64,000 nucleotides of DNA from Chelatococcus sp. HY11 (GTDB taxonomy: Bacteria > Pseudomonadota > Alphaproteobacteria > Rhizobiales > Beijerinckiaceae): NCBI RefSeq assembly GCF_018398335.1, contig NZ_JAHBRX010000001.1, forward strand, positions 3,650,001 to 3,714,000, in the 5' to 3' direction. The translations under genes and the position numbers were made by a program. Below are positions 1 to 64,000 of this stretch, piece after piece (within the stretch, counting starts at the first letter, position 1; each line of letters starts with the position of its first letter). The notes under the pieces are model-generated. The model did not search any database and was not told the origin of the DNA. It saw only the letters and a list, made by a program, of their open reading frames with translations.

Positions 1-1
1 C

Positions 2-2767
2 CATTCCGGCACGGTCGAGCTCGAGTTCACGTCGGGTGGCTATGATGGCCAGACGATCACGAATGTCGATCTCATCAAGGTTGGCACCAGCGATGCCGCC
101 GGCACGGGCCCCGTCACGGTCGACACCCGCCGCTGGACCGACATCGACGCGATCGCGCTTGACACGCTGCGTGTCGACACCGCGCTCAACAACCTGCAGA
201 GCTCGGACACCGTCTACAGCATCGACGACGATGTCACCTCGAATGGCACGCTGACCACCACGCTCGACTTCGACAAGCAGGCTGTCGGCGCCGACAAGAC
301 GGTGAAGCTCGGCCTCAAGGAAGTCACCGGCAACGTCAAGCTGACGGCTGACGTCGGCGCCGTGATCGGCACGGTCGCCCTCACGATCAACGACACCGCC
401 GGCTTCGAGTCCAACCTGGCCTCGCTGCACAGCCAGGGCACCACCAAGCTGACCATCGACGGTGGCACGGCTGGCCTCAACTTCGGCATCAAGGGCGCTC
501 TCGACGCTGGCCTCACCAGCATCGACGCTTCGGCTGCCAAGTCGAACCTGTCGCTGAACATCTCCGACTCGACCACTGACATCAATGTCAAGCTCGGCTC
601 GGGCAACGACAAGCTGTACACCGGCGACACGCTCTCCAACGGCGACGTGTTCGATGGCAACGGCGGCAACGACACGCTCTATGCGACCTTCACCACGGGT
701 GGCACGCGCGCGCCGACGAGCACCGAGATCGAGACCTTCGACCTCACCTTCAAGGCCAATGCGACCCTGAACTTCGCCAAGGTCGATGACGTCAAGACCG
801 TGAACGTCAACGAGAGCGACAACCGCATCTCGCTGATCAACATGGACTCGACCGTCGCGAACCTGAACGTGTTCGGCACGCAGGCCGATGCCTACCACAA
901 CATCGAGTACGCTCCCGGTGTCTCCGACAGCAACCTGAAGGTCACCTGGACCAACAACAAGGCCAATGACGAGGCGGGTGCTCTCGGCGTGAAGCGCGCT
1001 GGCGAGTTCCACTTCGAGTCGAAGGGCCAGTTCGACACCTACTTCACCAACAAGGGTCCGGATCTCTCCGGCGATGCCTGGCAGTTCGATATCTCGGATG
1101 CCTCGCACCCGGTGACCCGCGTTCTCGAAGTGGTGAACAGCGGCAAGGGCGATCTCGTTCTTGGCAACAAGGGTGCTTACCCGTCGTTCAATTATAGCGG
1201 CGACTACTACTACTATATGGGCGGCTTCAACGATATCGGCGGCACCAATGCGGTCACCGACATGTCCTTCCAGACCAAGGACACCGGCGACATCCTGCTG
1301 CGCGATATCCGCAACGTCGACGCGCTGGAGCGTTTCGACGCCCATGCGACGGCGAGCGGCGACATCTTCATCAACTCGGTCGGCCTCGGCCTTGCTCTGG
1401 GCTTCAACAACCCGGCGCCGTTCGACGCAGCCCGTTACCTCGATGAAGTCCACCTGTCGTCGGCGCAGGGCTCCACCACCAATGTCAATATCATCAACGC
1501 CCTTGGTGATCTGACGAGCCCGGTTCTCTCGAACGGCGCCACGATCTCCGAGATCACCCTGGACGCCCAGAACGACTCCGAGACCAACCTCTGGTACCTC
1601 GGTGCCGGCGATGTCGAGAAGACCACGATCACGGTCGCCAACGGCGCCTCGGTCGGCGTCAACACCTGGATCCTCGCCAACAACATCTCGCAGGGCTCCA
1701 GCCTCGGCACGCTGACCGCGTCCGGCGCCGGCGTCCTCGAGGAAGGCGATTTCCAGAGCAGCTACCAAGGCGGCGGTGGTCACTGGTTCACGTTTGCCAA
1801 CCAGGCGATCAAGACCCAGAACTACTCCGGCCTGACCTATGACACCGTCCATGTCGACTTCGAGAACGACACGGTAGGCGTGAACTTTACCGGCACGAAT
1901 AATGATCTCACCGAGTACAGCCAGAACGTAGACAAGAGCTTTGTGAGCTACGGCGATGTCGGCAATAACGGTGGTCAGAACAATTTCTACAACCTGAACA
2001 ACGAGAATCAGTCTGGCTTCGGTGCTAACGACGGCTTCGTAGGCAAGGTGACCGGTGACTGGATCAAGGCTGGTGACGGCAACGACGTCATCAAGGCTCT
2101 TGGCGGTAACGACTTCATCTACGGCGGCATCGGCAAGAACACCATCGATGCCGGCACGGGTAACGACGTCGTGGTGACCGCCACGAAGGGCTCGAACACC
2201 ATCACGCTCGGCGGGGGTGACGACTATGTCATCTTCAACAATGCCGGTCAGTCGAATGTCGGTGGCAAGACGGTGTCCAATAACATCGTTACCGACTTCA
2301 ACTACGACGGTAACGACAAGATCGTCATCGACATCAGCGGCATCAACAGCCAGCTGTCCGGCGGTGGTGAGCTCGTCAACACCCGTGGCTTCGACATCGT
2401 GGCGGCAAATGAGTCCTACCTCCAGGCCGACTTCCTGACGCTGGACAATGTGCTCAGCAACCTCGGCAGCCTCGTGTCCACGCCTTCCTTCATCGATGTG
2501 ACCGGCACCTTCGCCAATCACAACGCGGTTGCGTCGGCTCTGAACATCGGCAGCATGCAGGCGATCATCGCCGGTACGGGTGCGGATGTGAATGATGCCT
2601 TCCTGATCGGCTGGCGCGACACGGATGGTGACTTCCACGTCTCCTTGGCCAAGATTGCCACTGAGTCGGCAGGCCCCGTTCAGGCCTTCAACTTCAACAT
2701 CGTTGATGTTGTCGAACTGACCGGCGTCTCGGGCATCTCCCAGGACGACCTGCTCTTCACGGCGTAA
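2..2767 (+). CDS. RTX/S-layer-like secreted protein, 5'-truncated
   Basis: The frame is open from base 2 with no convincing start, so this is the C-terminal 921 residues of a larger protein cut by the window edge. It is rich in Gly, Asp, Asn, Thr and Ser and has no cysteine, as is usual for proteins exported unfolded by type I secretion. Glycine/aspartate nonapeptide repeats (GGxGxD type) form a block at about 2071-2230 (motifs GDGNDVI, GGNDFIYGG, GTGNDVV), with a weaker set near 599-680 (GSGNDKLY, GNGGNDTLY). These are calcium-binding parallel beta-roll repeats. The long beta-rich body resembles Caulobacter RsaA-type S-layer and other RTX adhesins. The tail ends in hydrophobic and acidic residues (DDLLFTA), like a type I secretion signal. 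No ABC exporter or HlyD/TolC partner is visible downstream. A surface role is inferred; which class is uncertain. Confidence 0.8.
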   Translation, partial: HSGTVELEFTSGGYDGQTITNVDLIKVGTSDAAGTGPVTVDTRRWTDIDAIALDTLRVDTALNNLQSSDTVYSIDDDVTSNGTLTTTLDFDKQAVGADKTVKLGLKEVTGNVKLTADVGAVIGTVALTINDTAGFESNLASLHSQGTTKLTIDGGTAGLNFGIKGALDAGLTSIDASAAKSNLSLNISDSTTDINVKLGSGNDKLYTGDTLSNGDVFDGNGGNDTLYATFTTGGTRAPTSTEIETFDLTFKANATLNFAKVDDVKTVNVNESDNRISLINMDSTVANLNVFGTQADAYHNIEYAPGVSDSNLKVTWTNNKANDEAGALGVKRAGEFHFESKGQFDTYFTNKGPDLSGDAWQFDISDASHPVTRVLEVVNSGKGDLVLGNKGAYPSFNYSGDYYYYMGGFNDIGGTNAVTDMSFQTKDTGDILLRDIRNVDALERFDAHATASGDIFINSVGLGLALGFNNPAPFDAARYLDEVHLSSAQGSTTNVNIINALGDLTSPVLSNGATISEITLDAQNDSETNLWYLGAGDVEKTTITVANGASVGVNTWILANNISQGSSLGTLTASGAGVLEEGDFQSSYQGGGGHWFTFANQAIKTQNYSGLTYDTVHVDFENDTVGVNFTGTNNDLTEYSQNVDKSFVSYGDVGNNGGQNNFYNLNNENQSGFGANDGFVGKVTGDWIKAGDGNDVIKALGGNDFIYGGIGKNTIDAGTGNDVVVTATKGSNTITLGGGDDYVIFNNAGQSNVGGKTVSNNIVTDFNYDGNDKIVIDISGINSQLSGGGELVNTRGFDIVAANESYLQADFLTLDNVLSNLGSLVSTPSFIDVTGTFANHNAVASALNIGSMQAIIAGTGADVNDAFLIGWRDTDGDFHVSLAKIATESAGPVQAFNFNIVDVVELTGVSGISQDDLLFTA

Positions 2768-2811
2768 TTTCCAGCCAAGTCGTCCAAGGACCCTTGGATG
2801 ACCGCTTTTCG

Positions 2812-2843
2812 GGACCCGGTGCACGCGCCGGGTCCTATTTTTC
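2812..2843 (+). terminator. Rho-independent terminator of the RTX gene
   Basis: A perfect 8-base stem (GGACCCGG at 2812-2819 with CCGGGTCC at 2828-2835) encloses an 8-base loop and is followed by a T-rich run (TATTTTTC). It lies 45 bases past the stop of the RTX gene. A second small inverted repeat (TCCAAG/CTTGGA, 2783-2798) precedes it. Confidence 0.85.
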
Positions 2844-2917
2844 ATTACCATGCATGCCGACTTTCCGATCTGAGGCCGCATCGGTCGCCGCTGGCGACCC
2901 CCGCACCGGAGGAAGTC

Positions 2918-3334
2918 ATGAAAGCGCAGCCGATCACGCTGTCTGAAGCCGCCCGCCTGGAACTCGAAGACTGGATGCAGACCGCCACGCCTGACGAGCA
3001 GGTGAGGGCGCAGTGCATTCTCCTCGCGGCCGACGGCGCCCGTAACAATGCCATCAGCGAAGCCGTCAATCTCTCCCAGCAGGCCGTTGGGAAGTGGCGC
3101 AAGCGCTATGCGGACATGGGACTTGAGGGGATAAAGGAACCTCGCCGCGGCCGCCCGCCGAAGTTCGACGCGGACACGGTGGAGCAGGTTGTCAATTTAC
3201 GCTTCGCGCATCGCGGCCCCGACGAGCCCGCGACGAGCTGGTCCATCCGGAAGCTGGCGCGCAACTCCGGCATGTCCTTCCGGACAGTGCAGAAGATCGT
3301 CAAGGCGGCCGCCCCTCAGCGCCCGAATTCGTGA
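2918..3334 (+). CDS. Solo IS630-type helix-turn-helix protein
   Basis: A 138-residue protein. The start is ATG 2918, preceded by GGAGGA, rather than the longer frame from 2798. It has two helix-turn-helix units: residues about 25-60 (ISEAVNLSQQAVGKWRKRY) and about 85-130 (SIRKLARNSGMSFRTVQKI), joined by a GRPPK linker. This is the architecture of the DNA-binding front half of IS630/Tc1-mariner transposases. The DDE catalytic half is missing, and nothing after the stop resembles it. It may be a transposase remnant kept as a DNA-binding protein, or a domesticated regulator. The good ribosome-binding site and intact frame argue against simple decay. No terminal inverted repeats were found by eye. 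Confidence 0.75.
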   Translation: MKAQPITLSEAARLELEDWMQTATPDEQVRAQCILLAADGARNNAISEAVNLSQQAVGKWRKRYADMGLEGIKEPRRGRPPKFDADTVEQVVNLRFAHRGPDEPATSWSIRKLARNSGMSFRTVQKIVKAAAPQRPNS

Positions 3335-3399
3335 CCTTATCCGAAATGACGGCCAAGGTTCCGGTTGCGCCGCTGCGCTACACGCCTGATGACGCGCGA

Positions 3400-4287
3400 C
3401 TATCGACGTGTGGCGATCTGCCGGGCCATGTCGGCCAGATAGGCATATTCACCCGCCGTCTCCGATTCCCACCACATGGCACAGAGGTGATGGCCCGCAA
3501 CGGGCGGGTCCGCCTCCAGTACCCTGAGATCCAGCCCTTCTCCTGAGAAGCCGAGAATCTCGCGCGGCAGCAGCGCCGCGCCCGTGCCGGCGTTTGCCAG
3601 CCGCGCGATCACCGTGAGCGGATTGCATGTGTTGAGCCTCAAGGGCTTCAGGCCACGGGTGCCGAACCACATCTGAATGGTCGTGAACAGGCCGGAAGGC
3701 GGGCTGTTGGTGAAGATGGGGAGGCCGACGAGCTTCTCAGGCGTGGCCACGCCGCCGTCGAAAGGGAGGTTGCGCCCGATAACCCAGACAAGATCGATCT
3801 GCCACAGCGGCGTAATCACGATCTTCTCGTGGGCGCGCGGCTGCGACAGGAAGGCGATGTCGATGGCCCGGTCGAGCAGCAACTGCTCCAGCCGGGTGCT
3901 GAAATCGACCGTGACGTCCACCTGCAGGCTTGGGTGCCTGGCGGCAAGTGCGGCCAGGAGATCCGGCAGGATGCGCGCGGCGAAGGAATCGGCCGCGCCG
4001 ATGCGCAGGAGCCCGTGGCCCGGCATGTCCTCACGCGAGCGGCGCTGCACCAGCTCGGCGTGGGCGAGCATGCGCTCCACGTCGCCGTAGATGCTCGCGC
4101 CGAGCGAAGTCGGCACTGGGCGATACAGGGAGCGGTCAAAAAGGTCGCCGCCAAGTATGCGCTCGAGCTCCTTCACGCGCAGGCTGACCGTCGGCTGGGA
4201 GAGGTTGAGATGCGCGGCCGCAGCCCGGAAACCGCCGAGACGGGCGACCCAGTAGAAGGCTTCGGCCTGACCGAAGGTGTAGCGCAT
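3400..4287 (-). CDS. LysR-family transcriptional regulator
   Basis: A 295-residue LysR-type regulator. The chosen start (ATG at 4287) puts the winged helix-turn-helix at residues about 5-62 (AAAHLNLSQPTVSLRVKELE), as usual for the family; a longer version would need a TTG at 4353. Residues about 90-290 form the periplasmic-binding-protein-like effector domain. It is divergent from a dipeptide-type ABC importer and hydantoinase operon, which is the classic layout for a LysR protein controlling the neighbouring catabolic genes. The inducer is unknown; a substrate or intermediate of the operon is the natural guess. Confidence 0.9.
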   Translation of the reverse strand: MRYTFGQAEAFYWVARLGGFRAAAAHLNLSQPTVSLRVKELERILGGDLFDRSLYRPVPTSLGASIYGDVERMLAHAELVQRRSREDMPGHGLLRIGAADSFAARILPDLLAALAARHPSLQVDVTVDFSTRLEQLLLDRAIDIAFLSQPRAHEKIVITPLWQIDLVWVIGRNLPFDGGVATPEKLVGLPIFTNSPPSGLFTTIQMWFGTRGLKPLRLNTCNPLTVIARLANAGTGAALLPREILGFSGEGLDLRVLEADPPVAGHHLCAMWWESETAGEYAYLADMARQIATRR

Positions 4288-4463
4288 GGGAGTGGCGGCG
4301 ATCCGTTGCGCCGAGCTCTCTCGGCATGCGAGATGATAGCAAAAATCAATCAAGTGACCAAGGCTTCTTATTTTAATTCAATGGTGCCTCGGTGCTACGC
4401 TTGCCTGATCCGCCGCGCCTTCGGGCCCCGCGCGGCCAACGTTCAAAAATGAGGGGGACTTCG
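4288..4463. promoter_or_regulatory. Divergent LysR/ABC-importer control region
   Basis: This 176-base gap separates the divergent LysR gene and the importer operon. Its centre (4332-4383) is clearly more AT-rich than the surroundings, containing AAAAATCAAT and TTATTTTAATTCAAT, and is where a LysR-box (T-N11-A) and overlapping promoters would be expected. No single perfect dyad stands out. Confidence 0.5.
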
Positions 4464-6023
4464 ATGGATCGTTTTCAGACAGACCGTCGCCGCTTGCTCG
4501 CCGGTGGTGCGGCTGGCGCTTTGGCATCCTTCCTTCCGGCCAGTCTGCTCCATGCGCAGCCCAACGAGGGCAAGACGCTGACGATCGTGCTGCCGAGCAA
4601 TCCGATCACCATGGATCCGATCAACCAGCTCAATCATGACGCGATGGTTCTCGGCCAGACCGTGTTCGAGAACCTCGTCGAATATGACGTCGATGGGGTT
4701 TTGAAGCCGCAGCTCGCGAAGGCCCTGCCGACGATTTCCGCGGACAAGAAGACCTATGTCTTTGAACTGCGCGATGACGTCATGTTCCAGAACGGCAAGA
4801 AGATGACCGCCGAGGACGTGAAATACAGCTTCGACTATCTGCTCGATCCCGAGAACAAGGCGGCGCGGCGCTCCCTCTTCACGCGTATCGCAAAGGTGAC
4901 CGCGCTTGCGCCGGACAAGGTGCAGTTCGATCTCAGCGAGCCGTATGGACCTTGGCTCTACTTCCTGACGAAGTATATGGGCATCTTCCCGGCCGGGTCG
5001 CGCAAGGAACATGGCGACGACTACTTCAAATCCAGGCCCGCGGGCGTCGGGACGGGGTTCGGCATCTTCGAGGAGTGGAAGCCGAACGACTACATCAGCT
5101 TCAAGAAAAACCCGAATTACTGGCGCAAGGGCTTGCCACATTGGGACAGGCTCGTCGTCAAGATGATCCCGGAGGACGCGACGCGTGTCGCCTACCTGCT
5201 CACGGGGCAGGTGGATATCATCAGCGCGCCACCGCCACGGGAGTTCAACAAACTCAAGGACATGCCGGGCGTCACGGGCGCCTCGCGACCCACGCTGGGC
5301 GGTGCCCTCCTGATGTTCACGAACAACCTCAAGCCCCCGCTGGACGATGTGAATTTCCGCAAGGCGATCTCAGCGGCTCTGGATCGCAAGGTCATCGGCG
5401 ACAAGGTCTACTATGGGCTCCTTGATCCGACCTCCGTGCCGGCGCCGCCGCGCGGCTGGTGGTACAACGCGGAAGCGGACAAGGAACTCGGCTTCAACCT
5501 CGACCGCGCCAAGGAATTCCTCGCGAAGTCAAAGTATCCGACCGGCGCCGAGGTCGACCTCAGCATCCAGGCCGAGCCTTACCTGCTCGACACGAAGGAT
5601 GCGGCGATCTTCGTGCAGTCGCAGCTCGCCAAGATCGGCATCAAGGTCAACCTCAAGGTCTATGAATTCTCGGTGCTCATCCAGCAGATCGCGCGTGGTG
5701 AACATCAGATGGCGCTGCAGGTCTTCATGTCGCCGGGCGAGGCGAGCTATATCGTGCAGGTGACCCTGACGCCCGGGCAAGTGCTGTCGAAGAGCACAGG
5801 CTACGACAATCCGGAGCTGACCGGCTTGCTGTCGGCGGCATTCGCCGAGACCGATCAGGCCAAGCTGAAGGATATCTATGGGAAGATCCAGTCTATCGTC
5901 GCGCGCGACGCGCCAATCGGCGTGCTCGGCTACGTGCACGCCTCGAACCTCTGGCGCGACCGCGTGAAAGACTTCAAGGTCAACCAGGGTTTGACGATGT
6001 ATGTCGGCGAGACCAAGGTATAG
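4464..6023 (+). CDS. ABC importer substrate-binding protein, peptide/opine type
   Basis: A 519-residue SBP_bac_5-family (DppA/OppA-like) extracellular binding protein. The start at ATG 4464 is supported by GGGGGA 6-11 bases upstream. The N-terminus carries a twin-arginine-type signal (TDRRRLLAGGAAGALASF) with an Ala-x-Ala-like cleavage region near HAQ, so export via Tat is likely. The body has family hallmarks such as TMDPINQLNHD and the FELRDDVMFQNGKKMTAEDV region. It is first in an operon with two permeases and two ATPases. The ligand is not predictable from sequence, but linkage to HyuA/HyuB points to a peptide-like or cyclic-amide nitrogen compound. Confidence 0.93.
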   Translation: MDRFQTDRRRLLAGGAAGALASFLPASLLHAQPNEGKTLTIVLPSNPITMDPINQLNHDAMVLGQTVFENLVEYDVDGVLKPQLAKALPTISADKKTYVFELRDDVMFQNGKKMTAEDVKYSFDYLLDPENKAARRSLFTRIAKVTALAPDKVQFDLSEPYGPWLYFLTKYMGIFPAGSRKEHGDDYFKSRPAGVGTGFGIFEEWKPNDYISFKKNPNYWRKGLPHWDRLVVKMIPEDATRVAYLLTGQVDIISAPPPREFNKLKDMPGVTGASRPTLGGALLMFTNNLKPPLDDVNFRKAISAALDRKVIGDKVYYGLLDPTSVPAPPRGWWYNAEADKELGFNLDRAKEFLAKSKYPTGAEVDLSIQAEPYLLDTKDAAIFVQSQLAKIGIKVNLKVYEFSVLIQQIARGEHQMALQVFMSPGEASYIVQVTLTPGQVLSKSTGYDNPELTGLLSAAFAETDQAKLKDIYGKIQSIVARDAPIGVLGYVHASNLWRDRVKDFKVNQGLTMYVGETKV

Positions 6024-6038
6024 ACGCGGTCTGGATCG

Positions 6039-6986
6039 ATGTTTCGCCTCATCGCCGGCCGGATCGTCTCTTCCATTGGCACGTTGCTGTTCGTTGGGCT
6101 GGCGTTGTTTCTCCTGACGCGATCCGGACCGGGTTCGCCCGCCCGGGTCGTGCTGGGGACTGACGCCACGGCGCAGCAAATAGCCGAGTTCGAGCAGAGC
6201 CATGGCCTTGATAGGCCGGTCCTCGTTCAGTATGGCGACTGGCTTGCCGATGTCGTCACGCGTGGAGACTTCGGAAAATCATTCGTAACGGGGCGGGATG
6301 TGGCCGGGGAAATCATGGCGTCTCTCCCTGTGACCTTATCAATTGTTCTGTTTGCCTTCTTCATCGCAATGGTCTTCGGCCTTGCCATTGGCATCGCGGC
6401 CGCCTTGAGACCGGGGGGCGTGTTCGACAGGCTGGCGCGGCTGGGGGCCGTCGTCGGCCTGTCGATACCGGCCTTCTGGCTGGGGATCATCCTCATCCGC
6501 TTTATCGCGGTGGATCTGCGCCTGCTGCCTCCCGGTGGCTATGCGCCGCCCTCGGCAGGTCTCGTGGCGCACCTCAAGACCATCCTGATGCCCGCCGTCT
6601 CGCTGGCAGTCTATTATATCGCTGTTCTCGCGCGCATGACGCAGGCGAGCCTGCAGGAGGCGCTGCGGGGAGACTATGTGCGCACGGCGCGCGCCATGGG
6701 CCTGCCATCCTGGAAGGTCGTCGCCTATGCGCTGGTCAATGCGCTGCCGCCGGTCATCAATCTGGCGGCCCTTTCCTTCGGCTACATGTTCGGCTGGGCT
6801 TTGATCATCGAACAGGTGTTCAACATCCCGGGCCTGTCGCGGGCGCTGCTGAACGCGATCTCGCAGCGGGATTTCCTGCTGCTGCAGGGCATCGTCTTTC
6901 TCTTTACGGTCATTTTCGTCATGGCGAATCTCGCGGCTGATCTCGTCAACCGTACGTTGGATCCACGCCAGAGGAGCGCGGCATGA
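6039..6986 (+). CDS. ABC importer permease, DppB type
   Basis: A 315-residue inner-membrane permease of the dipeptide/oligopeptide/nickel family. It has an N-terminal transmembrane helix, a periplasmic segment (about residues 35-95), then about five more helices. The EAA loop that contacts the ATPases is at about residues 207-228 (EALRGDYVRTARAMGLPSWK). It sits 15 bases after the binding-protein gene and overlaps the next permease by four bases (ATGA), indicating translational coupling. It pairs with the DppC-type permease to form the membrane channel. Confidence 0.93.
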   Translation: MFRLIAGRIVSSIGTLLFVGLALFLLTRSGPGSPARVVLGTDATAQQIAEFEQSHGLDRPVLVQYGDWLADVVTRGDFGKSFVTGRDVAGEIMASLPVTLSIVLFAFFIAMVFGLAIGIAAALRPGGVFDRLARLGAVVGLSIPAFWLGIILIRFIAVDLRLLPPGGYAPPSAGLVAHLKTILMPAVSLAVYYIAVLARMTQASLQEALRGDYVRTARAMGLPSWKVVAYALVNALPPVINLAALSFGYMFGWALIIEQVFNIPGLSRALLNAISQRDFLLLQGIVFLFTVIFVMANLAADLVNRTLDPRQRSAA

Positions 6987-7867
6987 ACCGCTGGTCGGGC
7001 GCCCTGCGCAGCGTGGATTGGACCGGCTGGCTCGGCGCGGCCTTCGTGGCGCTGATGCTGGGCAGCGCGTTGCTCGCGCCCGTCATCGCTCCATTCGATC
7101 CGCTCGAAGTCAGTCTGGAAGACAGGCTCATGCCCCCGGATGCCGTGCATTGGCTCGGTACGGACCAGGCGGGCCGGGATGTGCTCAGCCGCATTATCTA
7201 CGGGGCGCGCGCCTCGCTCACCGTGGGGATCGGCGCCGTCCTCATCGGTGCCCTCATCGGCGTGTCCGCCGGCCTTTTCGCGGCCTACAAGGGCGGCCTT
7301 GGCGATCAGCTCGTGATGCGCATCATCGATGGCATCGCGGCTATCCCCTTGCTCGTCTGGGCCATCGCCATCGTCGGCATCCTGGGGGTGGGGCCCTTGC
7401 ATCTTGGGCCTTTCGCCTTGCCGAACGAGGCGAAGATCGTGCTGCTGGTGGGTGTCTTGTTCTCGCCCGTGTTCGGCCGCGTCACCTATGCCGTCGCGCA
7501 GCGTGTGGTGCGTGCGGATTTCGTCAAGGCGCGCCTGCTCCAGGGCGCGAGCCACAGGGCGATCGTGCTGGGCGACATTCTGCCCAATTGCCTGTCGCCG
7601 ATCATCGTCCAGGCGACGCTGCTCGTCGCGATCGGCATCGTCATCGAGGCCTCCGTCAGCTTCGTGGGGCTGGGCGTGCAGCCGCCAAGCCCGAGCTGGG
7701 GCACCATGCTGTCAGATGCCCGCAGCGCCATTTACTCCGGAGAGTGGTGGCTGCCGGTGTTCCCGGGGCTCGCGATCTCGATCACGGTCGTCGGTTTCAA
7801 TCTGCTGGGCGATGCGGTGCGCGATCTGTTCGATCCGCGCAGTGAAGCAAGGACACTGGTCGCATGA
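6983..7867 (+). CDS. ABC importer permease, DppC type
   Basis: A 294-residue permease partner of the preceding gene. The N-terminal region (TGWLGAAFVALMLGSALLAP) is the first membrane helix, followed by the family-typical sequence with GTDQAGRDVLSRIIYGAR, which marks DppC/OppC proteins. The EAA-like loop is ADFVKARLLQGASHRAI. It overlaps its neighbours by four bases at both ends, so the importer genes are translated as one unit. Confidence 0.93.
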   Translation: MNRWSGALRSVDWTGWLGAAFVALMLGSALLAPVIAPFDPLEVSLEDRLMPPDAVHWLGTDQAGRDVLSRIIYGARASLTVGIGAVLIGALIGVSAGLFAAYKGGLGDQLVMRIIDGIAAIPLLVWAIAIVGILGVGPLHLGPFALPNEAKIVLLVGVLFSPVFGRVTYAVAQRVVRADFVKARLLQGASHRAIVLGDILPNCLSPIIVQATLLVAIGIVIEASVSFVGLGVQPPSPSWGTMLSDARSAIYSGEWWLPVFPGLAISITVVGFNLLGDAVRDLFDPRSEARTLVA

Positions 7868-8835
7868 GTGGGAACGCTCCGTTGCTCGCCATGGAAGGCC
7901 TGCGGGTCGGCTTCCGCGCCACGGGTGGTGGCATGATCGAAGCCGTGCGCGGTGTGGACCTCACCGTGGCGCCAGGCGAGGCCGTCGGCATCGTCGGCGA
8001 GTCCGGCTCCGGCAAAAGCCTCAGCATGCTGGCCGCCATGCGCCTGCTCGGCAGCACGGCCCGCATCACCGGCGGGCGCATCATGTTCGACGGGCGGGAC
8101 CTGACGGCGGCGAGCGAGGCGGAGATGCGCAGCCTGCGGGGTCGCGACATGGCGATGGTGTTCCAGGATCCGCAAAGTTCGCTCAATCCGGCGCTCACCA
8201 TCGGCCGGCAGATCACGGATGTGGTCCGCGCCCATCGCGGCGTCGGCCAGACCGAAGCGCGGCGGGTGGCGGCCGACGCCCTGGAGCGGGTCGGCATCCG
8301 CGATGCGGGGAGGCGCCTCGATGCCTATCCCCACGAATTCTCGGGGGGCATGCGCCAGCGCGCGCTGATTGCCATGGCGATCGCCTGCCGTCCCCGCCTG
8401 CTGATCGCGGACGAGCCGACCACGGCGCTCGACGTGACGGTGCAGGCCCAGATCGTCGACCTGATCGCGGAACTGCGCCGGGATCTCGGTCTTGCGGTCG
8501 TCTTCATTTCCCACAACCTGCAACTCGTGGCGGAGGTCGTTGACCGCGTCGTCGTCATGTACGGCGGCAAGGTCGTCGAGGACGGGCCGGTCGAAACCAT
8601 CGAGCTCGCCGCGCGCCATCCCTACACCAGGCTGCTGCGCTCCTGCGTGCCGCGGCTTGACGGGCCGGTCGGGCCGCTCGCGACCATCGAGGGCGCCCCG
8701 CCGCGTCTCGGTCGCATGCCGGCCGGGTGTCCGTTCCAGCCGCGCTGTCCGAGCAGCGAGGCCGTCTGCGCGTCGGACATGCCACCGCTGGTGGCCGATG
8801 TGGCGCATCGGCTGGCCTGCTGGAGGCCGCAATGA
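7864..8835 (+). CDS. ABC importer ATP-binding protein, DppD type
   Basis: A 323-residue cytoplasmic ATPase. Walker A (GESGSGKS) is at about residues 44-51. The signature region is the slightly altered EFSGGMRQRALIAMAIA, and Walker B with switch residues is LLIADEPTTALDVTVQAQ. The C-terminal oligopeptide-transporter extension carries the conserved cysteine segment CPFQPRCP. All catalytic motifs are intact. It overlaps the upstream permease and the downstream DppF-type ATPase by four bases each. It forms a heterodimer with the next protein to power uptake. Confidence 0.94.
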   Translation: MSGNAPLLAMEGLRVGFRATGGGMIEAVRGVDLTVAPGEAVGIVGESGSGKSLSMLAAMRLLGSTARITGGRIMFDGRDLTAASEAEMRSLRGRDMAMVFQDPQSSLNPALTIGRQITDVVRAHRGVGQTEARRVAADALERVGIRDAGRRLDAYPHEFSGGMRQRALIAMAIACRPRLLIADEPTTALDVTVQAQIVDLIAELRRDLGLAVVFISHNLQLVAEVVDRVVVMYGGKVVEDGPVETIELAARHPYTRLLRSCVPRLDGPVGPLATIEGAPPRLGRMPAGCPFQPRCPSSEAVCASDMPPLVADVAHRLACWRPQ

Positions 8836-9740
8836 GCCCGGCCCTCCTCTCCCTACGGGACGTGACCAAGTCCTATCCGCGTGGCGGCCTCATCGACAGG
8901 GTCCTCAAGGGCACCAAGCCTTTCGTCGCGCTCGACAACGTATCGCTCGATATTCATCGCGGCGACGTGGTGGGCATTGTCGGCGAAAGCGGATCGGGCA
9001 AATCAACCTTGGCGAGCCTCGCGGTCGGGCTGATCGCGCCAACGGTGGGCGATATCCTGCTCGACGGCGAGAACCTCGCAGAACTGATGCGCGACCACGC
9101 CGGGCCATGGCGTCGGCGCGTACAGATGGCGTTCCAGGATTCGAGCAGCGCGCTCAATCCGCGCAAGACGGTCGAGCTGTGCCTCACCGAGACCCTGGCG
9201 CTGCGTGGAGTGGCGCGCGAAGGGCGGCGACAGGAGGCCCATGAACTGCTCGCCCTCGTCGGGCTGGGCGCCGAGCTCGCGCCACGCTTGCCGCACGAGC
9301 TGTCCGGCGGCCAACGCCAGCGCGTCGGGCTCGCCCGGGCGCTCGCCATGCGGCCGGATATCCTCTTTGCCGACGAGCCGGTGTCGGCGCTCGATGTGTC
9401 CTTGCAGGCGCAGGTCGTCAATCTCCTGGCACGCCTCACGCGGGAGCTTGGCCTGACGCTCGTGTTCATCAGCCATGATCTCGCGCTCGTCCGCACGTTA
9501 TGTAGCCGACTTATCGTTATGCGCAACGGCGCCGTCGTGGAACAGGGCGCTTGTCGGGACGTATTGGACAATCCGCAGCACGATTACACCCGGCTTCTGA
9601 TTGCCGCCGTGCCCAAGGGGCTCACGGGACGCCGTGTCGGGCCTCCGGCTTCAAGCGCTGGCGCGAGTATTCTCGAGCGAAAGTCGCCGGATCCAAAGAA
9701 ATCTATCTTCGCCAGTCGTCGATTGGCTGAACGTATCTGA
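8832..9740 (+). CDS. ABC importer ATP-binding protein, DppF type
   Basis: A 302-residue second ATPase. The start is ATG 8832, which overlaps the DppD-type stop as ATGA; the longer frame from 8727 lies inside the previous gene. Walker A is GESGSGKST, the signature is HELSGGQRQRVGLARAL, and Walker B is ILFADEPVSALDVSLQAQ. Unlike the DppD partner it lacks the C-terminal cysteine-containing extension. It closes the importer part of the operon, 32 bases before hyuA. Confidence 0.94.
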   Translation: MSPALLSLRDVTKSYPRGGLIDRVLKGTKPFVALDNVSLDIHRGDVVGIVGESGSGKSTLASLAVGLIAPTVGDILLDGENLAELMRDHAGPWRRRVQMAFQDSSSALNPRKTVELCLTETLALRGVAREGRRQEAHELLALVGLGAELAPRLPHELSGGQRQRVGLARALAMRPDILFADEPVSALDVSLQAQVVNLLARLTRELGLTLVFISHDLALVRTLCSRLIVMRNGAVVEQGACRDVLDNPQHDYTRLLIAAVPKGLTGRRVGPPASSAGASILERKSPDPKKSIFASRRLAERI

Positions 9741-9772
9741 ATACATATCAATGGAATGTCGAGACGACATCA

Positions 9773-11854
9773 ATGTCCCAACATAGTTACCGGATAGGCG
9801 TCGACATCGGCGGAACATTCACCGATGTGGTTGTTGCGCGCAACGATGGCCTTGTTGAAACGCGCAAGGTGCCCTCGACACCTGACGACTACAGCCGCGG
9901 CATCGCCATGGCGATCAAGGCGCTGGTCGAGGAGTTTCAGACCACGCCCGATCGCATTACCGGCATCGTCCACGCGACGACGGTCGCGACCAATGCGATC
10001 CTGGAATACAAGGGCGCCTGCACGGGCCTGTTGACGACGGCCGGCTTCCGCGACGTGCTGGAGATGCGCCGGCTGCGCATCCCCGTGCTCTATGACCTTC
10101 AGTATGACAAGCCGAAACCGCTCGTGGCGCGGCGGCTCAGGCTTGAGGTGCGCGAGCGGCTGAGCGCCGACGGCGGCGTCAGGCTGCCGTTGTCGGAGGA
10201 CGATGTCGTTGCCGCCGCGCGACACTTCCGCGAAGCCGACGCGGAGGCCGTCGCCATCAGCTTCCTGCATGCCTATGCGAATCCGGCCCATGAAATCGCG
10301 GCGGAGGCCATCCTGCGGCGCGAGCTGGGCTCGCATGTCTATATCTGCCGGGGCTCCGAGATCCTTCCCGAGATCCGCGAATACGAGCGCACCAGCACGG
10401 TGGTCGTGAATGCTTATATCGGTCCGGTGGTGCGCAACTACGCCAGCGCCCTGACCGCGCGGCTTGCCTCGATCGGCGTGACCTGCGCGGTGGACATGAT
10501 GCATTCCGGCGGCGGCATCATGCGGCTGGAATCGGCGGTGCGCCGCGCCGCGTCCCTCGTGGAGTCGGGGCCGGCCGCTGGCGTGATTGCCTGCGCGCGG
10601 CTGTTCCCAGGGCACGCCGAACCCAGCATCATCAGTTTCGACATGGGAGGCACCACGGCGAAGGCTGCTTTGGTGGAGGACGGCGAGCCCGCGCGGACCA
10701 CGGAATATGAGGTGGGCGCCGGCATCAATCTGTCGAGCAAGCTGGTCAAGGGGGGCGGCTATCCCATCAAGATGCCGTTCATCGATGTCTCCGAGATCGG
10801 TGCCGGCGGGGGCAGCATCATCGCCATCGATCGCATGAACCAGGTCTCCGTCGGTCCGCAGAGCGCCGGCGCCTATCCCGGTCCCGTCTGCTACGGTTTG
10901 GGCGGCACGCAGGCCACGCTGACCGATGCCTTTCTCACGCTCGGCTACATCAACAATGAGGCGCTTGCCGGCGGCACGTTTCCGCTGCAGGCGGAGGCTG
11001 GGCGCGCGGCGCTGAACGATCAGGTGGCGCGGCCGCTCGGGCTTGAACTGTCGCGCACGGCGCGCGGCGTGCTGACCCTTGCGGTCACCACCATGACGCG
11101 GGCCGTCAAGGCTGTGTCCACCTACCGTGGCCGGGATCCGCGTCAGTCGACCCTCGTCGCGTTCGGAGGCAACGGGCCGGTTGTGGCGGCGGAGGTGGCC
11201 ATGGCGCTCGGTATCCGGCGTGTCATCATTCCGCGCGCGGCAGGCGTTTTCAGCGCGCTCGGGCTGCTGCGCTCCGATGTGGAGCAGGAATTCGTGCGGC
11301 CATCGCGGCATCGGCCGGGGGAGCTGGACGATGGCGGGCTCGCCGGCCTGTTCGACGAACTCGCGGCCGATGCCCGCCGCATCATGACGCTGGAGGGTTA
11401 TGACCAGTCAGCCGCTACGTTCCATCGCGCGGCGGACCTACGCTATGTCGGGCAGGCCTATGAGCTCACGGTGCCGGCTGAACGGCTCTCACTGGATGAG
11501 CTGACGGAGCTGTTCCATCGCGAGCATGAGCGCACCTATGGGCATCGCTCCGCAGGTGACGCGGTGCATCTCGTCAATGCGCGCCTCACCGTGCGTTTGC
11601 CGCTCGTCGCGCCGCCCCCGCATTTCCATCCGGACAAGCCGCTGCGGCGCGCCGACCGAAGCGTCATTTTCGCCGCTGATCGTGAGCCGGCTACCGTCGC
11701 GGTCATCGGCCGGGGCGAGCTGGACGCCACGCCACGGCGCGGGCCCTTCGTGATCGAGGACTATGACAGCACCTGTATCATCGGGCCTGGGCAGGCCGCG
11801 AGCCTCGATGAGGCCGGCAACATAGCCATCATGCTCAGTGGAGAAGCGTCATGA
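9773..11854 (+). CDS. Hydantoinase/oxoprolinase subunit A (HyuA type)
   Basis: A 693-residue protein of the N-methylhydantoinase A/acetone carboxylase beta/5-oxoprolinase family. The N-terminal actin-like ATPase fold begins GVDIGGTFTDVV (about residue 9), and the central ASKHA domain has ISFDMGGTTAKAALVEDG (about residue 286). In known members subunit A activates a cyclic amide with ATP and works with subunit B in ring opening of hydantoins, N-methylhydantoin or 5-oxoproline. It overlaps hyuB by four bases. Exact substrate cannot be assigned; linkage to a dipeptide-type importer and a PLP enzyme for D-hydroxy-amino acids suggests an amino-acid-derived ring. Confidence 0.92.
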   Translation: MSQHSYRIGVDIGGTFTDVVVARNDGLVETRKVPSTPDDYSRGIAMAIKALVEEFQTTPDRITGIVHATTVATNAILEYKGACTGLLTTAGFRDVLEMRRLRIPVLYDLQYDKPKPLVARRLRLEVRERLSADGGVRLPLSEDDVVAAARHFREADAEAVAISFLHAYANPAHEIAAEAILRRELGSHVYICRGSEILPEIREYERTSTVVVNAYIGPVVRNYASALTARLASIGVTCAVDMMHSGGGIMRLESAVRRAASLVESGPAAGVIACARLFPGHAEPSIISFDMGGTTAKAALVEDGEPARTTEYEVGAGINLSSKLVKGGGYPIKMPFIDVSEIGAGGGSIIAIDRMNQVSVGPQSAGAYPGPVCYGLGGTQATLTDAFLTLGYINNEALAGGTFPLQAEAGRAALNDQVARPLGLELSRTARGVLTLAVTTMTRAVKAVSTYRGRDPRQSTLVAFGGNGPVVAAEVAMALGIRRVIIPRAAGVFSALGLLRSDVEQEFVRPSRHRPGELDDGGLAGLFDELAADARRIMTLEGYDQSAATFHRAADLRYVGQAYELTVPAERLSLDELTELFHREHERTYGHRSAGDAVHLVNARLTVRLPLVAPPPHFHPDKPLRRADRSVIFAADREPATVAVIGRGELDATPRRGPFVIEDYDSTCIIGPGQAASLDEAGNIAIMLSGEAS

Positions 11855-13626
11855 GCCAGACTGACATGAGCGTCTCCGGGGAGGGCGTCGCCCCGGCGAT
11901 CGACCCCATAACCCTAGAGGTCATCCGCAACGCACTTGCTTCCACCGCCGACGAGATGGCGCTGATCATCATGCGCAGCGCCTATTCGCCGGTCGTGCGC
12001 GACATCATGGATTATTCGACCGGCCTCTGCGACGCGAAAGGCCGGGTCATCGCGCAGGGCCTGACGCTGCCGATCCAGCTCTGTTCCTTCCCGCGCATCA
12101 TGCAGTTCGTGCGGGAGCGCTTCGGCGCCTCGCTCAGCGAAGGCGATATCCTCATCGCCAACGACCCCTACGGGTCGGGCGGGCAACATCTCCCGGACGT
12201 CTATATTCTCAAGCCGATCTTCGCCGACGGCGTGCTGGCCGGCTTCGCGGCGACCGTCGCCCACCACACCGATCTTGGCGGCATCGCACCCGGGAGTGTC
12301 GCCATCTACGCGACCGAGATTCAGCAGGAAGGGTTGAGGCTGCCCCTGCTCAAGCTTTATGAAGCCGGCAAACCAAATGAGGCCGTCTTCGGCATTCTAG
12401 AGGCGAACACGCGCTCGCCGGTCGAGGTGCTGGGCGATATCCGCGCGCAGATCGCGGCCTGCAATGTGGCCGAGGAGGGGCTGAAGGCGCTTGTTGCCCG
12501 CTACGGGCAGGCCTGCCTCGACAGCTATATCGGGGCCCTGCATGACCACGCCGAGGCGATGATGCGCGAGACGATCCGCGACCTGCCGAACGGCGTCTAC
12601 CGCGCCACGGACTATATCGACGGCGTGGGCGAGAACCCGGCACCCCTTGCCATCGTGGCGACCGTCACCGTCAACGACGACACCATCGACATCGACTTCG
12701 CCGGCACGGCCGGCCAGGTGGCGGCGAGCATCAACTGCCCGATCTCGCTGCCGGAATCGGCCGCCTTCAGCGCCATCCGCTGCCTGTCGCAGCGGGATAT
12801 CCCCAATTGCGAGGGCTACCTCAGGCCCATCACGGTTCGCGCGCCGGAGGGCTGCCTGGTCAATCCGCGTTACCCCGCCGCCTGCGGGGCTCGCGGCGTC
12901 GTCGGCTACCGCGTCTTCGACGCGATCATGCAGGCGCTGGCGCAGGTGGTGCCGGAGCGCGCCATCGGCGGCTCCGAAGGCGGACCCTATCTCCTGGCAT
13001 CGGGCGGCATGCATCAGGGGCGGCCCTTCGTGCTCAACGAGATGGTCGTCGGCACCTGGGGGGCGCGCGCCACGAAGGACGGCATCGAAGGTATTTCGAA
13101 CCCGGCCGCCAACCTGTCCAACCAGCCGATCGAAATGATCGAGACGGATATGCCCATCGAGGTGCTTGATTACGGCCTGGTGCCGGATTCCGGTGGGCCG
13201 GGGGAGTTCCGGGGCGGCCTCGCCTTCGTGCGCAGCTTCAGATTTCTCACCGATGCCCGCTTCACCTTGCGCGGGGACCGGCGCGCTCACCCGCCCTATG
13301 GCGTCGAGGGCGGCGGCGCGGGTTCCTCGTCCGAGCATCTCCTGATCCGGCTGGATGGTGGCGCACATGTTCTGCCGACCATGCCGATGGAGAGCTTCAC
13401 GGCTAGGGCGGGCGATGTCTTCCGCCTTACCGGCGCTGGCGGTGGCGGCTACGGCAATCCGCTCCTGCGAGAGACCTCGCGGGTTCTGGATGATATCCGC
13501 GAAGGCAAGGTGACACGCGAGGGGGCATTGCGCGACTATGGCGTCGTCGTGGACGATGATCTGAGTGTGGACCCGGCTGCAACACTGCGTCTGCGCCGGG
13601 AGCGTGGACTGGAGCGACAATCGTGA
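11851..13626 (+). CDS. Hydantoinase/oxoprolinase subunit B (HyuB type)
   Basis: A 591-residue hydantoinase B/oxoprolinase protein of normal length for the family. Characteristic stretches include the N-terminal DPITLEVIRNALASTADEMA, the NDPYGSGGQHLPD segment, and the C-terminal glycine-rich region GDVFRLTGAGGGGYGNP. It pairs with HyuA (overlap ATGA) to form the ATP-dependent ring-opening enzyme. Its stop overlaps the next start (TGATG), so all three enzyme genes are coupled. Confidence 0.92.
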   Translation: MSQTDMSVSGEGVAPAIDPITLEVIRNALASTADEMALIIMRSAYSPVVRDIMDYSTGLCDAKGRVIAQGLTLPIQLCSFPRIMQFVRERFGASLSEGDILIANDPYGSGGQHLPDVYILKPIFADGVLAGFAATVAHHTDLGGIAPGSVAIYATEIQQEGLRLPLLKLYEAGKPNEAVFGILEANTRSPVEVLGDIRAQIAACNVAEEGLKALVARYGQACLDSYIGALHDHAEAMMRETIRDLPNGVYRATDYIDGVGENPAPLAIVATVTVNDDTIDIDFAGTAGQVAASINCPISLPESAAFSAIRCLSQRDIPNCEGYLRPITVRAPEGCLVNPRYPAACGARGVVGYRVFDAIMQALAQVVPERAIGGSEGGPYLLASGGMHQGRPFVLNEMVVGTWGARATKDGIEGISNPAANLSNQPIEMIETDMPIEVLDYGLVPDSGGPGEFRGGLAFVRSFRFLTDARFTLRGDRRAHPPYGVEGGGAGSSSEHLLIRLDGGAHVLPTMPMESFTARAGDVFRLTGAGGGGYGNPLLRETSRVLDDIREGKVTREGALRDYGVVVDDDLSVDPAATLRLRRERGLERQS

Positions 13627-14789
13627 TGAACACTGTCGGTGCCGCGGCGCTGAACGCGCCGAAGATCGGGATTGTGGCTGGCCGCGCACATCTTGAGACC
13701 CCGGCGGCCGTGCTCGACCTGCCGATCTTTGAGCGCAACCTTGCCACCCTGGCGGAGACATGCCGGCGGGCGGGTGTCGGCATGCGGCCCCATGCAAAGT
13801 CGCACAAGTCAGCGGAGATCGCGCGGCGGCAGCTCGCGGCAGGCGCGCTCGGCATCTGCTGCGCCAAGCCGGGAGAGCTCCTGGCCTTGTTCGAGGCGGG
13901 CATCACGGATCTGATGCTGACGGCGCCCGTTGCGAGCGCCGCCAAGATCGACGCGTTGGCGCGGGCGGCATCTGCGGGAGCGCGCCTGATGGTGGTGGCT
14001 GATCGGGTGGACCTTATCGCCGCCTATGGCGATGCAGCCCGGCGTCACGACACACGCATCGATCTCGTGGTCGATCTCGATGTCGGTCTTCTGCGCAGCG
14101 GCGTGACCGAGCCTGAGCAGGCCGTAGCCTTGGCGCGGGCCGCAGCCGACCATTCCTATCTGCGCTTTGCCGGTGTGCAGGCTTACCAGGGTCGTGTCCA
14201 ACATATCGATGATTTCGACCAGCGGCGCGCGGCCAATGATGAGGTCGCCCGACGTCTGGTGCCGATGCTCGACGCGCTTGCCGTTGCCTCGCTCGCGCCC
14301 GCCATCATCTCCGGCGGTGGCACAGGCAGCCACGTGCTGGATGCCGAGCGCCGCTTGTTCACCGAGGTTCAGCCCGGTTCCTATGTCTTCATGGATGAGG
14401 CCTACAACTCGGTCGATATCGCGGGAGGCGGCGAGCTCGTCTTCGGCCCAGCCCTGCGCATCGCGGTCACCGTCATCGGCCACTCCTCGGCCGGCTTCGC
14501 TATCACGGATGGCGGCAGCAAGAGCTTTGCGTGGGATGGGCCGGCGCCGCGCGTGCTGCTCCCCGGCCCGTCAGGCGACAGGCTGGTCGGCACGATCGAA
14601 TGGTGTGGCGATGAGTTCGGCCGCATTCTTCCGGCCGCCGGCTGTGCCACCCTGCCCATCGGTACGGTCGTTGAATGCACCGTTCCCCATTGCGACCCGA
14701 CCATCAACATGCACGACGTCCTGCATGTGATGTCCGGCGACCGGCTGGTGGCGCAATGGGCCGTGGAAGGGCGAGGCCGCGCGGATTGA
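13626..14789 (+). CDS. D-threonine aldolase/D-serine dehydratase-like PLP enzyme
   Basis: A 387-residue fold-type III PLP enzyme of the DSD1/D-threonine-aldolase group. The probable PLP lysine lies in RPHAKSHKS (about residue 58). The C-terminal PHCDPTIN motif (about residue 359) carries the His and Asp that bind a divalent metal in D-threonine aldolase, 3-hydroxy-D-aspartate aldolase and D-serine dehydratase. ATG 13626 overlaps the hyuB stop; a GTG at 13623 is an alternative. In this operon it would act on a D-hydroxy-amino acid released by the imported compound. Aldolase, dehydratase and racemase activity cannot be told apart here. Confidence 0.85.
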   Translation: MNTVGAAALNAPKIGIVAGRAHLETPAAVLDLPIFERNLATLAETCRRAGVGMRPHAKSHKSAEIARRQLAAGALGICCAKPGELLALFEAGITDLMLTAPVASAAKIDALARAASAGARLMVVADRVDLIAAYGDAARRHDTRIDLVVDLDVGLLRSGVTEPEQAVALARAAADHSYLRFAGVQAYQGRVQHIDDFDQRRAANDEVARRLVPMLDALAVASLAPAIISGGGTGSHVLDAERRLFTEVQPGSYVFMDEAYNSVDIAGGGELVFGPALRIAVTVIGHSSAGFAITDGGSKSFAWDGPAPRVLLPGPSGDRLVGTIEWCGDEFGRILPAAGCATLPIGTVVECTVPHCDPTINMHDVLHVMSGDRLVAQWAVEGRGRAD

Positions 14790-14813
14790 AATCCACGCAG
14801 TCCCGCGCTCAGC

Positions 14814-15665
<852 letters not shown>

Positions 15666-15971
15666 AAATCGACATCCTTGGCAGCAGTGGACGGCACGGG
15701 CGATATCCGGCGGGCGGCACCGGGGTGGAAGGCGTTGTCGGCATTGGCTGGGCCTGAGTCAAGGTCGAACTCGCGCGATAGGCCTGCCACGCGCTGATCG
15801 CGGGCGCATGTGAAACCCATCGTCGAAGTTCTTGCTGCGGCCTCTTTCAATTTACCGATCCGATAGCAACTTATTGACCGCATCACCCAATGGGATTTGA
15901 AGTTGCGGGGGCTGGATGCGATCAAGGCGGCGGAACCCCCGGCCACTGCCGCTGAACACCGGTTTTGTCTT
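15666..15971. other. Gene-free gap between dapD and ABC-like gene
   Basis: About 306 bases between two divergent genes. It should hold both promoters. The last 130 bases are AT-richer (for example CAATTTACCGATCCGATAGC near 15848). No strong dyad or RNA element was recognised. The start of the downstream gene is uncertain and could lie inside this gap (TTG at 15897). Confidence 0.5.
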
Positions 15972-18548
15972 ATGGAACGCAATCCGATCCGATATGTCTG
16001 GGCTCGCAGCCGGGGCGTTCATTGTCTGGCCTTTCTCATCATCGCCGCGCTGTTGCCGGTGGTTTGGCTGCTGTTGCTGGTGCCACGCGAACTTGTCGAC
16101 ATGGTATTCCTCGGCGATGCGGGCGCTGATGGACAGGTCAACGCTTTCCTGCGGCTCGCCATACCCTTGTCCTGGCATTTCGGTGGCGAGCGGGTGCTTT
16201 TCTCCGGCTTTCCGTTGAGCCGGGACCAGGCGTTCACGGTGGGGCTGATGGTTGTTGCCCTCCTTGTCCTGCTGAGGGCCGTGCTCAGGGTGTCCATCCG
16301 GCTGATCAGCGCGCGCCTCGGGCCTAGTCTCGCCGATGATCTCAGGCTCCTTCTCTTCCGGCATCTGGTGGCGGAACGTACCACCAGCGACGCCGTGGAG
16401 AACGCGATCACCTCGCTCGGCCATCGGGTCGCGGCGGTTACGCCTTTCCTCGGCCGGGCCTTGGCGGCGCCTGCGCTGTTTCTCGCCGAGGGCGTCATCG
16501 TCGTCCTGTTCGTCTTCACGCTGAATCTGTGGCTTGGCCTTGCCTTGATGGTGGCGGCCATGCTCGACGCGATGCTTGTTCCGGCCCGCGAGGCGGAAAG
16601 GGACACGATGTTGAGGCGGACGACGGCGGGTGAAACCGAGGCGATCCAGATGGGGCGCCATGCGGTTGAGCGCCTTCCGGCCATCCGGGTGCATGGCACG
16701 GCCGACGGCGAGGCCAGCCATTTCGCCGAGCGCCTGGCCAATGTCGCTAACAAGAACCGCCCGCCGCTCGGCCAGCTCACCGTGCTCGGCATCGCCCTGC
16801 GCATGGTGCGCGACGGCATGCCGGTGCTGATGCTTATCGTCGGCGGTTGGCTGATGATGCAGGGCAAGCTGACGCCGGGCGGCCTGCTGGCCGCCGTGAG
16901 CGCGGCTTTCCTGCTCATCCGCCCCGTCGAGGCCATGGCGCTCTGGACGCGCGAGCGGCATGCGGCGACGCAGCTCTTCGACGAGATCGCGCGTTCGATC
17001 GGCGATCTCAAGGCCCGCGCCCGGCGTTTCTCCGACACGGATCTGCCGGAACACTGGAGCCAGCTCCGTATTGAGCGGGCATCGATCTTCGATCCGGTGA
17101 CCAGCCATCGGCTCTCTGCGGTCGACATCGACATTCCCCTGCCGACGCGCACGGCGCTGGTGACCGATGACGAGGGCGGCGGACATATCATCGCGGCGGC
17201 GCTCGGTGGCGCGCTCGAGCCGTCCTCGGGCGAGATCAAGCTGGACGGCATCAATCTTCTGAATGTGCCGGCGGCTCGCCGCGCCCGGCGCGTCGCGCTG
17301 GCAGGCCATACGCCCATCATTCTCGACGGCACCTTGCGCCAGAATATTCTCTATGGAGCCTCCGATCCTGCCGGAGGGGACATCGACGCGGTCCTCTGCG
17401 ATGTCATGCGCACGGCCGGCATCGATGACGAAGCCTATGCGCTCGGCCTCTCCACGAGCGTCAGCAGCCAGACGGCGCCCCGTCTGGCGGAACAGGTGGT
17501 GGATGTCCGCCGGGCCATTCGGGCGGAGCTCAGCGCCAACGGGCTCGGCGAGTTGGTCGATCCCTTCGAGCCCAATCGCTACAACCGCTACGGAACCGTT
17601 GCCGAGAACATTCTGAATGGCGTCCCTGTCGGGGATACGTTCCGGGAGGCGCATCTCGCCTCCAATCCCTTCCTGCGGGCCGTGTTCGAAGCCGAGGACC
17701 TGACGCGGCCGCTCGCGGAGATGGGGTTCGCCATTGCCTCCAGTCTCGTCGAGATCTTCGACGGCGTGCCGGATGGGCATCCACTTTTCCAGCGTTTCGC
17801 CTTCTTCAGCGCCGCCGAGCGTGGCCTCTGCGCAGACATGGTGGCGCGCCGGTCGGAGCGCCGGCGGTCCGCCGAGACCGGGCGCGACCGCGACCGACAG
17901 ATCGCGCTGGCGCTTCGCTATTGCGAGACGCGGCATCGTCTCGGCGTTCTCGATGAGGCGATGGAAAAACGCCTCGTTGCAGCACGCCATACATTTGCGC
18001 GGTTGCTCCCGCCGAGCCTGAGGCCAGCGATCTCCTTTTACGAAGCGGATGCCATCTGCGCCGCCGCCTCGCTCAGCGACAATCTGCTCTTCGGGCGTAT
18101 CGCCTATGACGTGGCCGGTGCCGAGGACAAGGTCCACGCGACCGCGCGGCGCGTTCTCAGCAATCTCGGCCTGGATGAGGATGTGCTGCGTCTCGGGCTT
18201 TCCGCGCATGTCAGCCACGGCGCCGAAAGGCTTCAGCACCTCAACATCGCGCTGATCGATCTGGCACGCTGTTTGGTGCGCCAGCCGGATCTTCTTGTTC
18301 TTGACCGGGTGTTCGATGGTCTCTCCATCGCCGAGATCTCCGCCTTGATGAAGCGATTGGACGTGTTCATGGCTGACGGCAGCCTTATCGCCGTCGTGCC
18401 TTCCACCTTCGATCTAGGCGCGTTCTCCCGGATCATCCGCTTCGAGGGCGACCATGTCCTGGTTACGCAGGCTGATACGGAGCCCGCCGCTACAACGGAG
18501 CCCGTTACCGTGGGCGGCGGCAATGCGGCGATTTCAGCGCAATCATGA
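15972..18548 (+). CDS. Degenerate ABC exporter-like membrane protein
   Basis: An 858-residue protein with an N-terminal exporter-type membrane domain (about six helices, residues 10-330) followed by a nucleotide-binding-like region that has lost its catalytic motifs. At the Walker A position (about 397-404) it reads TDDEGGGH, without GKS/T. The Q-loop position has AGHTPIILDGTLRQNILYG with no glutamine. The signature position is SHGAERLQHLNIALIDLAR, and Walker B is DLLVLDRVFDGLS, with Arg in place of the catalytic Glu. Three copies of an ENIL.G-type motif (about residues 459, 545, 703) suggest internal duplication of NBD pieces. ATG 15972 is a tentative start without a clear ribosome-binding site. 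ATP hydrolysis is unlikely; a scaffold or regulatory role is a guess. Confidence 0.75.
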   Translation: MERNPIRYVWARSRGVHCLAFLIIAALLPVVWLLLLVPRELVDMVFLGDAGADGQVNAFLRLAIPLSWHFGGERVLFSGFPLSRDQAFTVGLMVVALLVLLRAVLRVSIRLISARLGPSLADDLRLLLFRHLVAERTTSDAVENAITSLGHRVAAVTPFLGRALAAPALFLAEGVIVVLFVFTLNLWLGLALMVAAMLDAMLVPAREAERDTMLRRTTAGETEAIQMGRHAVERLPAIRVHGTADGEASHFAERLANVANKNRPPLGQLTVLGIALRMVRDGMPVLMLIVGGWLMMQGKLTPGGLLAAVSAAFLLIRPVEAMALWTRERHAATQLFDEIARSIGDLKARARRFSDTDLPEHWSQLRIERASIFDPVTSHRLSAVDIDIPLPTRTALVTDDEGGGHIIAAALGGALEPSSGEIKLDGINLLNVPAARRARRVALAGHTPIILDGTLRQNILYGASDPAGGDIDAVLCDVMRTAGIDDEAYALGLSTSVSSQTAPRLAEQVVDVRRAIRAELSANGLGELVDPFEPNRYNRYGTVAENILNGVPVGDTFREAHLASNPFLRAVFEAEDLTRPLAEMGFAIASSLVEIFDGVPDGHPLFQRFAFFSAAERGLCADMVARRSERRRSAETGRDRDRQIALALRYCETRHRLGVLDEAMEKRLVAARHTFARLLPPSLRPAISFYEADAICAAASLSDNLLFGRIAYDVAGAEDKVHATARRVLSNLGLDEDVLRLGLSAHVSHGAERLQHLNIALIDLARCLVRQPDLLVLDRVFDGLSIAEISALMKRLDVFMADGSLIAVVPSTFDLGAFSRIIRFEGDHVLVTQADTEPAATTEPVTVGGGNAAISAQS

Positions 18549-18554
18549 TGCATT

Positions 18555-18574
18555 CCGTGTGCGTTTGCACACGG
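18555..18574 (+). terminator. Hairpin after the ABC-like gene
   Basis: A perfect 8-base stem (CCGTGTGC/GCACACGG) with loop GTTT begins 6 bases past the stop of the ABC-like gene. There is no T-run, so it may act as an mRNA-stabilising hairpin or a weak terminator. Confidence 0.5.
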
Positions 18575-18846
18575 TCCGATCCAGGAGTCTGGAATTTCAC
18601 GCCAATTTGGCGGTATCGGCGGCGCGTAACCCCAGATGGCGTGGATTTTCGCATCCTCCACCACCATATTCGGTGCTGGAAGCCGCTGCCGATGTGAGAA
18701 AGGCAGTTGCCACGTCGCGATGTTCATGGTGCTGATAAGGCTGAACGGGATCGCGGGATGGATAGAACTGTGGCAATTGTGGCGAAACATCCTTCTGTGT
18801 GTGTTAGCGCACGGAATTTGCGGCGTTTTTGAGGTAACGGTAGCCG

Positions 18847-19716
18847 ATGTGCGCCTATCCTGCTCCAGCCGATGATGCGCTCCTGGTCAAGTTTTGGGGC
18901 GTTCGCGGTTCGATTCCGGTCTGCGGAACAGATCACGTCATTTTTGGCGGCCATACGCCTTGTGTCGAGATTCGATGCGGCGGCCAGCTTTTCATCATTG
19001 ATGCCGGTACGGGAATCACCAACCTCGGCCTGGCCATCAAGGAGACGGCGCCGGCGCAGATCGAGATTCTGCTGAGCCATCTTCATCTCGATCATGTGAT
19101 GGGCTTGCCCTTCTTCAAGCCCGCCCTTTATCCTGACAAGACGATCCGGTTGTCCTGCGGCAACCTCGATGGGCAAACGGCCGAAAAGCCTTTGGAGCGG
19201 TTGTTTGCGCCGCCGATTTTCCCGGTAACGCTCGCGCAGCTGCCCGCGAAATTCGTCTACAACGGTTTCAGGGCCGGTGAGACGCTGTCATTCGGCCCCC
19301 ATAGCGTGCGGACCTGTCCGTTGGACCATCCGTCCGGCGCGACCGCCTATCGTTTTGACTATGGTGGCCGCAGCGTGTGCTATGTCAGCGACGTCGAACA
19401 TGGCGAGAACTGGCCGCCCGAGAATCTCATCGAATTCGTCCTGGATGCGGACCTCGTCATCTATGACGCCATGTTCTGCGAAAACGAATACAGCCATTGC
19501 CGTGGGTGGGGGCATTCCACGATTAGCGCGGGGGTCGAGCTTTGCCGTCGCGGTCATGTAAAGCAGCTCGCTGCTTTCCATATGCACCCGATGCATAATG
19601 ATGCCTTCCTGCTCGACATGGAGGCCGACCTCGCCAAGGCTATGCCGGGATCATTCGTGGCCCGTCAGGGACAGTCTCTCGTCTTCGCCCCCGTGGCGAT
19701 GGAAGTCCCGGCCTGA
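18847..19716 (+). CDS. MBL-fold metallo-hydrolase, phosphodiesterase-like
   Basis: A 289-residue metallo-beta-lactamase-fold hydrolase. The N-terminal FWGVRGSIPVCG is the hallmark of the branch that includes phosphoribosyl cyclic phosphodiesterase-like and cyclic-nucleotide phosphodiesterase-like proteins. The metal-binding motif HLHLDH (about residue 80) is intact, and further ligands are present (DHPSGATAY, YVSDVEHG, FHMHPMHND). It follows the degenerate ABC-like gene after 298 bases on the same strand, so it probably has its own promoter or a long leader. The substrate is unknown; a cyclic phosphodiester is plausible. Confidence 0.85.
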   Translation: MCAYPAPADDALLVKFWGVRGSIPVCGTDHVIFGGHTPCVEIRCGGQLFIIDAGTGITNLGLAIKETAPAQIEILLSHLHLDHVMGLPFFKPALYPDKTIRLSCGNLDGQTAEKPLERLFAPPIFPVTLAQLPAKFVYNGFRAGETLSFGPHSVRTCPLDHPSGATAYRFDYGGRSVCYVSDVEHGENWPPENLIEFVLDADLVIYDAMFCENEYSHCRGWGHSTISAGVELCRRGHVKQLAAFHMHPMHNDAFLLDMEADLAKAMPGSFVARQGQSLVFAPVAMEVPA

Positions 19717-19866
19717 CGCAGCCGCGCCTGTCACCGTCTGCTCCCTTGATATACGCGATATCAGCATCGCCTGCGGAAAGGCGGTGCTGGTCTCTTGCCC
19801 CCGGAAATCCGGCCGCTATTGTCCGGCCGGTAATTCTCCATCGTCGCGGGCAGGGACTGGCGAGGC

Positions 19867-20901
19867 ATGACGGCATCTCTTCTGGCAGGCGTCGCCAGTG
19901 TCGGGCTCATCGCGGCGGGGCTTTCGGCCGCCCTTGTTCTTCTCCTCTTCCCGCTCATGCAGCGCTACGCGCTAGCCCGTCCGAACGCCCGTTCCAGCCA
20001 CCGCGTGCCGACGCCGCAAGGCGGCGGCATCGCGGTGTTGGCGGCCATGCTGGTGACTGCGTGCGCGGGCATTTCAGTTCTCGCGCCGGGCGCGATCTCC
20101 GCTTTCATCCCGGTCGCGATGGCCGCCGTCGTTCTGGCTGTCATTGGCGCCTTCGATGATATCCGGCCGTTGCCCGTGCTGCCGCGTCTCCTGTTCCAGT
20201 TCGGCGCGGTTGCCCTCGGCGTCGCGGCGGCGGGGGAGATCCGGCTCTTTCCTGCCCTTCTGCCGGCTCCTGTGGAATTCGCCCTCGTCGTTCTGGCAGG
20301 CGTCTGGTTCGTCAACCTCGTCAATTTCATGGACGGGCTGGACTGGATCACGGTGGCTGAAGTCGCGCCGGTCACGGCGGCGCTGGCGCTGTTCGCGCTG
20401 CTCGGCGCACTCCCCGGCGACGCGGGGCTCGTGGCGATAGGGCTCTGCGGGGCGATGCTTGGCTTCGCGCCCTTCAACAGGCCCGTGGCCCGGCTCTTCC
20501 TGGGTGATGTCGGCTCGCTCCCCATTGGCCTGATCCTGGGCTTCCTTCTCTATCGCCTCGCGGGGGAAGGGCATCTCACTGCGGCGCTCCTTCTGCCGCT
20601 CTACTATCTCGCGGACGCGACCTTGACGCTTCTGATGCGTCTGAGGCGCGGCGAGAAGGTCTGGCAGGCCCATCGCAGCCATTTCTACCAGCGTGCCACC
20701 GACAATGGCTTCACGGTGATGGAAGTCGTCGGAACGGTCTTCGCGCTCAATCTGGTGCTGGCCGGGCTTGCGACGTCGGCTGTGCTCGCAGAGGGAGTTC
20801 TCGTTCCCTGCGGGCTGCTGATGGCCGGCATCATCGCGGTTGCCATCGTGCTCGCACGTTTCGCCCGGCCGCGTCCGGCGGTCGCGGCGGGGAGAAGCTG
20901 A
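19867..20901 (+). CDS. Undecaprenyl-phosphate sugar-1-phosphate transferase, WecA/WbpL-like
   Basis: A 344-residue polytopic membrane enzyme of the MraY/WecA family (glycosyltransferase family 4). Key motifs are the early RSSHRVPTPQGGGIAVL, the catalytic cytoplasmic loop FDDIRPLP, NFMDGLDWI, and the late GDVGSLPIG; about ten transmembrane helices are visible. Such enzymes load the first sugar phosphate on undecaprenyl phosphate to begin O-antigen or capsule synthesis. Its stop overlaps the start of the epimerase gene by one base, and a FlaA1/CapD-type gene follows, so this is a polysaccharide module. Confidence 0.92.
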   Translation: MTASLLAGVASVGLIAAGLSAALVLLLFPLMQRYALARPNARSSHRVPTPQGGGIAVLAAMLVTACAGISVLAPGAISAFIPVAMAAVVLAVIGAFDDIRPLPVLPRLLFQFGAVALGVAAAGEIRLFPALLPAPVEFALVVLAGVWFVNLVNFMDGLDWITVAEVAPVTAALALFALLGALPGDAGLVAIGLCGAMLGFAPFNRPVARLFLGDVGSLPIGLILGFLLYRLAGEGHLTAALLLPLYYLADATLTLLMRLRRGEKVWQAHRSHFYQRATDNGFTVMEVVGTVFALNLVLAGLATSAVLAEGVLVPCGLLMAGIIAVAIVLARFARPRPAVAAGRS

Positions 20902-21833
20902 TGGCGCAGCGGGTTCTCCTGACCGGCGCGACGGGTTTCGTCGGCCGCCATCTCACCGCTGATCTGATGCGCGCCGGTATGATCGTGCGGGCGGCCACGC
21001 GCCAACAGAGCAGCCTGCCGGCAGGGGTCGAGCAGGTGGTCGTGGGCGATCTCGATGGTCCGGTTGACTGGAGCGAGGCGCTTGCTGGCGTGGACGCGGT
21101 TGTTCATGCCGCGGGCATCGCCCATGCCGGGCCGGGCATCGCCGAGGATCGCTATCATCGTGTGAATACGGCGGCGACGGTGGCGTTGGCGGAAGCGGCG
21201 GGGCCCCTGCGACGTTTCGTCTTCATCTCGTCCATCCGCGCCCAGAGCGGCCCGACGGCGGCGCGCATTCTGACGGAAGCTGACGCGCCTCGTCCCGAGG
21301 ACGCCTACGGCCGCTCAAAACTCGCCGCGGAGAAAGCGTTGGCCGATCTCAATGGGGACTGGGTCGCGCTCAGACCGGTGCTGGTCTATGGTCAAGGGGT
21401 GGGCGGGAATATGGGCGCCCTGCTGCGGCTGGCGCGCCTTCCCTTCCCCCTCCCGTTGAAAGGCCTCACGGGACGGCGGTCCCTTCTGGCGGTCGAGACG
21501 CTCGCGGGGGCTGTGCGCCACTGTCTCGCAATGGAGGAGGCGCCGAGGCGCGCCTTCATCGTCGCTGATCCGCAGCCGGTGACGGTGGGAGAGATCGTGG
21601 CAGCGCTCCGGGAAGGGATGGGCAGGCGACCGGGCCTTTTCACGGTGCCGGAGGGCGTTTTCCGGTCGCTCTGCGCGCTGTCTGGGCGCACCGCGGCCTG
21701 GGAACGCCTGGCGGGCTCGCTGGAAGTCGACGCGGCCGCGCTCAGGCGATCCGGCTTTGCGCCGGAACTGCAGACCCGACCACAGCTGCGTCTTTTATCG
21801 GCGGGGTCTTGCGCGCGGCGAACTCAGGGATAG
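20901..21833 (+). CDS. NAD-dependent epimerase/dehydratase (extended SDR)
   Basis: A 310-residue extended short-chain dehydrogenase/reductase. The Rossmann motif is LLTGATGFVGRHL at residues about 6-18, and the catalytic YGRSK lies near residue 135. This family includes UDP-GlcNAc/UDP-4-keto sugar epimerases and reductases; next to a WecA/WbpL-like transferase the natural partner activity is making the nucleotide sugar it uses, such as a 4-keto-reductase. A ribosome-binding sequence (GGGGAGAAG) precedes ATG 20901. Its last 92 bases overlap the convergent FlaA1/CapD-type gene. Confidence 0.9.
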   Translation: MAQRVLLTGATGFVGRHLTADLMRAGMIVRAATRQQSSLPAGVEQVVVGDLDGPVDWSEALAGVDAVVHAAGIAHAGPGIAEDRYHRVNTAATVALAEAAGPLRRFVFISSIRAQSGPTAARILTEADAPRPEDAYGRSKLAAEKALADLNGDWVALRPVLVYGQGVGGNMGALLRLARLPFPLPLKGLTGRRSLLAVETLAGAVRHCLAMEEAPRRAFIVADPQPVTVGEIVAALREGMGRRPGLFTVPEGVFRSLCALSGRTAAWERLAGSLEVDAAALRRSGFAPELQTRPQLRLLSAGSCARRTQG

Positions 21834-23787
21834 CATCCTCGAGGATGGCTTCCGCGGCCAGCCGGTCACCGCTGGTGATCGCCTCCGCGAGCGCGGCAAG
21901 GCGCGCGGCGAGATAACGCCGGTCAGCAAACAGCGGTTTGGCGGCCATGACGCCGTCTATGCCGGTTTCCGCCATGGGTTCCTGCTGGCTGAACAAAATC
22001 TCGTGCAGCCTTTCGCCCGGCCGGATCCCGGTCTCGACGATGTCGATATCCGCCCCCGGCTCGAAACCGGCCAGACGGATCATGCGTTCGGCGAGCGCGT
22101 AGATGCGAACGGGCTGGCCCATCTTCAGCACATAGACGGAGGCCTGCTCACGCGGCGCGGTGTTATCCGTGCTCGCATTGGCCACGACCTCGCCTGCCAC
22201 GCGCCCCTCGCCATCGGCGTGGGAGGCGGCCGTGATGACGAGGTCCACGGCCTCGCGCACGGTCATGAAGTAGCGCACCATGTCACGATGCGTGACCGTC
22301 ACCGGGCCACCGCGCGCGATCTGCGCCTTGAACTTCGGCACAACCGAGCCATTCGAGCCGAGCACATTGCCGAAGCGCACAGCGATGAGACGCGTCCCGC
22401 CGTCCTGATGGCCGCGTCCGCCATCGGCGCCTGCCATCTCCGCATCGAGGGCCTGGGCATACATCTCGGCGAAACGTTTGGTGGCGCCGAGCATCGACAC
22501 CGGCTCGATCGCCTTGTCGGTGGAGATCATCACCATGGCCTTGGCACCGGCGGCGACTGCGGCGTCAGCCACGTTGACGGAGCCGAAGACATTGGTGCGG
22601 ATACCCTCACCCCAGTCCTGCTCAAGATAGGGCACATGTTTCAAGGCGGCCGCATGGAAGACGATGTCCGGGTTGAACCGGGCGAAGAGCGTGTCCATGC
22701 GCATGCGGTCGCGCACGTCGGCGATCGCGCCTTCCACTTTCGTCTCGGTACCCAGATTGGCCAACGCTTCCGTGATCTGGTGGAGGGCGGGCTCGGAATT
22801 CTCGATGACGAGAATGTCAGACGCGCCAAAAGCGGCCGAACGCAGGCAAAGTTCGCTGCCGATGGAGCCGCCGCCGCCGGTGACGACGATACGCCGGCCG
22901 CGCACAAAGCGGGCGAGCCGGGCACGATCGATCTCGACCGTCGGTCGCAGCAGGAGATCCTCGATTTCCACGGGCTGGAGCGCCGCGGCGCTCATGCCCT
23001 CCTCGACATCCTGCATGCGTGACAGCGGCAGTCCGAGCCGCCGGGCGCGCAACAGAAGGTCACTGCCCTCGGTGTCGCTGCCATGCTCACCGGTGAGGGC
23101 ATTCTGTGTCAGGACGAGCCGGCGGATGGATACTCCGCGTTCCTGGGCCTCCGCGACCACCTGTTCGAGATCCGCGAAGCTGCCGAGCACGGGGACGCCG
23201 CGGATGGCCTGGCCGAGATCGCCCTGGCGGGGCGAGAGGATGCCCTCAGCGGAAATCTTACGGAAAGCCCCGGATTCGATGGCGCGAAGCAGTGCCTCGA
23301 TGTCCGTGCCGCGACCCAACAGAAGTGCGGGATGGGCGCCATCCTTCGCGTGGGTCTTGGCCTGTTCGTATTTTATATAACGATAGGCGAGGCGCGGGCC
23401 GCCCAGCAGCGCGACCTGCAGCAGCCAATAGAGCGCGATGGTGATCTTGCCGAAAAAGAAGAAGCCATAGAACGTCGACGAGGCCAGCACGTAGTCCACG
23501 ACCAGCAGGGTGAGCGCCAGAACCGTCGAGGCGCGAACGATGTTCGACAGGTCGGGTAACGACGCGAAGCGCCACTTCGATTTGTAGAGCGAGAACAGCC
23601 AGTAGATCGCGCCGGCGTAAATCAGGAAGACCGGCAGTATCGTCGGCAGCAGGTCGAGCCGCGTGGCAAGACGCCCCCCTTCGAAACGGATGATGAAGGC
23701 AAGGGTGACGGCGAGCGCCGTCGCGACGAGATCGTGGATCACGATCAACGTCTTCTTGAGGGAAGGGATGAGATCAAGCCGGGCCAT
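21742..23787 (-). CDS. Nucleoside-diphosphate-sugar dehydratase, FlaA1/CapD/WbpM type
   Basis: A 681-residue membrane-anchored polysaccharide enzyme. Four N-terminal transmembrane helices (residues about 10-120) and a CoA-binding-like domain precede a large SDR domain with the NAD motif VVTGGGGSIGSELC (about residue 300). The C-terminal half matches UDP-GlcNAc 4,6-dehydratases, which make the 4-keto precursor for QuiNAc, FucNAc or bacillosamine-type sugars. The start was set at ATG 23787 (MARLDLIPSLKK); a GTG at 23811 is possible. It converges with the epimerase gene and overlaps it by 92 bases. Together with the two preceding genes it forms an O-antigen or capsule sugar pathway. Confidence 0.93.
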   Translation of the reverse strand: MARLDLIPSLKKTLIVIHDLVATALAVTLAFIIRFEGGRLATRLDLLPTILPVFLIYAGAIYWLFSLYKSKWRFASLPDLSNIVRASTVLALTLLVVDYVLASSTFYGFFFFGKITIALYWLLQVALLGGPRLAYRYIKYEQAKTHAKDGAHPALLLGRGTDIEALLRAIESGAFRKISAEGILSPRQGDLGQAIRGVPVLGSFADLEQVVAEAQERGVSIRRLVLTQNALTGEHGSDTEGSDLLLRARRLGLPLSRMQDVEEGMSAAALQPVEIEDLLLRPTVEIDRARLARFVRGRRIVVTGGGGSIGSELCLRSAAFGASDILVIENSEPALHQITEALANLGTETKVEGAIADVRDRMRMDTLFARFNPDIVFHAAALKHVPYLEQDWGEGIRTNVFGSVNVADAAVAAGAKAMVMISTDKAIEPVSMLGATKRFAEMYAQALDAEMAGADGGRGHQDGGTRLIAVRFGNVLGSNGSVVPKFKAQIARGGPVTVTHRDMVRYFMTVREAVDLVITAASHADGEGRVAGEVVANASTDNTAPREQASVYVLKMGQPVRIYALAERMIRLAGFEPGADIDIVETGIRPGERLHEILFSQQEPMAETGIDGVMAAKPLFADRRYLAARLAALAEAITSGDRLAAEAILEDAIPEFAARKTPPIKDAAVVGSAVPAQSRIA

Positions 23788-24065
23788 GGGTCGTGCGGGA
23801 TATCCGCTCACATCACGCTTTTGTCAATGTTGGAAGCGCCGGGGACGGCGTTGTTGGCCAAGCATCGCGTGCAAGAACGACCTTATTGAGTCCATTCACT
23901 TTTTCTCGCCTTTCCATGGCCAGATTCTTGAGTCTAAAGGTCCAGCTGAAGCGCGCCGATCGATTCGACGGCGGGAACCAAACTGAACTGGAAATATTTC
24001 AATAGGTGATCTGCGTCCCGCGCCACATGACGCGCGTAACTTGCCAAGGCGAAGCTGGGCGTTCG

Positions 24066-24080
24066 TTAACCTATTGTTAA
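24066..24080. promoter_or_regulatory. Putative CtrA-binding site
   Basis: TTAA-CCTATTG-TTAA matches the alphaproteobacterial CtrA consensus TTAA-N7-TTAA exactly. It lies 13-27 bases before the OpgC-like start, so it would overlap the promoter or transcript start of that gene. Confidence 0.45.
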
Positions 24081-24093
24081 AGTGGACATGGTG

Positions 24094-25206
24094 ATGAGCG
24101 GATCGAAGCGGATCGACGGCATTGATTTCTGGCGAGGCATCGTTCTCGCGATGATTTTCATCAATCATGTGCCCGGCAACGGCTTTGAAATTATGACCCA
24201 CCGCCATGTGGGCTTCAGCGATTCCGCCGAGGCCTTCGTTTTCCTGGCTGGCGTTTCGGTGGCGCTCGCCTATGGCGGCCGTTTTCTCGGCAGCCAGACG
24301 TGGCGTGGCTTTCGTTCGCTCATGAGCCGCGCCGTGACCCTCTATGGCGTGCAGATCGCCATGTCCTTCGCGGCGATTGCCATCTTTGCCGTCGGCGCGC
24401 TTGTTTTCGATGATGACACCATCATGCACGAGCATGGGCGGGATCTTTTCCTGTCGAACCCGATGCGCGCCGTTGTCGCCGTAACAGGCCTCAGCCATCA
24501 GCTCGGCTATTTCAACATCCTGCCGATGTATATCGTTTTCCTGCTTTGGGCGCCGGCTCTGCTTCTGCTGGCGCGCATCGATGATCGCCTGATGCTGGGG
24601 CTCTCGGCGCTGATCTATCTCTTCGCCCGTGAATATGGCTGGAACTTTCCAACCTGGCCAGTCGAGGGGGGATGGTTCTTCAATCCCTTCACGTGGCAGT
24701 TCCTGTTCGCGACGGGAGTGTTCATCGGGCTGCGCCTGCGCGAGACGGGGGAAATCGGCTTCGACCGCCGCCTCTTCATGGCGAGTGTCGTCATCCTGGC
24801 CGTTTCGGCTTTCGTGGTCACCAAGGCCTTTGGCTTCCTGCCGCTTTTGCCGGAGCAGCTCAACAGCATTGTCGACATGAGCAAGACCAATCTGGCGCCG
24901 ATCCGGATGATCCACTTCCTGGCGCTTGCCTACGTGCTCTATCACTCCGGCCTGACGTTGATGGCCAAGAGCGGCAATCTGTTCGCGCCGCTCTGCGTGA
25001 TCGGTCGTCAGAGCCTGCCGGTCTTTGCCGCCGGCTCTATCCTCAGCGCGATCGGCCAGATCGTGATCGGGATGCGGAACACCGGCTTCATCGACGATCT
25101 TCTGTTCATCGGTGGGGGATTGCTCCTCCTCTACGCCATTGCGCTTTATCTCAGCGACCGCCGCGATGTGGCGACGGGCGAGCCGCCGAAGGCAAAGATG
25201 GCCTGA
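24094..25206 (+). CDS. OpgC-like membrane protein (putative acyltransferase)
   Basis: A 370-residue polytopic membrane protein of the OpgC/acyltransferase-3-like group. The N-terminus RIDGIDFWRGIVLAMIFINH is typical: a short cytoplasmic stretch and then helix one with the conserved Arg and His. About ten helices follow. OpgC transfers succinyl groups to osmoregulated periplasmic glucans, but no opgG/opgH genes are nearby, so another O-acylated glycan is possible. ATG 24094 was chosen because GTGGA sits 7 bases upstream; ATG 24088 and GTG 24082 are alternatives. The gene converges on cobQ with 15 bases between stops. Confidence 0.85.
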   Translation: MSGSKRIDGIDFWRGIVLAMIFINHVPGNGFEIMTHRHVGFSDSAEAFVFLAGVSVALAYGGRFLGSQTWRGFRSLMSRAVTLYGVQIAMSFAAIAIFAVGALVFDDDTIMHEHGRDLFLSNPMRAVVAVTGLSHQLGYFNILPMYIVFLLWAPALLLLARIDDRLMLGLSALIYLFAREYGWNFPTWPVEGGWFFNPFTWQFLFATGVFIGLRLRETGEIGFDRRLFMASVVILAVSAFVVTKAFGFLPLLPEQLNSIVDMSKTNLAPIRMIHFLALAYVLYHSGLTLMAKSGNLFAPLCVIGRQSLPVFAAGSILSAIGQIVIGMRNTGFIDDLLFIGGGLLLLYAIALYLSDRRDVATGEPPKAKMA

Positions 25207-25221
25207 TCCCGCGATCGCGGA

Positions 25222-26706
25222 TCAAACGCGGCTGCGGGCGATCGACAGCAGGGTCGCGGTGTCGAGATGGCGCGCCATATGCGAAGCGAGCTTATCGAGC
25301 GTGTCCTCTATCGTCGCGTCATAGGCCAGCCCCGTCTCACCGGGGCCATCCGCTAACGTGCCCGCGAGCCAGCCCAGAAAAGCGCGGCGGAAGGCATCCG
25401 CCGTGAACAGGCCGTGCAGATAGGTGCCTAACACCCGGCCGTTCGGCGAGCGGGCGCCTTCAGGCCGCCCGTCGATCTGGAAAAGAGGGCGGGCGCAATC
25501 CGCGCCGTTGCTGCGGCCGAGGTGGATTTCATAGGCCTCGATGGGTGCGGCGGGGGCCAGGGCCAGTGCCTTCACGGGCCGGACCGTCTTGTCTCCCGCC
25601 AGCACCGTGTCGATGGCGAGATGCCCAAGACCGTCGGCCGTGCCGGGCGGGCCTTCGAGGCCGTCGGGGTCGGCGATCGTCCGCCCCAGCATCTGGTAGC
25701 CGCCACAGAGGCCGAGGACGGCCCCGCCGCGCCGGATGTGGGCCGCGAGGTCGATGTGCCAGCCCTCCTCGCGGAACACGGCGAGGTCGGCGATCGTCGC
25801 CTTCGAGCCCGGCAGGATGATGAGATCCGCATCTCCGGGCAGGGCCTGCCCGCGCTCGACGAAGGTCAGTGCCACGGAGGGTTCGAGCCGGAGCGGGTCG
25901 AGATCGTCGAAATTGGCGATGCGGGGCAGCACCGGGACGGCAATGCGAAGGTTTCCGTCGGGATTCGGCGGGCCACGCCGCAGGTCCATCGCGTCCTCGG
26001 CGGGCAGGCGGCCGGCATCCGGAAACCAGGGCAGGATGCCGATGGACCGCCAGCCGGTGCGGGTGGTGATGGTGTCGAGGCCAGCGGCGAACAGGCTGGG
26101 GTCTCCGCGGAACTTGTTGATGAGAAAGCCGCGGATCATCGCGCGGTCGTCAGCCTCCAGCACCGCATGGGTGCCGACGAGGCTCGCGATGACACCGCCC
26201 CGGTCGATATCGCCCCCCAGAATGACGGGCACGCCGGCCTCGCGGGCAAAGCCCATATTGGCGATGTCGCCGCCACGCAGGTTGGTCTCCGCCGGGCTAC
26301 CGGCTCCCTCGACGATCACGAGGTCCGCTTCCTCGGCAAGGCGCGTGAAGCTCTCCATGACGAAGGGCATCAGCCGCTCGCGCTTCGACGTGAAATCGCG
26401 GGCCTCCAACCGGCCGAAGCGCTGGCCCTGGACGATGAGCTGCGAGCCGCGCTCGCTCTCGGGCTTCAGGAGGATCGGGTTCATATGGACTGATGGCGCC
26501 ACCCTGGCCGCCCGTGCCTGCAGGGCCTGCGCCCTCCCGATCTCGCCCCCGTCGACCGCGGCGGCGTTGTTCGACATGTTCTGCGGCTTGAACGGACGCA
26601 CCCTGAGGCCCTGGCCGGCGAAGTACCGGCAGAGGCTGGCGACGAGGAGCGACTTGCCGACATTGGAGCCGGTGCCCTGGATCATGATGGCCGGGGTGGG
26701 ACGCAT
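25222..26706 (-). CDS. cobQ: Cobyric acid synthase
   Basis: A 494-residue glutamine-dependent amidotransferase of the late aerobic cobalamin pathway; it amidates four side chains of adenosylcobyrinic acid a,c-diamide. The N-terminal synthetase domain starts [18 protein letters not shown] (P-loop). The C-terminal glutaminase domain has the nucleophile segment [10 protein letters not shown] (about residue 330). ATG 26706 was chosen because it places the P-loop at residues 8-20 and follows the VOC stop by one base; ATG 26736 would overlap that gene. Length is normal. Confidence 0.96.
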
Positions 26707-26707
26707 A

Positions 26708-27115
26708 TCAGCTTTCAGAGCCCGCGATTTCGTCATAGCCGCGATTGAGGAACTCGATCAGGCAGAACCCGTGGCCGAAAGGATCGGCGCAGATGGCTAT
26801 CTTGCCCCAGGGGGCGCTTGTTATGCCGCTTTCGAGCGTCGCGCCGGCGGCGATGGCGCGGGCGAGAGCGATCTCGATATCATCGACCGGGACATCGAGA
26901 TGGATGGGTGTCCAGTGGCGCTCATAACGCCGATGATCGTTGGCGGCGCCGACCGTACCCGGTCCTTTCTCGAGCAGATAGATCGGAACCTGGCCTCCGT
27001 CGAGTTCAACGACCGTCTTGCCCAGGCGGCGCCCGGGCGTCAGGCCGAAGGCCGCGGTGTAGAAGGCCACGGCCAGCGTGAGATCCGGCACATCGATATT
27101 GACCAGCAACCGCAT
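26708..27115 (-). CDS. VOC-family (glyoxalase-fold) protein
   Basis: A 135-residue vicinal-oxygen-chelate protein with two beta-alpha-beta-beta-beta modules. It begins [18 protein letters not shown] and has the [18 protein letters not shown] and [18 protein letters not shown] segments typical of glyoxalase-like proteins. A ribosome-binding site (AGGACA) precedes ATG 27115. It sits between cobO and cobQ on the same strand, one base before cobQ. VOC proteins do not belong to the known cobalamin pathway, so it may be a passenger or an unassigned accessory function. Confidence 0.88.
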
Positions 27116-27198
27116 GGCGATGTCCTTCCGCTTGAACGCCGCAACCCGAACAACGCAACGCGGATTGGCGGCGTCAGGCTTACATCAGAACTCGATGC

Positions 27199-27807
27199 CT
27201 AGAACTCGATGCCTTCCTGCGCGCGCACGCCCGCTTCGAAATGGTGCTTCACCGGCGTCATCTCGGTGACGAGGTCGGCGGCGGCGATGAGTTCTAGCTT
27301 GGCGTTGCGACCGGTGACGATCACGTGCAGGTCCGGGCGTCGCGCGCTCAGAGCCTCCACCACCTCGTTAAGCGGAAGATAGTCATAGCGCAGCGCGATG
27401 TTGAGCTCATCGAGGACCACAAGGCGAATGGCCGGATCGTCCATGAGTTCCCTGGCCTTCGCCCAGGCGCGGGTCGCGGCGGCGATATCGCGCTCTTTAT
27501 CCTGCGTTTCCCAGGTGAAGCCCTCGCCCATGCTGTACCAGCGCACCTGGTCTCCGAAGGCCTCCAGCGCCTTGCGCTCGCCGGTCGACCAGGCGCCCTT
27601 GATGAACTGCACGACCCCGACCGGCCAGCCATGGCCCAGAGCCCGCAGCATCAATCCGAAGGCGGCCGTCGATTTGCCCTTGCCCTTGCCCGTATGGACG
27701 ATGAGCAGGCCCTTCTCGATGGTCTTGGAGGCAACCTCCGCGTCCTGGGCGGCCTTGCGCTTGATCATCTTGTCGCGATGGCGCGCGTCGTCAGTGCTCA
27801 GGCTCAT
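27199..27807 (-). CDS. cobO: Cob(I)yrinic acid a,c-diamide adenosyltransferase
   Basis: A 202-residue ATP:corrinoid adenosyltransferase of the CobO/BtuR family. The P-loop HTGKGKGKSTAAFG lies at about residues 38-51, and the conserved VVLDELNIALRYDYLP near residue 130 is diagnostic. The start is ATG 27807, preceded by GAGGA; the longer frame to 27873 has no such signal. It attaches the 5'-deoxyadenosyl group to the cobalt before CobQ acts. It is co-directional with cobP, cobQ and a VOC gene. Confidence 0.96.
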   Translation of the reverse strand: MSLSTDDARHRDKMIKRKAAQDAEVASKTIEKGLLIVHTGKGKGKSTAAFGLMLRALGHGWPVGVVQFIKGAWSTGERKALEAFGDQVRWYSMGEGFTWETQDKERDIAAATRAWAKARELMDDPAIRLVVLDELNIALRYDYLPLNEVVEALSARRPDLHVIVTGRNAKLELIAAADLVTEMTPVKHHFEAGVRAQEGIEF

Positions 27808-27878
27808 GATGTCCTCGGGATAACTTGCGGGCGGGATAACTTGCTGGCCGTTTGGATACCGGCGGCCCCGCACCGGAT

Positions 27879-28412
27879 CTATTTCAGTTTCAGGGGAAGG
27901 CCGGCGGCGACCATCACCACTTCATCGGCGATGGCCGCGACGCGCTGGTTGATGAGGCCCGCCTGGTCGCGGAAAGCGCGGGCGAGCGCATTGTCCGGCA
28001 CGATGCCGAGGCCGACCTCGTTGCTGACGATGACGAGGGGGCGGTCGTTGGCCTCCAGGCGCGTGACCAGCCGGTCGCATTCCCCGCTGACGTCGTATTC
28101 GGCCAGCATCACATTGGTGAGCCAGAGGGTCAGGCAGTCGATGAGCATCGGGACGCCCGGCGGCGCCTCGTCGAGCACCTCCACGATGTCTATGGGTTCC
28201 TCGCGGGTGATCCATCCGCCGCCGCGGCGGTCGCGGTGATGGGCGATGCGTTCGGCCATCTCCTTATCGCGCGGCTCACAGGTGGCGAGGTAAATCCACG
28301 GCTGCGGCAGTGATGTGATACGGGCTTCGGCCACGCGGCTCTTGCCAGAGCGGGCTCCGCCGAGGATCAGGGACAGGAAGGGGCGTGGTGCGCTGGCCTG
28401 GGACATGCCCAT
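27879..28412 (-). CDS. cobP: Adenosylcobinamide kinase/GTP guanylyltransferase
   Basis: A 177-residue bifunctional CobP/CobU enzyme, which phosphorylates adenosylcobinamide and transfers GMP to it. Walker A is LGGARSGKS at about residues 15-23. The conserved VSNEVGLGIVPDNALAR segment near residue 138 is diagnostic. The start was set at ATG 28412 (MGMSQASAP), with ATG 28406 as an alternative. It is the first visible gene of the cobalamin block. No B12-box riboswitch was recognised upstream. Confidence 0.95.
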   Translation of the reverse strand: MGMSQASAPRPFLSLILGGARSGKSRVAEARITSLPQPWIYLATCEPRDKEMAERIAHHRDRRGGGWITREEPIDIVEVLDEAPPGVPMLIDCLTLWLTNVMLAEYDVSGECDRLVTRLEANDRPLVIVSNEVGLGIVPDNALARAFRDQAGLINQRVAAIADEVVMVAAGLPLKLK

Positions 28413-28789
28413 TGGTGTCACGACCCTCGGGGCAATGCAAGGCGTCGGGGGCGTTGCCCAAAAACGGGAACCGGCCCGGCAAGTCCGCAAGGCTGGGAGG
28501 GGGCACCGGAGAACGGTCCAGCCATACGGCCCTGCCGAGCCGATGACTCATCCTTCGGCTTCATCGCTTGTGAAGTCAAACAAACCCCAGCCCTGAGCGG
28601 CGGACCTGCACCGAAGCCCGGTCCAGGCTGTGCGCTGGCACACCCTGGTATGCGCTGATTGCAATATCCCGCGCGGCCTGTTGCAGGAGATCGACAACGG
28701 GGTGTCGCGCCACGCGCATGGCGCGATGAATGCCGTTTCGCCGGCCGGTCGGCGGTGCTAAGGCTGACGCATTGTAGAGGCGCTGCTCC
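28413..28789. other. Gap between cobP and aminotransferase; possible small ORF
   Basis: A 377-base divergent gap. On the minus strand, 28576-28719 could encode 47 residues (MRVARHPVVDLLQQAARD start) with protein-like composition, but no ribosome-binding site is seen. The conserved B12-box (GCCACTG) of cobalamin riboswitches was looked for on the minus strand and not found. Confidence 0.4.
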
Positions 28790-29938
28790 ATGAACCGCAT
28801 TTTCTCCTCCCTGCCCACCACAGTCTTCGAATCCATGTCGCAGCTCGCCCGCGAAACGGGAGCGGTGAACCTCGGGCAGGGCTTTCCCGACGGCGCCGGC
28901 CCGGACGACGTTCGTGCCAAGGCGGCGGAAGCCGTGATCTCCGGCTGGAACCAGTATCCGCCGATGATGGGCCTGCCCGAACTCAGGCAGGCGGTCGCCC
29001 AGCACTACGCCGATCACCAGGGGCTCGATCTCGGGGCGGATGAGGTGATGGTGACATCAGGCGCCACGGAGGCGATCGCGGGTGCCCTGTTCGCGCTCAT
29101 CGAGCCGGGTGACGAGGTCGTGCTCTTCGAGCCGATGTATGATGCCTATCTGCCGCTTGTGCGGCGTGCGGGTGGCGTGCCGCGCTTCGTCACCTTGCAG
29201 CCCCCGCATTGGCGCCTGACGGAGGAGGCGCTCGCCGCGGCTTTCTCCGACAAGACGAAGGTCGTTCTGTTCAACAATCCGCTCAATCCCTCCGCCGTCG
29301 TTTTCCCGGAGGAAGACCTCGCCTTGCTCGCTCGCTTCTGCGTCAAGCATGATGCGATCGCGGTGTGTGACGAGGTGTGGGAACATGTGGTGTTCGACGG
29401 GCGCTGTCATCGTCCGCTGATGGCGGAGCCCGGCATGCGCGAGCGCACCGTCAAGATCGGCTCGGCGGGCAAGATCTTTTCGCTGACCGGGTGGAAGGTG
29501 GGCTTTGCCTGTGCCGCGCCGGACATCCTCAAGGTGCTCGCCAAGGCGCACCAGTTCCTGACCTTTACCACGGCGCCGAACTTGCAGGCGGCCGTCGCCT
29601 ATGGCCTCGGCAAGGCCGACGACTATTTCACCGGCATGCGGGCGGATTTCCAGCGCAGCCGCGATCGTTTCAGCCATGGCCTCAAGGAGCGCGGCTTCAC
29701 CGTGCTGCCGAGCCACGGCACCTATTTTCTCAACGTGGACATCGCGCCGCTCGGTGAGAGGGATGACGTCGATTTCTGCAAGCGCCTCGTGACGGAACGC
29801 GGCGTGGCCGCGATCCCCGTTTCAGCCTTCTATGCCGAAGGGGCTGTGCGCACCGTGGCGCGCTTCTGCTTCGCCAAGACGGACGCGACTCTCGACCGCG
29901 CCCTCGCGCAGTTGGAAGGGCTTGTGCAGAGCCGTTGA
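28790..29938 (+). CDS. PLP-dependent aminotransferase (class I/II)
   Basis: A 382-residue fold-type I aminotransferase similar to the methionine/kynurenine aminotransferase (YbdL, KAT) subgroup. The N-terminal VNLGQGFPDGAGPDDV is diagnostic. The Schiff-base lysine lies in GSAGKIFSLTGWKVG (about residue 227). The usual NPxNPTG segment reads NNPLNPSAVV, and the carboxylate-binding Arg is in TVARFCFAK near the end. It would move an amino group from methionine, kynurenine or a similar amino acid to a 2-oxo acid. The next gene, a polyamine-type binding protein, starts 67 bases downstream. Confidence 0.92.
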   Translation: MNRIFSSLPTTVFESMSQLARETGAVNLGQGFPDGAGPDDVRAKAAEAVISGWNQYPPMMGLPELRQAVAQHYADHQGLDLGADEVMVTSGATEAIAGALFALIEPGDEVVLFEPMYDAYLPLVRRAGGVPRFVTLQPPHWRLTEEALAAAFSDKTKVVLFNNPLNPSAVVFPEEDLALLARFCVKHDAIAVCDEVWEHVVFDGRCHRPLMAEPGMRERTVKIGSAGKIFSLTGWKVGFACAAPDILKVLAKAHQFLTFTTAPNLQAAVAYGLGKADDYFTGMRADFQRSRDRFSHGLKERGFTVLPSHGTYFLNVDIAPLGERDDVDFCKRLVTERGVAAIPVSAFYAEGAVRTVARFCFAKTDATLDRALAQLEGLVQSR

Positions 29939-30005
29939 ACTGCCTCACATTGTCTGGCAACACTCCAGCAAGACGAAAACGCACTCCAGCTTGGGAACAG
30001 CCGGC

Positions 30006-31103
30006 ATGATCCGTTCTCTGATGCTCCGCTCCTTGGTGTCGATCGCCGCGCTGGCCGCGGCCGGGGTCGCCTTGGCGCAGGACAAGACAGTCAACGTCTA
30101 TAACTGGTCGGACTACATCGATCCTACCGTGCTCGAGGAGTTCACGAAGGAAACGGGGATCAAGGTCGTCTACGATACCTACGACAACAACGAGATCGTC
30201 GAGACGAAGCTGCTTGCCGGCAAATCCGGCTACGACATCGTCGTGCCGTCTGGACCGTTCCTGCAGCGCGAGATCAAGGCCAAGGTCTTCCAACCGCTCG
30301 ACAAGGCGAAGATTCCCAATCTCGTCAACATGTGGCCGGACGTGGCCAAGAAGCTCACCGTCTTCGACCCCGGCAATGTCTATGCCGTCAATTACATGTG
30401 GGGCACCACGGGCATCGGCCTGAACGTCGACAAGGTGAAGGAGCGGCTTGGCGATGTGCCGCTGAATACCTGGGATCTCGTGCTGAAGCCTGAAGTCGCG
30501 GCGAAACTCAAGGATTGCGGCATCTATATGCTGGATTCGCCCGAGGACCTCTTCCCCGGCGTCCTGAACTATGTCGGCCTCAATCCCGATTCGAAGGACT
30601 CGAAGGATCTCAACAAGGCGACCGATGCGCTCATGAAAGTGCGTGGCAACATCCGCAAGTTCCATTCCTCCGAATATATCAACGCGCTCGCCAACGGCGA
30701 CATCTGCGTGGCGGTCGGGTATTCCGGCGATATCGTGCAGGCCAAGACCCGCGCGGAAGAGGCCAAGAACGGCGTCAACATCGGCTATGTCATTCCGAAG
30801 GAAGGCGCGCTGATGTGGTTCGATTCCATGGCTATCCCGGCCGATGCCAAGAACGTCGCGGAGGCGCATGCCTTCATCGATTTCATGAACCGGCCCGAGA
30901 TCGCGGCGCGCAACGCCAATGCCGTGCACTACGCCAGCGGCAACCTGGCCGCGAAGAAGGATGTCGATCCCGCGATCCTGAACGATCCGGGCATCTATCC
31001 GGATGAGCAGACCATGTCGCGCCTGTTCACGAACACCGCCTATAACGAGCAGGCCCAGCGCACCGCGACGCGCCTGTGGACCCGCATCAAAACGGGACGC
31101 TAA
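30006..31103 (+). CDS. Polyamine ABC importer binding protein, PotF-like
   Basis: A 365-residue periplasmic binding protein of the PotD/PotF (SBP_bac_8) family. ATG 30006 gives a signal peptide (LVSIAALAAAGVALAQ) with cleavage near LAQ-DK. The mature start VNVYNWSDYIDPTVLEEFTK is typical of putrescine-binding PotF proteins, and LDSPEDLFPGVLNY and GDICVAVGYSGD match the ligand-binding region. No permease or ATPase gene accompanies it, so the rest of the transporter must be elsewhere. It follows an aminotransferase gene that could use a related amine or amino acid. Confidence 0.92.
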   Translation: MIRSLMLRSLVSIAALAAAGVALAQDKTVNVYNWSDYIDPTVLEEFTKETGIKVVYDTYDNNEIVETKLLAGKSGYDIVVPSGPFLQREIKAKVFQPLDKAKIPNLVNMWPDVAKKLTVFDPGNVYAVNYMWGTTGIGLNVDKVKERLGDVPLNTWDLVLKPEVAAKLKDCGIYMLDSPEDLFPGVLNYVGLNPDSKDSKDLNKATDALMKVRGNIRKFHSSEYINALANGDICVAVGYSGDIVQAKTRAEEAKNGVNIGYVIPKEGALMWFDSMAIPADAKNVAEAHAFIDFMNRPEIAARNANAVHYASGNLAAKKDVDPAILNDPGIYPDEQTMSRLFTNTAYNEQAQRTATRLWTRIKTGR

Positions 31104-31202
31104 GGCCCGCGCCTTGCGGGATATGGCCTCTCGTAGGGCCTATGCAAGCGATACAGCCATTGGCTGGAAGAGAGCAGGCTCGCCCTTTGGGGGGCCTGCC
31201 AA

Positions 31203-31580
31203 TCAAGGTTTCGCGCAGCGCGAGCGAATCAGGGCCTGGAAATCAGCGACCGATGCGTCCATTTGCGTCACATTCTCCTGGCGCTCACGCCCCGTCGTGC
31301 AACGGGTGAAAGTCTTGCTCGCCTCGCGCATGACATCGACATGCTTGCGATAGGCGCTGCATTTGGCGTCATCGCTCGCCTGCGCCACGGCTTCCAGATT
31401 GCGCAAGGCATTGCTCAGCGTTGATTCGAGAACGAAGAGATCACGCTTGCAAACGGCTGTGCCAGCCTGCGCCTGCGCCGTGCCGGGCGCGAGGCTCAAG
31501 CCCAGAACGATGCTCATGAAACCTGCGCTCAAGAATCGCGTGGCTTTCGCGCGGTTCAAGCCTGTCGTTCTGGAAGGCAT
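31203..31580 (-). CDS. Small secreted four-cysteine protein
   Basis: A 125-residue protein of unknown function. A basic N-terminus and hydrophobic core (FMSIVLGLSLAPGTAQAQA) form a Sec signal peptide, with the mature part starting near residue 41. The mature part has four cysteines (AVCKRD, AKCSAY, TRCTTG, SRCAKP), enough for two disulfides, and is predicted mostly helical. A shorter start at ATG 31517 would also give a signal peptide. It is isolated between the PotF-like gene and glucokinase. Confidence 0.75.
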   Translation of the reverse strand: MPSRTTGLNRAKATRFLSAGFMSIVLGLSLAPGTAQAQAGTAVCKRDLFVLESTLSNALRNLEAVAQASDDAKCSAYRKHVDVMREASKTFTRCTTGRERQENVTQMDASVADFQALIRSRCAKP

Positions 31581-31913
31581 GCGTCGCTGTCCTCGTCATC
31601 ACTCCATACGGAGCCATGCATAGCCTGATCCTGACTTATTGCCACTAAAGCATTTGTGGGCGCAGTGGAAACCGGTTCGCGTGAAGGAATCGCTTAGACG
31701 CAGGACCCCCCCGGACATCCCCGGTCTTGCTGGGCATTCCCGGCGCATTCCTGTGCCGATACCTTGGTTCGGGCAGGCCTCGCGCTTGACCCCGCTCCGC
31801 CAAAGCGGGACAAGGACCAATCAAACAGGTCGGCCGAAGCGTCATGTCGCCCGGATTTCCGGAGATGCTTTGGCAGCGGAACCCTCGGCGCAACGCTCTC
31901 GTTTACAGGGACG
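31581..31913. other. Gap before glucokinase with a dispersed repeat
   Basis: A 333-base gap between divergent genes. It contains the putative dispersed repeat at 31645-31698 and a 6-base-stem hairpin (CCCGCT/AGCGGG, 31791-31809). No coding frame is supported. Confidence 0.5.
31645..31698. repeat. Putative rhizobial dispersed intergenic repeat
   Basis: The segment starting TAAAGCATTTGTGGGCGCAG and containing GGAAACCGGTTCGCGTGAAG resembles the GCATTTT...ACCGGTTCGCGTGAAGAAA repeats scattered in Hyphomicrobiales genomes. Its ends form an imperfect inverted repeat (TAAAGCATTT and GAATCGCTTA). Recognition is from memory of the motif. Confidence 0.5.
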
Positions 31914-32963
31914 ATGACGGCAAAATTTCCTCACCCCGTACTGGTCGGCGATATCGGTGGCACCAATGCGCGCTTCGCGCTGGTAGAAGCCCCCGGCGGC
32001 GCCCTCGAAGCTTCCGTGCAGCTACATACGCATGACCATGCGAGCGCCCATGACGGTGTCGTCGCGGCAATCGCAGCGATGCGCGGTGGCGCCGCTGGAT
32101 CGACCTCCGCGCGTCTGCCGGCGCCCCGCTCTATGATCGTATGCGGCGCCGGGCCGTTGGTCGACGGGCGCATCCAGCTCACCAACGCGGGGTGGGTGCT
32201 CGACCAGCAGGCGTTGCTGGATGAGCTTGGCCTGGAAGAATGTCTGCTGCTCAACGATTTCGAGGCGCAGGCCCTCTCGCTGCCGGCCTTGCCGCATGAG
32301 GCGCTTCATCAAATCACGCCAGATCTGTCACCGCGGGCGGGAACGCGGGTCGTGCTCGGGCCGGGCACGGGCCTTGGTGTCGCGGGCCTCATCGAAAGTG
32401 CCGGCCAGTTCATTCCCGTTGCCAGCGAGGGCGGTCATATCGACTTCGGCCCCGTAACGGACGAGGAATATGGGCTCTGGCCGCATATCGAGCGGGTCGA
32501 TGGCCGGGTGACGGCGGAATGCGTTCTGTCCGGCCCTGGCCTCTTGCGGCTCTACAAGGCGCAATGCACGGTGGCGGGACGGGAGCCGCTCTACGGCGAG
32601 CCACCCACGCTGGTCGAAGCTGCGGTGGACGGCAGCGATCCCGTGGCGCGTGATACGGTGCGTCTGTTTCTCTCCATCCTGGCGCGCTTTGCCGGTGACG
32701 TCGCGCTGACATTCGGCGCCCGGGGTGGCGTTTACCTCTCCGGTGGTATCCTGCCGCGGATCCAGTCGTTGATCGACCCCGTCGCCTTCGGCGCGATCTT
32801 CGCCGACAAGGCCCCGGTCGATGGTTTCATGAGTCGTATCGCGACTGTGCTGGTCATAGAGCCGCAGGCTGTGCTGCTTGGCATGGCGGCCGTTGCGGCG
32901 GCGCCGGAGTGCTACCGCATGGATTGGAACAGCAGGCTTTCCCGCCGTGAGCGTCATAGGTGA
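31914..32963 (+). CDS. glk: Glucokinase
   Basis: A 349-residue sugar kinase of the bacterial Glk family (not ROK). The phosphate-binding motif VGDIGGTNARFALVE is at residues about 9-23, and the glycine-rich VVLGPGTGLGVAGL near residue 145. Phosphorylates glucose with ATP to feed Entner-Doudoroff/pentose phosphate metabolism. The start is ATG 31914, with AGGG 5-8 bases upstream; the longer frame from 31764 runs through the intergenic repeat region. Length is slightly above the family norm of about 320 residues. Confidence 0.93.
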   Translation: MTAKFPHPVLVGDIGGTNARFALVEAPGGALEASVQLHTHDHASAHDGVVAAIAAMRGGAAGSTSARLPAPRSMIVCGAGPLVDGRIQLTNAGWVLDQQALLDELGLEECLLLNDFEAQALSLPALPHEALHQITPDLSPRAGTRVVLGPGTGLGVAGLIESAGQFIPVASEGGHIDFGPVTDEEYGLWPHIERVDGRVTAECVLSGPGLLRLYKAQCTVAGREPLYGEPPTLVEAAVDGSDPVARDTVRLFLSILARFAGDVALTFGARGGVYLSGGILPRIQSLIDPVAFGAIFADKAPVDGFMSRIATVLVIEPQAVLLGMAAVAAAPECYRMDWNSRLSRRERHR

Positions 32964-33017
32964 CGGCTTCTGCCGTAGTCAGATATTCCGATCGCGGTGA
33001 CTACACGTAACGGAGTT

Positions 33018-33032
33018 TGTAGTTTAATTACA
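33018..33032. promoter_or_regulatory. Putative RpiR-family operator 1
   Basis: TGTAGTTTAATTACA matches the HexR/RpiR-type consensus TGTARTTWWATTACA fully. It lies 193 bases before the sugar-type binding protein gene, and flanking bases extend the dyad to TTTGTA-N7-TACAAA. Confidence 0.6.
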
Positions 33033-33081
33033 AAATTCTGGCGTCATACGTCGCAATTTCTCCGTTGAAGCGGCCCCGCAA

Positions 33082-33096
33082 TGTAATTATTCTACG
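33082..33096. promoter_or_regulatory. Putative RpiR-family operator 2
   Basis: TGTAATTATTCTACG reads CGTAGAATAATTACA on the minus strand, matching operator 1 at 12 of 15 positions. Its centre is 64 bases downstream of the centre of operator 1. Confidence 0.5.
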
Positions 33097-33225
33097 ACAC
33101 GACCCCTTGAATGGCCCTACCGCAAGCATCCGGATAATGTCGTGATGCGCGGGCAGAGTAAGGCAAAAGAAGCCACGCCACGGGCATACGGGCCGTGTTC
33201 TAGAGAGTTTGCGGGAGGGACAAAC

Positions 33226-34509
33226 ATGAGTGTGACGAGACGGACAATTCTGAGAACGGGCGCCGCGACGGCGGCGCTTCTGCCCTTCGTGGGTCCGCTG
33301 CGGGCCGACGGCAAGCAGATCAACGTGTTCGCGCACCGCGTGATGCAGAACGTGTCCAATGGTACAAAGGGGGGTGACGTCACTCAGGCTTTCACGAAGG
33401 CGACCGGCGACACGGTCAACTGGGTGACTTTCGAGACAGGGCCGCTGCATGACCGGCTGTTCCGCGAGGCTTCGCTCTCGGAATCCACCGTCGATGTGGC
33501 CTTTATTCTCAACACCTACGCCACGCCGCGCATCGCGAACCTGTTCGAGCCGCTCGGTCCGCGCATGGCCAAGGATCCTGTCGAGGATCCGAAGGACCTG
33601 TTCCCGGGCCTCGTCAAGGGCGTGACGATTGCCGACGAGCTTTATGCGGTTCCGTTCAGGCACGCATCGACCGGTCTCCACTATAACGAGGAGATCTTCG
33701 CCGAGCGGGGCATCAAGGGACCGCCGCAGACCATCGAGGAATTCGTCGAGGTCGCCAAGAAATGCACCTACACCCGGCCTGATGGCACGCCGGTCGTGGG
33801 CTTCATCCTGCCGGGCGTGGCCTATCCCGAGGTTATCGCGCTCGCCCGTGCCTGGGATGCTGATTTCATTACCCCCGACATGAAGGTCGTCGCCAATTCC
33901 AAGGAGATGGTGGCGGCGCTGACCATGATCCGCGACCTGTACACGTCGGGTGCGGTTCCCAAGAACCTCACCGGCATGAAAGCCGAGGACGCCAATACCT
34001 GGATGCAGCAGGGCCGCGCGGCCATGGCCGCGAGTTCGATGAGCCGGAACGGTCTTTATAACGATCCAGCGAAGTCGCAGGTCGCCGGCAAGATCAAGAC
34101 GACCTATTTCCCGATCGCCGAGGCCCTGAAGGGCAAATATGAGGTGGCGCCCACCAAGGTCGAGTTCTGGAGCATGGCGATCCCCAAGAACTCCAAGAAC
34201 AAGGATCTGGCCTGGGCCTTCATCAAGGCGATGTCGTCGAAGGACGCGACGCTGGCCGCCGCTCTTAACGGCAACGGGCCGGTTCGCGGTTCCACCTATG
34301 ATGATCCCCGCATCAAGGAGGCCCTCCCCTATTCGGAGGCGGAGCGGAAGGTGCTGCAGGTGTCGCGCGTGCCGCTGCCGGCCTTCGACAATGCCGCCCG
34401 CGCCGCCGACCTCTTCAAGGAACAGGCGGAAACGGTCGTCCTTGGGATGAAGTCACCGCAGCAGGCGATGGACGAGCTGACCGTCAGCGTGCAGAAGCTG
34501 GTCAGCTGA
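33226..34509 (+). CDS. ABC importer binding protein, sugar type (orphan)
   Basis: A 427-residue SBP_bac_1-family extracellular solute-binding protein. ATG 33226 is preceded by GGGAGGGA. The N-terminus is a twin-arginine signal (SVTRRTILRTGAATAALLPF). The mature protein starts near ADGKQINVFAHRV and has family features such as VPFRHASTGLHYNEEIF and FWSMAIPKNSKNKDLAWAFI. No permease or ATPase is adjacent. Two RpiR-type operators lie upstream, shared with the divergent DcyD-like/RpiR region 3.7 kb away, so it is probably regulated by that RpiR protein. Ligand unknown; sugars and amino sugars are common for both families. Confidence 0.9.
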   Translation: MSVTRRTILRTGAATAALLPFVGPLRADGKQINVFAHRVMQNVSNGTKGGDVTQAFTKATGDTVNWVTFETGPLHDRLFREASLSESTVDVAFILNTYATPRIANLFEPLGPRMAKDPVEDPKDLFPGLVKGVTIADELYAVPFRHASTGLHYNEEIFAERGIKGPPQTIEEFVEVAKKCTYTRPDGTPVVGFILPGVAYPEVIALARAWDADFITPDMKVVANSKEMVAALTMIRDLYTSGAVPKNLTGMKAEDANTWMQQGRAAMAASSMSRNGLYNDPAKSQVAGKIKTTYFPIAEALKGKYEVAPTKVEFWSMAIPKNSKNKDLAWAFIKAMSSKDATLAAALNGNGPVRGSTYDDPRIKEALPYSEAERKVLQVSRVPLPAFDNAARAADLFKEQAETVVLGMKSPQQAMDELTVSVQKLVS

Positions 34510-34536
34510 CAGGGGACCCAATAAGAGGGGGGAAGG

Positions 34537-34575
34537 GCGCGGTCATCTCATAGGCATGTCCCGGGATGACCGCGC
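34537..34575. terminator. Bidirectional hairpin between convergent genes
   Basis: A perfect 11-base inverted repeat (GCGCGGTCATC/GATGACCGCGC) with a 17-base loop lies 27 bases after the binding-protein stop. It sits between that gene and the converging deacylase gene. A TTTT run follows only about 15 bases later, so strength is uncertain. Confidence 0.5.
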
Positions 34576-34644
34576 AGACCTTCTCAGTTTTCTGGTCAGT
34601 ATTGTTGCGTGCTGAGGCGATCCCCAGATTGCCAGGGTGTCCTT

Positions 34645-35703
34645 TCAAGACCCGTTGATCAGCGCGTCCGGCGTCGTGTCTTCCCCCATATGCACAAGGA
34701 CGTCTCCCGGCTCCGCGAGCGTCGGCACGCGCCGGCAGATGACGAGGCCGTCTGCCGCATAGTGGAGCGGTTCGGGCGTTCGTTCGGGCCGTTCGGGATC
34801 GCTGAGCCAACCCGCCACGTCGCCGGCCGCCACCGCATCGCCGAGCATGAAGGCGGGAGCGAAGAGGCCTCGTCCGGGTGAGCGCAGGAAATGCTCGCCG
34901 CCGACCGCGAGGAGCCGTGTCGATGCGCTTGTCGGGGTCGATGCGCTTGCCGGCCCGGAGGCGCTGTCCGTGAGGACGCCGACATGGGCAAGCGCGCGGC
35001 GCAGCCCGGCAGCGGCTATCGCAACCGTCTGCCTTGTGACGCCGCCGCTTCCGCCCAGTTCCGTCGCCATGGCGACGACACCGAGATCGAGCGCCGTGGC
35101 GACAAGGGTGCCCTTGGCCTCGGGGCGCTTTACCACCGCGGTCACGGGCGCGCCAAAGGCTACCAAAAGATCCAGCACCCGGGCTGCCAAGGCCTTGTCC
35201 GCCGGCAGACGGCCGAAGGCGCAGGGCAGATAGTCGAGCGTGCCGCCGCCGCTGTGGAAATCCAGGAGATAGTCAGCCCCAGGCAGGAGAAGGCGTGTGA
35301 TGCCCTCGGCGATCTGGCTTGTGGGGCCGCCGCTCGCCTCCCCGGGGAAAAGGCGCGCGAGGTTGCCGCCATCGATGGGTGAGGTGCGCCGGCTGGCCAG
35401 TGCCGCCGGCGGATTGGCAGTGGGCATGATGATCAGCCTGCCCTTGATATCCTCAGGCACGAGTTCGCGGGCCAGCGCGCCGAGGACGATCGGACCTTCA
35501 TATTCATCGCCGTGGACGCCACCGGTGCATAGCACGGTCGGCCCGGGGCCGCCGTTGATCACGATGACAGGGATAACGATCTGGCCATAGGCGGAGCGGT
35601 CATGAGACCACGGCAACCGCAGCGCGCCGATCGTGCGCCCCGGCCGATCCAGCGGAATGTCGAGCCGCGCGGGGCCTGGCTGAGTGGCTTCCGATCTGCT
35701 CAC
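34645..35703 (-). CDS. Succinylglutamate desuccinylase/aspartoacylase-family deacylase (DoeB-like)
   Basis: A 352-residue zinc-dependent carboxypeptidase-fold deacylase. The zinc motif GGVHGDEYEGP lies at about residues 61-71 (HxxE), and LLDFHSGGG provides the third ligand. The set resembles N-acetyl-diaminobutyrate deacetylase DoeB and other N-acyl amino-acid deacylases. It begins at a GTG that overlaps the upstream stop by four bases (GTGA), so it is coupled to the D-cysteine-desulfhydrase-like gene. An Ala/Ser/Thr/Pro-rich low-complexity stretch (about residues 248-262) is unusual. The role is probably freeing an amino acid from an N-acyl compound. Confidence 0.87.
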   Translation of the reverse strand: MSRSEATQPGPARLDIPLDRPGRTIGALRLPWSHDRSAYGQIVIPVIVINGGPGPTVLCTGGVHGDEYEGPIVLGALARELVPEDIKGRLIIMPTANPPAALASRRTSPIDGGNLARLFPGEASGGPTSQIAEGITRLLLPGADYLLDFHSGGGTLDYLPCAFGRLPADKALAARVLDLLVAFGAPVTAVVKRPEAKGTLVATALDLGVVAMATELGGSGGVTRQTVAIAAAGLRRALAHVGVLTDSASGPASASTPTSASTRLLAVGGEHFLRSPGRGLFAPAFMLGDAVAAGDVAGWLSDPERPERTPEPLHYAADGLVICRRVPTLAEPGDVLVHMGEDTTPDALINGS

Positions 35704-36728
35704 GCCATGGCCTCCCCGGCGAGCGCTTGCGCATGGGTGAAGAGACCGGGTGTGCCGCCGGAATGCAGGAAGACGACGGAATGCTCCGGCTTGATCACGC
35801 CAGTCCGTACCGCCGTGGCGAGGCCGGCCATGCCCTTGCCGGTATAGACCGGGTCGAGCACCAGGCCTTCCATGCGGCCCGCGAGGCGGACCGCTGCCAG
35901 GCTCGCCGGCGATGGCTTGCCGTAGCCCGGCGCGATTTCGCTGTCGATGATGTCGAAATCATCGCCCATTAAGCGCGTGTCGATGCCGAGCAGGGCCGAG
36001 GCTTCATCCGCCGTGCCGCAGATCCATGCCTTGAGGCGCGGAGCGGGCTGCTGGGCGCTGATGCCGAGGAGGCGCGTGCGGCAACCGAGATGCTTGAAGC
36101 CAAGAGCGAGGCCCGCGAGCGAGAGGCCGGAGCCGCAGACGGCCACCAACACGTCCGGCACCGCGCCACGCGCCGCGAAGTCCCCGATGAGCTCGGCCGC
36201 GCCGGACATCCAGCCGCAGACCCCGACGGCCGCGCTCACACCCGTCAGCTGCACAATGAAAGGATTGCGGCCCTCGGCCGCATAGCCGGCGGCGATCGCG
36301 TCGAGCTCATTGGCGACCGTCCGGTCCCAGGGGTCCGTCACGGCGGTGAAGGTGATGGTAGCGCCGAAGACGTCATCCAGCAGGAGATTGCCTACCCGCT
36401 CGGTGCCCATCGCGGCGCGCAGGTGGAGGTGGCAACCAAGCCCGAGCTTGGCGGCGGCGCCGGCGAGGGACCGGCAAAAATTGGACTGGCTGCCGGCTGT
36501 GGTGATCAGCATGTCCGCGCCGGCGGCGAGGGCTTCAGCCAGGATGAAATCAAGCTGGCGCAGCTTGTTGCCGCCCAACGCGTAACCGGCCATGTCCTCC
36601 CGCTTGATCGCAAGCTTCGCAATGCCGAGCGCCCGGGCCAGCCTGGGGGCATCATCCAGTGGGGTTGGCAGCTGCGACAGAATGAGGCGCTCAAGACCCG
36701 TTGTCGGGTCACGCTGTGTAGCGGGCAT
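35700..36728 (-). CDS. D-cysteine desulfhydrase/ACC deaminase-family PLP enzyme
   Basis: A 342-residue fold-type II PLP enzyme. The PLP lysine is in YALGGNKLRQLDF (about residue 52), followed by TTAGSQSNFCRSLAGAAAK. This is the DcyD/ACC-deaminase subgroup that eliminates H2S and ammonia from D-cysteine or deaminates related small amino acids. ATG 36728 has AGGA upstream. It is translationally coupled to the deacylase, suggesting a two-step route: deacylation then PLP-dependent breakdown. It is divergent from an RpiR regulator, with predicted operators between them. Confidence 0.88.
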   Translation of the reverse strand: MPATQRDPTTGLERLILSQLPTPLDDAPRLARALGIAKLAIKREDMAGYALGGNKLRQLDFILAEALAAGADMLITTAGSQSNFCRSLAGAAAKLGLGCHLHLRAAMGTERVGNLLLDDVFGATITFTAVTDPWDRTVANELDAIAAGYAAEGRNPFIVQLTGVSAAVGVCGWMSGAAELIGDFAARGAVPDVLVAVCGSGLSLAGLALGFKHLGCRTRLLGISAQQPAPRLKAWICGTADEASALLGIDTRLMGDDFDIIDSEIAPGYGKPSPASLAAVRLAGRMEGLVLDPVYTGKGMAGLATAVRTGVIKPEHSVVFLHSGGTPGLFTHAQALAGEAMA

Positions 36729-36910
36729 GGTCGTTTCCTGAATTGTTCTGATCGTTCCGGGCGAAGTCAAAATCGTGAGGAGTCGGCCTGTGGAGGGGCT
36801 CCAGCCTGGCGAAACCCTTCCTGTCATTCAGATCTCAGCTCCAGAATTGCGGCCGCGTGTTCAAATGGATTGCCGAGCATACACCGTGCATGCGGTAGTC
36901 GCGAGCGATT

Positions 36911-36925
36911 TGTAGCTTTATTACG
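36911..36925. promoter_or_regulatory. Putative RpiR-family operator 3
   Basis: TGTAGCTTTATTACG matches operator 1 at 12 of 15 positions. It is 183 bases before the D-cysteine-desulfhydrase-like start and 418 before the RpiR start. Confidence 0.5.
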
Positions 36926-37182
36926 GCGCGCGCGGTGGCTTCAGCTCGCCCGAGAAATATCGGCGAAAAGGCCTGTCATTTATCGATGCAGCCGCACAGT
37001 ATTATCGTTCATGTGATATTTCACCGAGATTTCAACGAGAAATGCTCAATACTCCCTAGAATTTCATGATCGGGGATTGAAACCTCCCCCTCTTTTTGAA
37101 AAATAACTCTGATGTATCAAATCCTAGTTCGATCGCGAGGATGTCCGCGCCGATGAACCTTCAATCATCCCCGGGCGATTTT

Positions 37183-37197
37183 TGGAGAAAAATTACA
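37183..37197. promoter_or_regulatory. Putative RpiR-family operator 4 (weak)
   Basis: TGGAGAAAAATTACA keeps the right half-site (ATTACA) and most of the left; 11 of 15 positions match operator 1. It is 146 bases upstream of the RpiR gene and may serve autoregulation. Confidence 0.35.
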
Positions 37198-37342
37198 TGC
37201 ATCCCGCCTCAACGCCCAACCAGCCGCGGATCAGCGTGGGGGGTGTGTCGATGAAGGCCGCATCCGTTGTGATTATGAGCGACTTGGAATGGTCATCGCA
37301 TCGATGACGATGGTGAATTTCCAGCGTGACCGAGGTGATGCA

Positions 37343-38329
37343 ATGGCGGCGGACGAAACGGGCGCCGGGCCTGACCAGCGCGCGGGTGTCAAGGCAGCCA
37401 GCGGGCCGCTGATGCAGGACGCGTCGCGTTTCCTGGACAAGATTGCGGCCCAACGCGCGCAATTGTCGCCGTCGGAGCGGAAGGTCGCCGATTTCGTTCT
37501 GGATCATCCCGAGCGGATCATTCGCATGTCGATCGCCGAATTGGCCGCGTCGGTCGGAGTAAGCCAGCCAACTGTGCTGCGCTTCGTGCGTTCGCTCGGC
37601 CTGTCGCGCTATCCCGATCTCAAATTGCTCACCGGCCAGAGCATCGTCTCCGGCACGCCCTATCTCCATAGCGAGGTCCGTACACAGGACACGCTGGATG
37701 AGGTCGCGGACAAGATTTTCGATTCGAGTATTCACGTCCTCAACACGGTTCGCCAGTCGATCAATCGCGAGGCACTGATGCGTGCCGTGCAGATGATTGT
37801 CGCGGCGCGGCGCATCGATTGTTTCGGTGCTGGCGCGGCCAGCATTCTCGCCATCGAGGCGCAGCACAAACTCATGCGCTTGGGGTTGCCCGTGATGGCC
37901 TATGTCGACACGCATTTGCAGCGCATGGCGGCGGCGACACTCGGACCGCGTGACGTCGTGCTGTGCTTTTCCCATACGGGCGAGATCCGCGACACGGTGA
38001 AGATGGCCATGAAGGCGAGGGAGGTTGGCGCTTGCGTCATCGCCCTTACCAAGCCCGGTACGGCCCTTGCCGCCGCGGCCGATATCCTGCTCGCGATCGA
38101 CGCCCATGAGAATACGGAAGTCTACGCGCCGATGACCTCGCGGATCGCCCATGCCGTGGTGTTGGACATCATCGTGACCGCCGTTGCCCTGCATTTCGGC
38201 GAACCTCTGCTCAAGCGTCTGCGCGATGTGAAGGACAGCCTGGCTGATCTCCGCCTGCCGGCCGCGCATGGGCAGGCTGGGAAGCAGGGGGGCACGGGCA
38301 AAGCGCCAGCGGGCGGGTATGGTGGGTGA
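37343..38329 (+). CDS. RpiR/HexR-family transcriptional regulator
   Basis: A 328-residue regulator. An N-terminal HTH_6 domain (residues about 22-98; MSIAELAASVGVSQPTVLRFVRSLG) is followed by a SIS sugar-isomerase domain (about 130-275; CFGAGAASILAIE, CFSHTGEIRDTV) that senses phosphosugars in known members. ATG 37343 has GAGG upstream. The C-terminal tail is Gly-rich and low in complexity. It is divergent from the D-cysteine-desulfhydrase-like/deacylase operon. The TGTAG-type operators around it fit the known binding pattern of the family, so it probably controls that operon, itself and the orphan binding protein at 33226. Confidence 0.92.
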   Translation: MAADETGAGPDQRAGVKAASGPLMQDASRFLDKIAAQRAQLSPSERKVADFVLDHPERIIRMSIAELAASVGVSQPTVLRFVRSLGLSRYPDLKLLTGQSIVSGTPYLHSEVRTQDTLDEVADKIFDSSIHVLNTVRQSINREALMRAVQMIVAARRIDCFGAGAASILAIEAQHKLMRLGLPVMAYVDTHLQRMAAATLGPRDVVLCFSHTGEIRDTVKMAMKAREVGACVIALTKPGTALAAAADILLAIDAHENTEVYAPMTSRIAHAVVLDIIVTAVALHFGEPLLKRLRDVKDSLADLRLPAAHGQAGKQGGTGKAPAGGYGG

Positions 38330-38424
38330 CCCGGCAGGCTGTGACGGAACCTAGCTCCGCCTTCACTGCCGTTGTCCGCTCCGACGCATTATGTCCCATC
38401 GGCCTAGGCCGGAAGCGGGAGTCA

Positions 38425-38754
38425 TCAGGGGCTGTTTGCCGAAGCAACGACGGGCGGGTCGATCCTGATTGGTTCCCACATGCTGATGAGCCGTGGCTCC
38501 TGCAGCAGATCCGGCAGCGCCGCGTGCCAGGCCGCGCGATACGGGCGTTGGAGCTGTACGTCGACGACATCCTGGTGGTTCGCCCAGGTCTCATAAAGCA
38601 TGAAATGATTGGCGTTGGCGGGATCACGGTGCAGCGCCGCGTTCCTGAAGTTGTCCTCGCCGCGCATGGCGTCCAGGACGCCATTGATGAGAATGAGGAA
38701 GCGCTCGCGTTCCGTTGGCTTGACGTCGAACTCGATGAGATAGGTCACGCTCAT
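38425..38754 (-). CDS. Putative quinol monooxygenase (ABM domain)
   Basis: A 109-residue single antibiotic-biosynthesis-monooxygenase domain, a dimeric ferredoxin-like fold of the YgiN type. It starts SVTYLIEFDVKPTERERFLI and includes ALHRDPANANHFMLYETWAN, both characteristic. ATG 38754 overlaps the stop of the upstream XRE regulator (ATGA), so the two are co-translated. YgiN-like proteins oxidise or reduce quinols and reactive aromatic products, and this one is likely linked to the signal sensed by the regulator. Confidence 0.87.
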   Translation of the reverse strand: MSVTYLIEFDVKPTERERFLILINGVLDAMRGEDNFRNAALHRDPANANHFMLYETWANHQDVVDVQLQRPYRAAWHAALPDLLQEPRLISMWEPIRIDPPVVASANSP

Positions 38755-39578
38755 GATGAGGCTCCCACGGCATCCGAAGATAAGGGCGCGTTCAGCAACG
38801 CCGTGCGTGTCGCGGCGTCGGCCGGATAGAAGCATTCGAGGGTCAGTTCCGCCAACGTCACATCTGTCGCTGTTCCGAAGACCGTGGTGGTGGAAATGAA
38901 GGAGAGGCATGCGCCATCATCGGCTCTGAGCCTCAGCGGGACAGCGATGGCATTGGCTGTCCCCGGCCGGGCCCTGCTGGCCCGGAAGGGCAAGGTGGAG
39001 AGCTCTGCCAGCAAATCCGCCAGCACAGGGTCGCCGGTCTCGTCGCATTGTCGGGCGAGGCGTTCGAGCAGGTGGTGTCGCCACTCGGCCAGATTGTCGA
39101 TGCGCGGCGCCAGGCCCTCCGGATGGAGGCTGAGCCGCAGTACGTTCACGGGAGTCGTCAGGAGCTGTTGCTCTACCCCCGCCAGGAACGGCGCAAGGGC
39201 GGGATTGGCAAGCACAAGGTTCCAATGACGATCCACGGCAAGGGCGGGAAAAGGCATATGGCCGGCAAGGACTGCCTCCACCGCTTCACGCGCCGCAGTC
39301 ATGTCGCGCGCATCGAGTGGACGTTCGGCGTGTTCTGGTGCGTATCCGCCCGCGAGCAGCAGCCGGTTCCGAATGCGCAGCGGCATTGCGAGATGCTCGG
39401 CAAGGCGAATGAGCATGTCACGGCTCGCGGAGGCCCGCCCGCTCTCCACGAAGCTCAGATGGCGGGTGGACAGAGCGGCTTCGCTTGCGAGGTCGAGTTG
39501 GCTGAAGCGGCGTCTCTGGCGCCATTCGCGCAACAGGGAGCCCACGTTGTCGATGGTCGTTTCCGAGGTCGTCTCCAT
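38751..39578 (-). CDS. XRE-family regulator with MmyB-like ligand domain
   Basis: A 275-residue regulator. The N-terminal XRE helix-turn-helix (about residues 10-66; REWRQRRRFSQLDLASEAAL) is followed by an MmyB-like ligand-binding domain (about 95-265; PFPALAVDRHWNLVLANPAL). ATG 39578 was preferred to GTG 39587. It is coupled to the monooxygenase gene and divergent from a SnoaL-like gene. A perfect 19-base palindrome sits in the gap and is the likely binding site. Such regulators usually control the divergent small enzyme gene in response to an aromatic or quinone-like compound. Confidence 0.88.
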   Translation of the reverse strand: METTSETTIDNVGSLLREWRQRRRFSQLDLASEAALSTRHLSFVESGRASASRDMLIRLAEHLAMPLRIRNRLLLAGGYAPEHAERPLDARDMTAAREAVEAVLAGHMPFPALAVDRHWNLVLANPALAPFLAGVEQQLLTTPVNVLRLSLHPEGLAPRIDNLAEWRHHLLERLARQCDETGDPVLADLLAELSTLPFRASRARPGTANAIAVPLRLRADDGACLSFISTTTVFGTATDVTLAELTLECFYPADAATRTALLNAPLSSDAVGASS

Positions 39579-39612
39579 GGGGGACACTATAGCGGAATGT
39601 GGTGGCCTGGAT

Positions 39613-39631
39613 GATTACCTCGGAGGTAATC
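39613..39631. promoter_or_regulatory. Perfect palindromic operator
   Basis: GATTACCTC-G-GAGGTAATC is a perfect 9+1+9 palindrome in the 109-base gap between the divergent XRE regulator and SnoaL-like gene. It is the obvious candidate operator for a dimeric regulator. Confidence 0.7.
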
Positions 39632-39687
39632 GCGCCGGCCGCCAAAACTAGCCAGGATCGTCACGTCGACCACAGGAGTGACAGTTC

Positions 39688-40050
39688 ATGAGCGACAACC
39701 AAGATATCGCACACATCTATCTCGCCACCTGGAATGAAATTGACGATGGGCAGCGGCGTAAGCTCATCGCGGCGCGATGGTCCGCGGATGCTCGTTATGT
39801 GGATCCCCTGATGTCGGGAGCGGGAAGCGAGGGGATAGCCCTGATGATAGCGGCTGCGCGTGCGCAGTTTCCCGGTCACCGCTTCGAATTGCGGGGAACG
39901 CCGGACAGCCACAACGACTATGTTCGCTTTTCCTGGTCGTTGACGGCCGGCGAGGGGCACCCCATCGCCGAAGGGACGGATATCGTGCGTCTGGATGCGG
40001 CGGGCCGCATCGCGACCGTCGTCGGCTTCCTCGACCCACGGCCCGCATGA
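39688..40050 (+). CDS. SnoaL-like (NTF2-fold) protein
   Basis: A 120-residue NTF2/SnoaL-like cone-fold protein. A helix-rich start (IAHIYLATWNEIDDGQRRKL) leads to a beta-sheet region with YVDPLMSG and VRFSWSLTAGEG. GGAG lies 11-15 bases before ATG 39688. Such proteins include polyketide cyclases, delta-isomerases and binding proteins. It is divergent from the XRE regulator and probably under its control. Confidence 0.85.
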   Translation: MSDNQDIAHIYLATWNEIDDGQRRKLIAARWSADARYVDPLMSGAGSEGIALMIAAARAQFPGHRFELRGTPDSHNDYVRFSWSLTAGEGHPIAEGTDIVRLDAAGRIATVVGFLDPRPA

Positions 40051-40186
40051 AAGGGAATGCCGTGATCAGGGCGCCTTGAACCGAGACGGCTCAAGGCCAA
40101 AGTTTGCCGAAACACCCTCATCCGCGGCGAGACATTCGCGCCCAGACTTCGGAAGATTCAGAAGATTCATGGTGGCGAAGAAGGCT

Positions 40187-40261
40187 TGGCTGGGGCGGGA
40201 GGATTCGAACCTCCGCATGGCGGAATCAAAATCCGCTGCCTTACCACTTGGCGACGCCCCA
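40187..40261 (-). tRNA. tRNA-Gln (anticodon TTG)
   Basis: On the minus strand the cloverleaf is complete. The acceptor stem pairs TGGGGCG with CGCCCCA. The D arm contains GCCAAGTGGTAAGGC. The anticodon stem GCGGA/TCCGC holds loop TTTTGAT with anticodon TTG, and the T arm is GGAGG-TTCGAAT-CCTCC. The discriminator G and CCA are encoded at 40187-40190. It stands alone with no other tRNA nearby. Confidence 0.96.
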
Positions 40262-40397
40262 ACGCGTTGCACGCTTCGCCGCCCTTGGCGACGCAAGTCT
40301 TGCGAGCGGGGCGGACCATAATTCGCTGCTTGTGCGATGGCAATGGCCAACCCGTGGGCTTTGCGCAGAAATCTTGCGCGTCCTTGCTCCCTGGCAA

Positions 40398-43300
40398 TTA
40401 CTCCGCCGGCGTCAAATGCCCCGGTGTCCCGGCCCCCTTGGGGTGCGGATGATGCGCATGGGCTTCGTCGTGCTCCTCATGGGGTTTGTGGATGCGGCCC
40501 ACCAGGCTGTAGACGGTGGGCACCACGAACAGGGTGAGCAGCGTGCCGAGGGTGAGGCCACCGACAATGACGAGGCCGATCTGCTGGCGGCTTTCGGCGC
40601 CCGCACCTTCCGCGAGCGCAAGCGGCACGGCGCCGAGCACCATGGCGCCGGTCGTCATCAGGATCGGCCGCAGACGCAGTGTCGCCGCCTCGATCACCGC
40701 CGTGAGACGGGTCTTGCCGGCTTCCTGCTGCTGGTTGGCGAATTCGACGATGAGAATACCGTGCTTGGTGATCAGGCCGACGAGGGTCACAAGGCCGATC
40801 TGCGAATACACGTTGAGCGTTCCGCCGGCGTAGTACAGCGCGGCGAGCGCGCCCGTCATAGACAACGGCACCGTGAGCAGGATGATGACCGGATCGCGGA
40901 AGCTCTCGAATTGCGCGGCAAGCACGAGGTAGATGAAGCCAAGCGCCAGCACGAATACGACCGCGAGGCTCTGGCTGGAAGAGTGGAATTCACGGCTCTG
41001 CCCGCCGAAGTCGGTCTGCACGGTCGCGGGGAGTACCTCCTGGGCGGCTTTCTCCAGATAGGCCAGGCCGTCGCCCAGGGCGTAGCCCGGCGCGAGGTTG
41101 GCAGAGATGGTCGCCGCCCTCAGCTGGTTGAAACGCCGAAGTTCCTTGGGCGCGACAGATTCGGTAACCCGCACGATGTTGGAGAGCTGAACCATTTCCC
41201 CATTCGGGGCCCGCAGGAAGATGGTGGACAGCGTCGACGGCGAGGCGCGATCTTCCGCCGCCATCTGCACATAGACGTCGTATTGCTCGCCTTCCACCTC
41301 GAAACGGGTGACCTGGCGCCCGCCGAGCAGCGTTTCCAGTGTCCGGCCGATCACCGAAACATCGAGGCCGAGATCGGCCACCTTCGCGCGATCCAGCTCG
41401 ATGCGAAACTCAGGCTTGTTCAGCTTGAGGTCCGAATCCAGATTGATGAACCCCGGGTAATCGCCAACCCTGTTCAGGAACGTATTCACATAGCCCTGCA
41501 ACTCCTCGTAGGTTCCGGATGTCTGCAGGATGAATTCGATGGGACGGGACGAGCCGCGCTGGCCAAGCGAGGCCGGATTGTTGGCGTAAGCCTGGACACC
41601 GGGAATGCGAGCAAGCTTGGCGCGCATCGCCGCGGCAATTTCCTGCTGGCTTCGCTGTCGGACATCCCAGTCCTTCAGGCGGCCGACGATCATGAAGTCC
41701 GTGATTTCCGGGAAGCCAAGAATGACCAGTACCGACTGCATTTCCGGAACTTCGCGGAGCGAATCCTCGATCTGGCGGGAATAGCGGCTCATATAGGCGA
41801 GAGTGGCGCCTTCCGGACCGCTGCCACGAATCATGATGACGCCACGATCCTCGACGGGCGCAAGTTCAGCCCTGAGATGCGTGAAATAATAGCCGCTCAT
41901 GCCAGCGACGCCGAGCGCCAGCAGGATGATCAGGAAGCGGACCTTGAGCGTGGCGACAAGCAGGCGGCGATAGCCATTCTCAAAGGCGTTGAAGCCACGC
42001 TCGAGCAGCCTGAAAAGGAAGCCGGGATTAGGCTCGTGCTTGAGGATCTTCGAGCACATCATCGGCGTCAGCGTCAGCGCGACAAAGCCCGATACCAGAA
42101 CCGCGCCGGCGAGGGTCAGCGCGAATTCCAGGAACAGGCGGCCTGTGCGGCCCGGTGAGAAGGCCACCGGCGCGTAAACCGCCACCAAGGTGAGTGTCAT
42201 GGCGATGACGGCGAATCCGATCTCCTTGACACCTTTGATGGCGGCCGCTTTCGGCTTCATGCCATGCTCGACGTGGCGGTGAATGTTCTCGAGCACCACG
42301 ATGGCGTCATCCACCACGAGGCCGATCGCCAGCACCATGGCGAGCAGAGTCAGGGTGTTGATGCTGAAGCCCAGCGCATACATCAGCGTGAAAGTCGCGA
42401 TCAACGAGATCGGGATTGTCACGATGGGAATGAACGAGGCTCGCAGCGAACGCAGGAAGAACAGAATGACGAGCACGACGAGAACGATGGCTTCCAGAAT
42501 CGTGTGAAAGACGCTCTGGATGGACCGGTCGATGAAGACGGCGTTGTCGTTGGCGATCTCGGCGGTCACACCGTCGGGCAGCGAGGCGCTGATATCGGGA
42601 AGGACAGCCCTCAGGGCTTCCGACACGTCGAGCGGATTGGCGACGGCCTGTTTCACAATGCCGACGGTGACGCTCGTCTGGCCGTTGTAGCGGCCGTCGC
42701 GCCGCTGGTCCGCCGCGCCAAGCTCGACGCGCGCGATGTCCTTTAACTTGACCTGATAGTTTCCGGACAGCTTGACGACGATATTCTCGAACTGTTGAGC
42801 ATTCGTCAGGCCCGTGCGGGAGAGCACGGTGAACTCGCGGTCTCGGCTCTCGATCCGGCCGGACGGAAGCTCGACGTTCTGGGCGCGGAGCGCGGCCTCG
42901 ATGTCCTGGACTGTCAGATTGTAGGCCGCCAAGCGCTCGCGATCGACCCAGATACGCATGGCATAGCGCCGTTCACCAAAAATGCTGACGTCCGCGACGC
43001 CTGTCAGATTCTTCAGGCGGTTGGTGACATAGCGGTCGATATAGTCCGTCAACTCCAGGGCGTTCATGTCGGTGGCCATGAACGAGATGAAGATGATCGG
43101 CTGAGCGTCGGCTTCCACCTTCGCGATGACCGGCTCGTCAATTTCATCCGGAAGGCGACGGCGCACGCGGCTCACGCGATCGCGCACATCGCTCGCGGCC
43201 ACATCGGCATCGATGCCGAGACGGAAACGAACGGTAATGCGGCTCGACTCCGAGCGGCTCGATGATTCCAGCACGTCAATGCCCGCGATGCCGGCGATCG

Positions 43301-43508
43301 AGCCTTCGAGCACCTGCGTCACTTGGCTTTCCATGATGGTGGCCGAGGCGCCGGGATAAGTCGTGGTCACGGAGACCACGGGTTCGTCGATATTGGGGTA
43401 CTCACGCACGGTCAGGCGCTGATACGAGACGGCGCCGATGAGCACGATGATCAGGCTGAGCACTGTCGCGAAGACTGGCCGGCGGATGCAGAGCTCAGAA
43501 AAACCCAT
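40398..43508 (-). CDS. RND efflux pump inner-membrane protein (HAE1 type)
   Basis: A 1036-residue AcrB/MexB-class proton-driven transporter. Its length, the N-terminal FSELCIRRPVFATVLSL and the 12-helix, two-porter-domain layout are typical. The proton-relay acidic pair is visible in MVLAIGLVVDDAIVVLENI (TM4). The C-terminal tail is unusually histidine-rich (HKPHEEHDEAHAHHPHPKG), suggesting metal binding. It follows its adaptor gene by 89 bases. No TolC-type outer-membrane gene is adjacent. Likely expels hydrophobic drugs or detergents; metal export cannot be excluded, although HAE1 features dominate. Confidence 0.93.
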   Translation of the reverse strand: MGFSELCIRRPVFATVLSLIIVLIGAVSYQRLTVREYPNIDEPVVSVTTTYPGASATIMESQVTQVLEGSIAGIAGIDVLESSSRSESSRITVRFRLGIDADVAASDVRDRVSRVRRRLPDEIDEPVIAKVEADAQPIIFISFMATDMNALELTDYIDRYVTNRLKNLTGVADVSIFGERRYAMRIWVDRERLAAYNLTVQDIEAALRAQNVELPSGRIESRDREFTVLSRTGLTNAQQFENIVVKLSGNYQVKLKDIARVELGAADQRRDGRYNGQTSVTVGIVKQAVANPLDVSEALRAVLPDISASLPDGVTAEIANDNAVFIDRSIQSVFHTILEAIVLVVLVILFFLRSLRASFIPIVTIPISLIATFTLMYALGFSINTLTLLAMVLAIGLVVDDAIVVLENIHRHVEHGMKPKAAAIKGVKEIGFAVIAMTLTLVAVYAPVAFSPGRTGRLFLEFALTLAGAVLVSGFVALTLTPMMCSKILKHEPNPGFLFRLLERGFNAFENGYRRLLVATLKVRFLIILLALGVAGMSGYYFTHLRAELAPVEDRGVIMIRGSGPEGATLAYMSRYSRQIEDSLREVPEMQSVLVILGFPEITDFMIVGRLKDWDVRQRSQQEIAAAMRAKLARIPGVQAYANNPASLGQRGSSRPIEFILQTSGTYEELQGYVNTFLNRVGDYPGFINLDSDLKLNKPEFRIELDRAKVADLGLDVSVIGRTLETLLGGRQVTRFEVEGEQYDVYVQMAAEDRASPSTLSTIFLRAPNGEMVQLSNIVRVTESVAPKELRRFNQLRAATISANLAPGYALGDGLAYLEKAAQEVLPATVQTDFGGQSREFHSSSQSLAVVFVLALGFIYLVLAAQFESFRDPVIILLTVPLSMTGALAALYYAGGTLNVYSQIGLVTLVGLITKHGILIVEFANQQQEAGKTRLTAVIEAATLRLRPILMTTGAMVLGAVPLALAEGAGAESRQQIGLVIVGGLTLGTLLTLFVVPTVYSLVGRIHKPHEEHDEAHAHHPHPKGAGTPGHLTPAE

Positions 43509-43597
43509 ATCAGCCGTGCCTTTCGAAGGGATCTGGGACGCGTAGGGCGTAACCTGAAATCAATGCGAGCAAGTTGGCGACAGGAGCGTAAGGCGCA

Positions 43598-44728
43598 TCA
43601 GGTCTGGCGCAGAGAACTGGCGACGACCTCCACACGGACGCCGTCACGCAGCCGCGACTGTCCCGATGTCACCACCGGGGCGTCGGCTATCAGACCCTCA
43701 AGGATCTCGACCTCTCCAGCCTTACGGTTGCCAAGGCGCACCTTGGTCTCCACGGCCTTGCCGTCGACGATCTGGTAAATAAGCGAATCCTTGCCGCGAG
43801 GCACGACGGCTTCTTCCGGAACGAGCGAAACATTCTGCACGCTCTGGCCCTTCACGGTGATGCGCGCGAACAGGCCTGGCCGCAGGGTGAGATCCGTATT
43901 GGGCAGACGGGCGCGGATGGTGAGCGCCCGGCCATTGACGTCGACCATGGGGTCGATGGCGTAGATGGTGCCTGTGAAGATACGGCCCGGCAGCGCGTCG
44001 ACCGTCAGTTCAACGGTCTGGCCCACCGAAACGCGCGACAGGAAGATCTCGGGAACCTTGAAATCGACTTTGAGGGCGTCGATCTTTTCCAGATTGACGA
44101 TGGCGGCGCCGGGGCTGAGATAGGCGCCGACCGACACTTTGCGGATGCCGAGGACGCCTGGGAAAGGCGCCTGGATCGACAGCTTGTCGAAGCGCGCCTG
44201 CATGAGAGACAGGGTCGCCCTGGCCGTCGCGAGACCGGCGAAGGCCTCGTCATTGGCGCGCTGAGTGGCGTTGCCGCCCTTGGCGAGGGCATTTGTGCGC
44301 TTGTAGTTGGAATCAGCCAGATCGAGACGCGCCTGCGCGTCATCAAGTTCAGCCTGCGTCAGAGAGCCGTCGAGCTTAACGAGTACCGCCCCCGCATTGA
44401 CCTGCTGGCCTTCCTTGAAGAGGATTTCAGCAACCCGGCCCGCGATCTCCGACGAGACAACCACCGATTCATCGGATTGAAGGCCGCCGACGGCCAGAAT
44501 ATCAGATGTGGCTTCGCCGCGCCGTGGTCGCACCGCTTCAACCGGCATGGCCGCGGCCTGCTGCCGCGCCGGCCCCGCGCTCTGGTCGCGCGCGCGCGCT
44601 TCGCCGAAGACTGCCTCCTTCAGCCGCTTGACCTCCGCCGAAAGGTCCGATCCGCCACGATCGAGCATGAAGGCGCCGGCAGAGGCCAGAGCGACAAGAC
44701 CCACAACTGCCAAAACCGACTTTCGCAT
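43598..44728 (-). CDS. RND efflux periplasmic adaptor (membrane fusion protein)
   Basis: A 376-residue HlyD-type adaptor. An N-terminal signal anchor (KSVLAVVGLVALASAGAFML) leads to a lipoyl domain split around a helical hairpin (residues about 95-210; AELDDAQARLDLADSNYKRT) and beta-barrel and membrane-proximal domains. The conserved APFPGVLGIRKVSVGAYLSPG motif is present. It precedes and presumably works with the RND pump. The outer-membrane channel must be encoded elsewhere. Confidence 0.93.
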   Translation of the reverse strand: MRKSVLAVVGLVALASAGAFMLDRGGSDLSAEVKRLKEAVFGEARARDQSAGPARQQAAAMPVEAVRPRRGEATSDILAVGGLQSDESVVVSSEIAGRVAEILFKEGQQVNAGAVLVKLDGSLTQAELDDAQARLDLADSNYKRTNALAKGGNATQRANDEAFAGLATARATLSLMQARFDKLSIQAPFPGVLGIRKVSVGAYLSPGAAIVNLEKIDALKVDFKVPEIFLSRVSVGQTVELTVDALPGRIFTGTIYAIDPMVDVNGRALTIRARLPNTDLTLRPGLFARITVKGQSVQNVSLVPEEAVVPRGKDSLIYQIVDGKAVETKVRLGNRKAGEVEILEGLIADAPVVTSGQSRLRDGVRVEVVASSLRQT

Positions 44729-44937
44729 TCTCGTCTCATCCGCTGCGGAGTGATCCGGATCCTCTAAGCAACTCGCGTGCCGATCAAGTTAACATTTGCT
44801 CATGTAACGCCAAAAGGGACGACCAAGCCCATTATCCGGCATTTATGAGGGCTTCGCCATCACGTGTTTGATACCGCGGCGACCACTCCCTTCGGAGCGG
44901 CCGCCGCGCAACAAGTTGGATGGTGGGTGAGGCCGGG

Positions 44938-45696
44938 TCAGGCCGCCGGCGCGGCCCTTGACGATGCGTAGACGTCCAGGATCTCGTCGACGCCGCCCTC
45001 GGCGATGACGCGGCCTTCGCGCAGCATGATCGCCCGATTGCAATATTGCCGCAAAGCGTTGCTGTCGTGTGACGCCAGCACAAGGATGCTGGCGTTGTTC
45101 ATCATGTCCTCGGTGCGCTGCAGGGCCTTGTCGGCGAAGCCCGCATCGCCCACGCTGATGAGCTCGTCCAGGAGCAGGATATCGGGCTGTACGGCCGTGG
45201 ATATGGCAAAGGCGAGCCTGAGCGACATGCCGGTGGAATAGGTGCGCATGGGCAAGTCGATATAGCCGCCGAGCTCCGAGAAATCCGCGATCTCGCCGAT
45301 GCGCGCGCGCGCCTCGGCGATGGACATGCCGACAATGACGCCACGCAGGATGATATTTTCGGCGCCTGTCAGCTCCGGATCCATCCCCATGCTGATATCG
45401 AGCAACGAGGAAATCCGTCCCTCAATGTCCACGGTGCCGTCCGAGGGCTCATAGGAGCCGGAGAAGACCCGCAGCAAGGTCGATTTGCCGGCGCCGTTAT
45501 GGCCGATGAGGGCGAGCCGATCACCTGCCTTGAGCGACAGATTGATGTTGCGCAGCGCCTTCACGGTGACGACGTCGCCGTTCTCGCTCTCGATCTGGCC
45601 GCCGACACGCTTGAGGAGGCTCGATCGCAGCGATCGCCCGCGTGCGTTGTAGATGGGGAATTCCACGGAGGCATTGACGAGGTCGATCGACGGCAT
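44938..45696 (-). CDS. Polysaccharide ABC exporter ATPase, Wzt type
   Basis: A 252-residue ATPase of the O-antigen/teichoic-acid export family. Walker A is GHNGAGKST, the signature is TYSTGMSLRLAFAIST, and Walker B is DILLLDELISVGDAGF. The N-terminal AREGRSLR-like stretch before the P-loop is typical of KpsT/Wzt. It lacks the C-terminal carbohydrate-binding domain of the longer Wzt proteins, so chain-length sensing by that route is absent. ATG 45696 was chosen over TTG 45714. It lies 22 bases after the permease gene. Confidence 0.93.
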   Translation of the reverse strand: MPSIDLVNASVEFPIYNARGRSLRSSLLKRVGGQIESENGDVVTVKALRNINLSLKAGDRLALIGHNGAGKSTLLRVFSGSYEPSDGTVDIEGRISSLLDISMGMDPELTGAENIILRGVIVGMSIAEARARIGEIADFSELGGYIDLPMRTYSTGMSLRLAFAISTAVQPDILLLDELISVGDAGFADKALQRTEDMMNNASILVLASHDSNALRQYCNRAIMLREGRVIAEGGVDEILDVYASSRAAPAA

Positions 45697-45718
45697 GGCC
45701 CTGTCCGATCTCAAAAGC

Positions 45719-46528
45719 TTAAAGCCAATAGACGATGCGCGCCCGGAAACGGGCGAACAGCGGCGCCGCGATGAGCGTCAGCACGGCGATGACGACGAAG
45801 GCGCTCGCGTAGGTCGCGAGGCCGGGGATGCGGCCGTGCAAAGGCTCGGCCACGATGCGCAGGAAGACCGCGAACGGGTTGAAGCCCACGATATACCAGG
45901 CGGCCGCGCCCATCTGGTCCACCCGCCACATCACCGGCGTCATGAAGAACGCGATCTGCAGCAGGTTCTGGATGATTTGAGGGAGATCGCGAAAGCGTGT
46001 CGACAGGATCCCGATGATCATCGCGGACAGGAAGGCCGCCACCATCATCAGCACCAGGCCGGGGATAGCGAGCAGCATGGCTGGACTCGGCACGACCAGG
46101 AAGCAGATCCAGACTATGGGTATGATGATGAGATTGTGGGCAAAGGCGATGAGGTTGCGCACGAGAATGCGCAGGATGAAGACGGTTTTAGGCATCGCCT
46201 CCTGGCGCAGGTAGACCGAGGCCTGCACGAAGGCGAGCGTCGCTTCGTTGACGATGCCGGCGATCAGCGTCCACACGACCATATTGACAGCCAGGAACGG
46301 CAGATACTCGCGAACGGGCTGGTTGAACAGGAAGGCGTAGACGATGCCGATGCCTGCGACAAAAATGCCCATGCTCAGCGTGATCCAAAACTGTCCGAAT
46401 TTGGATCGCTTGTAACGCTGGCGAATATCGCTGAAGCCGAGCAGCACCCAAACGTGCCAGGCGGTGATACCGCGCACGACATCGTTCAGCATAAGCCGCC
46501 AGTCGCGACGTGTCGGGCTCAAGGGCAT
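45719..46528 (-). CDS. Polysaccharide ABC exporter permease, Wzm type
   Basis: A 269-residue ABC-2-type permease with six transmembrane helices. It has the family start (LLGFSDIRQRYKRSKFGQFW) and the conserved helix-loop FFMTPVMWRVDQMG. ATG 46528 was chosen; a TTG lies at 46558. Together with the Wzt-type ATPase it would export a lipid-linked polysaccharide. No glycosyltransferases adjoin it; the sugar genes at 19.9-23.8 kb are the nearest candidates in the window. Confidence 0.92.
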   Translation of the reverse strand: MPLSPTRRDWRLMLNDVVRGITAWHVWVLLGFSDIRQRYKRSKFGQFWITLSMGIFVAGIGIVYAFLFNQPVREYLPFLAVNMVVWTLIAGIVNEATLAFVQASVYLRQEAMPKTVFILRILVRNLIAFAHNLIIIPIVWICFLVVPSPAMLLAIPGLVLMMVAAFLSAMIIGILSTRFRDLPQIIQNLLQIAFFMTPVMWRVDQMGAAAWYIVGFNPFAVFLRIVAEPLHGRIPGLATYASAFVVIAVLTLIAAPLFARFRARIVYWL

Positions 46529-46999
46529 GGGTGGTTTCTCGGATTCGGGTCTCGACAAGGAAAAAATAAGGCCGGTGGCGAAAGCTCCAACAAACCCAGG
46601 TCAGGTCATTAGCTTCCGTCTCCGCTAGGCCCCGCGGCATCGAGGGGCAGAACGCTGGCAGCCCGCCTTGCCGAGCCCGTCCCGCTCGGCAGCCGCAGGG
46701 GCGGGTGGGCACCGATGCGTCCGGCCAGCCTGTTCGGCTGTCTAGCGAAGGCGGAGATGAGGGTCAAGGCAACTGCGGCCCGCGATAAGCGACAGTGGGG
46801 ATGACGAAAAGGCGGATGCGGCTCTCCTTGGCCATTCTCCTGTGCGATGGCCCCGCTGTCGTGTCCGGTGATCAAATGGGCTTGTCAGGATGAGCCTGCC
46901 AGTGTTCTTAAGCGGCCTGCGGATCGAGCGATCGATCATGAGGCGGTGGAAGCACCGTGGCGGGCAGCAGGGCGACGCGCCGGGATGATGGAGAGAGTG
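46529..46999. other. Gap between Wzm gene and pyrE
   Basis: A 471-base region between divergent genes. It contains a perfect 8-base-stem hairpin (TGCCGAGC/GCTCGGCA, 46669-46691) with no T-run. No tRNA, riboswitch or convincing frame was recognised; pyrE and Wzm promoters are expected here. Confidence 0.45.
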
Positions 47000-47707
47000 A
47001 TGGTGAAAGCAGCCTCGTTGGTAGACAGACAAACGATCGCCCACCAGACCGCCCGCATGATGCTCGAGGTCAAGGCTATTCATTTCAACGCCGAGAAGCC
47101 GTTCATCTTCACGTCCGGTTGGGCGAGCCCGGTCTATACCGACTGCCGCAAGCTGATTTCGTATCCGCGCCTGCGCGCCGGGCTGATGGATTTCGCCGCG
47201 ACCACCATCCTGCGCGACATCGGCTACGAATCGATCGATTGTGTGGCGGGCGGCGAGACCGCCGGCATTCCCTTCGCCGCCTGGATCGCCGATCGGCTCA
47301 TGCTGCCGATGCAATACATCCGCAAGAAGCCGAAGGGCTTCGGCCGCAACGCCCAGATCGAGGGCGAGGTCGTGGAAGGCGCACGGACGCTTCTGGTCGA
47401 GGACCTGGCGACTGACGGCGGCAGCAAGGTGACCTTCGCGGATGCCATCCGCAACGCGGGCCAGACGGTCGACCACTGCTTCGTGCTCTTCTTCTACGAT
47501 ATATTCCCGACGGCTCGCGCTGATCTGAAGGCCATCGGCCTCGATCTCCATGCGCTCGTGACATGGTGGGACGTGCTGGAGGTCGCGAAGGCGAGCGGTC
47601 ATTTCGACGCCGGTGTTTTGGCTGAGGTTGAAGCTTTCCTCAAGCAGCCGACCCAATGGTCCGCCGCCCACGGTGGCAAATCCGAGTTTGGTGGGCCGAA
47701 GAGCTGA
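47000..47707 (+). CDS. pyrE: Orotate phosphoribosyltransferase
   Basis: A 235-residue enzyme joining orotate and PRPP to give OMP in pyrimidine synthesis. ATG 47000 has GGAGAGA 4-10 bases upstream, so the longer frame from 46847 was rejected. Diagnostic sections are [20 protein letters not shown] and the PRPP-binding loop [16 protein letters not shown], in which the usual DDVxTTG reads EDLATDG, as in the alphaproteobacterial subgroup. pyrD lies 9 kb away. Confidence 0.95.
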
Positions 47708-47849
47708 GCGGCAGCTCGAATAGGGGCGGCTTTGCGCCAGAATGCTGCGCCGGCTGAAAACTGTTCGCGGAAGCCCGTGCCGGGCATTCCGGGACGACCC
47801 CTAGCTTGGCCGGGATTCAATCAGCACGGTTTGCCGGCAGCCCATAAGC

Positions 47850-47868
47850 GCCTCTCAAGAGGCTTTCT
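47850..47868 (+). terminator. pyrE terminator candidate
   Basis: GCCTCT-CA-AGAGGC (47850-47863) is followed by TTTCTCTCT, a short stem with a pyrimidine-rich tail, 142 bases after the pyrE stop. Confidence 0.55.
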
Positions 47869-47936
47869 CTCTGAAGCCGTATGGGTTCAGGATCCGCACG
47901 GCGACATATAAGTCGTTTCGGCTTGTTCGTCTTAAA

Positions 47937-47968
47937 GCGCTGAACTCGGCAAGACCTGAGTTCAGCGC
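47937..47968. terminator. Strong inverted repeat between convergent genes
   Basis: A perfect 11-base stem (GCGCTGAACTC/GAGTTCAGCGC) with a 10-base loop, flanked by AAA on the left and CGTTT on the right. It is placed to act on transcripts from both sides. Confidence 0.5.
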
Positions 47969-48089
47969 CGTTTGCGGGATGCCCGGGGGGCAGGCATCAA
48001 TCTCGCTAGAGGCGCTGGACGACGGCTGGATCAGGCCGCGCCGGCAACCTGCGGACCCGACGCGGCTGCGCTTCTGTCGGCTTTGCCAG

Positions 48090-48332
48090 TCAGGTCATTT
48101 CAGGCTCTAGTCGCTCCGCCGGTGCGCTCACCGCCAAAAGGAGATCAATCAGGCGCCGCACCCGGCGGGTGGCTGACGGGTATAGGGTCGCCTGGTTTGC
48201 GTGATCGTCCAAATGCGCCATTGCCTCGGCGAGTTCGGCCGCGCTTGCGCCGGTTCCGATCATTTCAGAGGCGATCATATCGTCTACCGTGCCAACGAGC
48301 GTGTCGATGTCACGTCGTGATATGCCAGTCAT
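48090..48332 (-). CDS. Small hypothetical protein
   Basis: An 80-residue, mostly helical cytoplasmic protein with no recognised domain. GGGAGAAG lies 5-12 bases before ATG 48332, a strong ribosome-binding site that supports translation. It is acidic at both ends with a basic patch (SATRRVRRLIDLLL). No signal or membrane segment is seen. It converges toward pyrE. Confidence 0.65.
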   Translation of the reverse strand: MTGISRRDIDTLVGTVDDMIASEMIGTGASAAELAEAMAHLDDHANQATLYPSATRRVRRLIDLLLAVSAPAERLEPEMT

Positions 48333-48700
48333 TCAACTTCTCCCGCGCCTTTTCCATGGCGTAGAACCTTTTGCATGACAAGTGTTACGATGATCCTAGG
48401 GGCTGAAGGTCACGCATCTACTTATTTTCTTATCAATATTAGAGAATGACGTCATAAAACCTTATTATTCAGTCCTGTTTACGATGGTGACGAATGCCGG
48501 AATCACGATCATGATTCGTGCCTCATCATACAGATTTCGAGATGTTATTCTAATCGTGCGATGTCTATGCCTGTTCAGGGCTGTGGGTTATGCGCCCCGC
48601 CGGGCGGGTGAAGATGCTGAAAATGCTCGCATAAGAGGGCGTCGCCCACTATCTTGCGGGAGTGGTCCGCGACCACATGATCAATAAGGATCCTTGCGTC
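48333..48700. other. AT-rich gap between two small genes
   Basis: A 368-base divergent gap. The stretch 48420-48560 is markedly AT-rich against the GC-rich background and contains short palindromes (TGACGTCA near 48448; CACGATCATGATTCGTG near 48505). It may hold promoters or a small RNA; nothing specific was recognised. Confidence 0.45.
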
Positions 48701-48883
48701 ATGGCTTCGTCCGAACCCGTCGCCGGGCCGACCGAAACACCTTCCGACAGCCGTCGGCTGATTGTCGGGCTGTCTGCGGTGGCGGCCGTGCTGACGCTTT
48801 TCGCGGGAGTGATGCTGTGGGCCAGTCAGGGTGACGGTGTTTTCCTCGCCTGGATAACGACAGCGGTCGCTGGCTGCTTTTGA
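48701..48883 (+). CDS. Small single-pass membrane protein ending in Cys-Phe
   Basis: A 60-residue protein. A polar N-terminus is followed by one transmembrane helix (LIVGLSAVAAVLTLFAGVML) and the ending WITTAVAGCF. Short membrane proteins with a C-terminal CF are frequent in Hyphomicrobiales, although their function is unknown. AAGGA precedes the ATG by about 11 bases. It is upstream of and on the same strand as the SCO gene, 285 bases apart. Confidence 0.55.
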   Translation: MASSEPVAGPTETPSDSRRLIVGLSAVAAVLTLFAGVMLWASQGDGVFLAWITTAVAGCF

Positions 48884-49026
48884 CGTTGGTCGTTTGCGCC
48901 CATTTCGGGGCGGGCGTCAGTTACCGTTCATAGCAAATGACGTTTTCGCGAGGCGACCATCTGCCGCCTTCTCCTGCCGGGCCGGTGCCGGCTATAGCGA
49001 TGCTGCCGACGCCCCCCGCCCGCCTG

Positions 49027-49073
49027 GTCCACGAGGGTTCCTGGTCCACGAGGGTTTATAGTCCACGAGGGAT
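49027..49073. repeat. Three direct repeats with a 17-base period
   Basis: GTCCACGAGGGTT occurs at 49027 and 49044 and as GTCCACGAGGGAT at 49061, each exactly 17 bases apart, ending about 95 bases before the SCO start. It could be a tandem protein-binding array or a slippage product. Confidence 0.7.
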
Positions 49074-49168
49074 TGGCTTGGGAAAGTCGGTCCGGATGGC
49101 ATCTCCGAGGAGATGTCGGCTCCGGAGCACAGGGATCGCCTTCGGGTAGCGTAACGGGAGCAACGCAT

Positions 49169-49762
49169 ATGAATCATGACCGCCTTCGGCGTCTGGCGCT
49201 CCCTCTCGCAGCTTTCCTCTTCAGCGTTATCGTGCTCGGCATCGCGATCGTCTCGCTGGTTGATTTTCGCCGCGATGAACCGGTGATATCCTCCGTTGGA
49301 GGGCCATTCACCCTGACCGCGCAGGATGGACGCACCGTTACGAACAAGGACTTCCTCGGCGCGCCGTTCCTGGTATTCTTCGGCTTCACCCATTGCCCCG
49401 ATGTCTGTCCGACGACGCTGTTCGAGGCCTCCGAACTTCTCAGGGCCGCGGGGCCACAGGGCGACAAGCTGCGCGTTCTGTTCGTCACGGTGGATCCCGA
49501 GCGGGACACGCCCGAGGTGCTGAAAAGCTATCTCGGGGCGTTCGACCCACGCATCATCGGGCTGTCCGGTTCACCCGAGGCAATCGCGGCGGTGCTCAAG
49601 TCCTACAAGGTCTATGCGCGCAAGGTGCCGACAAGCGACGGATACACCATGGATCACACGGCCATGGTGTATCTGATGGATGCCAAGGGGCGCTTCGTGA
49701 ACGGCTTTGATCTCAAGCGCGCGCCGGACGTCGCGGCGAAAGATCTTTTGGGCTACCTGTAA
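49169..49762 (+). CDS. SCO1/SenC-family copper chaperone
   Basis: A 197-residue membrane-anchored thioredoxin-fold protein. A signal-anchor helix (LALPLAAFLFSVIVLGIAIV) is followed by the copper motif CPDVC (about residue 78) in GFTHCPDVCPTTLFEAS, and the distal histidine in TMDHTAMVYL. Such proteins deliver copper to cytochrome c oxidase subunit II or act in periplasmic redox control. GGGAG precedes ATG 49169. Its last 50 bases overlap the converging glycosyltransferase gene. Confidence 0.93.
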   Translation: MNHDRLRRLALPLAAFLFSVIVLGIAIVSLVDFRRDEPVISSVGGPFTLTAQDGRTVTNKDFLGAPFLVFFGFTHCPDVCPTTLFEASELLRAAGPQGDKLRVLFVTVDPERDTPEVLKSYLGAFDPRIIGLSGSPEAIAAVLKSYKVYARKVPTSDGYTMDHTAMVYLMDAKGRFVNGFDLKRAPDVAAKDLLGYL

Positions 49763-51704
49763 TCTGGAGGCTGTGGCGCCGGGCGGACAGTCCGTGCTCC
49801 GTCTTGTTCCAGTTGAATGGGGAAGTGACGAGGCCGACGAGGCCGCGCCACGAGGCCACCGACACCAGGACGTAGTAGAAGGGCAGCAGCGGCACATAGA
49901 GCATCAACCTCCACGGGCCGCGCCGGGCGATGCCGATGATGGGCGGCAGCAGCATCGAAACGAAGCCTGCCGTGAAGACCACGAGCGCAAGCGCCGCAAA
50001 ACCGGCGTCCGCGATCGAGGAAACCGCGATATTCCCGCCATTCAGCACGAGCCTCGCCGCGATGATCAGGGCGAGTGTAGCGAATAGCGGATAGGCCAAC
50101 GCGGTTGCGACCGTGCCGAAGGCCATCGTCACGACGCCGAGCGAACCGGCTCCGCCGAGTGTCCTCACGGTATTGAGCGGGGCGCGGCTGTGGGTGATGC
50201 AGACCTGCATCCATCCCTTCATCCAGCGTGCGCGCTGGCGCATCCAGGCGCCGAGGTGCATCGGAGCCTCCTCAAGGGTCGCCGATGGCAGATCGGCGAC
50301 GTCGTAGCCGCGACACGCCAGCCTGACGCCAAGGTCGGCATCTTCCGTCACGTTCCAGGCATCCCAGCCCTTGATGTCGCGCAGTACCTCCGTCCGGAAG
50401 TGGTTGGAGGTGCCGCCGAGCGGCACCGGCAGGCCATAGCTGGCGAGGCCTGGATTGATGACGTCGAACAGCGCCATGTATTCGATCGCGAACAGGGAGG
50501 CGAGCAGGCCATCCCTGAAGTTGTCGATGACGAGACGCGCCTGGAGGCAGGCCACGGAGCGGGGCATGCGCGCGAAAGTCTCCACGGCCAGGCGTAGCTG
50601 GTCGCGATCCGGCACATCCTCGGCGTCGTAGACGACGACGAATTCTCCGCGCGCGAGCGGCAGGGCGACGTTCAGCGCCCGTGGCTTCGTCCGGGGCTGC
50701 CCTGACGGGGCGATGATGACCTCGATGAAATTCGGCATCTCCATGGACCGGACAGCGGCGCGCATGGGCTCGTCGTCTTCTTCCAGCACAAGCTTGATAT
50801 CGAGCTTGGCCGCCGGGTAGTCGAGGTTCTGTAGAGCGCTGACGATCTGGCCCAGCACGCGTGTCTCGCGAAACAGGGGCACGATGATGGTGTAGGCCGG
50901 CAGGTGTTCATCGCTGTGCGGCTGATCGCCGTGGTGATCATCGCGGTGCCATTCCTGGCCCCAGGCGCGTGAAACCTTGCGGCGGGGGCGGACTGGCACC
51001 CGCTCGAGGCAGCAGGCCAACCTGACCGTGATCATGGCCAGGAAGATAAGGCTGATCAGACCAACGATGACTTGCTGCACTTGAAGCGGCGCCAGCGTCG
51101 CCAGAAAGCTCGCCGCGCCCACGGCCGTGGCGACGGAGACGATCTGTGCCTTTGTCGCGCCGTCGCGTGCGGAGAGGGCAGGGTCTTCATCGGGCAATTC
51201 GTGGGCCGCGCGGCGCGCGATGCGGGCGGCGGATGCCGCCATGACGCGTTCGGCGAGGCGTCGCGGTGCGATCAATGCCACACCCTGCCGCGCGAGCTTG
51301 GGCCCCCGCAGAAGCAACTCCTGCACCGCGCTGCCGCGCGGGGCGATCGCGAAGGCGAGGCGACGCCGGTTGGGCTGCAGCGCCACGATCCCCGAGCGAA
51401 TTCCCAGGTCGTAGGGTGCGTGCGGACACACCGCTATATCGGCCGGCAAAAGCGGCACGCCTGTCTCCGCGGCCAGGGCGCGGTAAAAGGCATCCTCGTC
51501 GATGAAGCCCAGGGCCAGCAGGGACTCGGACGGTGTGACACCCCACAGAAGCGCGTAACGCTTTGCTTTGATGAGTTGCGGAACGGTCACCCCATGTGCC
51601 GCCAGAAAGGCGATCTCGGGTGGCAAGGGCTCATCGTCGCCCTGCGGTGACCACCGATAACGCAACAACCAGCCTTCCCCGCTGGCATTGCTGCCCCGAT
51701 GCAT
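49713..51704 (-). CDS. Processive family 2 glycosyltransferase with MshEN-like N-terminus
   Basis: A 663-residue inner-membrane glycosyltransferase. Residues about 40-160 resemble the GspE-N/MshEN domain (LLWGVTPSESLLALGFIDED), which binds cyclic di-GMP in some proteins. Two helices follow, then a His/Asp-rich linker (HRDDHHGDQPHSDEH), then a GT2 domain with acidic residues in VYDAEDVPDRDQL, TEDADLGVRL and the QRARW motif of processive synthases. C-terminal helices form the channel. It probably makes an exopolysaccharide. It starts divergently from a binding-protein gene and overlaps the SCO gene by 50 bases. Confidence 0.88.
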   Translation of the reverse strand: MHRGSNASGEGWLLRYRWSPQGDDEPLPPEIAFLAAHGVTVPQLIKAKRYALLWGVTPSESLLALGFIDEDAFYRALAAETGVPLLPADIAVCPHAPYDLGIRSGIVALQPNRRRLAFAIAPRGSAVQELLLRGPKLARQGVALIAPRRLAERVMAASAARIARRAAHELPDEDPALSARDGATKAQIVSVATAVGAASFLATLAPLQVQQVIVGLISLIFLAMITVRLACCLERVPVRPRRKVSRAWGQEWHRDDHHGDQPHSDEHLPAYTIIVPLFRETRVLGQIVSALQNLDYPAAKLDIKLVLEEDDEPMRAAVRSMEMPNFIEVIIAPSGQPRTKPRALNVALPLARGEFVVVYDAEDVPDRDQLRLAVETFARMPRSVACLQARLVIDNFRDGLLASLFAIEYMALFDVINPGLASYGLPVPLGGTSNHFRTEVLRDIKGWDAWNVTEDADLGVRLACRGYDVADLPSATLEEAPMHLGAWMRQRARWMKGWMQVCITHSRAPLNTVRTLGGAGSLGVVTMAFGTVATALAYPLFATLALIIAARLVLNGGNIAVSSIADAGFAALALVVFTAGFVSMLLPPIIGIARRGPWRLMLYVPLLPFYYVLVSVASWRGLVGLVTSPFNWNKTEHGLSARRHSLQITGSPKDLSPRRPARA

Positions 51705-51822
51705 AGTTTTCCCCCAAATTGTCCCCGGGGCGCATTGTGCTAGAAGTTTAGCAAGGATTGCGAGTCAAATCCGACTCATTCCATGGTCGAATAGACGCTG
51801 GCCATCCGATGCCTGGAACAGA

Positions 51823-52737
51823 ATGAAGCCCTTGCCGTCCCGTATTGTCCGGATCATTCGGTCGCATTGGCCGCGCTCGGCGGTTGCCGCCATCCTGTCG
51901 ATCATCCTCACCATTGCCTCGGGCGCGGGGACGTCTTTGGCGCAGGACGGGCGGCCGCGCGGGGCCTCGGACGAGGTTGCCGTGCCGAATTTCTGGAATC
52001 GCCAGAATCCTCCGAACAAGCCGGATCTGACTGGCCTGCGGGTCATCCGGTTTCTCACGGATGATCTATACCCCCCCTTGCATTTCTCGGATGCGGAAGG
52101 CCTGCCGACGGGCTTTTCGGTGGATCTGGCGCGTGCGGTCTGCGACGTGTTGCAGGTCGCCTGCACCATCCAGGTGCGGCGTTTCGATACGCTTCTCGAC
52201 TCGCTCGCCGAAAGTCGCGGCGATGCCATCGCCGCCGCCATCCCCATCCGGGAGGGGCTGCGCCAGCGCTTCGCGGTGACGACGCCCTACTACCGGACGC
52301 CCGCTCGTTTTGTGGCGCGGGGGGGCGGCGATCTGCCGGAGCCGACTGTGGAAACGATCGTCGGGCGCACGGTCGGTGTCGTGGAGCAGTCAGCCCACCG
52401 CGCCTATCTCAAGGCGGCCTTTCCGGGCGCGAAAGTCGAGACCTTCATCAACCTCGGCCTGGCACAGGATGCCCTGCGTGACGGCAAGGTGGACTATGTC
52501 TTCGCCGATGGGCTGAGCATGGCGCTCTGGCTGAACGGGAGCGATGCCGCGGGCTGCTGCCGGTTCAGTGGCGGGCCTTATACCGAGAGCCGGTATTTTG
52601 GCGAGGGCGTTGGCTTCATCACCCGGCGGGACGACCCCATCCTGCGCCAGGCCCTTGACTATGGCCTGCAGAAGGTATGGGAGGATGGCACCTATGCGGA
52701 GCTTTACCTGCGGTACTTTCCGGTGAGTTTCTACTGA
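51823..52737 (+). CDS. Periplasmic binding protein, amino-acid type (SBP_bac_3)
   Basis: A 304-residue protein with a signal-anchor-like N-terminus (SAVAAILSIILTIASGAGTS) and an SBP_bac_3 fold: RVIRFLTDDLYPPLHFSDAE, FSVDLARAVCDVLQ, and a C-terminal KVWEDGTYAELYLRYF. ATG 51823 has GGAA upstream. No ABC permease is linked. It is divergent from the glycosyltransferase gene, so it could be a sensor-type binding protein rather than a transporter component. Ligand unknown. Confidence 0.85.
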   Translation: MKPLPSRIVRIIRSHWPRSAVAAILSIILTIASGAGTSLAQDGRPRGASDEVAVPNFWNRQNPPNKPDLTGLRVIRFLTDDLYPPLHFSDAEGLPTGFSVDLARAVCDVLQVACTIQVRRFDTLLDSLAESRGDAIAAAIPIREGLRQRFAVTTPYYRTPARFVARGGGDLPEPTVETIVGRTVGVVEQSAHRAYLKAAFPGAKVETFINLGLAQDALRDGKVDYVFADGLSMALWLNGSDAAGCCRFSGGPYTESRYFGEGVGFITRRDDPILRQALDYGLQKVWEDGTYAELYLRYFPVSFY

Positions 52738-52742
52738 GGCAT

Positions 52743-52785
52743 GCCAGGCGGATCCCATCGCGGATCCCGTCTTGGATCCCCTGGC
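52743..52785. repeat. GGATCCC triple repeat within inverted ends
   Basis: GGATCCC recurs at 52750, 52762 and 52774 with a strict 12-base period. The set is bracketed by GCCAGG (52743) and CCTGGC (52780). It lies just after the SBP_bac_3 stop. Confidence 0.55.
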
Positions 52786-52990
52786 CTTCCCCCAAGGGCT
52801 CGGCCGCTGATCGGTCGCGCAGCCGTATCTTGCGCGCTATCCTCTTGTTCGGGCAACGCATTTCACCAGAAACCGCGTGCACTTTAGCTGTCGATGTTCT
52901 AGTGTCCGCCGCGTTTGCATCAGATTGGCCCCTGTCGAGCCTCTGGTGGCAGACCCTTTCGACACCCTGAAAACCTGAAAGTTTGAGTTC

Positions 52991-54706
52991 ATGACGACCC
53001 CCCTCGCGCTCGATCGCGGCGTTATCGATGCGGCCCACGCATCGCAGGCCTGGCCTTTTGAAGAGGCCCGCAAGCTCGTTGCACGCCTGGAACGCTCGGG
53101 GAAAAAATCGGTGCTGTTCGAGACCGGCTATGGCCCCTCGGGTTTGCCGCATATCGGCACCTTTGGCGAGGTGGCGCGCACCTCGATGGTGCGCCATGCC
53201 TTCCGTGTCCTGACCGAGGACAAGATCCCGACCCGCCTCGTCGCCTTTTCCGACGACATGGACGGCCTGCGCAAGGTTCCCGACAATATCCCGAACAAGG
53301 AGCAGACGGCTGCCTATCTCGGCAAGCCGTTGACTGAGGTGCCGGACCCGTTCGGCACGCATCCGAGCTTCGGGCAGCACAACAACGCGCGGCTGCGCGC
53401 CTTTCTCGACGCTTTCGGCTTCGAGTATTCCTTCCAGTCGGCGACCGAGACGTACAAGTCTGGCGTGTTCGATGCCACGCTCAAGCTGGTGCTGGAGCGC
53501 TACGACGCGATCATGGCCATCATGCTGCCGAGCCTCCGGGCCGAGCGGGCGCAAAGCTATTCGCCTTTTCTGCCTATCCATCCCAGGACCGGCATCGTCA
53601 TGCAGGTGCCTCTCGATGAGATAAGGGCGGACACAGGCACCATCGTGTGGCGCGATCCGGAGACCGGCGAGCGGTTTGAGACGCCGGTGACCGGCGGCCA
53701 TGTCAAACTGCAGTGGAAGCCGGACTGGGCGATGCGTTGGGTCGCGCTCGGCGTTGACTATGAAATGGCCGGCAAGGATCTGATCGATTCCGTCAAGCTG
53801 TCCGGCCAGATCGCGCGCGCGCTCGGCGCGGTGCCGCCGGATGGCTTCAACTACGAGCTTTTCCTGGACGAGAAGGGCCAGAAGATCTCGAAGTCCAAGG
53901 GCAACGGCCTCACGATCGAGGAATGGCTGTCCTACGGCATGCCGGAGAGCCTTGCGCTCTTCATGTATTCCAAGCCGCGTGAGGCGAAGCGGCTCTATTT
54001 CGACGTCATCCCACGGCAAGTGGATGAATATGCGGCCCATCTCGCCGCTTATCAGAAGCAGGCGGAGCCGCAGCGGCTCTCGAATCCAGTCTGGCATATC
54101 CATGCCGGAAAGCCGCCGGAGCCGGAGACCGTTGCCGCGGCCGGTGACAACAGCGGGCGCAGCCAGCTCTCCTTCGCGCTGCTTCTCAATATCGTGGCGG
54201 TGGCGAATGCCGAGAGCAAGGACATGCTCTGGGGCTATATCCGCCGCTATGCGCCGGGTGTCGGCCCGGATACGCATCCGCGGCTCGATGCGCTCGTCGG
54301 CTACGCCATCCGCTATTTCCAGGATTTCGTGAAGCCGGCGAAGACCTATCGCATGCCGGACGACGGGGAGAGGGCCGCGCTCGAGGCGCTCTCGGCGGCG
54401 CTTTCGGTGCTTCCAGCGGATGCATCAGCCGAGAAGATCCAGGAAGTTCTCTATGACGTGGCGCGGCCCATCCCGCGCTATCAGGACTTGAACGCCAAGA
54501 ACGCGACGCCCGAGCGGCCCGGCGTGTCCAACGCCTGGTTCAACACGATCTACCAGATCCTGCTGGGCGAGGAGCGCGGGCCGCGCTTTGGATCCTTCGT
54601 GGCCGTCTACGGCATCCCGGAAACGCGCGCGCTCATCGCCAAGGCGCTGAACGGCGAGCTCATCGCCGAGCATCAGGCCTTCCTGGCTGCCCGCGGAGCC
54701 GCCTGA
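52991..54706 (+). CDS. lysK: Lysyl-tRNA synthetase, class I
   Basis: A 571-residue class I lysyl-tRNA synthetase, the archaeal-type enzyme that many alphaproteobacteria use instead of class II LysS. The HIGH-type motif is LPHIGTF (about residue 53) and the KMSKS-type motif is KISKSKGNG (about residue 298). The C-terminal helical anticodon-binding region is complete. Charges tRNA-Lys. It converges on the S24-type gene. Confidence 0.95.
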
Positions 54707-54718
54707 AGACAAGATTGG

Positions 54719-54749
54719 CGAGCGGCGGCCGTGAAAGGCGCGCCGCTCG
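54719..54749. terminator. Hairpin between lysK and S24-type gene
   Basis: An 8-base inverted repeat (CGAGCGGC/GCCGCTCG) with a 15-base loop lies 12 bases after the lysK stop, between convergent genes. There is no T-run. Confidence 0.4.
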
Positions 54750-54777
54750 AAGGGCGCGCCGCTTGCCTTGATTGCTC

Positions 54778-55422
54778 TCACTGGCTCGCCCACATGACGC
54801 GGGCCATCCACGAGACATCCGCCAGCGACAGCACGCGGTCGGCATGGTCGGGGTTGAGGGAGCGCAGCTCGACGGTCTTGACCGTGCGGCGCTTGAGCTC
54901 CTTCACCATCACCTCGCCCTCGAGGGTGCGCACCACCACCCGGTCGCCCCGGCGCGGCGCCGCTGTGGGCGAAACGATGATGACATCGCCGTCGCGATAG
55001 AGCGGCAGCATGGATTCGCCGGAAATTTCCAGCGCGTAGAACCGATCGTCACCCATGTCCGGGAAGGCGACCTCGTCCCAGCCGGTGCCGACGGGGAAGC
55101 CGCCATCGTCGAAATAGCCGCCATGGCCGGCCTGCGCGAAGCCGATGAGCGGCAAGCCGCGCGGCGCGCGGCGCCCGCCACGCTCCAGGCTCGCCATGAA
55201 TTCGTCGAGGGACGCGCCCGTCGCCTCCAGGATCTTGGCGATAGACTCTGTCGACGGCCAGCGCAGGCGGCCATCCGGACCGATGCGCTTGGACCGGTTA
55301 AAGGACGTGGGATCGAGCCCGGCCTTGCGGGCAAGACCAGAAGGTGAGAGGCCATAACGCGCCGCGAGCCCATCGACGGCTGACCAGATCTGATCATGCG
55401 AGAGCATCGAGGCCGCTTTCAT
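54778..55422 (-). CDS. S24-family repressor-like protein
   Basis: A 214-residue protein with an N-terminal helix-turn-helix (about residues 20-72; LSPSGLARKAGLDPTSFNRS) and a C-terminal LexA/CI-type S24 peptidase domain (about 110-210). The catalytic serine lies in ISGESMLPLYRDGD, and the lysine in VMVKELKRRT. Such proteins cut themselves when RecA is activated, or act as phage-type repressors. No phage genes are nearby, so this is probably a chromosomal stress regulator. ATG 55407 is an alternative start. Confidence 0.88.
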   Translation of the reverse strand: MKAASMLSHDQIWSAVDGLAARYGLSPSGLARKAGLDPTSFNRSKRIGPDGRLRWPSTESIAKILEATGASLDEFMASLERGGRRAPRGLPLIGFAQAGHGGYFDDGGFPVGTGWDEVAFPDMGDDRFYALEISGESMLPLYRDGDVIIVSPTAAPRRGDRVVVRTLEGEVMVKELKRRTVKTVELRSLNPDHADRVLSLADVSWMARVMWASQ

Positions 55423-55430
55423 GGATGGCT

Positions 55431-55457
55431 AGGATAATTCCCTTATTATAGGATAAT
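55431..55457. promoter_or_regulatory. Tandem AGGATAAT sites upstream of S24-type gene
   Basis: AGGATAAT occurs at 55431-55438 and 55450-55457 (19 bases apart), with ATTAT between them, directly before the S24-type start. This is a candidate self-control operator. Confidence 0.45.
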
Positions 55458-55538
55458 ATGCCTTTTCGCAAGGAGAGATTGAAGCACGCGCCCGGCTCGC
55501 GCCAGCATTTTGGCGGGGTCTGGTTTTCTCTCGGAGAG

Positions 55539-55583
55539 CCCCCACCCCTTAACCCTGCCCGCAAGGGGGGAGGGGTAAGGGGG
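55539..55583. repeat. GC-rich intergenic palindrome
   Basis: An imperfect palindrome: CCCCTTAACCCTGCCC, GCAA loop, GGGGGGAGGGGTAAGGGG. Similar GC-rich palindromic elements occur inside the ligase gene (60883-60991) and before the helicase gene (62505-62616). Confidence 0.65.
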
Positions 55584-55703
55584 ATACGCGCAGCTATCGG
55601 TGTTCCGGCGCCCATCAGTCAGCCTCGCATTGGCCGTCTCCCGCATTGACAGGTTGATCTCCGGCGGCGCCTGCCCTACCCACCTGATGAGGAGGCGACG
55701 CCT

Positions 55704-56063
55704 GTGTCCACCATCGACGAAACCTGCATCTACAAGATCTGTCCGGAGGCCTTATGGCGGGAGGCCGAACGGGACGGTGTCTTCACAGGTGCGCCGGTGG
55801 ACCATGCGGATGGCTTCATCCATTTCTCGACGGCCGCGCAGGTCCGCGAGACCGCGCGCCGCCACTTCGCCGGGCAACAGAACCTGCTGCTGATCGCCAT
55901 TGATCCAGCCTCGTTTGGGGCCGAACTACGTTTCGAGCCCTCCCGCGGAGGCGATCTCTTCCCGCATCTCTATGCGCCCCTGTCCCTATCCGCCGTCCGC
56001 CGCATTGATCCGCTGCCGCTCGGTCCCGATGGCGCCCCTATCTTTCCGGAAGAAATCCCATGA
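55704..56063 (+). CDS. DUF952-family protein
   Basis: A 119-residue protein of the DUF952 family, small and soluble. Diagnostic are [14 protein letters not shown] near the start and [16 protein letters not shown] (about residue 37). It begins at GTG 55704 with GAGGAGG about 8-14 bases upstream. It overlaps pyrD by four bases, so the pair is co-translated. The biochemical role of DUF952 is not established. Confidence 0.85.
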
Positions 56064-57142
56064 TGTCGATGCTCGCCTCCCTCGCGCGGCCGTTCCTGGC
56101 GCAGCTTGATGCCGAGACGGCGCATCGTCTGACCATTCGCGCCCTGTCCGCCCTGCCGCCGGCGACACCGCCACAGAATGACCCGAAACTCAGGGTCGAG
56201 GCTTTCGGGTTGAGTTTTCCCAACCCCGTCGGCCTTGCCGCCGGTTTCGACAAGAACGCGGAGGTGCCGGATGCGATGCTCGGCTTCGGCTTCGGTTTCG
56301 TCGAAGCGGGCACGCTGACCCCGCGGCCGCAGGAGGGCAACCCGCGTCCGCGCGTTTTCCGCCTGCCGGCGGACCAGGGCGTCATCAACCGGCTCGGCTT
56401 CAACAACGGTGGCCATGCCGCGGCTGAGGCCCGGCTCAAGGCGCGGCGCGGCCGGGCGAACCCGTCCGCCATCCTGGGCATCAATATCGGCGCCAACAAG
56501 GATTCAGCCGATCGCGCGGCGGATTACGTGGCCGGTGTGAAGGCCTTCGCGCCCTATGCCAGCTATTTCACCGTCAACATCTCCTCGCCCAACACGCCGG
56601 GTCTGCGCGATCTTCAGCAGGCGGCCGCCCTTGACGATCTCCTCGCCCGCGTCATTGAGGCGCGTGACGGCGCCAATGGCCCGCGTCGTCCGGTCGTCCT
56701 CAAGATCGCGCCGGATGTCACCTTGGCCGAGCTCGACGATATCGTCCGGGTGGCCCGCGCCCGCGCCATCGACGGCATGATCGTCGGCAACACCACGATC
56801 AGCCGGCCCGCGACACTGCGGGATTCCCGCGTGACGGAGGCGGGCGGCCTGTCCGGCCAGCCGCTGTTTCCGCTCGCGACACGCATGCTGGCCGAAACCT
56901 TCCTGCGTGTCGAAGGCGCTTTCCCGTTGATCGCGGCGGGCGGCATTTCATCCGCCGAGACCGCCTGGCAAAAGCTTCGCGCGGGAGCCACCTTGATGCA
57001 GCTCTACAGCGCGTTGGTCTATCACGGTCCCGAGTTGGTGGGCGTCATCAAGCAGGGGCTCGTCGCCAAGCTCGCGACCGAAGGCGGCACGCTCAACAGC
57101 CATGTTGGCCGCGATGCGAGCGCCTGGACGCGCGAGATCTGA
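56060..57142 (+). CDS. pyrD: Dihydroorotate dehydrogenase (quinone), class 2
   Basis: A 360-residue membrane-associated flavoenzyme that oxidises dihydroorotate with quinone as acceptor. The N-terminal helical region ([20 protein letters not shown]) for membrane binding marks class 2. Conserved FMN/substrate segments are [30 protein letters not shown] (with the catalytic Ser nearby) and GNTTISRP. Start ATG 56060 overlaps DUF952; ATG 56063 is also possible. Confidence 0.96.
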
Positions 57143-57153
57143 CTGCCGAAGGC

Positions 57154-57423
57154 CTATCGTCCCTTGCTGGTCACGCGGAGCAGGAGCCAGATCGGCACGA
57201 CGATGATGGCGCCATAGACGAGCCATTGTCCGACTTCCATCAGCGTTTCCAGGCCTCGGCCGAAGATGCGATCGATGAACCTGACGACGCCTTCGACCAG
57301 ACTGAAGGGCGTGATCCCGAGGAAGGCCATGAGCGCGCCGACCAGGATCGACAGAAAGACCAGCCGCACCAGAACCGCTCCCGGCGAACCGCCGAGAAAA
57401 CGCTGCAGTGAACCATTGGCCAT
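57154..57423 (-). CDS. Small two-helix membrane protein (DUF6460-like)
   Basis: An 89-residue integral membrane protein with two transmembrane helices (AVLVRLVFLSILVGALMAFL and LVYGAIIVVPIWLLLRV). The start was set at ATG 57423 because AGGAG lies 7 bases upstream; the frame reaches 57471. The pattern LQRFLGGSPGAVLVRL matches a conserved rhizobial family without known function. It converges on pyrD with an 11-base gap. Confidence 0.78.
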   Translation of the reverse strand: MANGSLQRFLGGSPGAVLVRLVFLSILVGALMAFLGITPFSLVEGVVRFIDRIFGRGLETLMEVGQWLVYGAIIVVPIWLLLRVTSKGR

Positions 57424-57518
57424 ACGCATGCTCCTGTTGCCGATACCGCCTGCTGGACGACGATCGCTCATTGTTGTTTCATCGCAGGCCCGTCCATTGA
57501 GCGCAACCGGTCTGTCGC

Positions 57519-58460
57519 ATGCCTGATCCCGCCCTGTTCGATCCCGCCGCCATCGATCCCGAGACGGCGGCGCTCAATGCCACCATCATCGCCAATGCCG
57601 ACCAGGCTCCCGATCAGTGGAGCCTGCCGCCGGCCGTCATTCGCGACATGCGCGCCAAAGGCATCGGGGCCTTCCCGCTGGCGCCGAAGAGCCCGCGCGC
57701 CGAGACGGTGACAATCCGGGGACCGGGTGGGCCGATCGCGCTCCGGATCATCGCACCGCCACAACCGCGCGGCGTTTACTTCCATATCCATGGCGGTGGC
57801 TGGACCTTCGGCGGAGCAGACCTGCAGGACGGCCGTCTCGAGCGCTGGGTCGAGACGGCGGGACTAGCCTGCGTCTCCGTGGAATACCGGCTCGCGCCGG
57901 AACATCCCTATCCCGCCGCGCCGGATGATTGCGAGGCGGCGGCGCTCTGGCTAATCCGTGAGGCCAAGAACCGCTTCGGGACAGAGCGTCTGTTCATCGG
58001 CGGCGAATCGGCTGGCGCGCATCTGGCCGTCGTGACCCTGCTGCGTCTGCGCGACCGACACCAGCTCACGCCCTTCCGCGCCGCCAATCTGGTGGCGGGA
58101 GCCTTCGACCTCGGCATGACTCCAAGCGCCCGCCAGTTCGGCGAGGAGAAACTGATTCTGCGGACGCTCGACATCCACTTGTTCGTGCAGAACTTTCTGC
58201 GCAACGGTGGAGACTTGCGTGCCCCCGACATTTCACCGCTGTATGGCGATCTCCGCGGCATGCCCCCCGCGATCTTCACCATCGGCACCCGCGACGCGCT
58301 GCTCGACGACAGCCTCTTCATGAGCGGGCGCTGGACAGCGGCCGGCAATCGCGCCGAACTCGCGGTCTATCCCGGCGGGTGTCATGTCTTCATTGGCTTT
58401 CCAACGGCCTTGACCGAAAGGGCGCTCGTCCGCAGCGAAGCCTTTCTGGCAGATTTTTAG
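57519..58460 (+). CDS. Alpha/beta hydrolase, hormone-sensitive-lipase family
   Basis: A 313-residue serine hydrolase of the HSL (carboxylesterase family IV) group. The oxyanion motif is [11 protein letters not shown] (about residue 89), and the nucleophile elbow is [10 protein letters not shown] (Ser near residue 167). The probable Asp is in [10 protein letters not shown] and the His in [10 protein letters not shown]. It probably acts as an esterase on short acyl esters; substrate unknown. Divergent from the small membrane gene. Confidence 0.9.
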
Positions 58461-58513
58461 GGCCAATCGACATTCAGGAATTGCCCAAAAGTTATGACCC
58501 AAAGCATACCATC

Positions 58514-58596
58514 GTCATCACCGGGCTTGTCCCGGTGATCCCGACCAGTAAGCCACCTCAGCTCATCGGGATGGCCGGGACAAGCCCGGCCATGAC
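58514..58596. repeat. Inverted pair of CCGGGCTTGTCCCGG hairpin repeats
   Basis: Two head-to-head copies: GTCATCACCGGGCTTGTCCC continuing to 58545, and its inverse at 58566-58596. Each is a hairpin, and differences between copies keep base pairing (TCACCGGG/CCCGGTGA against TGGCCGGG/CCCGGCCA). This type is widely dispersed in Hyphomicrobiales. Confidence 0.8.
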
Positions 58597-58691
58597 AGCC
58601 GAGAACGCTCACGGTCGATTGAACTGCCGGCTTTCTCGCCATACGGGAGCCGGGAAGGACGACATGGGAACGATAGCAGGGACGGCCATTC

Positions 58692-59351
58692 TCAGGCCGC
58701 TGTTCCCGTTCCCGTCACCCTGCCGGCCAGTATGACGGCCTGCGTGCGGCTCTCGACGCCCAGCTTCTGCAGGATCGCCGAGACATGGGCTTTCACGGTC
58801 GCCTCGGAGACGCTGAGTTCATAGGCGATCTGCTTGTTGAGCAGGCCCTCCGTCAGCATCATGAGCACACGCAACTGCTGTGGCGTGAGGCGGGACAGGC
58901 GCTTGGCGGCGTCGCCCAGCGCCGCATCCCCGGCTGTCGACAAGTCGATGTCCGGCGGGACCCAGGTGTTTCCAGCCAGCACGGACCGCACGGCCTCGCC
59001 GATGCTCGCGACGCCGAGGGACTTCGGTATGAAGCCGGAGGCGCCGCAGTCCATGCAGCCGCGAATCACGGTGCGATCGTCATTGCCGGACACGATGACG
59101 ACCGGAGTGCCGGGATACTGGGCGCGAAGATACATCAGGCCGGACAGGCGCTGGGCGCCAGGAATGGCGAGATCGAGCAACACGAGATCGACGTCGCCTT
59201 TTTCCGCCAGAACCGCAACCGCGTCATCGAAAGTGCCGACGTCGATCACCATCGCCTGGGGCATGAGCGTCGTAATGGTTTGCTGCAAGGCCCCGCGATA
59301 AAGCGGGTGGTCATCTGCGATGACGATCTGCACGGATGGCTGATCGTTCAA
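58692..59351 (-). CDS. NarL/FixJ-family response regulator (orphan)
   Basis: A 219-residue response regulator. The receiver domain has the acidic pair IADDHP (about residues 11-16), phospho-Asp 60 in VDLVLLDLAIPG, and the conserved Lys in GFIPKSLG. The LuxR-type helix-turn-helix is at about 152-210 (NKQIAYELSVSEATVKAHVS). The start is TTG at 59351, with GGGAGG 8 bases upstream and no in-frame ATG nearby. No histidine kinase is adjacent. Confidence 0.9.
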   Translation of the reverse strand: MNDQPSVQIVIADDHPLYRGALQQTITTLMPQAMVIDVGTFDDAVAVLAEKGDVDLVLLDLAIPGAQRLSGLMYLRAQYPGTPVVIVSGNDDRTVIRGCMDCGASGFIPKSLGVASIGEAVRSVLAGNTWVPPDIDLSTAGDAALGDAAKRLSRLTPQQLRVLMMLTEGLLNKQIAYELSVSEATVKAHVSAILQKLGVESRTQAVILAGRVTGTGTAA

Positions 59352-59478
59352 TGAATGGGCCTCCCGAATTTTGCCACATTGTTTCGCGTTGCGCCCCGCG
59401 GCGCAAGAGTTACTCTAAAAAAACCAGAAAATTGGGATAATTTGGCGATCCTTGATCAGATAGGACAGTGTCCTTGCC

Positions 59479-61281
59479 CTAATCTTTGCCTTCGAGCAAG
59501 GCTTCAAGGAATTCGATTCGGTCCGCCTCCCGTGGCGGCTTGTCCCATCGGATGCGGCTTATGCGCGGAAAGCGCATGGCGATGCCTGATTTATGCCGCG
59601 GTGACGACTGCAGGCCTTCGAAGGCAACCTCCAAGACCAGACCGCTGTCGCGCGCATGCACGACCTCGCGGACGGGCCCGAACCGGTTGACCGTGGACTG
59701 CCGCACGAAGCGGTCGAGCCTGGCGAGTTCCTCGTCGGTGAAGCCGAAATACGCCTTGCCGACCGGCACCAGCTCTTCCTCGCCTTCCGGCCCGCGCCAC
59801 ACCCCGAAGGTGTAGTCCGAATACAGCGATGAGCGCTTGCCATGGCCGCGCTGGGCATACATCAGCACCGCATCGACCGTGTGCGGGTCGCGTTTCCACT
59901 TGAACCACGGCCCCTTGGGACGGCCGGGGACATAGGTGCTGTCATGGCGCTTCAGCATCAAGCCTTCGATGGCCGCGGCATCCGCCCCGCCGCCGGCGGA
60001 CGCCGGATCGGTCCGCGCGGCGGCCAGGGCGTCCCAGTTGGCCGCCGCGACGAGAGGCGACAGATCGATGCGCGTGCCGGCGAGGCTGTCCACGAAACGC
60101 TCGAGCCGCTGGCGTCTCTCCCTGAAGGGGAGGGCGCGCAGGTCCTCGCCGGCTTGCGCCAGGAGGTCATAGGCCCTGATATGCGCGGGATATTCCGCCA
60201 TCAGCTTCGGCGTGACCGATTTGCGGTTGAGCCGCTGCTGCAGCACGTTGAAGCTCTGAACGAGCCCGCCCCGCATGATGAGCAGTTCGCCATCGATGGC
60301 GCCCTCGAAGGCGGGATCGAGAAGGATCGCCTCGATGAGATCGGGAAAGCCTCCCGAAATATCCTCACCCGTGCGTGTATAGAGCCGCACCTGGCGGCGC
60401 CCCTCGCGTTGGCTCCGGCTGCTGCCCGCCACGGCCTGGATGCGGATGCCGTCCCATTTCCACTCGGCGGAGAAATCGGCGGGATCGAGCTTGGCGATGT
60501 CCACTTCCTCGAGGGCATGCGCCAGCATCGGCGGGCGAAAGGGAACCGCCGACACGCCTTCCGGCTTATCGCCACGTCCCTCCACCCAGGCGAACAAGGG
60601 CTCGTAGGGCGCCTCCAGCCCGTGCCAGATCTCCTCGATGGCGTCCGGATCGAGACCTCCGAGTTCCGCGACGGCCGTCTTGGCGAGCCGCGCGGACACG
60701 CCGACGCGCAAGCCGCCGGTGATGAGCTTGAGCAGCGCCCAGCGCCCGGTCTCGTCAAGGCCGTCGAGCCAGCCGGCGACGAGGTGAGGCAGATCGGGCT
60801 TCAGCGTTGCCGTGAAGGCCTCGACGACTTCGGTCAGCGTGGGCGCCGGCGGATGATTGTGGCCCCGCGTGGGAAGGCTCGAAGATCCCTCCCCTTCAGG
60901 GGAGGGTCCTCCGCGCAGCGGAGGGGGTGGGGCGCCCTCTCCCGTCTCCGCGCTTCGCGCGGATCCACTCTCTCCTGAAGGGGAGGGATCTGGGCGATCA
61001 CCCGGCGGAGGGCCGGGCCACATCAGCGCGACGGTTTCCGAAAGATCCCCGACATAGTCGTAGGACAGGGCGAACAGCACGGGGTCGGTGCGCTCGGCGA
61101 TCAAGGCACGAATAACGCCGGGCTTTGCGTTGGCAAAGGAGAGCGCGCCGGTCAGCGCCGCGAGCGCGAAGCCGCGTTCGGGATCGGGCGTCTCGCGAAA
61201 ATACGCGCTCATCAGCCTGAGCTTGGCATTGCGGCGCGGCTCATAGGAGAGGCGGTCAAGCAGCTCGGCGAAGCGGTTCAT
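59479..61281 (-). CDS. Ligase-associated ATP-dependent DNA ligase
   Basis: A 600-residue ATP-dependent DNA ligase. The adenylation lysine is in EWKWDGIRIQ (KxDG). The N-terminal helical DNA-binding domain (RFAELLDRLSYEPRRNAKLR), adenylation domain and OB-fold are complete. Within the N-terminal domain, a low-complexity insert of about 36 residues rich in Pro/Ser/Glu (about residues 96-132) is encoded by a nested palindromic repeat at 60883-60991. The gene overlaps the upstream exonuclease gene by four bases. It is part of the known ligase-associated DNA-damage-response cluster with an MBL exonuclease and DEXH helicase. Confidence 0.94.
   Translation of the reverse strand: MNRFAELLDRLSYEPRRNAKLRLMSAYFRETPDPERGFALAALTGALSFANAKPGVIRALIAERTDPVLFALSYDYVGDLSETVALMWPGPPPGDRPDPSPSGESGSARSAETGEGAPPPPLRGGPSPEGEGSSSLPTRGHNHPPAPTLTEVVEAFTATLKPDLPHLVAGWLDGLDETGRWALLKLITGGLRVGVSARLAKTAVAELGGLDPDAIEEIWHGLEAPYEPLFAWVEGRGDKPEGVSAVPFRPPMLAHALEEVDIAKLDPADFSAEWKWDGIRIQAVAGSSRSQREGRRQVRLYTRTGEDISGGFPDLIEAILLDPAFEGAIDGELLIMRGGLVQSFNVLQQRLNRKSVTPKLMAEYPAHIRAYDLLAQAGEDLRALPFRERRQRLERFVDSLAGTRIDLSPLVAAANWDALAAARTDPASAGGGADAAAIEGLMLKRHDSTYVPGRPKGPWFKWKRDPHTVDAVLMYAQRGHGKRSSLYSDYTFGVWRGPEGEEELVPVGKAYFGFTDEELARLDRFVRQSTVNRFGPVREVVHARDSGLVLEVAFEGLQSSPRHKSGIAMRFPRISRIRWDKPPREADRIEFLEALLEGKD
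60883..60991. repeat. Nested palindromic element inside the ligase gene
   Basis: An 18-base perfect terminal inverted repeat (60883-60900 and 60974-60991) encloses further hairpins: CCCTCCCC-TTCA-GGGGAGGG, CCTCCGC-GCA-GCGGAGG and TCCGCGC-TTC-GCGCGGA. It is translated in frame as a Pro/Ser/Glu-rich segment of the ligase. Confidence 0.88.
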
Positions 61282-62354
61282 GGCGTTTCGCTCTCCGCTG
61301 CCGCCTGGCTCGCCACCGGCGCCTCGCTCTCGGCCGCGGCCGCCTCCTCGTCGTCGCCATAGCCCAGCATATGCAGGGGCTTGGCCTTGAGACCACGGCC
61401 CGTGCACCAGTGGACGAGGGCGTCGGCCTCGCCGTGTGTCACCCAGATCTCGGAAGCGCCCGTCTCGCAGATCGTGGTGCAGAGGTCCTCCCAGTCGGCA
61501 TGGTCGGAGACGACCAGGGGTAATTCGACGCCGCGCTGGCGCGCCCGCGCCCGCACCCGCATCCAGCCCGAGGCGAAGGCGGTGACCGGATCGGCGAAGC
61601 GACGCGACCATATTTCCTGCGTCGCGCTCGGCGGACAGAGGATGATCGACCCCGCGAATGTGCTGCGGCCCGCCTCCTTGCCTGTCGGCACCTTGCGGAT
61701 ATCACCGAGCGGCACGCCCAGTGTCTCGTAGAGGGCCATCAGCCGTTCCATGGCGCCGTGGATATAGATGGGCGCGTCATGTCCCGCTTCGCGCAGAAGG
61801 GCGACGAGCCGTTGCGCTTTGCCCAGCGAATAGGCGCCGACGAGATGGCTGCGCTCCGGAAACAGGGCGACCGAAGCGATGAGTTTCGCCACCTCGTCAC
61901 GTGCCGGCGGATGGCGGAACACGGGCAACCCGAAGGTCGCCTCGGTGATGAAGACATCGCAGGCGATCGGCTGAAAGGGGATGCAGGTCGGGTCCGGCTC
62001 GCGCTTGTAATCGCCGGAATTGACGATGCGGCACCCACCGGCCTCGATGAGGATCTGAGCGGAGCCGAGCACATGGCCGGCCGGGTAGAAGGTGACCGTC
62101 ACGTCGCCGAGGCGCATGGATTCGCCGAGAACGGCCGTCTGTTGCGTGGCACAGAAGCCCTCGCCGCATCTGACTGCCATGATGGCGAGCGTTTCCGACG
62201 TCGCGAGGACAGCGCCATGGCCCGGCCGTGCATGGTCGGAATGGCCATGGGTGATCAAGGCGCGGGGCACTGGCCGCAGCGGATCGATGTGGAAATCGCC
62301 GGGTGGGCAGTAAAGCCCGGCGGGCGTGAGGGTGAGAATGTCGGTTGGGCGCAT
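61278..62354 (-). CDS. Ligase-associated DNA exonuclease (MBL/beta-CASP)
   Basis: A 358-residue metallo-beta-lactamase/beta-CASP nuclease of the SNM1-like group. The metal motif THGHSDHARPGH (about residue 39) has HxHxDH and the start is RPTDILTLTPAGLYCPPGDF. ATG 62354 has AGGGAG upstream, so the frame extending to 62390 was shortened. Overlap with the ligase start (ATGA) indicates coupling. With the ligase and helicase it forms the DNA-damage-response set described in Hyphomicrobiales and other groups, thought to act on cross-link or end repair. Confidence 0.94.
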   Translation of the reverse strand: MRPTDILTLTPAGLYCPPGDFHIDPLRPVPRALITHGHSDHARPGHGAVLATSETLAIMAVRCGEGFCATQQTAVLGESMRLGDVTVTFYPAGHVLGSAQILIEAGGCRIVNSGDYKREPDPTCIPFQPIACDVFITEATFGLPVFRHPPARDEVAKLIASVALFPERSHLVGAYSLGKAQRLVALLREAGHDAPIYIHGAMERLMALYETLGVPLGDIRKVPTGKEAGRSTFAGSIILCPPSATQEIWSRRFADPVTAFASGWMRVRARARQRGVELPLVVSDHADWEDLCTTICETGASEIWVTHGEADALVHWCTGRGLKAKPLHMLGYGDDEEAAAAESEAPVASQAAAESETP

Positions 62355-62695
62355 GCTCCCTGAAAGATAAGTCTTTATATGGCCATGCACAGGGGGGCCG
62401 GTTCATCGTCCCGTGAGTGGCGCGCGAGGCGCTTTGGAACGACAGCAATGGCTTCCCTTCCCGGCGCTCGCGCCACCGGGAATGACATGAGGGAACTGCT
62501 GCCCTTCACCTCGCCCCAGCGGGGAGAGGTCGCGCCGCAGGCGCGGGTGAGGGGACGCCCTGCTGTCAACGATCGCCCCCTCACCCCAGCCCTCTCCCCG
62601 CCCGGGGAGAGGGAGAGCCGCGCTAGTCCCGACGGGATGAAGATGCTTCTCCAAATCCGCGTACACTTTTCGGCGCAATGCACTAGATTGGGTCC
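62355..62695. other. Divergent gap between exonuclease and helicase
   Basis: A 341-base gap carrying the GC-rich repeat at 62505-62616 and the promoters of both repair transcripts. No LexA-type box was recognised by eye. Confidence 0.5.
62505..62616. repeat. GC-rich palindromic intergenic element
   Basis: CTCGCCCC-AGC-GGGGAGAG and CTCTCCCC-GCCC-GGGGAGAG hairpins lie within an outer inverted repeat (GGTGAGGGG/CCCCTCACC). This is the same general type as the element within the ligase gene and that at 55539. Confidence 0.7.
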
Positions 62696-64000
62696 GTGCC
62701 CGATGCGCCGCCCATATTCCCTTTGCCGGAGCCTTTTGCCGGCTGGTTCGCCGCGCGAGGCTGGACACCGCGCGTCCATCAGCTCGAACTTCTGGCCAAG
62801 GCCGAGGCCGGCCGCTCGGCGCTGCTCGTCGCGCCGACGGGCGCCGGCAAGACGCTCGCCGGCTTTCTGCCGAGCCTGGTCGAACTCACCGCGCGCGGCA
62901 CGCATCCTGATGTCTCCCGCGGCATCCACACGCTCTACATCTCGCCCTTGAAGGCGCTTGCCGTCGACATCGCCCGCAACCTGGAAACCCCCGCGCGCGA
63001 GATGGGGCTGCCGGTCAGGATCGAGACACGCACGGGTGACACTCCCGCCCACAAGCGCGCGCGCCAGATCGAGCGGCCACCGGACATTCTCCTGACGACG
63101 CCGGAGCAACTGGCGCTTCTTCTTGCCCACCGGGAATCCGAGGCGTTTTTCTCTGGCCTGAAGCGCGTGGTGCTCGATGAATTGCACGCGCTCGTCACCT
63201 CCAAGCGCGGCGACCTGCTGTCGCTTGGTCTTGCGCGGCTTGGCCGGCTCGCGCCGGACCTGACCGCGGTCGGCCTGTCCGCCACGGTGCGGGAGCCGGA
63301 GGTGCTCGCCCGCTACCTGCCGGGGCGGGAAGCGGCCGACATCGTCGTGGTCAGGGGTGGCGCGCAACCCGAGATCGGTATCCTGGCGACCAAGGTCTCG
63401 CCGCCGCTCGCCGGCCACACCGCCGCCCACGCCATGCGCGAGGTCTATGCAGCGATCCGCGACCACAAGCTCAGCCTGGTGTTCGTGAACACCCGGATGC
63501 AGGCGGAGTTCCTGTTCCAGGAACTCTGGCACATGAACGACGACAACCTCGCCATCGCGCTCCATCATGGCTCGCTCGACGTTGGCCAACGCCGCCGTGT
63601 CGAGGAGGCGATGGCGGCGGGCCAGCTGAAGGCCGTCGTCTGCACCTCGACGCTCGATCTTGGCATCGACTGGGGCGACGTCGATCTCGTCATCAATGTC
63701 GGCGCTCCGAAGGGGGCGAGCCGTCTGATGCAGCGGATCGGCCGCGCCAACCACAGGCTCGACGAGCCATCTGCGGCGGTCCTCGTGCCCTCGAACCGCT
63801 TCGAGGTGCTGGAATGCCGGGCGGCGCTCGACGCCGTGGCGGAGGCCGCGCAGGATACGCCGGATGCGCGCACCGGGGCGCTCGACGTACTGGCCCAGCA
63901 TATACTCGGCATGGCCTGCGGCGCCCCCTTCGCGACTGACGCGCTCTACGACGAGGTGCGGCAGGCCGCTCCTTATGCCGGCCTCAGCCGCCCCGATTTC
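62696..64000 (+). CDS. Ligase-associated DEXH-box helicase (3'-truncated)
   Basis: The frame is open from GTG 62696 to the window end (435 codons), so the C-terminus is missing. It is an Lhr-like superfamily 2 helicase. Motifs are APTGAGKTLAG (Walker A), VVLDELHAL (a DELH box), GLSATV (motif III), VFVNTR and IGRANHR (motif VI). A TAG at 62684 blocks any earlier start except a few rare codons. It is divergent from the exonuclease and ligase genes, the arrangement seen for the ligase-associated repair set; the PdeM-type phosphoesterase usually accompanying it would lie beyond the window. Confidence 0.92.
   Translation, partial: MPDAPPIFPLPEPFAGWFAARGWTPRVHQLELLAKAEAGRSALLVAPTGAGKTLAGFLPSLVELTARGTHPDVSRGIHTLYISPLKALAVDIARNLETPAREMGLPVRIETRTGDTPAHKRARQIERPPDILLTTPEQLALLLAHRESEAFFSGLKRVVLDELHALVTSKRGDLLSLGLARLGRLAPDLTAVGLSATVREPEVLARYLPGREAADIVVVRGGAQPEIGILATKVSPPLAGHTAAHAMREVYAAIRDHKLSLVFVNTRMQAEFLFQELWHMNDDNLAIALHHGSLDVGQRRRVEEAMAAGQLKAVVCTSTLDLGIDWGDVDLVINVGAPKGASRLMQRIGRANHRLDEPSAAVLVPSNRFEVLECRAALDAVAEAAQDTPDARTGALDVLAQHILGMACGAPFATDALYDEVRQAAPYAGLSRPDF

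Follow-up and report, generated by a model that had tools for sequence, protein, structure and literature searches.

ABC proteins are defined by their use of ATP, and the open reading frame at positions 15972-18548 (+ strand) of the window, the whole 64,000-nucleotide stretch of Chelatococcus sp. HY11 DNA analysed here, raises the question of what a protein built like an ABC exporter does once its ATPase motifs are gone. The frame, which on translation runs through 858 codons without an internal stop, encodes an ATPase-dead ABC exporter-like protein of 858 aa. Its residues 1-348 (15972..17015, +) make up an exporter-type transmembrane domain, in which Pfam ABC_membrane matched residues 87-319 (E 7.8e-7; 29.5 bits, above the cut-off of 28) and the modelled helices reach residue 348. 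ABC_tran failed, scoring 15.1 against a cut-off of 25 with its best stretch at residues 704-778, and the NCBIfam exporter equivalogs (CydC, MsbA and others) gave partial matches that all lay far under the curated cut-offs (the best, CydC, 76 bits against 329). An AlphaFold2 model based on a 41-row alignment (mean pLDDT 84.6, pTM 0.75) displayed an exporter fold, and its top Foldseek matches were the ABC exporters MsbA, TmrAB and TM287/288, with E-values to 5.1e-14. The first-pass annotation had described a normal exporter membrane domain and had called for structure prediction; the Pfam match, the model and the Foldseek search agree with that description. The top four Foldseek alignments span about 860 columns against chains of about 575 residues, so that roughly 280 residues of the 858-aa protein are extra. 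As compared with type I ABC exporters (MsbA, TmrAB, TM287/288 and Sav1866), the window protein shares the membrane-domain fold and the order of the ABC-domain parts, but it lacks the Walker A Lys, the Q-loop Gln, the signature and the Walker B Glu, it carries the Q-loop/helical segment three times, and it is about 280 residues longer.

The motif columns were read off the family alignment, against members that keep the canonical residues. Part 1 of the ABC domain (residues 360-500; 17049..17471, +) contains the dead Walker A and the first copy of the Q-loop segment. The Walker A position (residues 398-405; 17163..17186, +), located by its alignment columns against the relatives L077 and L149, reads TDDEGGGH, with Gly in the Lys column and His in the Ser/Thr column, and the Q-loop Gln column is occupied by His. 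Further downstream, the stretch from the degenerate signature to Walker B (residues 752-779; 18225..18308, +) begins with the non-canonical ERLQHLNIA and ends in LLVLDR, in which the Asp is retained and Arg takes the place of the Glu; VVPST occupies the H-loop region. By Pfam and the family alignment, the Walker A Lys, Q-loop Gln, LSGGQ and Walker B Glu expected of a type I ABC exporter were thus all absent. The statement of the first-pass annotation that every ATPase motif had been lost is accurate for these four elements and slightly overstated for the site as a whole, as the Walker B Asp is still there and a Gly-rich remnant of the P-loop survives.

The additional length was traced to an internal repeat. 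We compared segments S1 (residues 385-512), S2 (500-640) and S3 (640-818), each of which holds one ENIL-type motif: QNILYG at residues 457-462 (17340..17357, +), ENILNG at 545-550 (17604..17621, +) and DNLLFG at 703-708 (18078..18095, +). When the family profiles of these segments were aligned with hhalign, the E-values were 9.8e-8 for S1/S2, 1.6e-17 for S2/S3 and 2.3e-8 for S1/S3, as compared with 0.043-0.53 for nine controls using reversed or membrane-domain profiles. S1 and S2 overlap at residues 500-512 and S2 and S3 at residue 640, and the aligned columns lay outside the overlap or paired no residue with itself. Each ENIL-type motif therefore marks one of three homologous copies of the Q-loop/helical segment, a duplication beyond chance, as the first-pass annotation had proposed from three ENIL.G-type motifs after the Q-loop. 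Copy 2 occupies residues 500-640 (17469..17891, +), and copy 3 together with the C-terminal half of the ABC domain occupies residues 640-834 (17889..18473, +). Since the three copies are homologous, most of the extra length consists of repeats of the region between the Q-loop and the signature, in place of the single, uninterrupted ABC domain of type I exporters. By plain profile search, the copy-2 profile found copy 3 at E 1.2e-7 to 7.7e-7 in 10 rows, and in a further such search at i-E-values from about 1e-9 to above 0.1 among the matches listed; copy 1 was not significant with the same profile (i-E-values of 0.23 and worse among the matches listed). In the AlphaFold2 model, every copy consists of a strand, the motif-bearing helix and two more helices, and copies 2 and 3 alone have an extra short strand after the motif. 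Profile A1, which covers copy 2, matched the window gene, itself one of its rows, at E 2.6e-76, and among PDB sequences it gave four matches, all to dynein chains, at E 0.93 or worse. Mean column identity was 50% in the duplicated ABC-side segment, as compared with 35% for the whole protein.

To judge whether the gene is maintained, dN/dS was estimated by the Nei-Gojobori method in six pairs from four congeneric genomes, in which some dS values exceed 1. The whole-gene ratio was 0.084-0.113, and the Walker A stretch showed a dN of 0 in 6/6 pairs at a dS of 0.16-0.62. The membrane domain gave 0.07-0.16 and the paralog clade in the same genus 0.045-0.072, and the last ~33 residues, forming the tail after residue 825, were loose (0.30-0.88). 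The low dN/dS and the invariant dead Walker A indicate that selection preserves the gene with its sites dead, and we consider it very likely that the 858-aa protein is an ATPase-dead fold under selection. The codon-level test that the first-pass annotation had asked for thus bears out its description of the gene as conserved rather than decaying. That annotation had also named working Walker motifs in orthologs, combined with relaxed selection on this copy, as grounds for giving up its reading; we found the Walker A Lys in none of the 11 members of the protein's own clade and no relaxation except in the last ~33 residues.

The loss of ATPase motifs is family-wide in an alphaproteobacterial family, and is not peculiar to the window gene. 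Matches at E 1e-20 or better were present in 25 of 60 relatives, and profile A1 matched in 25/299 genomes drawn from the phylum, all 25 belonging to the same class, Alphaproteobacteria. A scan of genome contigs with a profile from a 7-sequence subset gave at least 555 confirmed loci, of which the best 80 were retained, a set skewed to close relatives and rich in Microvirga; among these 80, every title that names a group points to Alphaproteobacteria, apart from two that say only Proteobacteria. In 86 non-redundant members, a Walker A GK[ST] was kept in three (L077, L138 and L149), all distant from the window protein, with Asp-Glu at Walker B in one. The Walker A Lys was present in 22/86 members and was followed by Asp or Glu in 16/86; Walker B had Asn-Glu in 16/86 and Asp-Glu in 2/86, and Lys-Asp/Glu at Walker A occurred together with Asn-Glu at Walker B in 10/86. 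Gln occupied the Q-loop column in two of the 86 and lay within two residues of it in five. The member nearest to an intact ATPase is L077, with GSSDSGKS at Walker A and VVDE at Walker B. On the family trees, all inferred by FastTree only, at least 7 changes were needed for the Walker A Lys and 8 for the Walker B Glu, indicating that the loss of the ATP site was not one event. A literature search of open-licence papers, judged by title and the start of the abstract, found no description of such a family, in which a dead-ABC exporter combines a triplicated segment with a link to cyclic nucleotides.

Within this family, the window protein falls in a clade of 11 rows (clade A) that FastTree places on a long stem with full local support, and whose members, the window protein included, all lack the Walker A Lys in the family alignment (0/11). 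The window genome also encodes a member of another clade, which is 27-35% identical to the window protein and likewise dead. The neighbourhoods of the family were surveyed at 117 loci, comprising 97 non-fused loci outside clade A, 8 fused loci and 12 clade A loci; dropping same-genome repeats reduced the 97 to 92 and the 12 to 11, and further repeats may remain. A gene for a cyclic nucleotide-binding (cNMP) protein was found at 0/11 clade A loci (the window locus is not among these 11), and Pfam detected no cNMP domain in the window protein or in the neighbouring proteins scanned. The clade of the window protein is a derived, paralogous one that lacks the cNMP gene. At 8/11 clade A loci a metallo-β-lactamase-fold (MBL) gene lies downstream within 300 bp, three of the 11 having none in that range, and WecA- or CapD-type genes lie near 8/11 clade A genes. 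The window locus has the same arrangement: an MBL-fold metallohydrolase (18847..19716, +; Pfam Lactamase_B_2, 7.8e-15), a Glycos_transf_4 (WecA/MraY-type) sugar-phosphate transferase (19867..20901, +; 7.1e-26), an NAD-dependent epimerase (20901..21833, +; 3.5e-26) and a Polysacc_synt_2 (CapD-like) polysaccharide biosynthesis protein on the opposite strand (21742..23811, -; 3.4e-99). The MBL protein scored 48.6 bits with the NCBIfam cyclic-nucleotide phosphodiesterase model, far under the cut-off of 400, and Apyc1 was not among its Pfam matches.

The paralog was considered as an obligatory partner of the window gene and was rejected, as 4/9 genomes searched, all of one genus, carry a clade A-type gene alone. 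A further genome of that genus (G221) has both genes; one of the four (G011) was placed on the tree and the other three were judged by match pattern. The window protein may accordingly work by itself or with other partners.

Outside clade A, a separate cNMP-binding gene (PF00027, about 150 aa) lies on the same strand within 700 bp of the ABC-like gene at 87/92 non-fused loci. The remaining 5/92 also have one, in four cases with overlapping open-frame extents beyond 700 bp and in one case (L122) 3.9 kb away. These and the other neighbour counts derive from stop-to-stop open frames in flanks of unequal length and from a locus sample that is not random. The separate cNMP proteins have in common the pattern GE..IL.D.PR.AT, which we take to be the phosphate-binding cassette. 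In 8/117 loci, and also in L023, the cNMP domain is fused at the C-terminus of the ABC-like protein; the eight were picked by eye, a profile of the separate cNMP genes then confirmed them, and Pfam finds the fused domain in 2/29 members of alignment A2. A class III cyclase on the same strand was found at 17/92 loci, cyclases thus lying near only a minority, and an MBL hydrolase at 10/92. Both glycosyltransferase types were present at 72/92 loci, and the glycosyltransferase neighbours of the family are the same across many genera. The polysaccharide-gene neighbourhood may also be mere co-location. On a Mesorhizobium sp. WSM1497 plasmid, the RefSeq annotation places glycosyltransferases, the ABC gene, a cNMP-binding gene, an MBL gene and several cyclases within one 26-kb stretch; Rhizobium etli p42e and Sinorhizobium meliloti pSymB resemble it without the MBL gene, and an importer-type ABC set lies nearby. 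For these other clades, we regard cyclic-nucleotide control as evenly poised between true and false.

These data suggest a reading to which we give slightly less than even weight, namely that a type I ABC-exporter fold, no longer hydrolysing ATP, acts as a membrane part of a surface-polysaccharide system under the control of a ligand or partner. Control of dimer movement by a ligand or partner is suggested by the dismantled ATP sites under selection, the better-conserved duplicated segment and the cNMP subunit of the relatives, and a polysaccharide process is suggested by the polysaccharide genes that surround both clades. Judged by its gene neighbourhood, the window protein is somewhat more likely than not to be part of an envelope-polysaccharide process. 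Its exporter fold is probably a homodimer. In the other clades, the cNMP-binding subunit would dock on the enlarged dead ABC domain; its ligand state, rather than ATP, would then bring the two halves together and switch the membrane domain, and this switching could regulate the assembly or passage of a glycan. In the window clade, the switching input would probably come from a different partner, perhaps in concert with the MBL hydrolase encoded alongside. The whole scheme of dead exporter fold, switching and polysaccharide is put forward only tentatively for the window protein, as a possibility rather than an expectation. A bolder version is doubtful, that Alphaproteobacteria swapped the exporter's fuel for a signal, with the ATP sites dismantled, the triplicated segment turned into a docking platform and a cNMP subunit opening and closing the dimer to switch a surface-polysaccharide machine, and that the window clade dropped this subunit for another input. 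The cNMP part of the scheme is, for the window protein, borrowed from paralogs, clade A loci being without the cNMP gene (0/11). The first-pass annotation had favoured a non-transporting role such as a scaffold or sensor; the cNMP-linked relatives are better candidates for a sensor than the window protein, which has no cNMP-binding gene at its locus, and translocation that is independent of ATP or driven by a partner may still take place.

Among the explanations that retain transport, the protein could be a carrier, channel or flippase that moves a glycan or lipid down a gradient without ATP, the dead ABC domain doing no more than hold the dimer together. This would agree with the purifying selection on the membrane domain (dN/dS 0.07-0.16) and with a plasmid-borne Rhodobacterales relative, L172, that retains the membrane domain alone (434 aa), but it leaves unexplained both the higher conservation of the duplicated ABC-side segment and the cNMP-binding neighbour in other clades, and we consider it unlikely. 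Less likely again is a heterodimer that still transports, in which the window protein would be the dead half and the ATPase would come from a canonical ABC exporter encoded at another site. According to PMC7756269, exporters with one degenerate site are well known, namely TAP, TM287/288, TmrAB and CFTR, and they resemble the present case in that a loss of catalytic residues is kept under selection. The genome has at least 150 ABC_tran matches, which makes an unlinked partner possible; in the flanks, an ORF with intact GxxxxGK[ST] and LSGG occurs at 39/117 loci (3/12 in clade A), and one ABC ATPase cluster recurs at 47/117, at a median distance of 5.5 kb. Against this, the degenerate-site exporters of PMC7756269 keep one canonical site, whereas in the present case both the entire protein and its nearest paralog are dead, with Walker A, Q, signature and Walker B Glu all lost at once. 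Moreover, a second exporter-type ORF was found in the flanking stretches of 1/117 loci (L072) and of none in clade A, so that a linked exporter partner is not a feature of the family, and the paralog is not obligatory in the one genus where 4/9 genomes carry the clade A-type gene without it. Importer-type or unclassified ABC ATPases are commoner nearby than exporter partners, and importer-type genes lie near the rhizobial members.

An ABC domain that binds nucleotide without hydrolysing it, and so reports on the nucleotide pool, would suit the retention of the Walker A Lys in 22/86 members and the two changes Lys-Asp/Glu and Walker B Asn-Glu (16/86 each, both in 10/86), by which the Mg site is altered while a phosphate-binding Lys stays; with that Lys in 0/11 clade A members, we hold this to be improbable, marginally more so than the heterodimer. 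We regard as very improbable a Pycsar-like anti-phage system, in which the signal made by a cyclase would be answered by a membrane effector carrying a cNMP domain. Cyclase, cNMP-domain protein and MBL-type hydrolase recur both here and in Pycsar/Apyc1 (PMC9117128); PADLOC Pycsar models match a cyclase (L089) and a cNMP protein (L031) of the family's loci over the domains that they share (E 2.7e-20 and 4.4e-17), and an Apyc1-type MBL was found by Pfam upstream of L077. In contrast to Pycsar/Apyc1, the membrane protein here has an ABC-exporter fold and sits beside glycosyltransferases, and neither it nor its MBL neighbour matches any PADLOC model at E 0.01. In addition, same-strand cyclases are near 17/92 members only, the family has the same glycosyltransferase neighbours in many genera, and both cNMP and cyclase domains occur commonly. 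A pseudogene, or an exporter inactivated recently, would account for the missing catalytic motifs, but we give this reading next to no credence, considering the 858-codon open frame, the dN/dS of 0.084-0.113, the dead Walker A invariant in four congeners and the absence of the Walker A Lys from the clade; the selection result refutes it, apart from the short C-terminal tail.

Our preferred reading, that of a membrane component under ligand or partner control, has a partial counterpart in HetC of Nostoc, which PMC10986499 describes as a peptidase-type exporter whose N-terminal cNMP domain binds ppGpp and whose ATPase is required. HetC and the cNMP-linked relatives both join an exporter fold to a cNMP-type domain. 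According to the same paper, HetC carries a C39 peptidase domain and depends on its ATPase, whereas the ABC domain of the window protein is dead and a peptidase domain is absent; and the cNMP domain, N-terminal in HetC, is C-terminal or a separate protein in the relatives and absent at the window locus. Pfam found neither a C39 peptidase domain nor an N-terminal cNMP domain in the window protein. A widespread, conserved family that has kept the exporter architecture but not its ATP sites would reveal further uses of the fold, and would hint at how an engine turned into a switch. Its rhizobial members, in Rhizobium etli and Sinorhizobium meliloti, are annotated as 'ABC transporter ATP-binding protein', a label that is probably misleading, and genetics is easy in the rhizobia that carry them. 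The paralog was matched by 344 plasmid records, mainly of Rhizobium and Sinorhizobium.

Changes at the Mg-binding residues were found to recur among the 86 non-redundant family members scored for motifs. The Walker A Lys was retained but Ser/Thr was replaced by Asp or Glu in 16 of the 86, and the Walker B Glu was retained but Asp was replaced by Asn in 16 of the 86, with both substitutions combined in 10 of the 86. In the members on the stretches L166, L155, L082 and L168, among others, the Mg-binding residues are replaced and other residues retained. The least degraded member (L077:4071-8252) has a Walker A GKS and a Walker B Asp-Glu and carries a fused cyclic-nucleotide-binding domain; the ancestral state of the family may have been similar to it. 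Upstream of this member lies an Apyc1-type MBL hydrolase gene, which ends approximately 90 bp from its start.

Query coverage was just 37-41% in 13 of the 60 plasmid matches listed, the 13 being from Sulfitobacter, Phaeobacter, Roseovarius, Pseudosulfitobacter and Leisingera. This suggests further membrane-domain-only forms among these matches, the sole one translated being a 434-aa relative on Phaeobacter inhibens plasmid pP83_b (L172:7773-9077), which consists of the membrane domain without the ABC domain and is located in a copper-handling gene cluster. In the L047, L050 and L143 members, the open frame continues past the membrane domain on its upstream side by several hundred residues, an extension that could represent either a fusion or mere GC-rich run-on.

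In the window, the stretches 9773-14789 and 14814-15665 hold two putative hydantoinase subunit genes, judged as such by eye, and an alanine-racemase-fold/D-serine dehydratase-like gene, assigned by Pfam, which lie in line upstream of the ABC gene, together with a DapD-type gene, likewise a Pfam assignment, which adjoins the ABC gene on the opposite strand. On the Mesorhizobium stretch, a gene for a DUF3095 protein (L169:18028-19191) has a glycosyltransferase gene on one side and one for a nucleotide sugar dehydrogenase on the other.
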